A stretch of DNA of 47,077 nt, taken from the NCBI GenBank assembly GCA_021323605.1, contig JAJPKS010000124.1, positions 1-47,077 on the forward strand, written 5' to 3'. Below the pieces are notes generated by a model. That model ran no database searches. It saw nothing but the letters and a program-made list of their open reading frames with translations, and was not told where the DNA came from. The first letter of the stretch is position 1. Every line of letters begins with the position of its first letter. This stretch comes from Bacillota bacterium (GTDB lineage: Bacteria > Chloroflexota > Dormibacteria > Dormibacterales > Dormibacteraceae). This document shows, one piece after another, positions 1 through 47,077 of the stretch. Position numbers and translations under genes: made by a program.

Positions 1-551
1 AGGGCCACGAACTTCTCCGGGTACTTCAGGAACTCGACGATCTCGGTCAGCTCCTGCTTCGCCTCCTCCACCCCGGCCACGTCGGCGAACGTCACCTGGG
101 GCTTGTCGCCCGCGATCATGCGCGCCCGGCTGCGCCCGAAGGACATCGCCTGGGTGTTACCGCTCTGCGTCTGCCGGAGGATGTAGTACATGAACCCTCC
201 GATCAGCAGGACCAGGAACAGGTTGGGCAGCAGTCCGATCCAGACCGCCCCGCTGCTCTGGTCATAGCTCACGTCGACGCCATCCTTGGTCAGCGTGCTG
301 CTGAGCTGATCGGTATTGTCGGGGAGGTTCACGTCGTGGCGGCTGCCGTCCTTGGCCGTGACGACGCCGGTGTTCCCCTTGATCTCCAGGGCCCTGACCT
401 GGCCGTGCTGGCCCCGATTGAGGAGCTCGGAGTAGGACCACTGATCCCCCTTGGAACCGCTCTCGATCTGCTGCCAGGTGAACCAGAAAACGACACCCAG
501 GATGAAAACCAGGAGGAAATAGAAGAGGCTGGACCGGGGGATGCGGCTCAA
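1..551 (-). CDS. ftsH: ATP-dependent zinc metalloprotease FtsH, N-terminal part (truncated by window edge)
   Basis: Minus-strand translation LSRIPRSSLFYFLLVFILGVVFWFTW...PNLFLVLLIGGFMYYILRQTQSGNTQAMSFGRSRARMIAGDKPQVTFADVAGVEEAKQELTEIVEFLKYPEKF is the FtsH N-terminus (two TM segments, then the start of the AAA domain). Probable TTG start overlaps the tilS stop (TTGA), with GAGGAG upstream. Confidence 0.93.
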   Translation of the reverse strand, partial: MSRIPRSSLFYFLLVFILGVVFWFTWQQIESGSKGDQWSYSELLNRGQHGQVRALEIKGNTGVVTAKDGSRHDVNLPDNTDQLSSTLTKDGVDVSYDQSSGAVWIGLLPNLFLVLLIGGFMYYILRQTQSGNTQAMSFGRSRARMIAGDKPQVTFADVAGVEEAKQELTEIVEFLKYPEKFVA

Positions 552-1840
552 GAGACGAGACTCCTCGGATGTGCTGAAGGTGATGGTACCACCGGGATTT
601 CGCCGGCTCCGCGGAGCGCGACGTGCCACGCCGGGACGCCTGGGGGAGCGGCCGCCTCGACGTCGACGGCGATGCCGGGCACCCAGGCCAGGCGGTCGCC
701 GGCGAACACCAGGGGCAGACGGTCCCGGAGGTGTCGCGGCACCCGGGCGTCGGTGAGGATGTCCTGGAGCTTCCTGCTCCCCGGAGCGCCCACGGGCCGC
801 ATCCGCAGCCCCGGCCTCCGATAACCGACCCGAAGCGGGAGACCCGGCCGCAGGTGGGCCACGTCGGGATCCCCGCAACCGGGGCAGAGGCGGATGCCGA
901 GCGCGGGCGTGGTCGGGGCCGGAAGACGGGCCACACCGATCGTTACCCGTTCCGCCTCGAGGTGAAACCGCAGGCCCCCGGGCAGGTCCAGCCCGGCGCC
1001 GGTGCGACCCTCGAGGGCCAGACCATCCATCGCCTCCAGCTGCCGGCGGGAGAGCGCCGGGAGGCGTCCGTACAGCTGTCGGTAGGCCTCGAATCGAACC
1101 GGGCGCGGCGCCTCCCGGAGCGCGGCCCGTGACACCCCGCCTTCGTCCAGGAGGGCGCCCGCCGCCTCCTCCAGGTCGGCCTGGAGCCGGGCCGCGATCG
1201 ATGCCACGTGGTGGAGGCGTCGGACGAGGCCAGGGCGATCTCGCTCCAGGCGGGGCAGCAGGCGGTGTCGGACCCGTGCCCGGGCGAAACGGTCGCAGTC
1301 GGCGTTGGAGGGATCCCGGAGCGGCTCCACCCCCCGGGCCGCGAGGTAGGCCTCGATCTCGGACCGCCACACGTCGAGGAGGGGCCGAAGGAACGGCCCC
1401 CGGCGTCGGGGCATGCCTCGCAGCCCGGCCAGCCCAGCGCCCCGGATCAGGTGGAGGACCATGCCCTCGACCACGTCATCGGCCGTGTGGCCGAGGCACA
1501 CGAGGTCGCGACCGGTCTCCTGCAGGGCCCGCGCGAGGAAGGCGTAACGCAGGTCCCGGGCCGCCGCCTGGAGGGAGCCGCGTGGGCAGGGCTGACGCCG
1601 CCGCTCCACGAGCAGCGGCACTCCCAGCCGGGCGCAGAACGCGGTCACCCGGGCCGCGTCGCGATCCGAGCCCGGCCGCAGGGCGTGGTCGTAGTGGGCG
1701 GCGACCACGTCCAGGCCCGATTCCAGCAGCCACAGCAACAGGGCCGTGGAGTCGGGACCACCCGACAGCGCCACCAGCGGCCTGGCGCCGGCGGGCAGCG
1801 GCCGGGCGTTGGGAAGGTCGGGCAACGGCTTCACCTCCAC
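548..1840 (-). CDS. tilS: tRNA(Ile)-lysidine synthase TilS
   Basis: LVALSGGPDSTALLLWLL PP-loop motif; HTADDVVEGMVLHLIRGAGLAGLRGM; position directly before ftsH. Confidence 0.95.
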   Translation of the reverse strand: MEVKPLPDLPNARPLPAGARPLVALSGGPDSTALLLWLLESGLDVVAAHYDHALRPGSDRDAARVTAFCARLGVPLLVERRRQPCPRGSLQAAARDLRYAFLARALQETGRDLVCLGHTADDVVEGMVLHLIRGAGLAGLRGMPRRRGPFLRPLLDVWRSEIEAYLAARGVEPLRDPSNADCDRFARARVRHRLLPRLERDRPGLVRRLHHVASIAARLQADLEEAAGALLDEGGVSRAALREAPRPVRFEAYRQLYGRLPALSRRQLEAMDGLALEGRTGAGLDLPGGLRFHLEAERVTIGVARLPAPTTPALGIRLCPGCGDPDVAHLRPGLPLRVGYRRPGLRMRPVGAPGSRKLQDILTDARVPRHLRDRLPLVFAGDRLAWVPGIAVDVEAAAPPGVPAWHVALRGAGEIPVVPSPSAHPRSLVS

Positions 1841-2003
1841 CGAGAGCTTACCGACCCGAATGTCCCTCCCGCCCTCCGGCGACGCATGGGACGCAGCGAG
1901 CCCCCGGCGGACGGGCGACCGAGCCCGAGCTCGTCGGGACGCGTCACCCTCCCCTTCGACGCGTCCCTCGTGGACGCGAGCCGACCCCGGGCGGATCGGG
2001 GCC

Positions 2004-2078
2004 TGGTGGCGGCGGCTGGGATCGAACCAGCGACAACACGATTATGAGTCGTGTGCTCTACCACTGAGCTACGCCGCC
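2004..2078 (-). tRNA. tRNA with CAU anticodon (elongator Met, or possibly Ile2), CCA encoded
   Basis: Reverse complement GGCGGCGTAGCTCAGTGGTAGAGCACACGACTCATAATCGTGTTGTCGCTGGTTCGATCCCAGCCGCCGCCACCA folds as a full cloverleaf: 7-bp acceptor GGCGGCG/CGCCGCC, anticodon loop CTCATAA, T arm GCTGGTTCGATCCCAGC. Confidence 0.95.
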
Positions 2079-2216
2079 GCCGGGCGATGGGGTCCGGGCC
2101 AGAGCCTCGGCCCGGGAGCACGATCGGTGCCAGCACCGACGATCGACCTCAGAAAGCTTATCGCCTCTTCCCGGCTCGAGCTGGTGAGCTCGGCCTCGAG
2201 ATCGGGAGAACGGCGC

Positions 2217-3392
2217 TCACGAGCTGGGGCCCGCGACCGGCCTCGAGGGATGACCGTTCCGGAGCCCGAAGTAGGTGCCGCCCGGCTCGAAGACCACCAG
2301 ACGGTCGAGACCCGGGATGCGCCTCCGGCCGACGACGTAGGAGCCCAGGACGCGCAGGTCCGGGGTGAAGACCTCGAAGGGATCGACCCCCCGCTCGGCC
2401 AGCAGCCGGATCACCTCCAGGGCATCGGTGACCGAGGCCCGGGAGCGGGGCCAGTGGCCCCAGAGCTTCCCGCCGCCGGCGTCGACGGGCCCTCGCAGCT
2501 CCGTATAGGCCGCAAGCCAGGCCTTGAGCTTGACCACCACGCCCCTGTCCAGAAAGGCGACCATCCGCCCGATCCGCTCCGCTTCCGCCGGCGTGGCCTC
2601 TTCGGGCGCCGGCAGCGCCATGACCGGCTGCCCCTCCATCAGGACCGGCAGGTTGTGGCGCATGAGCTGGGTGCCGGCGTCGCAGGCCCCCAGCGAGAAG
2701 GGGCACAACCGGCACTGGTCACCGGGCTTGGGCTCCCACTCGCGGTCGGCGGCGATGATCGGCGCCCAGGCCTCCAGCTCCTCACGGAAGACCTCCAGAT
2801 CCTCGAGATCGTAGGTGACGTCGGAGATCACGCCGTGCCGGAGCGCCACCAGGCGGAACTCGAAGCTCTCGACCTCGGGCTCCAGCTCGGAGACCCCGAG
2901 GCAGGCGAAGAGCCCCTGGTGTGATTCGTCCGGGTCCGGCCCCTGGCCCTCTTCGTACGCCGCCCGGTGCCGGCGAAGTCGGATCCCCTTCCAGCCGGTC
3001 TTCCAGTCCCAGATCCGAGCCACCGCGCCGTCGATGATGACGAGGTCGGGGATCGTCATCGCCACCACCTGGAGCGGCCCCTCGGGCGTCTCCAGGTCCC
3101 AGCGCCAGGTGATGGGCTCCTCGACCCACATCACCCGTCCCCCGTGCTCCAGGGCGATCAACGCCTCACGAGCGGCCCGGTCGACGAGGAGCTGGAGGTG
3201 TCGCGGGACGACCAGCTTCTCTCCGTCGCTGATCAGCCTGGCGACCGCCCGGTGGACGAGCGCCCCCTCTTCGGCCGCGTGCCCGGCCGCCACCTTGAGG
3301 TGATCGATCCGCTCCAGCTTCCAGCGGCGGGGGCAACGCTGGTAGCTGGAGAGAGCCGAGTAGGAGAGGCGCAGGCGGCCCGGGTCGGCCAT
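2217..3392 (-). CDS. PD-(D/E)XK superfamily (RecB/Cas4/AddB-like) nuclease with probable Fe-S cysteine cluster
   Basis: LSYSALSSYQRCPRRWKLERIDHL N-terminus; PDLVIIDGAVARIWDWKTGWKG nuclease core; C-terminal CRLCPFSLGAC plus the N-terminal Cys. Start overlaps the ERF stop. Confidence 0.85.
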   Translation of the reverse strand: MADPGRLRLSYSALSSYQRCPRRWKLERIDHLKVAAGHAAEEGALVHRAVARLISDGEKLVVPRHLQLLVDRAAREALIALEHGGRVMWVEEPITWRWDLETPEGPLQVVAMTIPDLVIIDGAVARIWDWKTGWKGIRLRRHRAAYEEGQGPDPDESHQGLFACLGVSELEPEVESFEFRLVALRHGVISDVTYDLEDLEVFREELEAWAPIIAADREWEPKPGDQCRLCPFSLGACDAGTQLMRHNLPVLMEGQPVMALPAPEEATPAEAERIGRMVAFLDRGVVVKLKAWLAAYTELRGPVDAGGGKLWGHWPRSRASVTDALEVIRLLAERGVDPFEVFTPDLRVLGSYVVGRRRIPGLDRLVVFEPGGTYFGLRNGHPSRPVAGPSS

Positions 3393-4372
3393 CAGGCGGC
3401 GGTGGAGGCCAGCACCTTGGCCATGGCCTCGCGCGCGGCCGCGACGTGGGCGCAGCCCTCACCGCAAACCCTCTCATGGGCTGCGACCAGCTCCCGCCCG
3501 ACGGCGCCGTAGGGATCGGCGTCCCCCCCGTCCCGGTGGTGCTTCACCCGTTGGTGGACCTTGGCCGGCCACCACGTCTCCCCCTTGCCCTTGGGCAGGT
3601 CCACGGCGAGACGGTCCAGCACCGCGAGCGCGCCCATCTGCTGGGCCTCGGTCAGGGCGGTCCGGCTCGGAGCCGCCGTCTCGGCCGAGGGAGGTACCCC
3701 ATCGGAACCCGTCTCGATGGGGATCCCCGAGGGTTCCGGTCCGGCCTGCTCGCGGGCTCGCCTCTCGGCCGCCCGGGCCCTCTGGGCGGCCCTGGTCGCG
3801 GCGAGGGCCTCGGCCGCCGCCCCGGGGACGCCGTCGGCCGAAGCTCCCCGGAGCGCGGCCCGGGGCTCCCCCCTGGGGTTCCCCATCGGAACCCGTTCCG
3901 ATGGGGTCCCCTCCTCGTCGCCGACCAGGGCGCCGTCCGGGTCCTCCCGGTCGCTGATCTTGAACAGCTTCATCAGCGCGTACTTCTCGGCGCTGGTGCC
4001 CGCCTTCTGGGTGGCCTTGTCCTGGTTATCCAGCGCCTCCCCGGGCCACTCGATGGTGAAGCGATCGTCCGGTCGATCGGCGTTGATCACGGTCAGGGTC
4101 AGGTCGCCGGTGACCCGGTGGGCCACCTTGCCGCCCTCCCTGGGCACCGCCTCGCGGCCGGCGACGCGCATCGAAGGGATGATCGTGACCCCGTGCTTGA
4201 CCAACAGGGTTCGGAGCCGTCCCATGATCTGGGCGTGCTCGATGAACTCGTAACCGCCCATCCGGGGATCGGCCTGTCCGGTCTTCTCGATCGCGCCCAG
4301 CTCCTGGGTGATGGCCAGGATGCGCTGGTAGATGTTGGGGGAGGGAGCGACTCCCTCTGGCTTGCCTGCCAC
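3392..4372 (-). CDS. ERF-family single-strand annealing recombinase
   Basis: IYQRILAITQELGAIEKTGQADPRMGGYEFIEHAQIMGRLRTLLVKHGVTIIPS...DNQDKATQKAGTSAEKYALMKLFKISDREDPDG is a typical ERF domain. GTG start preceded by AGGAGG. Confidence 0.88.
   Translation of the reverse strand: MAGKPEGVAPSPNIYQRILAITQELGAIEKTGQADPRMGGYEFIEHAQIMGRLRTLLVKHGVTIIPSMRVAGREAVPREGGKVAHRVTGDLTLTVINADRPDDRFTIEWPGEALDNQDKATQKAGTSAEKYALMKLFKISDREDPDGALVGDEEGTPSERVPMGNPRGEPRAALRGASADGVPGAAAEALAATRAAQRARAAERRAREQAGPEPSGIPIETGSDGVPPSAETAAPSRTALTEAQQMGALAVLDRLAVDLPKGKGETWWPAKVHQRVKHHRDGGDADPYGAVGRELVAAHERVCGEGCAHVAAAREAMAKVLASTAA
3697..3722. repeat. Palindromic repeat copy A inside the ERF gene
   Basis: CCCCATCGGAACCCGTCTCGATGGGG; imperfect inverted repeat, near-identical to copy B. 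Confidence 0.75.
3881..3906. repeat. Palindromic repeat copy B inside the ERF gene
   Basis: CCCCATCGGAA-CCCG-TTCCGATGGGG; perfect 11-bp inverted repeat with 4-nt loop. Confidence 0.8.
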
Positions 4373-4392
4373 TGCAATCCTCCTGGTTCGAT

Positions 4393-4485
4393 TCGAGTCA
4401 CCCCAGAATTCGAGTCATTCCGAAATCTGATCGATTAGATTTGATATTGACTCGATTGAACTAGAAATTATATCCATTTGACTCG
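4393..4485. promoter_or_regulatory. AT-rich operator/promoter region upstream of ERF with four TCGAGTCA/TGACTCG(A) sites
   Basis: TCGAGTCA at 4393-4400 and 4410-4417, TGACTCGA at 4448-4455, TGACTCG at 4479-4485. Minus-strand TATAAT at 4467-4472. Strikingly AT-rich in a GC-rich window. Confidence 0.6.
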
Positions 4486-4914
4486 CTTCAAATAGGTGGC
4501 CGGGCGTCCGACCACGTATTCCTCCACGGGTTTGCCCATCTCCCGGGCCCGGTCGCGCGTCCAGCCGGAGTCCTGGGGGGAGCCATCGGGCACCAGGATG
4601 CGGACCAGGCGGTCGCAGTCCCGGGCGATCCTCAGGCCGCGCTCCCGGTACGCCGAACCGCCGTGGCCCTGCGGCGGGTGCCCGACCACGGGGATACCGC
4701 GGCGGCGAGCACGTACCGTCGCCAGCCGTTCCACGCCAGGGGATCCGCCCGAGATCACGAGCTCCGGTCGGTACTCGTCCAGCAGGCGCTCGATCAACCG
4801 GACCACGATCTCGAGGTGCCAGGGAGCCACGTACCGGCCCTGGCTGCCGACGATGGCCAGCCTCACCCCGGCCCTGTTCTGTGCCCCGGCCGGAAACCGG
4901 GAGGGCCCGGTCAC
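4468..4914 (-). CDS. SLOG/DprA-like Rossmann-fold protein (start uncertain)
   Basis: VRLAIVGSQGRY...LVISGGSPGVERLATVRARRRGIPVVGHPP...SAYRERGLRIARDCDRLVRI pattern. Upstream part of the 302-aa ORF is low-complexity and overlaps ssb, so a later GTG start (4914 or 4866) is preferred. Confidence 0.7.
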   Translation of the reverse strand: MTGPSRFPAGAQNRAGVRLAIVGSQGRYVAPWHLEIVVRLIERLLDEYRPELVISGGSPGVERLATVRARRRGIPVVGHPPQGHGGSAYRERGLRIARDCDRLVRILVPDGSPQDSGWTRDRAREMGKPVEEYVVGRPATYLKRVKWI

Positions 4915-4989
4915 CTCTCCGTCTCCCGGCCGGGGTCCGCCCGCCACCGGGCGTGGCCCGGCGAGCCGGGATCGCGCCACCCCCTCCGA

Positions 4990-5021
4990 CCGCCAGCCCG
5001 GCTCCGGAGCCGGGCTGGCGG
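4990..5021. repeat. Perfect 32-bp palindrome between ssb and the SLOG gene
   Basis: CCGCCAGCCCGGCTCC-GGAGCCGGGCTGGCGG, 16-bp arms with no spacer. Confidence 0.85.
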
Positions 5022-5035
5022 TGTCGACGGCACCA

Positions 5036-5437
5036 TCAGAATCCAACCTCCGCGTGGGAACCGGCGCTTCCGGCACGGTCCTCCTCGCCCGAGCGCCCGG
5101 TCCGAGGGCGCGCCTTCGACCCGCCCAGGAACTCGACGCGAGTCGCGACGACCTCGACCGCTGTTCGCCGCTGCCCGTCCCGCGTCTCCCAGGTGCGGGG
5201 CCGTAGCCTGCCTTCGATGCCCACCCGCTGCCCCCTGGCCAGGTGCTGGCCAACCGACTCGGCCTGGTCGCCGAAGACGACGATGCGATGCCAGTCCGTG
5301 ACCTCCTGCCATTCGCCGTTCTGGTCCCGCCGACGCCGGCGGGTGGCGAGGCTGAGTCGGGCCACCGGCCGGCCACCGGCCGTATACCTCAGGTCGGGGT
5401 CCGCCCCCAGTCGACCGATCAGGACGACCACGTTCAC
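5036..5437 (-). CDS. ssb: Single-stranded DNA-binding protein
   Basis: MNVVVLIGRLGADPDLRYTAGGRPVARLSLATRRR...DWHRIVVFGDQAESVGQHLARGQRVGIEGRLRPRTWETRDGQRRTAVEVVATRVEFLG is a canonical OB-fold SSB. Confidence 0.93.
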   Translation of the reverse strand: MNVVVLIGRLGADPDLRYTAGGRPVARLSLATRRRRRDQNGEWQEVTDWHRIVVFGDQAESVGQHLARGQRVGIEGRLRPRTWETRDGQRRTAVEVVATRVEFLGGSKARPRTGRSGEEDRAGSAGSHAEVGF

Positions 5438-5593
5438 CGCCGCTCCTCCGCGGCCAGGGGTGCCCGGGCTCCATGGGCACGGCCGGCGAGCGCCGGCAAC
5501 GACGCCGCCGGTCGCCGACCCTCCCGACCGGACGCGATTCTCCGCCCTCGCCCCGGCTCGGGGTGGAATGGGACCGCCCCTCGCCCACCTCGC

Positions 5594-5902
5594 TCATCCA
5601 TCTCCGCCGCTCCCCCTCAGGACGAAGCGGGCCGGTTGCAACCGGTCGAACGCCGCCTCGATGGCCTGGGCCGCGGGCGGCAGCTCGACGACGACCGCCG
5701 TCGACGGCTTCGCCTCGACCAGCAGGACGTAGCGGGTGGCGACCCAGCAGGCGGCGATCAGACGGTCGCCATAAACCCGACGCGCCGCGCAATAGGTGGG
5801 GCTGCACCGCGCCGGGTCGACGCCTCGGGCCCGCAACCGGATCGCGGTCAGGATGTCGTCCTGGCCAACGGTGAGGGAAACGGCTTCGGCGTCAACGGTC
5901 AT
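5594..5902 (-). CDS. Hypothetical protein (102 aa) in recombination module
   Basis: Non-repetitive translation MTVDAEAVSLTVGQDDILTAIRLRARGVDPARCSPTYCAARRVYGDRLIAACWVATRYVLLVEAKPS; co-oriented with ssb. Confidence 0.6.
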   Translation of the reverse strand: MTVDAEAVSLTVGQDDILTAIRLRARGVDPARCSPTYCAARRVYGDRLIAACWVATRYVLLVEAKPSTAVVVELPPAAQAIEAAFDRLQPARFVLRGSGGDG

Positions 5903-5993
5903 GATCGATCCCCCGCTCGTTCCCGGTGACGCCCGGGGTCAGGACCGTCCCGACCCCTCGGGCCTTCCACCCGGCCGGCGCCGCGTCGGGCAT
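5892..5993 (-). CDS. Possible 33-aa leader ORF (MPDAAPAGWKARGVGTVLTPGVTGNERGIDHDR)
   Basis: AGGAGG ten nt upstream; stop overlaps the start of the 102-aa ORF. Confidence 0.35.
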   Translation of the reverse strand: MPDAAPAGWKARGVGTVLTPGVTGNERGIDHDR

Positions 5994-6033
5994 GGCGACA
6001 CGACCTCCTCGATGCCGCGTTGTCCGCCTCCAT

Positions 6034-6055
6034 CGAATACTTGTTCGCTATTGTA
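6034..6055 (-). promoter_or_regulatory. Candidate SOS/LexA box plus -10 element for the recombination operon
   Basis: Minus strand TACAAT-AG-CGAACAAGTATTCG; one mismatch from the CGAAC-N4-GTTCG palindrome. Confidence 0.5.
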
Positions 6056-6383
6056 CCCGGTATCGATCCGATATGGATTCGACTCGTTTCCAGTCCATCT
6101 CGTCCCCACTCGGTTCCAGTTCTAATCCATCTCCATTGACGTCCTGAGGGCTCCCATCCGACCGAGCGGCTCCGGCGGCTCGCGCCGGCGGGCCCGTCCA
6201 CCTCCTCGACCGCCCACCCGGCTCGTTCCGGCCGCCGCTGTACGTCTCTGCCTCCGTTCTGTGACAATGACCCCGCGTGCGAGAACGGGTTGCAGCTGGC
6301 ACCGTGACCTCTACGACCGAGTCAACCCGTGCCCGTCACCCCAGTCTTCGGATCGGCTGGCGCATCGAGCAGCGGTCCGCGGC

Positions 6384-6406
6384 GAACGACGGATGGTGAG
6401 TCGTTC
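6384..6406. promoter_or_regulatory. Inverted repeat GAACGAC-N9-GTCGTTC upstream of HTH gene
   Basis: Perfect 7-bp arms, 9-nt spacer; TACTAT at 6421-6426 could be a -10. Confidence 0.45.
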
Positions 6407-6484
6407 AGCACCGGCCGTGCTACTATTGCGCCGGGCTGGAATCCGATGCGACCCGATGCAATCGACGGTAATTGGGAGGTACGT

Positions 6485-6784
6485 ATGCCGAGGCCAAAGC
6501 TCCCGCCTCTCCGCGAGGAAGACATCGGGAGGCTCGACCGGGATTGGTACAGCGTGCGTGATCTCGCCTGGCGGCTTCAGGTCAACGAGGAGACGATTCA
6601 GGATTGGATACGGGGGACCAACACCCCCGTTCCCCTCCCCGCCACCTGGCTCGGAGGGTCGGCGGGATATCGGATCGCGCACGAGGACCTGATCGCCTTC
6701 CTCAAGCAGCGACGGGGCCTGCGACCGGTTCGCGGCGCCGAGGGACGGGTACGGGCGTCGGCCTCGGATTCGCAGTCCCGATGA
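6485..6784 (+). CDS. Excisionase/MerR-like helix-turn-helix DNA-binding protein
   Basis: WYSVRDLAWRLQVNEETIQDWIRGTNTPVPLPATWLGGSAGYRIAHEDLIAFLKQRRG matches the helix-turn-helix plus beta-wing pattern of excisionase-family proteins; GGGAGG before ATG. Confidence 0.75.
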   Translation: MPRPKLPPLREEDIGRLDRDWYSVRDLAWRLQVNEETIQDWIRGTNTPVPLPATWLGGSAGYRIAHEDLIAFLKQRRGLRPVRGAEGRVRASASDSQSR

Positions 6785-6881
6785 AGGCAGCCGGGCATCG
6801 CCGCGCCGCCATCCGGCGCCGGCCGCGTGGCGACGTCCCGGCCCCCCGCCGTCTCCGAGGCGGCCAGGCGCCGGGGCCCGG

Positions 6882-6965
6882 CTAACGGGTCGCGCGCGCC
6901 CTCGTCTTCAGCTTGCGCTTGCGGGCCCGGTGCTTGGCCAGGGCCACCCGCTTTCGCTTGTTCAT
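6882..6965 (-). CDS. 27-aa very basic protein, possibly AURKAIP1/bS22-like ribosome-associated
   Basis: MNKRKRVALAKHRARKRKLKTRARATR; the pattern resembles the small basic bS22/AURKAIP1 family. Downstream of tRNA-fMet. Confidence 0.5.
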   Translation of the reverse strand: MNKRKRVALAKHRARKRKLKTRARATR

Positions 6966-7001
6966 CCAGCTGCCCCCACGTCGAAGCGTGTCGCGACCAT
7001 G

Positions 7002-7031
7002 GACAAAGAAAAGAGCCGGCCGCGCCGGCTC
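7002..7031 (-). terminator. Rho-independent terminator after tRNA-fMet
   Basis: Minus strand GAGCCGGC-GCG-GCCGGCTC followed by TTTTCTTTGTC. Confidence 0.85.
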
Positions 7032-7049
7032 CTCGGGAACGTTCCGGGT

Positions 7050-7124
7050 TGGTTGCGGGGGTCGGATTCGAACCGACGACCTTCGGGTTATGAGCCCGAC
7101 GGGCTGCCACTGCCCCACCCCGCG
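7050..7124 (-). tRNA. Initiator tRNA-fMet (CAU), CCA encoded
   Basis: CGCGGGGTGGGGCAGTGGCAGCCCGTCGGGCTCATAACCCGAAGGTCGTCGGTTCGAATCCGACCCCCGCAACCA. C1xA72 mismatch and GGG/CCC anticodon-stem pairs are initiator hallmarks. Confidence 0.95.
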
Positions 7125-7164
7125 CCCGTAAGTATACCGGACTGGTTCCGGGAGGCACACCGTC

Positions 7165-7596
7165 TCATCGACGGAAGGGCGCGCTCACGATGCCCCAGAG
7201 CACCTGCGCCGGGCTGTCGGGCCCGAGGTCTCCCTCGCCACCCCCGGCGGCGGGCGGCGGCGAGGCCGGAGGCTGCCCCACCAGGTAGAGCCGCTCGCCG
7301 GAGCGCGCGTAACCGTTCATCCGGGCGTCCTCCTCCACGGCCGCACCCGAGGACACGGCGGTGATGTCCCGGCGGTAGGCCGCGTTGGCGGCCCGGAGGG
7401 CGGCGTTCTGAGCCTGCAGCTCGGCCGCCTGGCGGTTCAGCGATCGTTCGAGGGCGATGGCCCGGGCCAGCGACCAGAGCAGCCACAGGGCCACCAGGGC
7501 CATGGCGATCAGGACGACCGTCTCGTGGGAGAGGCGGCCCCGGGCGTTCAGCGTGCCTCTGGTGGCCAGGGCTCTTCTCGCGCGCATGGAGGACAC
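7165..7596 (-). CDS. FtsB/DivIC-family septum formation initiator
   Basis: Short N-terminus, one TM segment (VVLIAMALVALWLLWSLARAIAL), then coiled coil (ERSLNRQAAELQAQNAALRAANAAYRRDI); sits between mazG and tilS. Confidence 0.8.
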   Translation of the reverse strand: MSSMRARRALATRGTLNARGRLSHETVVLIAMALVALWLLWSLARAIALERSLNRQAAELQAQNAALRAANAAYRRDITAVSSGAAVEEDARMNGYARSGERLYLVGQPPASPPPAAGGGEGDLGPDSPAQVLWGIVSAPFRR

Positions 7597-7661
7597 CGAT
7601 GGAGCGGAGGGGGACGTGGACTCGACGACTATAGCAACCGCGGAGGCCGCGGTCGCGCCGC

Positions 7662-8480
7662 TCAGGCGGACGGTGGCGACGGGGGCGACGCCCCGGCTCG
7701 ATCCCAGACCGCGCTCAGCTCGGCGGGGTCCAGATCACGGTAGCCCACTCCGCGGTCCAGCAGCTCGCGGTGCATGACCGCGAAACGGTCCCGGAAGCGC
7801 TGTCCGGCCGCCCGCAGGGCATCCTCCGGGCTCACCCGTAGCTTGCGCGCCAGGGTGACGGCCGCCAGGAGGAGGTCGCCGACGCGGCGGAACGCCTCCT
7901 CGTGGTCGGCCGCGGTGGCCGCCTCCCGGGCTCGGGCGGCGACGACTTCGGCGGCCTCGGCCACGTCTCCGGGATCGAAGCCGACCCGGGCCGCGCGCTT
8001 CTGCATGCCATGAACCCAGGCCAGGGCCGGCATGGCCGACGGCACCCGGTCCAGCGGGGTCTCCTCCGGGCGGCCCTCGCGCGCCGCCTCCTCGAGCTTG
8101 CGGTGCTCCCAGTTGCGCAGCACCTCCTCGGCGTCGGCCACGCGGGCGTCACCGAAGACGTGTGGGTGTCGGGCCACGATCTTGGCCGCCGCCGCCTCGG
8201 AGACCTGGGCGGCGTCGAACCGGCCCTCTTCTTCCGCGATCGCCGAGTGCATGGCCACCTGGAGGAGGAGGTCGCCCAGCTCCTCGCGCAGCCTGGCGTC
8301 GTCGAGGCCCCGGTCGATCGCCTCGAGGACCTCGTAGGTCTCCTCCAGCAGGTAGGGACGGAGCGACTCGTGGGTCTGTTCCCGGTCCCACGGGCAGCCG
8401 TCCGGCGCCCGCAGCCGGCGAGCGATCTCGAAGATGGCCCCGATGCCGTCGGGATAGGGGCGATCCGGATGCTCAGCCAT
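7662..8480 (-). CDS. mazG: Nucleoside triphosphate pyrophosphohydrolase MazG
   Basis: IGAIFEIARRLRAPDGCPWDREQTHESLRPYLLEETYEVLEAID...LREELGDLLLQVAMHSAIAEEEGRFD. Confidence 0.95.
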   Translation of the reverse strand: MAEHPDRPYPDGIGAIFEIARRLRAPDGCPWDREQTHESLRPYLLEETYEVLEAIDRGLDDARLREELGDLLLQVAMHSAIAEEEGRFDAAQVSEAAAAKIVARHPHVFGDARVADAEEVLRNWEHRKLEEAAREGRPEETPLDRVPSAMPALAWVHGMQKRAARVGFDPGDVAEAAEVVAARAREAATAADHEEAFRRVGDLLLAAVTLARKLRVSPEDALRAAGQRFRDRFAVMHRELLDRGVGYRDLDPAELSAVWDRAGASPPSPPSA

Positions 8481-11400
8481 GACCGACCGCGAGCTCCGCG
8501 GCTCCGTACAGTTCGGCCATCGTGTCCATCAGCTTCATCAGGTCCTCCTTCCAGCCCTCGCCCCGGGAGAGCAGCAACCGGTTGGGTCGAACGCGCAGGC
8601 GGCCCGAGAACCGGCGTTCCAACTCCTCTACGTCCAGGAGGCGGTTGGGATCGACCTTGACGGCGAGATCGCGACCGTCGGCGGTCACCGCCCGGAGGCC
8701 CAGGCGCTGCCCCTTCAGCTTGACCCGTAGCGAGTAGACGAGGTTGGACAGCTGTGGAGGGGGCGGGCCGTAGCGATCCCGCAGGGAGCGCAGCACGGCC
8801 TCGAGCTCGGCCTCGTCCCGGGCCTCCGCCAGCTCGCGGTAGGCGTCCAGCCGGAGCCGTTCGTCCCGGATGTAGGAACGGGGCACGAAGTGATCCAGGG
8901 GCAGGTCCACCTGCAGCTCGGGCGTGGTGAGCACGTCACCTGCCGGCTCCTCCCCCTCGCCCGAGCGCAGCCTGGCCACGGCCCGCTGGAGCATTTGCAG
9001 GTACATCTCGAAGCCCACGGCGGCGATGGCTCCGTGCTGCTCGACTCCGAGGAGGTTGCCGGCGCCACGGATCTCCAGGTCTCGGAGGGCGATCTTGAAC
9101 CCCTGACCGAGCTCGTGCAGCCCGGACATGACGTCGAGGCGCTTGTCCGCCGCCTCGGTCAGCGAACGGGAGGCGTCGTAGAGGAAGTAGACGTAGGCGC
9201 GCCGACCGGAGCGGCCGACCCGCCCCCGGAGCTGGTAGAGCTGGGAGAGCCCGAAACGGTCGGCACGCTCGACCACCATCGTGTTCACGTTCGGGATGTC
9301 CAGCCCGTTCTCGATGATGGTCGTGCACACCAGCACGTCGTGTCGCCCGGCGGCGAAGTCCACCATCACCCGGGCCAGCTCCTCCTCCGGCATCCGGCCG
9401 TGGGCGATCGCCACCCGGGCCCGGGGGACGAGGCGCGACACCCGTCGGGCCGCCTGGTCGATGGTCCGCACCCGGTTGTGGACGTAGTAGACCTGGCCTC
9501 CCCGACTCAGCTCCCGCTCGATCACCTCCCGGACCAGGTCGTCGTCGTCCACGGTGACGTAGGTCTTGATGGGCTGCCGGTCCTCGGGCGGCGTCTGGAC
9601 GACGCTCATGTCCCGAAGGCCGGAGAGGGCCATGTGCATGGTGCGGGGGATCGGGGTAGCGGACAACGAGAGCACGTCCAGGTTGGTGCGCAGCCGCTTC
9701 AGCCGCTCCTTCTGCATGACCCCGAAGCGCTGTTCCTCGTCGATGATCAGCAGGCCGAGACGCTTGAACCTGACGTCCCGCTGGAGCAGACGGTGGGTCC
9801 CGATCACGATGTCGACGGTGCCGGCGCGCAGCCCGGCCAGCGTGCGCCGCTGCTCCTCTTCGCTCCGGAAACGGGAGAGCACCTCGACCGTGATCGGGTA
9901 TCCCGCCAGTCGCTGGGTGAACACCGCTGCGTGCTGCTGCACCAGGACCGTGGTGGGAGCCAGGACGGCCACCTGCCGGCCGCTCATGACGGCCTTGAAC
10001 GCGGCCCGGAGCGCGATCTCGGTCTTGCCGAAGCCCACGTCTCCGCACAGCACCCGGTCCATGGGCCGCTCCGATTCCATGTCGGCCTTGATCTCGGCCA
10101 GGGCCTGGAGCTGGTCGGGCGTCTCTTCGTAGGGGAAGGAGGACTCCAACTCCGCCTGCCAGGGCGTGTCCGGGGCGAACGCGTAGCCGGCCTGGGCCTC
10201 GCGTTTGGCGTAGAGGCGGAGGAGATCCTCGGCCACCTCCTCGGCGCTCCGGTTGGCCCGGGAGCGGGCGCGCTCCCAGTCGCCGGTCCCCAGTCGGTGC
10301 AGCGGCGGCCGTCCGTCGGTGCCGCCCAGGTAGCGCTGGACGCGGTCCAGGCTCTCCACCGGGACGTAGAGCCGATCCCCGTCGGCGTACTCCAGCTCCA
10401 GGTACTCGCGCTGTACGGCGCCGCCGCCCTCGGCGTCCTCGACCTCGATCAGACGCATGCCCGCGAAGCGGGCGATGCCGTGGTCGACGTGGACCACCAG
10501 ATCACCGGGCTGGAACTCCAGGTGCAGGCTCGCCCCGTCCCGGGTGGACCGCCTGGAGAGCCGGGCGGTGGGACGCCTCACCCGGCCGAACAGCTCGGCA
10601 TCGGTGTACAGGCGGAACCCCAGCCGGTCGTTCCGGCAGCCGGCGGCGAGGTCGACGTCCACTCGCCGGAGGCCCGGTTCGAGGGTCAGGTCCACGTCGA
10701 GGTCGGTCTCGGCCGCCTCGGCGCCGGCGTCGGCGAGCAGCGTCTCCACGCGTTCACCCTGTTCGCTGGCCAGCAAGACCGTGGCCTCGACCCCGGCCTC
10801 CACCAGCTCCGCCGCCGCCCGGGGCCGACCGACCAGCGGCTCCGCCTCCCGCCAGCCCGGGTCCACCGCCCCTTCCCGGTCGGCGGTGACAGCGCTCATC
10901 CGCGACCGGGAGCCGAACGCCTCCAATCGCTCCACGGGAACCATCGGAGGCCGAAACCCGACCGGCAGCTCACCGTCGCCGGCCTCGGCCTCGGCCAGCA
11001 TCAGGGTCTCCTGCTGCAGGTCGCGGGCCTCGGCCCGCTGGCGATCGGGCTCCAGGTCGATCACCGCCGCGTCCTCGGGCAGGTGGTCGAGCAGCGAGGG
11101 CAGCCGGGGCTCGAGGTAGGCGGCCAGGAGCTCCACGCCGGGGAAGGCCGCCCCCTCGAGCAGCCGCTCGAGATCCTCCTCCCACTCCTCGCGAACGTCC
11201 CGTCGCAGGCCGTCCAGCCCGGTCGTCCGGCGCAGCCGGGCGGCCGCCTCCGCCCCCCGGCCGGGGCCCAGGAGGACCTCTCGCCCCGGGGTGACCGTGA
11301 GCCGTGGGATCGCCATCACCGAGCGCTGGTTGCGCGCGTCGTACAGCCGGAGGGTCTCCAGCTGGTTCCCGAAGAACTCGGCCCGCACCGGGGTCCGGAC

Positions 11401-11973
11401 GGCGGACGGGAAGACGTCCAGGATGCCTCCCCGGAGGGCGAACTGGCCCGGCGCCTCGGCCATGGGCTCGCGGCGGTAACCGAGCTCCACCAGTCTCGCC
11501 GCCAGCTCGACCGGGTCGATCTCGAGGCCGGGCTCGAGGGTCACCGTGCAGGCATCCAGGTCCTCGGCCGCGACCGTCGCCCGCATCATCGCCCGGCGCG
11601 AGGAGACCACGAGGCAGGGATCATTCCCGGCCCGGGCCGCGGCCAGGGCGGCCAGGGCCTCCAGGCGCAGCGAGACGGCCTCGTCGGCGGCCGGTGGCCG
11701 GTCCAGGAAGGACACCGTGACCTCGGCGAAGTGGTAGGCAGGGGGGCGGCCGTCGAGCCAGGCGCGGAGCTCCGGGAGCAGCCGCGCCGGCCCCGGGCAC
11801 AGCACCAGAACGCTCCTCCCTCGCTTGCCGGCGGCCCGGGCCACGGCCGCCGCCACCGGCGCCCAGGCCGGGCGGGGCAGGCGCGCCACCCTCAGGGTCT
11901 GGCTCGACCCCTCCAGCCATGCCCCCAGCGGCCCCTCGAGCAACCGCTCGGACAGGGAGCCCACCATCCTCAC
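8473..11973 (-). CDS. mfd: Transcription-repair coupling factor Mfd
   Basis: CarD-like domain ([20 protein letters not shown]), helicase motifs ([47 protein letters not shown]). GTG start overlaps the pth stop; the ORF-track extension beyond it is spurious. Confidence 0.96.
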
Positions 11974-12623
11974 GGCAGCTCCTCGCACCCCAGCGATCCA
12001 GGCCGGTTGTACCGCTCCATGGCGCGCTCCAGGCCGGCGGTGAGGGCCAGCTCGACGGCCGAGGCCACCCCTTCCAGGACAGCCGGCAGGGCCGCCGCCT
12101 CGGCGGGGGTGAACCGTCCCAGCACGTGCCGGATCCCGGCTGCGGAGCCGGCCGCCGGCGGCCGGCCCACGCCCACCCGAAAGCGGACGAACTCGTCGCT
12201 GTGGAGGGCGGCGATGATGGAGCGGATCCCGTTGTGGCCCGCCGCCGACCCGCCGAGCCGGATGCGCAGCCGACAGAGGGGCAGGTCGAGCTCGTCGTGC
12301 AGCACCCAGACCGAGGTGGGACCGATCCCCAGGTCGCGCGTGGCCTCGAGCACCGAGCGGCCGCTGAGGTTCATGTAGGTCAGCGGCTCCAGCAGCCAGA
12401 CCCGGCGCCCGGCGACCTCGCCGCACCCCACCCTGGCCCGCCAGCGGCGGCGCGTCAGCTCGATGCCGGCCCGCCTGGCGAAGGTCTCCAGGCAGGCCCA
12501 GCCCACGTTGTGTCTGGTGCCGGCGTACTCGGCGCCTGGATTGCCGAGGCCCACCAGCACCAGGTCGGCGGCGGAGCCGGGAGTTCGGCTCGGGGCGACG
12601 GGTGATGGCGACACGGTGGACAT
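11970..12623 (-). CDS. pth: Peptidyl-tRNA hydrolase
   Basis: LVLVGLGNPGAEYAGTRHNVGW...LLEPLTYMNLSGRSV...LHDELDLPLCRLRIRLGGSAAGHNGIRSI. Confidence 0.96.
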   Translation of the reverse strand: MSTVSPSPVAPSRTPGSAADLVLVGLGNPGAEYAGTRHNVGWACLETFARRAGIELTRRRWRARVGCGEVAGRRVWLLEPLTYMNLSGRSVLEATRDLGIGPTSVWVLHDELDLPLCRLRIRLGGSAAGHNGIRSIIAALHSDEFVRFRVGVGRPPAAGSAAGIRHVLGRFTPAEAAALPAVLEGVASAVELALTAGLERAMERYNRPGSLGCEELP

Positions 12624-12669
12624 GGACGTGGACGGGCCCGCGGCTCCGGCCGCGACCCGGGGCTCAAGT

Positions 12670-13248
12670 CTACGTCGGGGGCCGGGATTCCCCGGCTCGT
12701 GGCCGCAGCGTCTCCCCTCCGGGCACCTCGTCCCCGGAGAGGAGACGGCCGGCGACGGGACGGAGGCCGCATCGGGCCAGGCAGGCCAGCGTCAGACGGG
12801 CCATCTCGCGCTCCTCCTCGGGGGTGGCGTGGTCCCAGCCCAGCAGGTGGAGCAGGCCGTGCACCGCCAGCAGCGCCGCCTCCACCTCGGCCGGGTGGCC
12901 GAAAGCGGCCGCCTGGCGGACGACGGCCGGCCAGGAGAGGGCCAGGTCCCCGAGGTAGCCGGAGGCCGGATCCCCGCTGGGGAAGGAGAGCACGTCGGTG
13001 GGGTGGTCCTCGCCCAGGAAGCGCCGGTTGAGGCGCCGCAGCTCCCGGTCCCCGCTCACCCGGACGGTCAGGCTCGTCTCCCGCCCGGGCAGCCGCGCCG
13101 CCACCGCCGCCTCTCCGGCCGCTTCGACCAGGACGCGGCGGAGCCAGGCGGGCGGGATGGGGGCGCGCACCGCCTTCACCACCTCTACCCGCAGACGGTC
13201 TCGATCCCCGACCGACCGTGTGGAGGGTCCCTCCTCACCCCGCCTCAT
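12670..13248 (-). CDS. ybeY: Endoribonuclease YbeY
   Basis: NRRFLGEDHPTDVLSFPSGD...HGLLHLLGWDHATPEEEREM (H-x3-H-x5-H). Start chosen at an in-frame ATG; the ORF-track N-terminus is antisense to another CDS. Confidence 0.92.
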   Translation of the reverse strand: MRRGEEGPSTRSVGDRDRLRVEVVKAVRAPIPPAWLRRVLVEAAGEAAVAARLPGRETSLTVRVSGDRELRRLNRRFLGEDHPTDVLSFPSGDPASGYLGDLALSWPAVVRQAAAFGHPAEVEAALLAVHGLLHLLGWDHATPEEEREMARLTLACLARCGLRPVAGRLLSGDEVPGGETLRPRAGESRPPT

Positions 13249-13293
13249 CGTCGGCCGCGGCGTCCCGTCCTCAACGCCGACAATGGAGTCCTC

Positions 13294-13686
13294 GTGGAAT
13301 CGATCATCGCCTTCCTCCATTTCCGCTTCGCGGTCGCGCTCCTCCTGCTCGCGGTCGTGCTCGGCTGCTGGGGGCTGTACCAGTTCCTGCGCCGCCGGCG
13401 GATCAGCCCGGGCTTCCGCGCCGGCTTCGTGCTGATGATCGCGCTCACCGCCATCCAGGGTCTGCTCGGGCTGCTGCTCCTCACCGTCACCCAGCCCCGG
13501 GAGCTGCTCCACGTCCTCTACGGCGTCTTCGCCATCGTCTTTCTGCCCGGGGTCTACCTCTACGCCGACCGCGGCGGACGGGAGCGGGACGAGCGCCTGC
13601 GGCGGGCACGGGAGGCGGCCTTCCTGGTGGGCGCCTGCTGGGTGGTGGCGATCGCCTACGCCCGCGGCTTCATGACCGGCCGCTGA
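13294..13686 (+). CDS. Small integral membrane protein, unknown function
   Basis: VESIIAFLHFRFAVALLLLAVVLGCWGLYQFLRRRRISPGFRAGFVLMIALTAIQGLLGLLLLTVTQ... ~4 hydrophobic segments; GTG start. Confidence 0.65.
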   Translation: MESIIAFLHFRFAVALLLLAVVLGCWGLYQFLRRRRISPGFRAGFVLMIALTAIQGLLGLLLLTVTQPRELLHVLYGVFAIVFLPGVYLYADRGGRERDERLRRAREAAFLVGACWVVAIAYARGFMTGR

Positions 13687-14527
13687 CCGCGGTCGGCTCC
13701 TGCTCGCGCCAGGCGGTCCACCACGCCGCCAGCCCCGCGCGCCAGCTGCGCAGGGGGGGTAGACGCTCCGAGGTGAGGCAGCCGTTGAGCGGGCGTGGAG
13801 CCGCCGCCCCCAGCTCGGGCGTGGTCAGTGGCTCCACCGGCACCTCCAGGCCGGCCAGGCGCAGGGCCTCGACCGCCAGCTCCCAGTAGGAGCAACACCC
13901 CTCCGCCACCAGGTGCACGACGCCGGAGAGCGTGCCCCCGAGGAGGTCCGCGACGGCTGCGGCCAGGTCGGCCGTGTAGGTGGGGTTGAGCCGCTGGTCC
14001 GCCACCACCCGGAGCCGCTCGCCGGCCAGGGCCCTCCGCACCATGCGTTCGGGGAAGCTGCCTCCCTTCACCGCCGAGCCGACGGCTCCGAACAGCCCCG
14101 AGGAGCGCACCACCAGCGCCTCCGGTAGGATCTCCAGCACCCGACGCTCCCCCTCCAGCTTGGAGCGCGCGTACGCTCCCAGCGGACGCGGCCGATCTCG
14201 TTCCGAGAAGGGGCGATCCCCGGAGCCGTCGAAGACGTAGTTGGTGGAGAAATGGATCAATCGAGCCCCCGCCCGCCGGCAGGCCAGGGCGACGTTGGCG
14301 GCGCCGTCGGCGTTGACGGCCAAGGCCAGACCCGGGTCCCTCTCGGCGGCGTCGACCGCGTTGTAGGCGGCGCAGTTGAGGACCACGTCGCAGCGCCGCA
14401 CGGCCGCCTCCACCGCCTTCGGATCGGTCACCGACAGCTGGCGCCGGTCCGGGGCCAGGGCCTCGGGGAACAGCCGCCGCAGGTCGCTCCCCAGTTGACC
14501 GGCCGCGCCCGTGATCAGCACGCGCAC
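13670..14527 (-). CDS. rfbD: dTDP-4-dehydrorhamnose reductase (RmlD/RfbD-like)
   Basis: MRVLITGAAGQLGSDL...VLNCAAYNAVDAAERDP...FSTNYVFDGSGDRPFSERDRPRPLGAYARSKLEGER. Confidence 0.88.
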   Translation of the reverse strand: MRVLITGAAGQLGSDLRRLFPEALAPDRRQLSVTDPKAVEAAVRRCDVVLNCAAYNAVDAAERDPGLALAVNADGAANVALACRRAGARLIHFSTNYVFDGSGDRPFSERDRPRPLGAYARSKLEGERRVLEILPEALVVRSSGLFGAVGSAVKGGSFPERMVRRALAGERLRVVADQRLNPTYTADLAAAVADLLGGTLSGVVHLVAEGCCSYWELAVEALRLAGLEVPVEPLTTPELGAAAPRPLNGCLTSERLPPLRSWRAGLAAWWTAWREQEPTAVSGRS

Positions 14528-14553
14528 GGCCCATATGGTTTCATGCTGCGGCC

Positions 14554-16446
14554 ATGGCTCGCCTGACCGACTTGCTCCAGCGTGGACCGGTCCTGTTCGA
14601 CGGCGCCATGGGCACCGAGATCATGGCCCGCGGCGTGACCCCGGGTCGCTGCCTCGAGGAGCTCAACCTGATCCAGCCCGCGCTCGTCCTGGGCATCCAC
14701 CGCGACTACATCGCGGCGGGGGCGGACGTGATCGAGACCAACACCTTCGGGGCCAACCGCTTCGGCCTGGGCGACCACTACCTGGAGTCGCGCGTGGCCG
14801 AGATCAACCGGGCCGGGGCCCGTCTCGCCATCGAGGCGCGCAACGCCTCCGGCCGACCGGTGCTGGTGGCCGGGAGCGTGGGGCCGCTCGGGCGCGCGAT
14901 CGAGCCGGTGGGCGCGATCAAGCGAACGTCGGCGGAACGCATCTTCACCGAGCAGGTCCAGACCCTGGCCGAGGCCGGCGTCGACCTCCTGGTCTTCGAG
15001 ACCTTCACCTCGCTGCCGGAGCTGGAGCTGGCGGTGGGGGTGGCCAGGAGGGTCGTCCCGCGCCTGCCCGTGCTGGCCAGCCTGAGCTTCGACGAAGAGG
15101 TCGACCCATCCGGAGCGGCCGCGGCCCTGGTGGCCGGGCTCGCCCCTCTGTCGGTGGAGGTGATCGGCGCCAACTGCGGCAGCGGCCTCCAGGCGGCGCT
15201 CGACGTCGCCCGGCACCTCCTGGCCGCGGGCGCGCCCGCGGTGTCGGTGATGCCCAACGCCGGCCTGCCCGGGCACCCTCCCGGACCCGGGGCCTCGTGG
15301 GCGCCGCTGCCGCGTCGGGCGATTGGCCGGGTCGTCTATCCCACCGGGCCGGCCTACTTCGCGGAGCAGGCGGCGCGCCTGGTGGCCGAGGGCGTCCGGG
15401 TCGTGGGCGGCTGCTGCGGCGCCGGGCCGGCGCACATTGCCGCGCTCCGCAGCCGGCTGGCAGGCGTGCCCTCGGTCCGTCGCCCGCCCGCCGGCCGACG
15501 ATGGGCGGTGGGCGGGCACGACCCCTCCTCGGGGCCGCGGCCGCCGGCGCCGCCCCGGTCCCGGCTGGCCGAGGCCCTGGCCCGAGGCCGGTTCGTGATC
15601 TCGGTGGAGCTCACCCCCCCACGCGGGATCGATCCGGGCCGCGTCCTGGCCGGCGCCAGGCTCCTGGCCGAGGCCGGGGTCGAGTTCGCCAACGTGACCG
15701 ACACGGCCATGGCACGCCTGCGCATGGGCGTGATCAGTTGCGCCGCCCTGATCCAGCAGCAGGTCGGCCTCGAGGCCGTCGCCCACTTCACCTGCCGCGA
15801 CCGCAACGTGATGGCGATCCAGTCCGAGCTGATCGGGGCCCACGCCTTGGGCATCCACAACGTCCTGGCGCTACGCGGCGACCCGCCCCGGGTGGGGGAT
15901 CACCCCCACGCCAGACCGGTCTGGGAGGTGAACGCCGTCGGCCTGATCACGATCCTGGCCAACCTCAACCGTGGGCTCGACGCCAACGGGACCCCGATCG
16001 GGGAACGGACGTCGTTCCTCGTCGGGGCGGTCGTGAACCCCGGCGCGGAGGACTTCGAGCGAGAACTCCGCCTGCTGCGACGCAAGATCGCGGCCGGCGC
16101 CGCCTTCGTGATCACGAACCCCGTCTACACGCCCGCGGCGCGGCAGCGAATCGAGCGCATCGCCGCCCTGGCCCGGATCCCGGTGCTGGTCGGGGTCATG
16201 CCCCTGGCCTCCGCCAGGCACGCCGAGTACCTGCACCACGAGGTGCCCGGTATCAGCGTGCCCGGCGACCTCCGCCGGCGGCTGGCGGCCGCGGGCGACC
16301 GCGCCGCCGAGCTGGGCCTGGAGCTGGCCGGCCAGTTCCTGGACTCCGTGCGCCCCCTGGTCCAGGGGGCGTACGTCATCCCTCCCGGCGCCAGGTACGA
16401 ACTCGCCGTCCGCCTGGTCCAGCGCCTCCGGCAGCCGGTCGGCTAG
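14554..16446 (+). CDS. Bifunctional homocysteine S-methyltransferase / methylenetetrahydrofolate reductase
   Basis: N-terminal FDGAMGTEIMARG...NTFGANRF...GGCCGAGPAHIAAL (homocysteine methyltransferase) fused to FVISVELTPPRGIDP...FTCRDRNVMAIQSELIGAHALGIHNVLALRGDPP (MTHFR). Confidence 0.93.
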   Translation: MARLTDLLQRGPVLFDGAMGTEIMARGVTPGRCLEELNLIQPALVLGIHRDYIAAGADVIETNTFGANRFGLGDHYLESRVAEINRAGARLAIEARNASGRPVLVAGSVGPLGRAIEPVGAIKRTSAERIFTEQVQTLAEAGVDLLVFETFTSLPELELAVGVARRVVPRLPVLASLSFDEEVDPSGAAAALVAGLAPLSVEVIGANCGSGLQAALDVARHLLAAGAPAVSVMPNAGLPGHPPGPGASWAPLPRRAIGRVVYPTGPAYFAEQAARLVAEGVRVVGGCCGAGPAHIAALRSRLAGVPSVRRPPAGRRWAVGGHDPSSGPRPPAPPRSRLAEALARGRFVISVELTPPRGIDPGRVLAGARLLAEAGVEFANVTDTAMARLRMGVISCAALIQQQVGLEAVAHFTCRDRNVMAIQSELIGAHALGIHNVLALRGDPPRVGDHPHARPVWEVNAVGLITILANLNRGLDANGTPIGERTSFLVGAVVNPGAEDFERELRLLRRKIAAGAAFVITNPVYTPAARQRIERIAALARIPVLVGVMPLASARHAEYLHHEVPGISVPGDLRRRLAAAGDRAAELGLELAGQFLDSVRPLVQGAYVIPPGARYELAVRLVQRLRQPVG

Positions 16447-16464
16447 GGCGGACGGGGCCGCCCT

Positions 16465-16638
16465 TCAGGACCCGGCGTGGCGGGCGCGCAGCCGCTCCAG
16501 CCGCTGCCGCTTGGCGTCCAATGCCTGTCGCAGCGCCTGCGCCAGCTGGGCGTCGTTCATCGGCACCACCCTGAGGCGGGCCTCCAGCTGGCGCACTTCC
16601 ACCTCCGCGTTCGTGAGCTCCAGATCGATCGTCCGCAT
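16465..16638 (-). CDS. Small hypothetical protein (57 aa, predicted coiled coil)
   Basis: MRTIDLELTNAEVEVRQLEARLRVVPMNDAQLAQALRQALDAKRQRLERLRARHAGS; GGGGG upstream; own AT-rich promoter region. Confidence 0.55.
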   Translation of the reverse strand: MRTIDLELTNAEVEVRQLEARLRVVPMNDAQLAQALRQALDAKRQRLERLRARHAGS

Positions 16639-16684
16639 GGTAATCCCCCTACGGTCGATATTGTGGCAATCCTTTGCGTAATTT

Positions 16685-16702
16685 CTCAAGTCAGAGCTTG
16701 AG
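16685..16702. promoter_or_regulatory. Palindrome CTCAAG-N6-CTTGAG in promoter region of the 57-aa ORF
   Basis: Overlaps a potential minus-strand TTGAGA(-35)...CACAAT(-10) pair. Confidence 0.4.
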
Positions 16703-16731
16703 TAAATACCCCCTACCGCCCTCCGGAGGGG

Positions 16732-18123
16732 TCACGGAGGGGCCCCGCCCCCGACCAGGCGCTCCAGCAGCCGGCGCAGATCACCCCGAACCCGGTCCTC
16801 GCCGACGACCGCCTCCTGGCCACCCAGGGAGAGCCGGTAGACGAAACGATCCGGCCCCGCCGGAGATGGAGGGGCTCCCCCCGCCCTCCGGCGATGGCGG
16901 AGGGAGCCGCCGGCCTCGGCCGCGAGGCAACGCCGCACCGCGCGCCGCTCGCGGTCGGTGAGCTCCTCGATCGAGATCGAGGCCCGCAGCGTCAACCCGG
17001 CGATGCCGCCCGATCGCTCGATCCACAGCCGCCCCGAGCCACGCCGGCCCGCTCCCGCCTCCCCGCCCTCGGTCTGCGTCGCCATCGCCCGCATCGGCCT
17101 CCTCAGCACGCCCACCTCGGCCCAGCCCTCCGCCACCGCGACCGCCTCCGCCGAACGGGGGCCGAAGAGCGCCGCCGCGGAGCGTACCGTGGCCCGGGCG
17201 AAGGCCTCGAAGCCGGCGTCGCCCGGCAGCTCGCCCGCCACCAGCGCCCGATACCAGATCCTGCCCGCCCGCTCCCAGGCGTAGCCACCCAGGGCGACGG
17301 CGACCAGATAGAAGGCGCGGTTGGGGATGCCCGAGTTGAGATGGACGCCACCGTTGTCGGTGTCGGTGGGCACGTAGTCACGCACGTGGGCCGGCTGGAG
17401 GTCGCCCTCGAAGGCCGTCCCCGGCGCGCTGAGCGAGCGCAGGGCGTACCCTCTCAGGGCTGGCCCCAGGATGCCCGCTCCGATCGACCAGTCGGCCTGC
17501 TCGACCGTCTGCCCCAGCGCGTACTGCTTGACCAGCGCGCCGAAGACGTCAGCGATCGACTCGTTGAGCGCCCCCGGCTGACCGTCGTAGCGGAGCCCGA
17601 TCGTGCGCTCGATCACGGCGTGGGTCAGCTCGTGGCCGATCACGTCGAGGGAGGAGGTGAAAGCGCCGATCCGGAAGAGCCGACCGTCGCCGTCGCCGAA
17701 GATCAGGCGTTCGCCGTCCCAGAAGGCGTTGTCGTAGCCACGGCCGAAGTGGACCTCCCCCAGCAGCGGGTGGCCGAGGCCGTCGATCGAGTCGCGGCCC
17801 ATCACCTCCCAGAAGAGGCGATAGGTGTCGCCGAAGCCGTCGTAAGCCTGGTTGGCGGCCTCGTCCGCCACCGGCGGCTCCCCTTCGCGGCGCAGGATCC
17901 GATCGGCGCGCCGGTCGATCCGGTGGCCGGCGTCGAAGATCGTTCGCCGCGGCCGCCCCGGAGCCGGGGGCAACCGCCGGGGTGGCGCGGGCGCGCCCCC
18001 CCGGGCGCGCATGGCACGGAGCCACCGGTCGACGGCGAGCGTGTCGCGCGCCGCCCGGCGGTCCGGCGGCGCCCCTCGCTCCGCCACTCGTTCGAGGAGG
18101 TGAGGGGGAACGATGGCGCACGT
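16732..18123 (-). CDS. Protealysin-like M4 metallopeptidase fused to C-terminal emfourin-like inhibitor domain (start codon unclear)
   Basis: IVPPHLL propeptide motif, DVIGHELTHAVIERT (HExxH), LNESIADVFGALV, NGGVHLNSGIPNRAFYLVA. C-terminal LWIERSGGIAGLTLRASISIEEL...PDRFVYRLSLGGQEAVV resembles emfourin. Confidence 0.82.
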   Translation of the reverse strand, partial: TCAIVPPHLLERVAERGAPPDRRAARDTLAVDRWLRAMRARGGAPAPPRRLPPAPGRPRRTIFDAGHRIDRRADRILRREGEPPVADEAANQAYDGFGDTYRLFWEVMGRDSIDGLGHPLLGEVHFGRGYDNAFWDGERLIFGDGDGRLFRIGAFTSSLDVIGHELTHAVIERTIGLRYDGQPGALNESIADVFGALVKQYALGQTVEQADWSIGAGILGPALRGYALRSLSAPGTAFEGDLQPAHVRDYVPTDTDNGGVHLNSGIPNRAFYLVAVALGGYAWERAGRIWYRALVAGELPGDAGFEAFARATVRSAAALFGPRSAEAVAVAEGWAEVGVLRRPMRAMATQTEGGEAGAGRRGSGRLWIERSGGIAGLTLRASISIEELTDRERRAVRRCLAAEAGGSLRHRRRAGGAPPSPAGPDRFVYRLSLGGQEAVVGEDRVRGDLRRLLERLVGGGAPP

Positions 18124-18199
18124 CCCTCCTCTGTCGGCGGTCCGGCGGGACGGGCGCCCCCCAGGGGCGCCGCGGGGGTCCCGGCCGGCCCGCCCCGGC

Positions 18200-19153
18200 T
18201 CAGCCGGCCAGCCCCAGCAGGGCCTCACGTGACCAGCCGTGCAGACGCAACCAGCCCAGCTCCAGCGGGCCCAGGCTTTCGACATCCCGGCGGGAGAGGC
18301 GGAGGAACACCCACTGAACCCCTCGCCGACCGCTCCGGAGGTCGGGCATGCCCATGCCCTCGAGCCGGATCGCCGTGCCCGACCTGGTCCCGGGCGGGAT
18401 GCGCACGGCTCTGGTCCCCAGCATGGTCGGCACCCACACGCGCCCACCCAGCGCGGCCCTCACCGGGCTGACGTCGACCCAGCAGGAGAGGTCCTGCCCG
18501 CTCCGGTAGAAGCGAGGGTGCACCTGCACGCGAACCCGCAGGTAGAGGTCACCGGGGGGCGCCCCGGGTGCGGGCACGTCCCCCATCCCCGAGAGCCGGA
18601 TGCGCGAGCCGGTGTCGACCCCGGGCGGGATGCGCACCCACAGGACCTGCACCTCCTCCCGCAGCCCACGGCCGGCACAGGCGTGACAGGTGCCCGGCAA
18701 CCGGCCGCGGCCTCCGCAGCGCAGGCACGCCTCGCGCTCCCAGCGCCACAGGCGCACCGAGACCCCGAGGCCGCGACAGCTCGGACAGACGCCGCCGCCG
18801 GTCCCCCGGCAGAACCCGCAGGTGATGCGGCGGATGACCGCCATGCGCCGGGCCGCGCCGTGGAAGGCGTCCTCGAGGGAGACGCTGAGGTCCTGGACGA
18901 GGTCACGACCGGCCGGCGCGCGCGGTGGCCTGGGTGGCGCCGAAGCGCGGTCGTATCTCCGGCGTCGCTCGGGATCGGAGAGGACCTCGTAGGCCTCGCG
19001 GATCTCCTTGAAGCGCTGCGCCGCCCCGGGATCGCCCGGGTTGTGGTCGGGATGGTATCGCTTGGCCAGGGACCGAAAGGCCCGCTGCACCTCGGCCTGG
19101 CTGGCGGAGCGGTCGATGCCCAGGATCTCGTAGTAGTCCCGCTCCGTCCGCAC
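18200..19153 (-). CDS. DnaJ-family co-chaperone (second copy)
   Basis: DYYEILGIDRSASQAEVQRAFRSLAKRYHPDHNPGD J domain; four CxxCxGxG repeats; C-terminal IPPGVDTGSRIRL. Confidence 0.92.
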   Translation of the reverse strand: MRTERDYYEILGIDRSASQAEVQRAFRSLAKRYHPDHNPGDPGAAQRFKEIREAYEVLSDPERRRRYDRASAPPRPPRAPAGRDLVQDLSVSLEDAFHGAARRMAVIRRITCGFCRGTGGGVCPSCRGLGVSVRLWRWEREACLRCGGRGRLPGTCHACAGRGLREEVQVLWVRIPPGVDTGSRIRLSGMGDVPAPGAPPGDLYLRVRVQVHPRFYRSGQDLSCWVDVSPVRAALGGRVWVPTMLGTRAVRIPPGTRSGTAIRLEGMGMPDLRSGRRGVQWVFLRLSRRDVESLGPLELGWLRLHGWSREALLGLAG

Positions 19154-19256
19154 CGCTCCGCCCCGCTCCTTCGTTCCCGCCCAGCGTCTGTGATCCCGCG
19201 CCGCCCGTCAACGCGGTCCGGGTCCCGGGCGCTCCTCCCCGACGCTCCCTGCGGGA

Positions 19257-20399
19257 TCAGTCCAGGTTGATGGCCTCGCGCAGCTTCTCGAAGAAGCCCT
19301 TGGAGACCTTCTCGGGCTTGCCGGTGAGGCCCCCCACCTTGCGCAGGAGGTCCCTCTGCTCCGGAGTGAGATCCCTCGGGATCACCACCTGGACCTTCAC
19401 GAACTGGGCGCCCCGCCGCCCGGTGCGCACATCGGGCATGCCCTTCCCGGCCAGCCGGAAGGTCTGCCCGTGCTGCGTGCCGGGGGGGATGGCGATCTCC
19501 ACCGGCCCGTCCAGCGTGGGCACCTCGATCCGGTCGCCCAGAGCGGCCTGGATCATGTTGATGCGGAGGTCGTAGACCACGTCCTCGTCCTGGCGCCGAA
19601 GCTGGGGATGCGGCTTGACCTTGAGGACGATGTAGAGGTCGCCGGGTGGGCCGCCGCGCAGGCCGGCCTCGCCCTCGCCGGCCAGCCGGATCTGGGAGCC
19701 GGTGTCGACCCCGGGCGGGATGCGGACGCTCAGCCGGCGGCGACGCTCCACTCGTCCCTGCCCGTGGCAGGCGCTGCACGGGGTGCGCAGGACACGGCCG
19801 GCGCCCGAGCACGACGGGCAGGTCGTGATGTTGACCACCGCGCCGAAGATCGATTGGGCCTGCCGGCGCACCTGTCCCCTGCCGCCGCACGTGCCGCACG
19901 TCTCCCAGCCCGTGCCGGGCTGGGCACCGGCGCCGCCGCACGCCTCGCAGGCGACGAGCCGTGGCACCTCGATCTCCTTCTCCGTCCCCCGGTAGGCCTC
20001 CTCGAAGCTGATGGTCAGGTCGTAGCGCAGGTCGTCGCCCCGTGCCGAGCGGGTGGTGGCCCGGCGGCCGAAGCTGCCGAAGGCGTCGCCGAAGAAGGAC
20101 TCGAAGATGTCCCCGAAGCCGAAGCCCTCGAACCCGCCGAACCCGGCCGGCCCCTGGCCCACACCCGCCTGGCTCACGCCGGCGTGCCCGAACATGTCGT
20201 AGGCACGCCGCTTCTCCGGGTCGGAGAGGACCGCATAGGCCTCGTTGATCTCCTTGAAACGCTCGGCGGCGGCGGGATCACCCGGGTTGCGGTCCGGATG
20301 GTGCTGCATGGCCAGCCGGCGGAAGGCCCGTTTGAGGTCGTCCTGGCTGGCGTCCCTCCGGACGCCCAGGATCTCGTAGTAGTCGCGCTTGACCGCCAA
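19257..20399 (-). CDS. dnaJ: Chaperone protein DnaJ
   Basis: J domain with HPD, G/F region, four CxxCxGxG repeats, IPPGVDTGSQIRL. Confidence 0.96.
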   Translation of the reverse strand: MAVKRDYYEILGVRRDASQDDLKRAFRRLAMQHHPDRNPGDPAAAERFKEINEAYAVLSDPEKRRAYDMFGHAGVSQAGVGQGPAGFGGFEGFGFGDIFESFFGDAFGSFGRRATTRSARGDDLRYDLTISFEEAYRGTEKEIEVPRLVACEACGGAGAQPGTGWETCGTCGGRGQVRRQAQSIFGAVVNITTCPSCSGAGRVLRTPCSACHGQGRVERRRRLSVRIPPGVDTGSQIRLAGEGEAGLRGGPPGDLYIVLKVKPHPQLRRQDEDVVYDLRINMIQAALGDRIEVPTLDGPVEIAIPPGTQHGQTFRLAGKGMPDVRTGRRGAQFVKVQVVIPRDLTPEQRDLLRKVGGLTGKPEKVSKGFFEKLREAINLD

Positions 20400-20402
20400 C
20401 GT

Positions 20403-21140
20403 CTATTCGGGGTGAGAGGGCGGCCGGGCGACCCTCACCAGGGCGGGCCGCAGAACTCGATCGTGCATGCGGTAGCCGGGGCGTAGCTCCGCCACCACGG
20501 TGTCCTCGGGGTGATCCCCGGACTCCTCCGCCGCCACCGCCTCGTGGAGGCTGGGATCGAAGCGAACACCGACCGATTCGATCCGCTCCACGCCGACCGA
20601 GGCCAGCACCTCCTCCAGCTTCTGGAAGGTCAGGCGGACGCCCTTCAGCCAGTTCTGGTCCACGCCCTCGGGGGCGTGGTCGAGGGCCAGCTTGGCGTCG
20701 TCGAGGACCGGGAGCAGCCGTTCGGCCACGGTCGCGGCGGCGAAGCGCATGGTCTCCAGCTGTTCCTGCCGCGCCCGTTTCTTGAAGTTGTCGAAGTCGG
20801 CGGCCAAGCGCAGGTAGCGACCGTTGGCCTCCTCGAGCTGCGAGGCCAGCTCCTCGATCCGTCGATCGCGTTCGTCCGGCTCCGCCCGGGCCTCGGTCGC
20901 GGGCGGGCCCGCGGCCGCCGCTTCCGGGCGCGACCCGGGGTCGGGCTCGGCCCCGGCCGGACCGCCCTTCTCCCCGGCGATCGCCTCCCCCGGCACCGTC
21001 GCGGCCCCGGTCTCCTCCGGGGCCGCAGCCCCATCACCCGGCCGCGGCGGGCGCTCCTCGCCCCCGGGACTCGACCCGCCCGCCGTCGGATCCCCGGGCG
21101 ATGGGGTCGTCTCCTGATCGTTCTCTCGCTTCGACGGCAT
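20403..21140 (-). CDS. grpE: Nucleotide exchange factor GrpE
   Basis: YLRLAADFDNFKKRARQE...LLPVLDDAKLALDH...GVRFDPSLHEAVAAEES...LRPGYRMHDRVLRPALVRVA. Confidence 0.95.
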   Translation of the reverse strand: MPSKRENDQETTPSPGDPTAGGSSPGGEERPPRPGDGAAAPEETGAATVPGEAIAGEKGGPAGAEPDPGSRPEAAAAGPPATEARAEPDERDRRIEELASQLEEANGRYLRLAADFDNFKKRARQEQLETMRFAAATVAERLLPVLDDAKLALDHAPEGVDQNWLKGVRLTFQKLEEVLASVGVERIESVGVRFDPSLHEAVAAEESGDHPEDTVVAELRPGYRMHDRVLRPALVRVARPPSHPE

Positions 21141-21286
21141 CGTTCCTCTTGATACCGCGCGCTTCCGCCTGCTCAAACGTGCCACCTCTCCAGACCGTGC
21201 CCCGGGTTCGCCACGGTCCCACGCGGCGCCCTTTGGCCCGCGGGTCTCGAGCCCGGACCAGCAAACCTTACGGGCTCGGCCCTACC

Positions 21287-22315
21287 TTACGCGTAGGCCT
21301 CCGCCATGCGCTCGCTCGCCCAGCGAGCGACCGTCCGCAGTCGCCCCACCACCTGGGGGTAGTCCATCCGGGTGGGGCCGACCACGCCCAGGACGCCCCG
21401 GATGCGGTTGCTCGGGCCGTAGGTGGTGAGGACCAGGGTGCAGGAATGGAGCTGGCTCATCCCGTTCTCGGAGCCGATGACGATCTGGAGATCGGAGTTG
21501 GCCGCCAGCTGCTGGAGCAGCACCGCCAGGTAGCGGCTCTCCTCCAGCACCTCGAGGACCTGGTGGAGTCGCGACGCCTCGGCGAACTCCGGCTGCCGGA
21601 CCAGGTTCCGGACTCCGTCGTGGATGACGATGGTGTCCGAGCTCCGCTCGAACTGCTCGAGCACCTCGCACACCCTGGTCAGGACCTCCTTCTCCAGGCC
21701 CTCCCCCAGCCGCTCGATCCGGGCCGCGACCTCCTCACGGTCTTTCCCCGGCAGTTCCCGGTTGAGCCTGTTGGCGAGCCGGGTCAGCTCACCCTGATCG
21801 ACCGGCCGGCTGGTCGTGGTCACGTGCTGCCGCAGGAGGTTCCCCTCCACCAGCACCACGATCAGCACCGCCCGGGCCTCCAGGGAGGCCAGGTCGACGT
21901 GCTTGATCCGGGCCAGGGGACCGCTCGGGGAGCTGGCCACAGCGGCGTTGCGGGTCACCGTGGCCAGGGTCGTGGCCACCCGCTCGAGCAGGAGCTGGGG
22001 ATCGTGGGGAGCGAGCCGCAGCTCCTCCTGGATGTAGGACTCGATCCCGGGCGGGACCGGCTCCAGGTCCATCAAGAAATCGACGAAGTAGCGGTACCCA
22101 CGGTCGGTCGGGACGCGGCCCGCCGACGTGTGCGGCTGGGCCAGGTACCCCAGATCGCCGAGCTCGGACAGCTCGTTGCGGATCGTGGCCGAGCTCAGGT
22201 TGAGGAAGTGGCGGCTGACCAGCTGCTGCGAGCCCACGGGAACGGCCGTGACCGTGAACTCGCGGACGACCGCCTTCAGGATCTCCTGTTTTCTTGGCTC
22301 CAATGGAGTTGGCAC
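21287..22315 (-). CDS. hrcA: Heat-inducible transcription repressor HrcA
   Basis: RKQEILKAVVREFTVTAVPVGSQQLVSRHFLNLSSATIRNELSELGDLGYLAQPHTSAGRVPTDRGYRYFVD. GTG at 22315 or TTG at 22303 as start. Confidence 0.96.
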   Translation of the reverse strand: MPTPLEPRKQEILKAVVREFTVTAVPVGSQQLVSRHFLNLSSATIRNELSELGDLGYLAQPHTSAGRVPTDRGYRYFVDFLMDLEPVPPGIESYIQEELRLAPHDPQLLLERVATTLATVTRNAAVASSPSGPLARIKHVDLASLEARAVLIVVLVEGNLLRQHVTTTSRPVDQGELTRLANRLNRELPGKDREEVAARIERLGEGLEKEVLTRVCEVLEQFERSSDTIVIHDGVRNLVRQPEFAEASRLHQVLEVLEESRYLAVLLQQLAANSDLQIVIGSENGMSQLHSCTLVLTTYGPSNRIRGVLGVVGPTRMDYPQVVGRLRTVARWASERMAEAYA

Positions 22316-22335
22316 TCTCCGCAGTGGAGTGCCAA
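22309..22335. promoter_or_regulatory. CIRCE element (HrcA operator)
   Basis: TTGGCACTC-TCCGCAGTG-GAGTGCCAA; consensus TTAGCACTC-N9-GAGTGCTAA. Confidence 0.93.
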
Positions 22336-22382
22336 CAGTCTACCGCAGGTCGGAGCCCCGGGGGAGGGCCGCGCCCACTCCC

Positions 22383-23609
22383 TCAGAGGACGGCCAGCGC
22401 GATCTGGTTGTGCAGGTCGAGCCCCCGGGCGGTGGGCACCCAGCGCGAGCCTCGACGCTCCACCAGGCCCACCCGACGAAGCCCCTCGAGCCGATCCTCG
22501 AAGCCGGGCGGGGCCTCCAGGCCGGCGACGGTGCGCAACCCCAGCATCACCAGCTCGGCCCGAGCCCGCTCCGGGGCCAGCTCCTCCCCGTCCTCGCCGA
22601 CGGGGGTGATCGCGGCCGGTCCCGGGCCCGGCCCGGGCGACCCCTCGAGGGCGGCCAGGTAGGCGCGGGGGTGGGCGAGGTTCCACCAGCGCCACGCCCG
22701 GTCCCCATCGGTCGCATAGGAGTGGGCGCCGGCCCCGGCCCCGTAGACGGGTCGGCACTCCCAGTAGGCCTGGTTGTGTCGGGCACGATGGCCGGGCCGG
22801 CACCAGTTGGACACCTCGTAGCGCTCGTAGCCGGCGGCGGCCAGCACCTCCACCGCGACCTGCAGCTGCTCCCACTGGGCGTCGGCATCGACCTCGGGGA
22901 GCAGGCCCCGATCGCGACGACGGGTGAGGAGGGTACCGGGCTCGAAGGTCAGACAGTAGCAGGAGAGGTGCTCCGGGCCCAGCTCGACCGCCCGCTCGAG
23001 GCTGGCGCGCCAGGTGTCGCGGTCCTGGAAGGGGATGCCGTAGATGAGGTCGAGGTTGATGTTCTCGAACCCCGCCCGGCGTGCCTCGAGGAAGGCGGCC
23101 ACGGCCCGGGCGCCGTCGGTCCGCCGCTCGAGGACGGTCAGCGCCCGGGGATCGAAGCTCTGGACGCCGAGGCTGAGACGGTTGACACCGCGCGACCGCC
23201 AGACCGCCAGCCGCCGGGGGTCGGTCGAGGCGGGGTTGGCCTCGAGCGTGATCTCCGCCCCGGCCTCGATCTCGAAGGTGGCCCGCAGGTATGCCAGCAT
23301 CCGCTCCGCCAGCTCCGGTGGGTACAGGCTCGGCGTGCCCCCGCCGATGTACACCGTCCGCAGCGGGGCGAAGGGCAGGGCGGCCCGCGCCCATTCCAGC
23401 TCGCCCTCCAGCGCCCGCTGGTACTCGGGCATCAGCCGCTGCATGCCGGCGTAGGCGTTGAAGTCGCAGTAACCGCAGCGATGCCGGCAGAAGGGGATGT
23501 GCAGGTAGAGATGTCGGAACGGCACCAGCCGAAAGGCACCGGCGATCGCCACCCGCGGCCGGCCGGGCGATGGCCGGCCCACCGCCGCCGTCCCCCCGAC
23601 CGCCGTCAT
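22383..23609 (-). CDS. hemW: HemW-like radical SAM protein
   Basis: LYLHIPFCRHRCGYCDFNAYAGM...YIGGGTPSLYPPELAERML; adjacent to hrcA. Confidence 0.92.
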   Translation of the reverse strand: MTAVGGTAAVGRPSPGRPRVAIAGAFRLVPFRHLYLHIPFCRHRCGYCDFNAYAGMQRLMPEYQRALEGELEWARAALPFAPLRTVYIGGGTPSLYPPELAERMLAYLRATFEIEAGAEITLEANPASTDPRRLAVWRSRGVNRLSLGVQSFDPRALTVLERRTDGARAVAAFLEARRAGFENINLDLIYGIPFQDRDTWRASLERAVELGPEHLSCYCLTFEPGTLLTRRRDRGLLPEVDADAQWEQLQVAVEVLAAAGYERYEVSNWCRPGHRARHNQAYWECRPVYGAGAGAHSYATDGDRAWRWWNLAHPRAYLAALEGSPGPGPGPAAITPVGEDGEELAPERARAELVMLGLRTVAGLEAPPGFEDRLEGLRRVGLVERRGSRWVPTARGLDLHNQIALAVL

Positions 23610-23935
23610 CAGGGCGATCTCCCGATCTCGTATCGCTCGGCCCGCACCTGTTCCAGGGTCCGCTCCAGCTGTTGGGCCGCGGCCTCCCGGTCGGGGACCA
23701 GGTCGAGGATCCGGGCGGCCATGCGTTCCTCGAGGCGGGCCAGCTGGCGGCCGATGGCCTCGGTGGGAGCCCCCCGGACCCGGTAACGATCTCGCTTCCG
23801 CCACAGGCGGCGGTGCTCGGCCCGCAGGTCGGCCAGGGCCACCTCGACCCGGCAGTCCAGGCAGCGCCCCTCGCGCACCAGGGAGCTGTCGACCTGCCGG
23901 CCGCAGCGGTGGCACGGGATGAGGATCCCGCTCAC
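23609..23935 (-). CDS. Zinc-ribbon/coiled-coil hypothetical protein
   Basis: CHRCGRQVDSSLVREGRCLDC two CxxC knuckles; TGATG overlap with hemW. Confidence 0.65.
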   Translation of the reverse strand: MSGILIPCHRCGRQVDSSLVREGRCLDCRVEVALADLRAEHRRLWRKRDRYRVRGAPTEAIGRQLARLEERMAARILDLVPDREAAAQQLERTLEQVRAERYEIGRSP

Positions 23936-24390
23936 GGCTCCGCCCGCAACTCGGCCAACCGCGCCCCGGTCAGCTCGACCAGCCGCGACGGCGTGATCGC
24001 GAAGGCCGCGTCCGGTCGCCCGGCGGCGGCCCAGACCACGTCGTAGCGGAGGAGGTCACGGTCCATGTAGGTGGCGAGCCTCCGCACATGCCCGAAGGGC
24101 GGCACCCCGCCGATGGCGTAGCCCGTCACCTCCCGTACCGCCTCCGGATCGGCCCGCTCCACCCGTCCTCCGGCCAGGTCCTCCAGCCGGCGAGGATCGA
24201 GACGGTTCTCGCCGCTCATCAGCACCAGCACCGGCAGCTCGTCGATCCGGAACACCAGGGACTTCACGATCTGGCCCACCTTCACGCCGATGGAGCGCGC
24301 CGCCTCCGGAGCCGTCCGCACGCCCGCGGGGTAGCACCGGACCTCGAACTCGAGCCCTCGCTCCTCGAGCCATCGCTCGAACCGCGTCAT
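23932..24390 (-). CDS. YbaK/EbsC-family aminoacyl-tRNA deacylase-like protein
   Basis: ARSIGVKVGQIVKSLVFRIDELPVLVLMSGENRLDPRRL...VTGYAIGGVPPFGH. Confidence 0.88.
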   Translation of the reverse strand: MTRFERWLEERGLEFEVRCYPAGVRTAPEAARSIGVKVGQIVKSLVFRIDELPVLVLMSGENRLDPRRLEDLAGGRVERADPEAVREVTGYAIGGVPPFGHVRRLATYMDRDLLRYDVVWAAAGRPDAAFAITPSRLVELTGARLAELRAEP

Positions 24391-24400
24391 GGCAGCAAGC

Positions 24401-25576
24401 CTAGCCCACGGCCTCCGCCGGCCGACCGCCCGCCGGCGGCGATCCCTGGTCCGGCTGCCACACCACCTCCTCGAGCTGACCCGGACGGCGGCCCGGGGCC
24501 GGGGCCGTCACCTGCAGGTAGTGCTCGCTGACGCCCCGGATGCGGTCGCCCACCACCCGGTCCCAGACGACCTGCAGCCGGCGCCCGGCGAAGCCCGCCT
24601 CGTACTCCACCCGGAGGCGGTGCCCGAGCGCGATCGCCCGGTGGGAACGATCCCGGGCGAGCTCGGGCGGCACCCGGTCGGGGTAGCGGGCCGCGGCCGT
24701 GCGCGGGCGAGGCGAGAAGCGAAACACGTGCAGCTGCATGAACCGCGCCCGCTCGATCGCCTCCAGCGTCCGCTGGAAGTCGGCCTCGGTCTCGCCCGGG
24801 AAGCCGACCATGACGTCTCCGGTCAGGGCCAGGTCGGGGCGCACCGCCCGGGCCATGTCCACCGCCCGCTCGAAGGTGGCCAGGTCGTAGCGCCGCCGCA
24901 TCCGGGCCAGCACGCGATCCGACCCCGACTGCAGGGGCAGGTGCAGATGGGGGCAGAAGCGCGGATGCTCCAGCAGCGCGACCAGGTCCGGGTCCACGTG
25001 GAAGGGATCCACCGAGGAGAGGCGGATGCGGGCCGGTGCGGCCGCCTCCAGGAGACGCCGCACGAGCGCGGCCAGCCCCCCGCGGTAGGAGCCGAGATCG
25101 ATCCCGGTGAGCACGATCTCCCGGTAGCCGACCGCCGCCGCCGCCCGGGCCCGGGCCTCGAGGTAGGGCAGCGCGCGTGAGAGCGACCGGCCACGGGTCT
25201 GCCAGACGATGCAGAACGTGCACCGGTTGTCGCAGCCCTCCTGCACCTTCAGCACGTAGCGGGAGCGTCGCGTCCCGGGCGGCTCCACCACCGCCTCCGG
25301 ATCGGGGAGCGGCTTGAGCCGGTTGGGCACCACCAGGTCCGCCCCCAGGGTGTCCCCGGGATGGGCGTCCACGTAACAACCCATCAGGATCACCGCCGCG
25401 CCGGGATGCTCGCGCCGGGCGCGCGCCACCGCCTTGCGGGTGTCCCGGTCGGCGGCACCGGTGACGGTGCACGAGTTGACCACGACGACATCGCGGGCGC
25501 CGGCCAGCAGTGCCGTCACCTCGTCGGTCTCGGCGGCGTTGGTGCGACAGCCAAGGTTGATGAAGGTCGCCGTCAT
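24401..25576 (-). CDS. mtaB: tRNA (t6A37) methylthiotransferase MtaB-like
   Basis: INLGCRTNAAETDEV...VVVNSCTVTGAADRDTRKAVARARREHP...VQEGCDNRCTFCIVWQTRGRSLS radical SAM motif. Confidence 0.9.
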   Translation of the reverse strand: MTATFINLGCRTNAAETDEVTALLAGARDVVVVNSCTVTGAADRDTRKAVARARREHPGAAVILMGCYVDAHPGDTLGADLVVPNRLKPLPDPEAVVEPPGTRRSRYVLKVQEGCDNRCTFCIVWQTRGRSLSRALPYLEARARAAAAVGYREIVLTGIDLGSYRGGLAALVRRLLEAAAPARIRLSSVDPFHVDPDLVALLEHPRFCPHLHLPLQSGSDRVLARMRRRYDLATFERAVDMARAVRPDLALTGDVMVGFPGETEADFQRTLEAIERARFMQLHVFRFSPRPRTAAARYPDRVPPELARDRSHRAIALGHRLRVEYEAGFAGRRLQVVWDRVVGDRIRGVSEHYLQVTAPAPGRRPGQLEEVVWQPDQGSPPAGGRPAEAVG

Positions 25577-25684
25577 GGGACTCGCTCCTCGAGGGCCGGG
25601 AGGGGAACGACCGGAGACCCGCCGCGCAGGCGGTAGCCTACCAGGCGTCCCCGGGCCGAGGTGGGCGCCGACGGCAGGCGCCGG

Positions 25685-27499
<1,815 letters not shown>

Positions 27500-27590
27500 T
27501 GGTAGCCCTGCCCCGGCACCGTCCCGGCCCCGGGCGGCGCGGCCGGCCCTCCTCCCGCTTCCGTCCCCGGGGTCGGGCGACGGTCGAGCC

Positions 27591-28256
27591 TCACCCGGGG
27601 CCCAGGCCCAGCGCCAGCCCGACCAGGGCGGCGGTCTCGGCCCGGAGGTTGCGCGGCCCGAGGCTCAAGACCCGCCCGCGGGCCCGCTCCAGCTCGGCTG
27701 GGGTCCAGCCGCCCTCCGGCCCGACGAAGAGCGTGGCCCCGTCCTCCAGCGCCCGCATGGGGGCTCCGGCACGGTCCAGGAGGTAGGGACGGGAGGCCTC
27801 CTCCCAGGCCTGAGGGAAGGGGAGCGGACCTCGCACCTCGGGCACCACGAGCCGGCAGGCCAGCATCGCCGCCTCACGGCAGATCGTGGCCCAGCGGGCG
27901 GTCCGGTCGGAACGGACCCGCGCCACGCAGCGGTCCGCCGTCACCAGGAGGAACCCGGCCGCACCCACCTCGGTCCCCCTGGAGAGGACCAGCTCGAGGG
28001 CGCTCGCCGGCAGCACCGCCACCGCCAGCGTGATCGAGCGGGCCGGCTCCGGCCGATGCTCGACCTCCGACTCCACCCGTCCTGCCACCCGCTCCTCGCC
28101 CACCACCTCCAGGCGAACGCGCAGGAGGCGCCCCTCCGGCTCGATCACCGAGATGCGCTCGCCCGGCCGGGCGCGAAGGGAACGGGCGAGATGACGGGCG
28201 TCCGGGCCCGTGATCTCGACCCGGTCGTCCCGGCGACGTCCGTAGAAGCAGGGCAT
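27591..28256 (-). CDS. rsmE: 16S rRNA (uracil1498-N3)-methyltransferase RsmE
   Basis: [19 protein letters not shown]...[14 protein letters not shown]...[15 protein letters not shown]. Confidence 0.92.
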
Positions 28257-28430
28257 GCGTGGAAGCGAGCTTAGAGGCAGAGGAGCCCCGCCCGGGCCGG
28301 AGCCCGAACGCCGCCCGGCCGGCCCGGGAAGATGTCCCGACGTCCGCCGTCGAACGACGACACGAACCGGCTAGACTAGCTCGGCCGGCGCGCTGGAGCG
28401 CCGTCCATACCATGACGGGGGGTTTTGACC

Positions 28431-28556
28431 ATGGAACTGAGCACCTATCTCATCTCTGCCACGATCACCTGGCACAAGGTGGTGGCCGCCATCGTGGTCA
28501 TCGCCGTGATCGCGGCCGCGGTGGTCTTCTTCACCCGGCGCACCCGGACCGCATAG
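28431..28556 (+). CDS. 41-aa single-TM microprotein
   Basis: MELSTYLISATITWHKVVAAIVVIAVIAAAVVFFTRRTRTA; GGGGGG upstream of ATG; below the ORF-track size cutoff. Confidence 0.55.
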   Translation: MELSTYLISATITWHKVVAAIVVIAVIAAAVVFFTRRTRTA

Positions 28557-28649
28557 TCATCCTCGCCACGGCGCCCGCCGGCCCGGAGCGGTTCGCGACC
28601 GGGCCGGCGCGGCAGCCCGCAGGGCAGGGGCAGGTGGCGGGAGGTCGGA

Positions 28650-29117
28650 TCACACCCCAAGGTCGATCCGGGTAAGGCGAGCGTGTGTGCCCTCGACCTC
28701 GAGCAAGCCGATGGTGCGCTCCCGGCCGAAGCCGGCGGCGGTGGCCGTCCCCACGTTGACGAAGCGGACGTCCCCTACCATCTCGTCTCGCCAGCGGTGG
28801 GTGTGGCCGTGGATCACGATCCGGCAGTCACGCACCCACGGCTCGTCCGGCCGCGGAGGACGGTGGACCATGGCCACCACCAGCCCCTCGATCCGCCGTA
28901 CCACGCGCTCCGGATAGCGGGGATCGTCGGGCGCGTTCCCGTTCACCACCGTGAGCGGCGCGCCCAGGGCCCGTAGCCACTCCAGCACCCGCTCGTCCTG
29001 CCAGTCGCCGGCGTGCCAGATCTCGTCCACGCCGGCGAAATGCGGCCGGACGGCCGCGAGCAGGCCCTCGACCCGGTAGCGGCCCTGGGTGTCGCCGATC
29101 AGCCCCAGCCTGGTCAC
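28650..29117 (-). CDS. YfcE/MJ0936-family metallophosphoesterase
   Basis: LGLIGDTQGRY...EIWHAGDWQD...VVNGNAPD...VIHGHTHRWRDEMVGDVRFVNVGTA. Confidence 0.9.
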   Translation of the reverse strand: MTRLGLIGDTQGRYRVEGLLAAVRPHFAGVDEIWHAGDWQDERVLEWLRALGAPLTVVNGNAPDDPRYPERVVRRIEGLVVAMVHRPPRPDEPWVRDCRIVIHGHTHRWRDEMVGDVRFVNVGTATAAGFGRERTIGLLEVEGTHARLTRIDLGV

Positions 29118-29124
29118 GTCGCGC

Positions 29125-30129
29125 TCAGAGCATCCGGTGCAGCCGCGGGTTGGGGGTGAGCCCGGGGATGCGGCCGCGCTTGGCCCGGGGCTCGCCGGCG
29201 ACCTCCTTGACGTCGGCCGTGAACCCGATCGGGGGTGCGGACGCGATCGCCATCCCCACGCCGAAGGAGTTCACCGGCGCCCCCGCGGCCACGAACTGCC
29301 GGACCCGCGGCGCGTCGAGGCCGCCGCTGACGAAGATGCCCACCTCCCGGTGCCCGGCCTGATCCAGGCGCGCCCGCACCTCCTTGACCAGCTCGACGGT
29401 CACCCGCCCCCGCTCCATGGGCGTGTCCAGGCGCACGCCCCGCAGCCGGTCGCCCAGCGCCCGGGCCACGCGCAGCGCCTCTTCCGCCTCGTCCTTGAAC
29501 GTGTCCACGAGCACGATCCGGGGCACGTCTCCGGGCATCAACTGGTCGAAGGCCAGCGCCGCCTTCACCGTGTCGCCGAAGAGCAGGATCATGGCGTGGG
29601 GCATGGTGCCGGAGGGACGGGGAAGGCCGGCCAGCTTGGCGCCCAGGGGCGTGGCGCAGCCCGCGCAGCCCCCCACCACGGCGGCGTGCTCCATGACCGG
29701 GCCCACCAGGGGGTGCACGTGGCGGGCGCCGAAGGAGATCACCGGCGTCCCCGCGGCCGCCTCCACGACCTCGCGCGCGGCCGTCGCCCAGCCCGAGGAG
29801 CTGGCCAGAAGGCCGAGGAGCGCGGTCTCCAGGCAGCCGATGAGGGAGTAGCGGCTCCGGACCCGGAGCACGACCTCGCGCGCCTCCATGGGCGCGCCCT
29901 CGTCCAGGGCCCACACCTCGCCCTCCCCGCCGAGGGCCTCCTGGAGGACGGAGAGCGCCTCTCTCATCCCGCACAGCACGCCCGCCCGGTCGCAGAAGAA
30001 CTCCATGGTGACGACCGGATCCAGTCCGGCGCCGGCCAGGGTGTGGACGGCGTGCTGGAAGTAGACGTCGGCGGCGGGGCCGCGGTAGTAGTCCAGCAGC
30101 TCAGCGGCAGGCAGGTTCGGCACGACCAC
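29125..30129 (-). CDS. Nicotinate phosphoribosyltransferase-like protein (short form)
   Basis: TPVISFGARHVHP...PSGTMPHAMILLFGDTVKAALAFDQLMPGDVPRIVLVDTFKDEAEEALRVA...GIFVSGGLDAPRVRQF. Confidence 0.85.
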   Translation of the reverse strand: MVVPNLPAAELLDYYRGPAADVYFQHAVHTLAGAGLDPVVTMEFFCDRAGVLCGMREALSVLQEALGGEGEVWALDEGAPMEAREVVLRVRSRYSLIGCLETALLGLLASSSGWATAAREVVEAAAGTPVISFGARHVHPLVGPVMEHAAVVGGCAGCATPLGAKLAGLPRPSGTMPHAMILLFGDTVKAALAFDQLMPGDVPRIVLVDTFKDEAEEALRVARALGDRLRGVRLDTPMERGRVTVELVKEVRARLDQAGHREVGIFVSGGLDAPRVRQFVAAGAPVNSFGVGMAIASAPPIGFTADVKEVAGEPRAKRGRIPGLTPNPRLHRML

Positions 30130-30205
30130 GTCGCTGACAGTCTATGATGCGGCTGGACCTGCCCCCAGACCGGCTCGGCCCGCCGGTAGAATCACGAACG
30201 TACCC

Positions 30206-31282
30206 ATGTCTGTCCCGAGCCGCGAGCAGGTGCTCCACGCCCTGGCGACGATCGTCGATCCCGACCTCGGCCGGGACGTGGTGAGCCTGGGCATGATCAA
30301 GGACCTGCGCATCTCCGACGCCGGCCAGGTCGCCTTCACCTTCGAGCTGACGACGCCCGCCTGCCCGGTCCGGGAGCGTTTCCAGACCATGGCCCGCGAG
30401 GCCCTGATGCAGCTGGAGGGCGTGACCGGGGTCGACGTCCGGATGACGGCCAACGTTCGCTCCGCCTTCCCCCGCCAGCGGGAGGACGTTCTCCCCGACG
30501 TGCGCCAGACGATCGCGGTGGCCAGCGGCAAGGGCGGGGTGGGCAAGTCCACGGTGGCGGTCAACCTGGCGGCGGCGCTGGCCGGCACGGGTGCGCGCGC
30601 CGGTCTGCTCGACGCCGACATCTACGGCCCCTCGGTGCCCACGCTCACCGGGGTGCGCGAGGAGCCCGGGGTCGTGGAGGGCAAGGTGATGCCCCTGGAG
30701 GCGTACGGCCTGAAGCTGATGTCGATGGGCTTCCTGGCCGGCGCCGACAAGGCGATGGTCTGGCGCGGCCCCATGGTCTCCCGAGCCATCGAGCAGCTGA
30801 TGACCGACGTGCGCTGGGGCGAGCTCGACTACCTGGTCATCGACCTGCCTCCCGGCACCGGCGACGCCTCGCTGACGGTGGCCCAGCAGGTGCCGCTCAC
30901 CGGCGTGGTGATCGTCGCCACCCCCCAGGACCTCGCCCTGGACATCGCGGTGAAGGCCCTCCAGATGTTCCGGAAGCTGAACGTGACCCCGCTCGGCCTG
31001 GTCGAGAACATGAGCTGGTTCGTCTGCCCGAACTGCGGGCACGAACACCACATCTTCGGGCACGGCGGAGCCGAGCGGGCCGCCCAGCGACTCGGCGTCC
31101 CCTTCCTGGGCGGCATCCCGCTGGACGAGGAGATCCGGGCCGAGGCCGACGCCGGCGTGCCCATCGTCGTCTCCAGGCCCGACTCCCCCGGCGCCCGGGC
31201 CTTCCGCGACCTGGCCTCCCAGGTGGCGGCCCGGACCTCCATCCAGTCCTTCCGTCGCCTCCCGGTCATCAACGTTCGCTGA
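30206..31282 (+). CDS. Mrp/ApbC-family iron-sulfur carrier ATPase
   Basis: IAVASGKGGVGKSTVAVNLAAALA deviant Walker A; N-terminal MIP18-like domain (TIVDPDLGRDVVSLGMIKDLRI); CPNCGHEHHIFGHGGAERAA. Confidence 0.95.
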   Translation: MSVPSREQVLHALATIVDPDLGRDVVSLGMIKDLRISDAGQVAFTFELTTPACPVRERFQTMAREALMQLEGVTGVDVRMTANVRSAFPRQREDVLPDVRQTIAVASGKGGVGKSTVAVNLAAALAGTGARAGLLDADIYGPSVPTLTGVREEPGVVEGKVMPLEAYGLKLMSMGFLAGADKAMVWRGPMVSRAIEQLMTDVRWGELDYLVIDLPPGTGDASLTVAQQVPLTGVVIVATPQDLALDIAVKALQMFRKLNVTPLGLVENMSWFVCPNCGHEHHIFGHGGAERAAQRLGVPFLGGIPLDEEIRAEADAGVPIVVSRPDSPGARAFRDLASQVAARTSIQSFRRLPVINVR

Positions 31283-31295
31283 ACGGGAGGCTGCC

Positions 31296-31628
31296 CTGCG
31301 GGACCCGGACCCGTTCCCCGTTCAGGTCGACCTGATCCGGGCCGAGAACGTCCTGGAGATCGCCTGGGAGGACGGCGCCCGCAGCCGCCATCCCGGAGCG
31401 CAGCTGCGCTGGGCCTGCCCCTGCGCCGAGTGCCGGGGGGAGGCGGGCCTCCCCGGCCGGCTGGCCGCCATCGATCGGCTCCCCGAGGAGGAACAGGTGC
31501 TCGCGGACGTGGCCCTGGTCGGCCAGTACGCCCTCCAGATCGCCTTCGCCAGCGGGCATGCCACCGGCATCTACACCTTCCGCTACCTGCGCCAGCTGGC
31601 CGCCGGGGAGGCCCCGGGGACACCCTGA
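31296..31628 (+). CDS. DUF971-family protein (probable CTG start)
   Basis: RDPDPFPVQVDLIRAENVLEIAWEDGARSRHPGAQLRWACPCAECRGEAG...LADVALVGQYALQIAFASGHATGIYTFRYLRQL; GGGAGG 5 nt before CTG. Absent from the ORF track. Confidence 0.82.
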   Translation: MRDPDPFPVQVDLIRAENVLEIAWEDGARSRHPGAQLRWACPCAECRGEAGLPGRLAAIDRLPEEEQVLADVALVGQYALQIAFASGHATGIYTFRYLRQLAAGEAPGTP

Positions 31629-31961
31629 ACCGCCCTCCAGACGGGGCTGTCCGGCTCGACCGGCGCGGCCGCGGCCGAGGGCGGGCGCGAGCCGGACCGA
31701 TCTGCGGCCGCCCTCGCCGGCGTCCGGCGGGGAGGGCCATACCCCGCCCCGCCGGTGACATCCGGTGCCCACGATCGGACGACGTGAGCGGACATTGCCG
31801 TCCGGTGTCATTTCGCTCTCGAGCCCCCCGGACCTAGTCTCTCGGGCAGGTTCCGCGCTGGCGCTGCCGTCTCCCCTCGACCGAGGTCTCGACGGTGCCC
31901 GTGACCTCAGCGCGGAGTCATCGGGATCGTGCGTCCGCGATCTCTCACACATCAGGGGGTG

Positions 31962-33329
31962 GTGAACGTGACCGACAGCCGCGTCGAGGCCATGGGGGAG
32001 CGCTCGACATCGGACGCATTGACACGACGTCAGCTGGTGCGGGCCCTGATCGCCGCCACCATCGGCAGCACGATCGAGTGGTACGACTTCCAGCTCTTCG
32101 GGTTCGCCGCGAGCCTCTACCTCAACCGGCTCTTCTTTCCGAGCCAGGATCCTTTCGTGAGTCTCATGGCCGCGCTGGCCACCTTCGCGGTCGGATTCGT
32201 GGTCCGGCCGATCGGGGCCATGATCTTCGGACACTACGGGGATCGGATCGGACGCAAGGCCACGCTGATCACGACACTGTCGTTGATGGGACTCGCCACC
32301 TTCGCCATGGGACTCGTCCCCACCTACGCGCAGGTGGGAGCGGCGGGCACGGTCGCCCTGGTGGTCCTGCGCGTTCTGCAGGGCATCGGGGTGGGCGGTG
32401 AGTGGGGCGGCGCCATCCTGCTGCCCATCGAGTGGGGCAACCGGACGGGCCGGCGCGGGTTCTGGGGCAGCTTCCCCCAGGTGGGACTCCCGATCGGTAT
32501 CCTGCTCGGCTACACGGCGCTCCAGGTGTCAACCTCGGCCTTCGGGAAGGACTCCTACTGGGGATGGAGAGCACCCTTCCTGGCCAGCATCGTCCTGCTG
32601 GCGGTCGGCCTCTACGTGCGCCTGGGCATTCTGGAGACACCGGTATTCGCCCGGCTTTTGGAGGAACGCAGGATCGAGCCTCGACCGGTGCTCGAGGTGC
32701 TCCGCCGGCAGTGGCGGGAGGTGGTCCTCACCTGCCTGATCTGCACCGCCGAACGAGGACCGAGCTACCTCTACACGACCTACGTACTGGCCTACGGGGT
32801 GGGCGTTCTCACCATGCCACAGGGTCAGCTCATCATCGTGGTGCAGATCGGCGCGGTCGTCTCGATGTTCACGAGCCTGATCTTCGGCCGGCTGTCCGAC
32901 TCGTTCGGGCGCAAGCGGATGTACCTGATCGGGGCCGCGGCCACCTTCGCCTGGGCGCTGCCGTACTACGGGTTGCTCAACTCACGCGTGACCGCGCTGC
33001 TGGTGGTAGCCACGGCCGGAGCCTTCGCCGCGCGCGACATGATGTACGGACCGCAGGCCGCGTTCATCGCCGAGGCGTTCAGCGGCCGCCTGCGCTACAG
33101 CGGCGCCTCGCTCGGGTACCATCTGGCCGCGATCACCGCGGGCGGGTGGGCCCCGATCATCGCCGCGGCGCTGTTCCGGGCCTACCACAGCACGGTCCCG
33201 ATCTCGCTCTACATCATGGCCTGCGCGGTAGTGAGCTTCGTCTCGGCCGCCCTGCTGAAAGAGCGGTCAGGAGCCGACCTCGCCACCGAATACGACGAGC
33301 CGGCACGCGTCGCCCCAGCGCTCTCGTAG
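31962..33329 (+). CDS. MFS transporter, metabolite:H+ symporter-like
   Basis: ATIGSTIEWYDFQLFGFAASLYLNRLFFPS...VRPIGAMIFGHYGDRIGRKATLI...LQGIGVGGEWGGAILLPIEWG. Confidence 0.92.
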   Translation: MNVTDSRVEAMGERSTSDALTRRQLVRALIAATIGSTIEWYDFQLFGFAASLYLNRLFFPSQDPFVSLMAALATFAVGFVVRPIGAMIFGHYGDRIGRKATLITTLSLMGLATFAMGLVPTYAQVGAAGTVALVVLRVLQGIGVGGEWGGAILLPIEWGNRTGRRGFWGSFPQVGLPIGILLGYTALQVSTSAFGKDSYWGWRAPFLASIVLLAVGLYVRLGILETPVFARLLEERRIEPRPVLEVLRRQWREVVLTCLICTAERGPSYLYTTYVLAYGVGVLTMPQGQLIIVVQIGAVVSMFTSLIFGRLSDSFGRKRMYLIGAAATFAWALPYYGLLNSRVTALLVVATAGAFAARDMMYGPQAAFIAEAFSGRLRYSGASLGYHLAAITAGGWAPIIAAALFRAYHSTVPISLYIMACAVVSFVSAALLKERSGADLATEYDEPARVAPALS

Positions 33330-33372
33330 CGGCGAGGAGGCGGGTGGCTTCGCCAGCCGGGCGATGGCGCCG

Positions 33373-33408
33373 GGGTGGGAGCGGCGGGCGAGGCCACCGC
33401 TCCCACCC
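33373..33408. terminator. Bidirectional terminator between convergent MFS and trxB-like genes
   Basis: GGGTGGGAGCGG-N12-CCGCTCCCACCC, perfect 12-bp stem between convergent stops. Confidence 0.65.
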
Positions 33409-33512
33409 GCCGGCCTGGCCAGGGACGGCCCCCGCGGGAGCGATGCGTTGCCATCGTGCTCCCCGACGGCGGCGTGACCGGGCCTCCAGCGGCCCCACGG
33501 CTGCGGTGCCGG

Positions 33513-34484
33513 TCAGACCGCCTGCGTCGCCGCCCGGCGCTCGGCGTCGCGCAGCCGGTCCAGGTACTGCGAGGCGGCCACGGCCGCGGTGGTGCCGTCG
33601 CCGACCGCGGTCGCGATCTGCTTGGTGAGCTGGGCTCGCACGTCACCCACCGCCCACAGCCCGGGGATGGAGGTCTGCAGGTCGCGGTCCGTGACCAGGT
33701 AACCGCCGGAATCGTGATCCACGTGGGGTTTCACCAGGCCGGAGTTGGGCACGAAGCCGATGAAGATGAACACCCCGCCCACCGGCAGCTCCCTCTCGAC
33801 CCCGTCCTGCACGTAGCGGACGCCGGTGACCTTGTCGTCGCCCCGGATCTCCCGCACCTGGGCATTGAGGACGAACGCCATCTTGGGGTTGGCCCGAGCC
33901 CGCTCCTGGAGCAGGGGCTGGGCCCGGAACTGATCCCGCCGGTGGATCACGTAGACCTTGGAGGCGTACCGGGTCAGGAAATCGCCCTCCTCCAGGGCCG
34001 CGTCGCCGCCGCCGACCACGGCCAGCTCCTGCCCTTTGAAGAAGGCGCCGTCGCAGACCGCGCAGTAGGAGACGCCGCGGCCCTGGAACTCGGCCTCGCC
34101 CGGCACGCCGAGGCGCCGGGGGAGACCGCCCGCGGCCAGGATGGCGGCAGGCGCCCGCAGCTCGGGGCCGTCCTCCAGGCGGGCCACCTTGGTCCCATCC
34201 GGCTCCACGTCGAGCTCACGGACGGTCTGGAACTCGCGCACGTCGAGCCCGAACTTGCGAGCGTGATCCCCCATCTTGGTGGCCAGCTCGGCGCCCAGGA
34301 TGGACTCGAACCCGGGATAGTCCTCGATCAGCTCGGTGTTGAGCAGCTGACCGCCCAGAGGTCCTCGGTCGACCAAGACCGCGCGCAGGTTCATCCGAGC
34401 CGCGTAGAGGCCGGCGGCGAGGCCGGCCGGGCCGCCGCCCACGATGATGAGATCGAATCGCTCGCTCACGTCGTCCACAACCAC
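33513..34484 (-). CDS. trxB: Thioredoxin reductase-family FAD/NAD(P)-dependent oxidoreductase
   Basis: DLIIVGGGPAGLAAGLYAARMN...GVSYCAVCDGAFFKGQELAVVGGGDAALEEGDFL...GLWAVGDVR. Confidence 0.9.
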   Translation of the reverse strand: MVVDDVSERFDLIIVGGGPAGLAAGLYAARMNLRAVLVDRGPLGGQLLNTELIEDYPGFESILGAELATKMGDHARKFGLDVREFQTVRELDVEPDGTKVARLEDGPELRAPAAILAAGGLPRRLGVPGEAEFQGRGVSYCAVCDGAFFKGQELAVVGGGDAALEEGDFLTRYASKVYVIHRRDQFRAQPLLQERARANPKMAFVLNAQVREIRGDDKVTGVRYVQDGVERELPVGGVFIFIGFVPNSGLVKPHVDHDSGGYLVTDRDLQTSIPGLWAVGDVRAQLTKQIATAVGDGTTAAVAASQYLDRLRDAERRAATQAV

Positions 34485-34532
34485 GGTCGCCCGGGCGGGA
34501 TTCCCCCCGCCGGGCCGGTCCCGTCCACGCCC

Positions 34533-34820
34533 CTATCCGTGCCGGTACTGGATGCCGTAGCCCCCCTTGGGGGTGAAGCAGACGATGTTGTCGTAGGGGC
34601 AGCCGATCGCGCACGCCCCGCATTCGACGCAGTTGCCGAAGCTCACGATCGTCTCCTGCTTCTCTTCGTCCCACTCGTAGACCCCGGCCGGGCAGAAGTA
34701 GTTGCAGTACTTCCCCGTGCACCGCTCCCGGCACACGTCCTGGTTCCCGATCTCGATGTGAGGATGTCCGGTGTCCTCGACGTAGCGATTGGTGAACAGC
34801 TTGTCGGTGAGCTTCTCCAT
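34533..34820 (-). CDS. FixX-like ferredoxin (4Fe-4S)
   Basis: CTGKYCNYFCPAGVYEWDEEKQETIVSFGNCVECGACAIGCPYDNIVCFTPKGGYGIQYRHG. Confidence 0.88.
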   Translation of the reverse strand: MEKLTDKLFTNRYVEDTGHPHIEIGNQDVCRERCTGKYCNYFCPAGVYEWDEEKQETIVSFGNCVECGACAIGCPYDNIVCFTPKGGYGIQYRHG

Positions 34821-34943
34821 CCGCGGAGAAGTCTAGGGGGTCGGCCGGGAGGAGGTGGGCCGCCCGGGCGAGGTGGCCGTGGCGCCGGTCGGGCTGCGCC
34901 GTAGAATCCAGGCGGAGCCGGCCACACGGCGTGGCCGGGCCGA

Positions 34944-35029
34944 TGCGCGGGAGCTCCGTTCGGGGCTGAGAGGGCCGCAGGGCCGACCGCCAGAGACCTG
35001 ACCTGGGTAATGCCAGCGGAGGGAGCGCA
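34944..35029 (+). promoter_or_regulatory. TPP (thiamine pyrophosphate) riboswitch
   Basis: GGGGCTGAGAGGG...GACCTGACCTGGGTAATGCCAGCGGAGGGA THI-box core; closing stem TGCGC/GCGCA immediately before ATG 35031. Confidence 0.93.
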
Positions 35030-35030
35030 C

Positions 35031-36425
35031 ATGACGACGATGCGGGAGGGCGCGGTCGCCGCGCCCGCCGGTGACCAGTTCCTCAAGGTCGAGGAGCACG
35101 GGATCGAGCCCATTCCCCCCAGCGAGCGACACGGTCGTTCGCGGGAGCTGGCCTTCCTCTGGGGGGGCGCGTTCGTCAACTACGCCAGCCTCCTGACCGC
35201 CAGCCTCGCCACCAGCTTTTTCGGGCTCGGCGTTTGGGATGGGCTGGCGGCGGTGGTGCTCGGATCCCTGGCCGCGGCCGTGGTCCTGGGACTGCTCAGC
35301 CACACCGGCCCGCGCTCCGGCCTGCCCCAGATCGCCTTCACCCGTGGCATCTTCGGCGAGCACGGAGCGCGGATCGGGGCCTTCCTCACCCTCTTCCTGG
35401 CCGTGGGCTGGTTCGCGGTGGACACCGTCATCGCCGCCCAGGCGGGGACGCAGATGGTCGGCCTGGCCGGGCTCGGGACCGGCAGAGAGACGACCCTGCT
35501 CCTCACCCTGGTGATCGCAGCCCTCAGCGTGGTCGTGGCCGTCTACGGTCACGCGACCATCAAGGTCTTCGAGACCTTCGGGGCGATCGTCTTCGGCGTG
35601 CTCTCGGCCCTCCTCTTCGCCCTCCTCGCGACCGGGTTCCACTGGACGGCGGGCCCCAGCGTCGGCGGCGCCGACTACCCGGGGGCCTTCGTGCTCGGCT
35701 TCATGTCCTGCTTCGCCCTGGTGGCCTCCTGGTTCCCGTTCGCCAGCGACTACTCCCGCTACCTGCCCGCCGACACCCCCCCGCGGGGCCTCACCTGGTG
35801 GCCGGTGGTGGGGGTGATGGTGCCCATGACCCTGCTCGGGCTGTTCGGGCTCCTCCTCCCCACCCTCGATCCGAAGGTGGCGGCGGGGCCGGGCGGGGTG
35901 CTGGCCGTGATCACCCGGCACGCCCCCGTCTGGGTGGCCCTCCCCTTCTTCGCCTTCGTGGTGTTGGGGGAGGTGTGGGCCAACTACCTGGACGTCTACA
36001 CCGCCGGTCTGGTCACCCTGACCATGGGGATCCGTCTCCGCCGCTGGCAGACCGCCCTCGGCTGCGGCATCCTGGGGGCGGCCCTGGCCGTCTACGCCGT
36101 GGCCGTGCGCGACTTCCACATCGCCTACGAGCAGTTCCTGCTCATCACCTACCTGTGGGCGCCGGCCTGGGCCGGGATCGTGCTGCTGGCCTTCCACCGG
36201 ACCGCCCGGGCGCGGCCGGCCCACGCCATCGCGGCCTGGGCGGTGGCGACCGCGATCAGCCTCTGCTTCGTCAACTATCCCAACGTCGTTCCGGGCGCTC
36301 ACGCCTTCAACCAGCCCTTGATCGACGCCCTCCACGGCGCCGACCTGTCCGGCTTGGTCAGCGTGGGGGTGGCCGTGGGTGTCTACGGGCTGTCGCTCCG
36401 GCTCCACCGGCGGAGGTCGCGATGA
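35031..36425 (+). CDS. NCS1-family purine-cytosine permease-like transporter (probable thiamine-precursor transporter, CytX-like)
   Basis: [83 protein letters not shown] riboswitch upstream, thiD downstream. Confidence 0.88.
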
Positions 36426-37210
36426 AGGTCCCGGTCGCGCTCACCATCGCCGGCTCCGACTCCGGGGGTGGCGCCGGTATCCAGGCCGACCTGAAGACCT
36501 TCGCCGCCCTCGGCGTCCACGGGACCAGCGCCGTGACCGCCGTCACCGCCCAGAGCACGACGGGGGTGAGCGGGTACGTGGAGGTGCCGGTCGAGCTGAT
36601 CCGGGCCCAGATCGACGAGGTCGTCCGCGACCTGGCCCCGGCCGCGGCCAAGACCGGCATGCTGTCCAGCGCCGGGATCATCGAGGTGGTGGCCGATCGG
36701 GTCCGGGCACACGGGCTGACCCGGTTGGTGGTCGACCCGGTCATGGTCGCCAAGGGCGGTCACCGGCTGTTGCGCGACGACGCCGTCGAGGCCCTCCGCC
36801 GTCTCCTCCTGCCCCTGGCCGCGGTGGTCACCCCCAACCTGCCCGAGGCCGAGACCCTGCTCGGTCGGCCCATCGAGACCAGAGAGGACCGCGAGCGGGC
36901 CGCCCGTGACCTGGTCGAGCTGGGCTGCCGGGCGGCGGTGGTGAAGGGCGGGCACGCCGACGGCGACGCCGAGGACGTGGTCTGGGACGGGGAGCGGATC
37001 ACCTGGCTGCGCGGGGAGCGGATCCCGACCGCCAACACCCATGGCAGTGGTTGCGCGTTCTCGGCCGCCATCGCCGCCGGCCTGGCCACGGGGCTGCCGC
37101 TCGCCGAGGCGCTGAGGGAGGCCAAGGCCTTCATCACCGGCGCCATCCGTCACTCCCTGGAGCTCGGGCACGGTCATGGCCCGGTGAACCCCATGTGGCG
37201 GTGTCGCTGA
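36422..37210 (+). CDS. thiD: Hydroxymethylpyrimidine/phosphomethylpyrimidine kinase ThiD
   Basis: [41 protein letters not shown]...[22 protein letters not shown] overlap with the transporter. Confidence 0.96.
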
Positions 37211-37355
37211 GCGGCGCGCCCGGCATCCGTCCCCTGGCCGGGCGTCGGCGGACCGCGGCGACGGGTCCGGCAGGGACGCGAGCGGACGCCGTGGCCGCCG
37301 CCCGGTCCCACATCGGCCCCGAGGTGCGGTCCCGGCCGGCGTAACCTTGGGCTCG

Positions 37356-39062
37356 ATGAGCGGGAGCGAGCACGACGGCGAGAACGGAGGGGGCTTCCAC
37401 TTCTCGCCCCGGCCCAATCGGGCGCACGAGATCCGCTGGCAGCCCTGGTCGCCGGAGGCGTTCGAACGGGCGAGAGCCGAGGATCGGCCCATCCTCCTGG
37501 CGATCTCGGCCGTCTGGTGCCACTGGTGCCACGTGATGGACGAGACCACATACTCCGACCAGCGGGTGATCGACCTCGTCAACCGGGAGTACGTGCCCAT
37601 CAGGGTCGACAACGACGTTCGGCCCGACGTCAACCAGCGCTACAACATGGGCGGCTGGCCGACCACCGCCTTCCTCACCCCCGAGGGTGACATCCTGACC
37701 GGTGGGACCTACCTGCCCCCGGACCAGATGGTGAGCGCGCTGACCCGGGTGACCTCTTACTTCCGGACCCATCGTCCGGAGATCGCGGCCAGGGTCCTGG
37801 AGGGACGACGACAGGCGGCGGCAGTCGTCGCCGCCGGCGCCGGAGAGCTGGAGGCGGGGCTGGTCGACCGCATCCTCGGCACCATCCAGGGCGCCTACGA
37901 CCCCGAGCACGGCGGCTTCGGGACCGCCCCCAAGTTCCCCCATCCCGAGGCCCTGGCCCTCCTCGCCGAGCAGTCCGTGCTGCGGCGGGAGCCGGAGCTG
38001 ATGGAGATGGCCCGGCACTCGCTGTCGCGGATGGCGACCGGAGGCATGTACGACCACGTCGAGGGTGGCTTCTTCCGGTATTCGACCACCCAGGACTGGA
38101 GCGTCCCCCACTACGAAAAGATGCTCGAGGACCACGCCGGCCTGATCGGCGCCCTGGCGGCGACCGGCCAGGGCGAGATCCTCGACGACGCGGTCCGATA
38201 CCTGGACGGAACGCTGCGGGACCCCGACAGCGGCCTCTACGCCGGCAGCCAGGACGCGGACGAGGAGTACTACCGGCAGGACGCCGCCGGCCGGGCCGGG
38301 CGACGTCCGCCCTACGTCGACCGCCGCGTCTACGCTGGCTGGAACTGCGCCCTGGCCGTCGCCTACCTCGAGGCGGACCTGAGGCTGGGCCGTCCCAGGC
38401 TTCGCGAGGAGGCAGGACAGCTCCTGGAACGGCTGTTCGAGCGTCTGTTCGACCCCGAACGCGGCCTGGGCCACACCGACCAGGTCGGAGGTCAGCTCGG
38501 CGACCAGGTCTGGGGCCTGCGCGCCGCCACCAGCGCCCTGGCCGCGGGTCTGGGGACCGCCTGGCGAACCCGCGCCCTGCAGCTGGCCGAACTCCTGGAA
38601 CGCGCTTACGGCGACCCCGAGCTGGGCGGCTACTTCGACCGGGCCGAAGGAGCCGAAGGAGAGGAACTGGGCCGTCTGCGGGAGCGGATCAAGCCCCTGC
38701 CGGAGAACGCGGTCGCCGCCATCGGCCTCATGGAACTCGACGCGCTGCTGGGCGACCCGGAGCTGGGGCTGCGGGATCGGGCGCGGCGGGCGCTGGCCTC
38801 GGTCGCCGGCCTGGCCCGGCGTCATGGCATCCTGGCCGCGGGGCTGGCCCGAGCCCTGGACCGGGCGCTGCGCGAGCCGGTCCGGATCACCACCGGCGAT
38901 CTCGAGCTGGCCCGGGCCGCCCTCGCCGTCCATCCCTACGCCGTGATCGAGCGCGCCGAGGGGGGCCCGGCCGTGATCTGCGTCGGCACCACCTGTCAGC
39001 CGCCGACCGACGATCCCGAGCAGGTCGCCCGGACCGTGGAGCGGGCGGCCGGTCTGCGTTGA
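37356..39062 (+). CDS. YyaL/DUF255-type thioredoxin-domain protein
   Basis: PILLAISAVWCHWCHVMDETTYSDQRVIDLVNREYVPIRVDNDVRPDVNQRYNMGGWPTTAFLTPEGDILTGGTYLP. Confidence 0.92.
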   Translation: MSGSEHDGENGGGFHFSPRPNRAHEIRWQPWSPEAFERARAEDRPILLAISAVWCHWCHVMDETTYSDQRVIDLVNREYVPIRVDNDVRPDVNQRYNMGGWPTTAFLTPEGDILTGGTYLPPDQMVSALTRVTSYFRTHRPEIAARVLEGRRQAAAVVAAGAGELEAGLVDRILGTIQGAYDPEHGGFGTAPKFPHPEALALLAEQSVLRREPELMEMARHSLSRMATGGMYDHVEGGFFRYSTTQDWSVPHYEKMLEDHAGLIGALAATGQGEILDDAVRYLDGTLRDPDSGLYAGSQDADEEYYRQDAAGRAGRRPPYVDRRVYAGWNCALAVAYLEADLRLGRPRLREEAGQLLERLFERLFDPERGLGHTDQVGGQLGDQVWGLRAATSALAAGLGTAWRTRALQLAELLERAYGDPELGGYFDRAEGAEGEELGRLRERIKPLPENAVAAIGLMELDALLGDPELGLRDRARRALASVAGLARRHGILAAGLARALDRALREPVRITTGDLELARAALAVHPYAVIERAEGGPAVICVGTTCQPPTDDPEQVARTVERAAGLR

Positions 39063-41128
39063 GAGCGGAGGGTCGCCGTCGCTTCCGGCGGCGGGTCGAC
39101 GCCGCCCTCGACGACCCCGGGCTGCAGCGGGCCCTGATGGAGGCCATGGTCGGCCTCCGCGAGCGGCGTGACCGGGCCTTCGCCTCGTACGACTTCGCCG
39201 CCGGACGGGAAGAGCTGAAACGGCGGCGACGGCGCAACCTGCCCCGCCTGCCCGAGCTGGTCGAAGGGTTCCGCCACCAGCTGGAGGCGGCGGGAGGGAC
39301 GTTCCACCTGGCCGCCGACGCCGAGGAGGCGCGCCGGATCGTGGGCGAGATCTGCCGCCGGGCCGGGGCCGGGATCGTGACCAAGTCCAAGTCGATGGCG
39401 ACCGAGGAGATCGGGCTCAACCGCTACCTGGAGTCGCTCGGAATGGAGGTGGTGGAGACCGACCTCGGCGAGTACATCGTCCAGCGTCTGGGCCAGCACC
39501 CGAGCCACCTGATCGCCCCCGCCATCCACCTCACGGTCGAGGACTGGGCGACGGAGCTGGGCGTGGAGCCGAACCGCGACGCCATCATGGCCCATGCCCG
39601 GGCGGAGCTGCGCCAGAAGTTCATCGACGCCGCGGTGGGGATCAGCGGGGCCAACGCCGCCATCGCCGAGACGGGCACGGTGATGATCGTCACCAACGAG
39701 GGCAACGCCGACCTCACCATCACCCTGCCCCGGGTCCACATCGCCGTCTTCGGGATGGACAAGGTGGTGGAGAGCCTGGAGGACGCGGTCGCCCTGCTGC
39801 GCATGCTGCCCCGCTCCGGCACCGGGCAGACGATCACCAGCTATGTCAACTGGGTGACCGGCCCCTCCCGCTCCTCGGACATCGGCTTCACGCCGGTGGT
39901 GGGCGCGCACGGTCCGCGTGAGCTGCACTGCGTGGTGATCGACAACGGCCGCAGCCGCATGCTCGCCGACCCGCTCTTCGCCGACGCCCTGACCTGCATT
40001 CGCTGTGGAGCCTGCTCCAACGCCTGCCCGGCCTTCATGGCCGTCGGGGGCCACGTGTTCGGCCACATCTACACCGGGCCCATCGGCCTGGTGCTGACGC
40101 CCTTCCACCACGGGAGCGAGGCGGCGAAGCTCCCGAACACGCTCTGCACCCAGTGCAACGCCTGTCAGGAGATCTGCCCGGTCGACATCCCGCTGCCCCG
40201 CCAGATCCTCGAGCACCGCCGGCGGGACCGGCCCCGCCCGCTCAAGCGAGCCCTGCTGGAGATCTGGTCGCACGACCGGGCGGCCCGTGGCGCCATGAGC
40301 CTGGCCGCCCCGCTCGCCCGGCTCTTCCCGGTGGGACCGGTGCCCCTGGCGAGGTCGCCCCTGCGCTCCCGCCTCCGGGCCGTCGCCGGCGACGACGCCT
40401 CGCCTCCGGCCACGATCTTCGCCTCCTGCCTGGTCGACCGGGTGCTGCCCGAGGCGGGCGAGGCCCTGGCCCGGATCCTTGGCGCGGCCGGCTATCGGGT
40501 CGAGTTCCCGCCCGACCAGTGGTGCTGCGGCCTGATCTGCAGCAACGCCGGCGACTTCGAGCGGGGGTCGGCGCTGTTCCGCCGGCTGGTGCGGTCCCTG
40601 GCGGGCTCGGCCGGGCCCATCGTCACCCCCTCTGCCTCGTGCTTCGGGGCCGTGACCCTCGACTCCACCGAATGGGGCCCGGACCCCGAGGCCGCGGCGG
40701 CGGTACGGGCCCGGCTCCGAGACTCCACCCGGTTCGCGCTCCAGCTGCTGGAGTCGCGGCCCGAGCTGATGCGGCCGCCCGACCGTCCCCGGCCCCGGGT
40801 GGCTTACCACGACTCCTGCCAGAGCAAGCGCCAGCTCGGCCTCGTCTCCGAGCCGCGCCGCCTCCTGGAGCTGGCCGGCTACGAGGTCGTCGACCTGCCC
40901 GACGCGGCCGCCTGCTGCGGCTTCGGCGGCACCTTCCTGCTGGACTGGCCACAGGTGGCCGACCGGATGGTGGAGTGGAAGCTGGACGCGATCGCCGCCA
41001 CCGGCTCGACGGTGGTGGCCTCCGACAACCCCGGCTGCCTGGTGCACATCCGGACCGGGGCCAGGCGGCGCGACCTCGAGCTGCGGGTGGCCCACGTCCT
41101 GGAGCTGGTCGCCGAGCGACTGGCCTGA
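39059..41128 (+). CDS. LutB-LutA-like fusion (LUD domain, 4Fe-4S ferredoxin domain, two CCG domains)
   Basis: LUD-type TKSKSMATEEIGLNRYLES...ISGANAAIAETGTVMIVTNEGNADLTI; CIRCGACSNACP...CTQCNACQEICPVDIP; two CCG-type motifs (WCCGLICSNAGD, ACCGFGGTF). TTG start overlaps the previous stop. Confidence 0.88.
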   Translation: MRAEGRRRFRRRVDAALDDPGLQRALMEAMVGLRERRDRAFASYDFAAGREELKRRRRRNLPRLPELVEGFRHQLEAAGGTFHLAADAEEARRIVGEICRRAGAGIVTKSKSMATEEIGLNRYLESLGMEVVETDLGEYIVQRLGQHPSHLIAPAIHLTVEDWATELGVEPNRDAIMAHARAELRQKFIDAAVGISGANAAIAETGTVMIVTNEGNADLTITLPRVHIAVFGMDKVVESLEDAVALLRMLPRSGTGQTITSYVNWVTGPSRSSDIGFTPVVGAHGPRELHCVVIDNGRSRMLADPLFADALTCIRCGACSNACPAFMAVGGHVFGHIYTGPIGLVLTPFHHGSEAAKLPNTLCTQCNACQEICPVDIPLPRQILEHRRRDRPRPLKRALLEIWSHDRAARGAMSLAAPLARLFPVGPVPLARSPLRSRLRAVAGDDASPPATIFASCLVDRVLPEAGEALARILGAAGYRVEFPPDQWCCGLICSNAGDFERGSALFRRLVRSLAGSAGPIVTPSASCFGAVTLDSTEWGPDPEAAAAVRARLRDSTRFALQLLESRPELMRPPDRPRPRVAYHDSCQSKRQLGLVSEPRRLLELAGYEVVDLPDAAACCGFGGTFLLDWPQVADRMVEWKLDAIAATGSTVVASDNPGCLVHIRTGARRRDLELRVAHVLELVAERLA

Positions 41129-41232
41129 ACTCCCCGCTTCGGTTCCGACGGGGGTCGATGCAGCTCGACTAGGCTAGACCCAGACGGTGGGGCCTGGCGC
41201 CGCCGGGCCCGATCTCGATCGGAGGTGCCGAG

Positions 41233-42726
41233 CTGGATAGGTCTCCCCAGGCCCGCGTCTCCCTGGCGGCCGAGCCGCCGTCGCGGCTGCCGGCGGACGC
41301 CGTCGCCCTGCCCGTGACCCCCTCGGGCGCCCTGGCCGGCCAGGGGCAGGAGCTCGACCGGGCGCTCGGAGGCCTGGTGGGCGAGGTCCTCGGCTCCGGC
41401 GAGCACCGCGGCCGCCTGGGCGAGATCCTGACCCTGCCCACCGGGGGCGCCATCGCCGGCCGCCGGCTGCTGCTCTACGGGCTGGGCGAGCCGGACGAGC
41501 TGGACGGCCAGCGGCTGCGGTCGGCCCACCACGAGATGGTTCGCTGGGCCCGGGAGCACGGCTACCGACGTCTGGCGGTGGTGTGTGCGGCGCCGCTCGG
41601 CGCCAGGGACCTGGAGGCGGTGGTCGAGGGCTGCGTGCTCGGCACCTTCGACACCGGCAGCCACCGGACGGCCGAGCGGCCGGCCCCGCTGGAAGAGCTG
41701 CTCCTGGCCGGGTTCGGTCGCGGCCGGGACGACGAGGTGACGCGGGCGGCACAGCTCGCCCGGGCCACCAACCGCGCCCGCGAGTGGCAGAACCTGCCCG
41801 CCGTGGAGATGGCGCCGGAGGACCTGGCCCGCATCGGGCTCGAGATCGCGCGGCGCCACGACCTCGAGGTCGAGGTGCTGGGGCCGGCGGAGCTGGAGGT
41901 GGGTGGGTACCGCCTGCTCCTGGCGGTCGGGGCCGGCTCCTCCCGTCCCCCTCGCCTCATCCGCCTGCATTACCCCGGCGCCGGCGGCGGCCGGCATCTG
42001 GCGCTGGTGGGCAAGGGGATCACCTTCGACACCGGTGGGTTGAGCATCAAGACCGCCCGGGGGATGGCCGGCCAGAAGAAGGACATGTCGGGGGCGGCCG
42101 CCGTCCTGGCGGCCATGGACGTGATCGCGGCCTGGCGCCTGCCCCTGGAGGTGACCGCCCTGGTCGCTGCCGCCGAGAACGGGATCAGCGGGAACGCGAC
42201 CCGACCGGGTGACGTGATCAGCGGCGCGGCGGGCAAGAGCGTCGAGATCGTGAGCACCGACGCCGAGGGGCGGCTCGCTCTGGCCGACGCCTTCGCCATG
42301 GCCATCCGGCACGGCGCCACTCACCTGGTCGACGTGGCCACCCTGACCGGCAGCGCCGCCCAGTCCCTCGGCCACGCCGTCACCCTGGCCACGGCCAACG
42401 ACGACGCGCTCTGGGCCCTGGCCTCGCGCGCCGCCGAGCGCGCCGGCGAGCGCATCTGGCGGATGCCGCTGTGCGCCGACTACCGCCCGCTGCTGAGGAG
42501 CCCGATCGCGGACCTGAAGAACGCCTTCTACGGCGAGGCGGGAGCCATCACGGCGGCGCTCTTCCTGTCCAGCTTCGTGGAGGAGCGGCCGTGGGTCCAC
42601 CTGGACATCGCGGGCAGCGCCTGGAACGACAACCCCGAGCTGACGGCGGTGCCCCGCGGCCCCCTGGGCACCGGGACCCGTCTCCTGGTGCGATTGGCGG
42701 AACTCATGTCGGTCGCCGCCCGTTAG
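41233..42726 (+). CDS. M17 leucyl aminopeptidase (probable CTG start)
   Basis: GKGITFDTGGLSIKTARGMAGQKKDMSGAAAVLAAMDVI...VSTDAEGRLALADAFAMA. GGAGGT 6 nt upstream of CTG at 41233. Confidence 0.92.
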   Translation: MDRSPQARVSLAAEPPSRLPADAVALPVTPSGALAGQGQELDRALGGLVGEVLGSGEHRGRLGEILTLPTGGAIAGRRLLLYGLGEPDELDGQRLRSAHHEMVRWAREHGYRRLAVVCAAPLGARDLEAVVEGCVLGTFDTGSHRTAERPAPLEELLLAGFGRGRDDEVTRAAQLARATNRAREWQNLPAVEMAPEDLARIGLEIARRHDLEVEVLGPAELEVGGYRLLLAVGAGSSRPPRLIRLHYPGAGGGRHLALVGKGITFDTGGLSIKTARGMAGQKKDMSGAAAVLAAMDVIAAWRLPLEVTALVAAAENGISGNATRPGDVISGAAGKSVEIVSTDAEGRLALADAFAMAIRHGATHLVDVATLTGSAAQSLGHAVTLATANDDALWALASRAAERAGERIWRMPLCADYRPLLRSPIADLKNAFYGEAGAITAALFLSSFVEERPWVHLDIAGSAWNDNPELTAVPRGPLGTGTRLLVRLAELMSVAAR

Positions 42727-42736
42727 GCTAACGGAA

Positions 42737-44665
42737 GTGCTCGAGGCGATTCGCTCACCCGCCGACGTCCGGGGGCTCGACCACGACCAGCTCGGGCTGC
42801 TGGCTGCGGAGATCCGGGAGTTCCTCGTCCACCACATCTCCTCGACCGGCGGCCATCTCTCCCCCAACCTGGGTGTGGTCGAGCTCACGCTCGCCCTCCA
42901 CCGGGTCTTCCAGAGTCCGGAGGAGGCCATCGTCTGGGACACCGGCCATCAGGCGTACGTGCACAAGCTGCTGACGGGCCGGGCCGGGGCCTTCTCGACT
43001 CTCCGCCAGCCAGGTGGCCTCTCCGGCTACCCGAACCGGGCCGAGAGTCCCCACGACCTGGTGGAGAACAGCCACGCCTCCACCTCGCTCTCCTACGCGC
43101 TCGGCCTCGCCGAGGCCCGGCTGCGCGACCGGGTGCCCGGCCACGTGGTGGCGGTGATCGGCGACGGGGCCCTGACCGGGGGCATGGCCTACGAGGCGCT
43201 GAACCAGGTGGCACACCTGCGGCCGCCGAACCTGGTCATCGTCATCAACGACAACGGGCGCTCCTACGCCCCCACGGTGGGAGGGCTGGCCCGGCACCTG
43301 GCCCAGCTGCAGTTCGACCCCCGCTACGAGCGGCTCAAGGAGGAGATCGCCCACCGCCTGCGGGACCTGCCCCTGCTCGGCGCCCAGGCCGAGGAGGCGG
43401 CGTTCCGGTTCAAGGAGTCGCTGAAGCAGCTGCTGCAGCCGAACACGGTCTTCGACAGCCTGGGCCTCAAGTACGTGGGCCCGTGCGACGGCCACGACAT
43501 CCAGGCCATGGAGGACCTGCTTCGCCGCGCCAAACGGCTCGGGGTGCCCACCGTGGTGCACGTCGTGACCGAGAAGGGACGGGGCTACGGGCCCGCCATC
43601 GACGACGCCGTCGACAAGCTGCACCAGGTGAGCGCCCAGACCGACCCCCTCACCGGACGGCCGCGCCGGACGGAGCTCACCTACACCGACGTCTTCGCCG
43701 AGGCGGTGCTCTCGGCCGGGGCCCGTCACCCGGACGTGGTCGCCATCACCGCCGCCATGGCCTCGTCCACCGGCCTGCTCGGCTTCGCTCGGGAGTTCCC
43801 GGAGCGATTCTTCGACGTGGGCATCTGCGAGCAGCACGCGGTCACCTTCGCCGCCGGGCTGGCGATGGCCGGGAAACGGCCCATCGTGTGCGTCTACTCC
43901 ACCTTCCTCCAGCGGGCCTTCGACCAGACCATCATGGACGTCTGCCTGCACCGTCTCCCGGTCGTCTTCGTCCTCGACCGGGCGGGGGTCACCGGCAACG
44001 ACGGACCCTCTCACCACGGCGTCTTCGACCTCAGCTACCTGCGGCTGATCCCCAACCTCAGGATCGCCGCCCCGGCCGACGCCACCGAGTTGTGCGCGCT
44101 CCTGGAGACGGCCCTGGCCATGGACGGGCCGGTCGCCATTCGCTTCCCCAAGGGGACGGTGCCCTCCACCCCCGACCTGCCCGTGGAGCCGCTGCCGGTC
44201 GGCCGCTGGGAGGAGGTGCGACGCGGCGAGGAGGCGTGCATCCTGGCCATCGGGCGCATGGTCGAGGTCGCCTGCGTGGCCGCGGACCGCCTGGCCGCCG
44301 AAGGGATCGCCTGCGGGGTGGTGAACGCCCGCTGGCTGAAGCCCGTCGATCCGCGCCTGGTGACCGAATGGGCGCCCCGGTACCGGGTGCTGGTCACGGC
44401 CGAGGACAACGTGGGCACCGGCGGGTTCGGGTCGGCGGTGCTGGAGGCGCTGGCCCCGCACGGGCTGGCGGACCGGGTCCGGATCTCGGCGCTGCCGGAC
44501 CGGTTCTTGCCCCACGGCCGCCCGGCCGAGATCCTGGCCGAGCACGGCCTCGACCCGGAGGGCCTGGTCCGGGCCGTGCGCGCGGCGCTGGACCGGCCCC
44601 AGGACCCCGCCCGCTCGCGGCCGGCCGCAGCCGGGCCGGCCACGGGCGAGCAGTCGCCTCTCTGA
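42737..44665 (+). CDS. dxs: 1-deoxy-D-xylulose-5-phosphate synthase
   Basis: ISSTGGHLSPNLGVVELTLALHRVF...WDTGHQAYVHKLLTGR...VIGDGALTGGMAYEALN...GICEQHAVTFAAGLA. Confidence 0.97.
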   Translation: MLEAIRSPADVRGLDHDQLGLLAAEIREFLVHHISSTGGHLSPNLGVVELTLALHRVFQSPEEAIVWDTGHQAYVHKLLTGRAGAFSTLRQPGGLSGYPNRAESPHDLVENSHASTSLSYALGLAEARLRDRVPGHVVAVIGDGALTGGMAYEALNQVAHLRPPNLVIVINDNGRSYAPTVGGLARHLAQLQFDPRYERLKEEIAHRLRDLPLLGAQAEEAAFRFKESLKQLLQPNTVFDSLGLKYVGPCDGHDIQAMEDLLRRAKRLGVPTVVHVVTEKGRGYGPAIDDAVDKLHQVSAQTDPLTGRPRRTELTYTDVFAEAVLSAGARHPDVVAITAAMASSTGLLGFAREFPERFFDVGICEQHAVTFAAGLAMAGKRPIVCVYSTFLQRAFDQTIMDVCLHRLPVVFVLDRAGVTGNDGPSHHGVFDLSYLRLIPNLRIAAPADATELCALLETALAMDGPVAIRFPKGTVPSTPDLPVEPLPVGRWEEVRRGEEACILAIGRMVEVACVAADRLAAEGIACGVVNARWLKPVDPRLVTEWAPRYRVLVTAEDNVGTGGFGSAVLEALAPHGLADRVRISALPDRFLPHGRPAEILAEHGLDPEGLVRAVRAALDRPQDPARSRPAAAGPATGEQSPL

Positions 44666-44730
44666 CCCGCCCGTAACCGCCGCTCGCGCCGGCGGTGGTC
44701 GTCGGGTGGCGATCGTCGCCGTCAGAGAGG
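44657..44730. terminator. Nested inverted repeat/bidirectional terminator between dxs and DUF2203 gene
   Basis: Outer arms CCTCTCTGAC (44657-44666) and GTCAGAGAGG (44721-44730); inner hairpin ACCGCCG-N7-CGGCGGT (44676-44696). Confidence 0.6.
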
Positions 44731-45123
44731 GCGACGGCCGGGATAGCCGTCGCCGATGCGATGCCAGTAGCGGATGCGCTCCTCCCCCAGCCGCCAGCAG
44801 AGCTCGACCAGCTCGCCCTCCCGGTAGGAGAGGAAGTCCACCAACCCCAGCCAGGGATCCTTGAGCTGGACACCGAGATCCTCCAGCCTGGCCAGGGCCT
44901 CCAGCAGCGACTCCTCGGTGGCGTGGAGGTCGTCGCGGGTCCGCTCGAACCGCTCCCGCTCCGGGGCCGACCCGGCCGCGCGCCGCATGCGGTACTCGGC
45001 GGTGCGGACCTCCTCCTGGAGCCCGGGCAGCCGTGCCACCGACTCCGAGATCCTGGCCACCAGCGGACGGACGCGGTCCAGGGCCGCGTTCGCCTCTTCG
45101 AGCGTGTAGGTACGGGGAGCCAC
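44722..45123 (-). CDS. DUF2203-family protein
   Basis: RTYTLEEANAALDRVRPLVARISES...GVQLKDPWLGLVDFLSYREGELVELCWRLGEERIRYWHRIGDGYPGRRPL. Confidence 0.85.
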   Translation of the reverse strand: MAPRTYTLEEANAALDRVRPLVARISESVARLPGLQEEVRTAEYRMRRAAGSAPERERFERTRDDLHATEESLLEALARLEDLGVQLKDPWLGLVDFLSYREGELVELCWRLGEERIRYWHRIGDGYPGRRPL

Positions 45124-45186
45124 GACCCCTATAGAGGATAGAGGGCCACACGCTGGAGGGCCGAATCTGGTTAGCTTCCAGGCGAG

Positions 45187-46143
45187 GTGGCCGAGCGCTG
45201 CGCCGATCATGGCTTCTCGCCCTACGAGACCTTCAGCCGTGAGGAATGGGCGCGGCTTCGCGCCGCCACCCCGCTCACGCTGACCGACGAAGACCTCCGC
45301 ACCCTGCGCGGGATCAACGAGGAGGTATCGCTGGAGGAGGTCATCGACATCTACCTGCCCCTCTCCCGGCTGCTGAACCTCTACGTCGGGGCGGCCCAGG
45401 GCCTGCACCAGGTGACCGACACCTTCCTCGGCAGGCCGGCCCATCCGGTTCCCTACATCATCGGGATCGCGGGGAGCGTGGCCGTGGGCAAGAGCACCTT
45501 CGCCCGCATCCTCCGGGCGCTCCTCGCCCGCTGGCCCAACCATCCCCGGGTGGACCTGGTCACCACCGACGGCTTCCTCTACCCCAACCAGGTGCTGGAG
45601 GAGCGGGGCCTGATGAACCGCAAGGGGTTCCCGGAGAGCTACGACCTCCGCCGGCTGATGCGGTTCATGGCCGAGCTGAAGTCCGGCGCCGAGGAGGTGC
45701 GCGCCCCGGTCTACTCCCATCTCATCTACGACATCGTCCCCGGGGAGGAGCTGGTGGTCCATCGCCCGGACATCGTCCTGCTGGAGGGACTGAACGTGCT
45801 CCAGACCCCGGACGGCGCCCGTCGCAGGTCGATCAGGGCCTTCGTCTCCGACTACTTCGACTTCTCGATCTACCTCGACGCCGAGGAGGAGCACATCGAG
45901 CAGTGGTACGTGGAGCGGTTCCTGACCCTGCGCGACACCGCCTTCCGCGACCCGCGCTCCTACTTCCGGCGCTACGCCGACCTCTCCACCGCCGAGGCCA
46001 TCACCATCGCCCGGCGCATCTGGGCGGAGATCAACGGGATCAACCTCAGAGAGAACATCCGGCCCACCCGCGACCGCGCCTGGCTGGTCCTGCGCAAGGC
46101 CCGGGACCATTCGGTCCAGGAGGTCCGGCTGCGCAAGGTGTAG
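45187..46143 (+). CDS. coaA: Type I pantothenate kinase
   Basis: [29 protein letters not shown]...[32 protein letters not shown]. Confidence 0.96.
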
Positions 46144-46202
46144 GCCCGTCCTCGCACCCCGGCTCGAGGCCGATGCTCGGGACCGAGGCGGTAGGCTGTG
46201 GC

Positions 46203-47077
46203 CATGCCACTGGACCCGCAGGCCAAGCGATACCTGGAGCACATCGCCGCCCTCGGCCTTCCGCCGGTCGAGGAGCAGCCGCCCGAGGAGGCCCGCCGGC
46301 AGAGCGAGGCCGGCGCAGACGCGCTCTTCGGTCCCAAGGAGGAGGTGGCCTCGGTCGAGGACGCCGCCGTCGAGGGCGTGCCGGTGCGCGTCTACACCCC
46401 GGCCCTCGACGACCCCGGCCCACCGCCCGTCCTCGTCTACCTCCACGGCGGCGGCTGGGTGGTGGGATCGGTGAACACCCACGATGGGGTGTGCCGGGCC
46501 CTCGCCAATCGGGCCCGCTGTCGGGTGGTCTCGGTCGGCTACCGGCTCGCCCCCGAGCACCGCTTCCCGGCCGCGGTCGAGGACGCCTGGACGGTGACCC
46601 GCTGGGCGCTGGAACGCGCCCGCCGGGTGGCGGTGGCGGGCGACAGCGCCGGCGGCAACCTGGCCGCGGTGGTGGCCCTGCGGGCCCGGGACGCCGGCCT
46701 TCCTCTGGCCATGCAGGTCCTGGTCTATCCGGTCACCGACCACGCCTTCGACCGCCGCTCCTACCGGGACAACGGCCAGGGATACGGGTTGACGGCGACG
46801 GCCATGCGCCACTACTGGGACTGCTACCTGGGTGGCGCCGACGGCACCCAGCCCGAGGCCTCCCCGCTGCGCGCCCCCAGCCTGGCCGGGGTGGCGCCGG
46901 CACTGGTCGTGGTGTGTGAGTACGACCCCCTGCGCGACGAGGGCGTGGCCTTCGCCCAGCGCCTTCGGGCCGAAGGCGTCGAGGTGCACCTCAGCGAGTA
47001 CCGGGGAATGATCCACGGCTTCGTGCGCCTCGGGGCCTTCGTCGATCGAGCCCGGGACCTGCTGGACGAGTGCGGCA
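46203..47077 (+). CDS. Alpha/beta hydrolase (HSL/acetyl-esterase-like), truncated at window end
   Basis: VLVYLHGGGWVVGSVNTHDGVCRALANRARCRVVSVGYRLAPEHRFPAAVEDA...VAVAGDSAGGNLAAVVAL. Not in the ORF track (no stop inside the window). Confidence 0.92.

Follow-up and report, generated by a model that had tools for sequence, protein, structure and literature searches.

A phage-type annealase-exonuclease-SSB cassette, probably acquired horizontally, in the ftsB-tilS tRNA interval of a draft Chloroflexota genome

The stretch of DNA analysed here (the window, 47,077 nucleotides; contig C394, 47 kb, of a 4.35-Mb draft genome with 494 contigs and 89% completeness) contains a segment of about 4.8 kb that is probably a recombination cassette from the early region of a temperate phage or a related mobile element, acquired horizontally and stranded in an interval that tolerates insertions (a reading to which we give a probability of about 72%). 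This reading draws on the near-empty site in a congener, the absence of the cassette from relatives, the phage precedents for its core, the accessory nature of its SSB, and the unrelated cargo found elsewhere in the same interval. In a search with MazG, the closest named relatives of the genome were soil Chloroflexi MAGs. The features of the region are as follows.

2004..2078, minus strand: ancestral tRNA(CAU), the right boundary of the insertion in transcript sense (ARAGORN, Rfam, synteny)
2079..6881, no strand: acquired segment, ~4.8 kb, between the 27-aa ORF and tRNA(CAU), its ends uncertain by tens of bases
2217..3392, minus strand: PD-(D/E)XK exonuclease, Cas4/AddB-like (PF12705, phrog_69), with active-site residues and cysteine pattern
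3392..4372, minus strand: ERF-family single-strand annealing protein (PF04404, phrog_155), core at about residues 1-160, low-complexity tail
4391..4488, no strand: AT-rich control region, putative ERF-exonuclease operator, four CGAGTCA sites (2 direct, 2 inverted)
4468..4914, minus strand: SLOG-superfamily (YspA/YAcAr, DUF2493-like) Rossmann protein, GTG start at 4914 or 4866, weak PF10686 match
5036..5437, minus strand: accessory SSB (PF00436, E=9e-37)
5594..5902, minus strand: 102-aa orphan ORF, GC3 0.85, no family, low-confidence fold model
6485..6784, plus strand: divergent HTH_17 (excisionase/MerR-type) DNA-binding protein, 99 aa (PF12728, phrog_66)
6882..6965, minus strand: ancestral 27-aa basic ORF, the left boundary of the insertion in transcript sense, conserved at 70-92% in relatives
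7050..7124, minus strand: ancestral initiator tRNA-fMet, with a C1:A72 mismatch and three G-C pairs in the anticodon stem

The insertion site and its ancestral gene order

Synteny comparison of relatives gave pth-mfd-mazG-ftsB-tRNA(fMet)-27-aa basic ORF-tRNA(CAU)-tilS as the ancestral order of the family, and in 12 family members the two tRNA genes lie on one contig with a spacing of about 155-365 bp. In the congener G001 (locus L090), 20-25 bp separate the 27-aa ORF from tRNA(CAU), compared to about 4.8 kb at the junction in the window, and the other relatives that possess the 27-aa ORF have short gaps at the same junction. The near-empty junction in the congener indicates that the segment is not ancestral, and as far as the lineage has been sampled gene order identifies it as an acquired, lineage-specific insertion. 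A protein search of 60 related genomes found no real relative of the ERF protein (a single weak match, in G028 with E=5e-4, lies outside the ERF core, in the tail behind it). The preliminary description, made from the sequence alone, had proposed that a phage-type annealase/exonuclease/SSB module was acquired between two Met-type tRNA genes of a conserved housekeeping block, and that the ftsB-tilS interval should be compared across related genomes. This comparison revealed an insertion, with an ancestral arrangement that lacks the cassette; the site is near-empty in the congener and in most of the family, and the phage-type character of the module and its housekeeping setting were supported by phage precedents and by family synteny. 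Both tRNAs (2004-2078 and 7050-7124) do carry the anticodon CAU; the precise place, however, is narrower than had been described, extending from the stop of the 27-aa ORF to tRNA(CAU).

Three family members (G001, G010, and G008) carry unrelated cargo within the same tRNA-tRNA interval, which in G001 and G010 sits before the 27-aa ORF. The interval therefore tolerates insertions, and it has repeatedly taken up unrelated DNA in this lineage. Between positions 1900 and 7200, neither a direct repeat of 14 bp or more shared by the two ends of the segment nor a tRNA 3'-end duplication or att repeat was found. The insertion sits on the 5' side of tRNA(CAU) and on the 3' side of the small ORF, where there is no tRNA 3' end, so that integration targeted to a tRNA gene is not evident.

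Genes and putative control region of the cassette

The ERF, PD-(D/E)XK, and SSB genes and the small ORFs had been recognized, with their positions, in the preliminary description, and profile matches together with codon statistics agree with it. All ORFs are intact, and the GC3 of the cassette ORFs (0.78-0.92) is the same as that of host genes, with codon usage near the host's, which indicates that they are genes and not chance open frames; the match to host codon usage allows for long residence, selection, or a host-adapted phage. No second copy of the ERF, exonuclease, or SLOG gene was found in the genome.

The annealase matches PF04404 with E=7e-13 (49.2 bits, cut-off 25) and phrog_155 with E=7e-27 (95.9 bits), and has the invariant positions that are common to phage ERFs (alignment A2). 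By these matches it is a member of the ERF family (PF04404), for which annealing of single-stranded DNA and ring oligomers are predicted. The ERF alignment contains no conserved stretch that could serve to scan for distant relatives. Palindromes in the ERF tail were considered as a dispersed repeat family and rejected (the genome holds one further copy, which is imperfect). The nuclease matches PF12705 (E=1e-17, 65 bits, cut-off 22) and phrog_69 (E=1e-16) and has kept the active-site residues D116 and D129-W-K131 (the D...DxK motif) as well as H47. Its four cysteines (C20, C227, C230, and C237) form an Fe-S-type pattern, which we take to resemble that of Fe-S nucleases of the Cas4/AddB kind. 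By sequence it is thus an Fe-S-type PD-(D/E)XK exonuclease, the bound Fe-S cluster being putative. As had been noticed earlier, the start of the nuclease gene overlaps the ERF stop, the two sharing one base at 3392; annealase and exonuclease lie next to each other in one orientation and an accessory SSB is close by, the arrangement of a two-component phage module. In searches against PADLOC components, the nuclease showed weak similarity to Cas4 and the HTH protein to mad1, with E 0.004 or worse, and there was no clear match to a known anti-phage defence system. Sequence searches of solved structures returned nothing relevant.

The cassette SSB is 45% identical to the housekeeping copy, which is located elsewhere, on contig C67 in an rpsF-ssb-rpsR arrangement (between bS6- and bS18-like genes), and is therefore an accessory extra copy. 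None of the genome's remaining SSB loci is accompanied by cassette genes, and they were rejected as copies of the cassette; one adjoins conjugation-like membrane genes, as judged by eye, and two are fragments at contig ends. The SLOG/Rossmann protein of the preliminary description is present as an ORF from 4468 to about 4872/4914, but its assignment is weak, with a PF10686 (YAcAr) match of E=1.4e-5 and 25.2 bits that lies under the curated cut-off of 28.2. A single-sequence structural model of low confidence (mean pLDDT 60) matched MCP, LOG, DprA, and YpsA folds (best Foldseek E=3e-3), matches that would fit the superfamily and say nothing on function. The divergent excisionase-like HTH gene, whose HTH_17 score is just over the cut-off, is real, although the longer start at 6329 was not upheld (in the stretch before the ATG at 6485, codon bias falls to CAI 0.37).

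A dip to 38% GC at 4401-4500 marks the control region, and the window's only copy of CGAGTCA outside these 98 bp lies at 6318, upstream of the HTH gene. The cluster is suggestive of a shared regulatory motif (the motif was chosen after the region had been viewed, and in an any-10-mer control the cluster was equalled in 2 of 150 shuffles). No sigma-70-like promoter was found in the region. The SLOG protein, the orphan, and the clustered motif are the sole unusual parts of the cassette.

Occurrence in the phylum, phages and plasmids

The ERF profile was positive in 6 of 400 sampled genomes of the phylum, including that of the window. In at least three of the other five, the ERF gene lies beside tail, terminase, or integrase genes: a tape-measure gene in L058, a terminase in L062, and an integrase within 20 kb in L059. 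Neighbouring genes in L060 encode an SSB, a helicase, and a transposase. L061, a contig of 4.4 kb, carries an SSB gene together with a partial anti-repressor-like match. The contigs of the one-genome-per-species set contained no ERF. Exonuclease matches in the class and phylum were set aside as probable other PD-(D/E)XK nucleases, most of them being short N-terminal matches within open frames of about 300-1055 aa. A search for co-occurrence of ERF, PD-(D/E)XK, SLOG, and SSB genes outside prophages, as suggested in the preliminary description, found no second genome with this set, which leaves no basis for claiming that the co-occurrence is conserved outside prophages.

In viral contigs, no close homologues of the ERF, exonuclease, SLOG, or HTH proteins or of the 102-aa ORF were detected, and the SSB query gave four distant loci (33-38% identity). 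On plasmids, the exonuclease had no match and the ERF one distant match. Thus none of the cassette proteins had a close homologue in the phage, plasmid, and viral-contig searches, and the donor is without a match there. INPHARED holds 102 records with ERFs, with about 26-33% identity over the core among the matches listed. Erf proteins derive mostly from temperate phages, prophages, or their remnants, and ssb adjoins almost 80% of the erf genes in Firmicutes phages (PMC8093625).

Origin of the segment and comparison with known recombination modules

The segment contains no integrase, terminase, capsid, or other structural gene, and no integrase domain (PF00589, PF00239) occurs on the window's contig; tyrosine and serine recombinase domains are present elsewhere in the genome. 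The preliminary description had seen no obvious prophage, and rightly so: because the integrase, the structural or packaging genes, and the att repeats of a prophage or prophage remnant are all absent, we filed the segment as a phage-type cassette and not as a prophage. These absences, the host-like codons, the lack of a close homologue, and an exonuclease resemblance that is at profile level only count against the reading as a stranded cassette. If that reading holds, then, going by what is known of the protein families, the Fe-S PD-(D/E)XK exonuclease would resect double-strand ends, ERF would anneal the exposed strand to complementary single-stranded DNA, and the accessory SSB would protect and present the single strands; the divergent HTH protein may control the operon, perhaps at the CGAGTCA cluster, and the remainder of the donor element would have been lost.

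The segment might instead be a domesticated, stand-alone chromosomal recombination or repair operon, whose ERF-exonuclease-SSB recombination gains a mediator or nucleotide-sensing step from the SLOG protein. Its intact ORFs, host-like GC3 and codon usage, and freedom from other phage genes fit this explanation, as would DprA among the weak fold matches of the low-confidence SLOG model, and the ERF operon shares the CGAGTCA motif with the sequence preceding the HTH gene, so control may be retained. However, the cassette is known from one genome only, the congener and the family lack it, the four-gene set has no second instance, and intact ORFs that have no homologues for comparison do not show selection; we regard domestication as unlikely. 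Quite unlikely is its extended form, a free-standing annealase-exonuclease-SSB operon retained by the host, to which the SLOG protein would be a new accessory acting as mediator or sensor, with a repressor and operator of its own, serving chromosomal repair or the uptake of foreign DNA outside a phage. The preliminary description had suggested that the combination may be a chromosomal system for recombination or repair that has not been described before. Against this stand the phage precedent for the ERF-exonuclease pair, ERF-SSB linkage as the norm, and the phylum's clearer ERFs beside phage or integrase genes; with only the SLOG and HTH genes left to carry it, it becomes a low-probability alternative, and on present evidence the cassette does not point to a novel system of recombination.

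A small mobile element in itself, phage-satellite-like or excisionase-carrying, with the HTH_17 protein as excisionase and a helper recombinase for integration, would agree with the excisionase-like HTH, the adjoining tRNA genes, and the integrases encoded elsewhere in the genome. We consider it very unlikely, given the missing direct repeat and tRNA 3'-end duplication, an insertion point away from any tRNA 3' end, and the single copies of SLOG, ERF, and exonuclease. The draft state of the metagenome assembly could point to a chimera, a phage fragment joined into a chromosomal contig, but the segment is internal to the contig, continues on either side into the conserved genes expected there, and matches the contig in GC and codon usage. 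Such an artefact needs two independent false joins at the same short ancestral junction and is extremely unlikely.

The cassette adds a pair of ERF and Fe-S PD-(D/E)XK exonuclease from the Chloroflexota phage pool, of which little has been sampled; the pair is a candidate for recombineering in high-GC bacteria. Its core has counterparts in phages, which make it a known kind of module. In Rhodobacteraceae phage LS06-2018-MD06 (OP947162), a phrog_155 ERF is followed, in the same order, by an overlapping phrog_69 exonuclease of 397 aa (391 aa in the cassette), although the pair is inside a full phage genome with no SSB or SLOG gene annotated beside it, and the two exonucleases are similar at profile level with no meaningful BLAST match. 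Phage D3 of P. aeruginosa likewise has its exonuclease directly downstream of an ERF annealase, but this enzyme is annotated as YqaJ-type (PF09588) and not PF12705, and D3 is a whole temperate phage; when its erf-exo pair took the place of lambda Red, recombination was of similar efficiency (PMC3945230). Phage ct7QV12 (MW202713) unites ERF, exonuclease, and SSB functions in one gene run, with a RecE-type exonuclease (phrog_149/434) and an integrase close by, unlike the cassette. Lambda Red and RecET differ in their annealases (Redbeta/RecT) and in exonucleases of other families, but share with the cassette the logic of 5' resection followed by strand annealing.

Cargo of the tRNA-tRNA interval in relatives

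The cargo found around the same tRNA genes in the congener is unrelated to the insertion of the window (locus L090, 4072-5848; locus L006, on another contig, 1-1423). At the former, apparent reverse-transcriptase remnants and an antisense alpha/beta-hydrolase gene were identified by eye, and at the latter the region upstream of tilS contains a zinc-ribbon fragment of Cas12f1/TnpB type together with a NUDIX gene. Elsewhere in the family, the interval between the two tRNA genes is filled by long single open frames:

L050, 7310-9583: open frame of 757 aa, in another family member
L055, 1847-4399: open frame of 850 aa, in another family member

Repeated motifs and SSB fragments

CGAGTCA occurs five times in the 47-kb window, each time within the 4.8-kb insertion (positions 4394-4485 and 6318), and four of these sites share a single AT-rich intergenic region (4394-4485). 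The part of the ERF gene that encodes the tail contains two near-identical palindromes, in frame, of which only one additional copy, an imperfect one on contig C475, was found in the genome:

3693-3727 and 3877-3911: palindromes CCCCATCGGAACCCGT..CGATGGGG

Contigs C152 and C228 end in fragments of additional SSB genes (L113, L114), which suggests that the assembly was broken at an ssb gene.

The tRNA(CAU) gene and the 27-aa ORF

In most of the family, tilS is directly preceded by a tRNA gene with anticodon CAU (2004-2078, minus strand, in the window). Because TilS modifies tRNA-Ile(CAU), this tRNA may be tRNA-Ile2 and not elongator Met (if so, the gene of the enzyme adjoins that of its own substrate). 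A small ORF is also kept across the family between the two tRNA genes:

6882-6965, minus strand: Lys/Arg-rich ORF of 27 aa, MNKRKRVALAKHRARKRKLKTRARATR

It had no Pfam match; by its appearance it may be a tiny ribosomal protein of bS22/mS38 (AURKAIP1/COX24) type.

Follow-up and report, generated by a model that had tools for sequence, protein, structure and literature searches.

Why should a gene for a single-strand annealing protein carry the same palindromic stretch of DNA twice, each copy being read in a different frame? The question is raised by the ERF gene within the 47,077-nucleotide stretch that was analysed here as a whole (the window), which is contig C394 of the 4.35-Mb MAG G000 (494 contigs, 88.8% complete). 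The copies may matter to the ERF protein, the DNA may be a site that is selected in place, or both copies may have arrived as parts of something mobile.

Two palindromes in one gene

Comparison of the two copies (Table 1) documented that the pattern CCCCATCGGAAC-CC-GTTCCGATGGGG is matched exactly by the core of copy B and with two mismatches by the core of copy A, while no third copy was found in the window and shuffled windows yielded no match with up to three mismatches. The peptides encoded are IPIETGSDGVP and TPSERVPMGNP, which derive from different phases of one ORF, and coordinates, shuffles and translations hence agree with the earlier note, which had described a palindromic repeat occurring twice in two frames. 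A conserved ERF protein motif was considered and rejected, as the copies are in different frames and are found in unrelated genes, too. The copies had been placed behind the ERF domain, and with the domain comprising residues 14-158 both are indeed located beyond it. Copy B, GGGGTTCCCC...GGGGTCCCC, whose outer edges were placed by likeness to other copies of the family, possesses the core CCCCATCGGAACCCGTTCCGATGGGG, whose 12-bp arms are perfectly inverted around a centre of 2 nt, and thus is slightly better than the perfect 11-bp hairpin previously claimed. When folded as single-stranded DNA, copy B reaches -17.3 kcal/mol (z -5.3) and copy A -10.1 kcal/mol (z -2.4). The period between the direct repeats that flank copy A renders this insertion in-frame. 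No clear direct repeat was found to flank copy B, so only its membership of the family described below identifies it as an insertion. Since no ERF homologue near enough for an empty-site comparison was found, insertion into the ERF gene is concluded from the direct repeat of copy A together with family membership.

Table 1. Positions of the ERF gene, the two palindromes and the direct repeats flanking copy A, as numbered in the window.
Feature	Positions	Strand	Support
ERF single-strand annealing protein gene, both palindromes behind its ERF domain	3392..4372	-	Pfam PF04404 E 7e-13; PHROG 155 E 7e-27
Palindromic element copy A, 35 bp between flanking repeats; core 3697-3722	3692..3726	.	model R1 46.1 bits
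Copy A left direct repeat CCGAGGG, putative target duplication	3685..3691	+	
Copy A right direct repeat CCGAGGG	3727..3733	+	period 42 bp
Palindromic element copy B; core 3881-3906	3875..3911	.	model R1 58.9 bits

A dispersed family of palindromic insertions

Copies A and B belong to a dispersed palindromic family in a small group of uncultured bacteria, which are probably actinobacteria. A search of the whole genome, as proposed earlier, identified 21 matches to the palindrome with up to three mismatches in G000 as compared to none for the reversed pattern. A covariance model (R1), built on 20 copies, gave 57 matches in G000, 135 in G001, the single congener compared, and 10 in G061 (Centralia_MAG_137, labelled Actinobacteria), with both strands counted. 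As a palindrome is matched on both strands, the number of sites is about half of this, which amounts to at least 24 distinct sites in G000, about 65 in G001 and 5 in G061. Across the class, two of 110 genomes, G000 and G001, were matched by R1 at E<=1e-4, with no strong match in the other 108, and two further genomes of the taxonomic family gave one marginal match each (E about 0.01). The copies of G001 are mostly one 34-bp palindrome, GGGGTCCCCACGAAGCCTGCTTCGTGGGGTCCCC, amplified within a larger repeat, and this set is thus for the most part a single insertion copied many times rather than many insertions. The larger repeat (L159-L174) comprises several hundred bases and occurs in dozens of copies carrying the palindrome; these copies often lie at the end of a contig, and some adjoin TnpB sequence.

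The idea of a widespread family was rejected: the bare core occurs often in Oscillospiraceae MAGs from rabbit gut and sporadically in other places, and among the matches listed Centralia_MAG_137 is the only one to have the GGGGnnCCCC form around the core as well as the composites described below, so that the other core matches, which are without GGGGnnCCCC surroundings, were taken as unrelated hairpins. Carriage by viruses was likewise rejected, with viral contigs yielding one match without shared flanks. A different palindrome, CCCCATCGGGC-nnn-GCCCGATGGGG, is present in high copy number in several of the rabbit-gut Oscillospiraceae MAGs (L029-L133). It has a fixed flank of its own (AAAGGAGGAGCGAACC...GCGCCTGAGGGC) and apparently represents an unrelated REP-like or element family.

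The copies of the family are insertions. Direct repeats of at least 6 bp, with lengths of 6-8 bp, flank 8 of 18 sites (1.6 expected from shuffled flanks), and the summed repeat length over these 18 sites is 96 as compared to 71.9 +/- 4.1, a sum not reached once when flanks were swapped between the sites in 50,000 trials; at about half of the tested sites, copy B included, a clear flanking repeat is missing. Excision from repeat to repeat rejoins broken genes in both G000 and G001. Two of these encode an IS701-like DDE_5 transposase (C222) and an IS256 transposase; the others are the N-terminal part of a TnpB, an IS21-like transposase, identified as such by eye, and a gene of C389 that resembles a transposase gene. 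Pfam matches span the excision junction in the DDE_5, IS256 and TnpB cases, and none was obtained for the rejoined IS21-like protein or for that of C389. A natural empty site was identified in G001, where L201 possesses a single AAGCAGG and L159 carries AAGCAGGA on either side of the palindrome. In the chromosomal N-acetylmuramoyl-L-alanine amidase gene of G000, the palindrome adds 14 residues in-frame, directly ahead of what appears to be a membrane segment, and this insert is missing from ten homologues, that of the congener among them. The in-frame periods are 42 for the amidase, as for ERF copy A, and 39 for the TnpB N-terminus, while other insertions shift the frame. Among the other host ORFs, Pfam and NCBIfam revealed little beyond IS607, IS256, DUF347 and a Phd antitoxin. 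The mobile palindrome that the earlier note had envisaged is thus supported by the dispersal of the copies, by direct repeats at their flanks, by frames that excision restores, by a natural empty site and by restriction to few lineages. Homologues that conserve both peptides through synonymous changes breaking the palindrome, or a palindrome with neither further copies nor polymorphism between lineages, had been named beforehand as speaking against mobility, and neither was observed.

Element form, nesting and mode of spread

A single unit comprises 30-37 bp, with 30-35 bp lying between the flanking repeats, and is an inverted repeat over its whole length, with GGGGnnCCCC-stem-GGGGnnCCCC as the usual form. 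Bases of the inner stem vary in pairs (AAC/GTT, AGC/GCT, ACC/GGT, AAT/ATT), and the dyad is preserved via such compensated changes. The covariation score of 0.182 exceeds that of shuffled copies (0.109 +/- 0.013; reached by 0 of 500 shuffles), with slid registers all falling far below, a result that is to be read as supportive and not as a probability, since the copies are related and the structure was derived from these same copies. Compensated changes that keep the dyad would also be expected from palindromes serving as sites for binding, nicking, recombination or termination, selected in place, for instance for the ERF protein or the exonuclease; the stability of the hairpins and the presence of two copies in one recombination gene fit this idea, too. 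Selection in place is nevertheless very improbable, given that copies are found in genes unrelated to one another and disrupt the frames of several transposases, that the amidase copy is missing from homologous genes and that the family is limited to very few genomes.

The larger copies of the family are one element nested in another. All 11 composites examined contain a complete inner element, GGGGCACCCCATCGGAGC..GCTCCGATGGGGACCCC, and in 9 of the 11, once this inner element and two bases more are taken out, what remains joins cleanly into an outer unit that is palindrome-like and belongs to the family as well. On either side of the whole C389 composite lies CTCCTCG, and these two repeats are 73 bp apart. 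As the inner copies are without a clear duplication, recombination between elements may account for nesting besides transposition of one element into another.

Considering the insertions as such, the family probably represents a very small, non-autonomous, MITE-like palindromic element which is moved in trans by an enzyme cutting its target with a stagger, an enzyme suggested by the 6-8 bp duplications beside inverted GGGGnnCCCC ends. Such an enzyme would recognise the inverted ends, cut the target with a stagger of up to about 8 bp and insert the element in the manner of a DDE transposase acting on a MITE, whereby a direct repeat of 6-8 bp would be left at the target. The main weaknesses of this transposition model are the varying length of the duplication, the absence of a clear repeat at about half of the sites and the small size of the element; with 30-37 bp it is below the described size of MITEs, and the synapsis of two ends is therefore not obvious. 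Many copies were spread inside transposons and not by movement of their own. An autonomous element with the ends of the family was found neither by a half-site scan (up to one mismatch) nor by a search for long-range inverted repeats nor in the loci inspected, the genome G000 being incomplete and fragmented. Y1 transposases (PF01797) gave no match in G000 and G061 and 11 matches in G001, whereby the missing match in G000 is no proof of absence with the MAG being 88.8% complete.

The chief rival to transposition is insertion without a transposase, in which hairpin fragments were captured during the repair of staggered breaks or by template switching, and copies arose via recombination between palindromes and hitch-hiking on transposons. 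The varying length of the direct repeats and their absence at many sites would be accounted for in this way, as would the merged look of the composites, the one repeat that carries most of the G001 copies and the finding that neither an autonomous partner nor a Y1 enzyme was identified in G000. However, repeats of 6-8 bp recur in unrelated genes and at a consistent place beside the GGGGnnCCCC ends, and the spread of a single, sequence-defined family points to recognition as a dedicated step. Insertion without a transposase is considered unlikely.

Transposition in trans, as preferred here, allows for a comparison with known elements. Rickettsia RPEs, to which the earlier note had likened the palindrome, are palindromic elements of 105-146 bp that occur in-frame within protein genes as well as at other genomic places (PMC2229807, PMC10969869); they were reported in Wolbachia as well, and their target duplication is listed as unknown. 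This likeness holds for behaviour, as the family is palindromic and found in-frame in protein genes (ERF copy A, the amidase and the TnpB N-terminus), but not for membership: its units of 30-37 bp (composites about 73 bp), its 6-8 bp repeats, the different phylum and the fact that some insertions break genes set it apart. Bacterial MITEs comprise 70-300 bp (PMC3733652) and often have a known insertion-sequence partner, and one of them, RUP, likewise tends to land in insertion sequences (PMC2229807). With MITEs such as RUP, Correia/NEMIS and YPAL the family shares inverted ends, the lack of a gene and a target duplication, yet it has about half their minimum size and a partner insertion sequence was not found. 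The size of 30-37 bp thus excludes formal membership of the RPEs as well as of the classical MITEs. REP/REPIN sequences form hairpins of 20-40 bp that are scattered over bacterial genomes (PMC3733652), and the family is likewise short, dispersed and hairpin-forming; unlike these it has GGGGnnCCCC ends instead of a GTAG/CGTC tag, is often intragenic and is flanked by direct repeats. The missing tag, together with the finding of no RAYT in G000, argues against REP. The yeast mitochondrial GC42 elements are dispersed GC-rich palindromes of 42 nt with a constrained stem and merging clusters, for which AG or ACT is the putative target duplication (PMC4478555). A dispersed GC-rich palindrome, a kept stem, a putative duplication and merging are found in the family, too, whereas GC42 is mitochondrial and its AG or ACT contrasts with 6-8 bp; the likeness is one of form, with no relation in sequence claimed. 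Taken by the way it works, the family is best called MITE-like. A tentative further proposal, which we regard as possible though doubtful, is that it constitutes a class of target-duplicating elements of its own, the smallest in bacteria, with about 34 bp in which two inverted ends directly adjoin each other, moved in trans, seeding short in-frame peptides and nesting in itself.

The ERF gene as host of the insertions

Phages and one plasmid yielded distant homologues of the ERF protein, which share about 28-33% identity with it over the domain, and a search of 100 relatives revealed none except one weak match. Judged from these comparisons, the gene was probably acquired by the lineage of the window; viral contigs contained no ERF homologue. 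The gene adjoins that of a PD-(D/E)XK exonuclease, and a phage-like exonuclease/ERF/SLOG module (2217-5376) is flanked by chromosomal genes, namely TilS at 548-1840 and MazG, Mfd and YbeY from 7662 on. The absence of ERF from relatives suggests this module to be an acquired island. Between the SLOG-like and the ERF gene, an AT-rich stretch of about 95 bp (4393-4486) contains (T)TGACTCG(A) four times, twice in each orientation, which looks like a putative operator cluster. We infer that the palindromes entered the ERF gene after its arrival in a genome already carrying the family. The inserts are probably tolerated, as they reside behind the annealing domain, copy A adds a multiple of three bases and the frame is open for both.

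The mobile-element reading accounts for the repeat read in two frames, and a function of the ERF protein need not be invoked for it. If it is right, a palindrome of 30-37 bp inserts with a duplication of 6-8 bp at about half the lower size of MITEs, and the minimal substrate of a transposase would become a testable question. Judged against the size ranges of the cited reviews, the family would rank among the smallest mobile DNA elements described in bacteria. It would be to bacteria what the GC clusters are to mitochondria, and in behaviour a smaller cousin of the RPEs, and it would reveal a further way in which working proteins gain short peptides.
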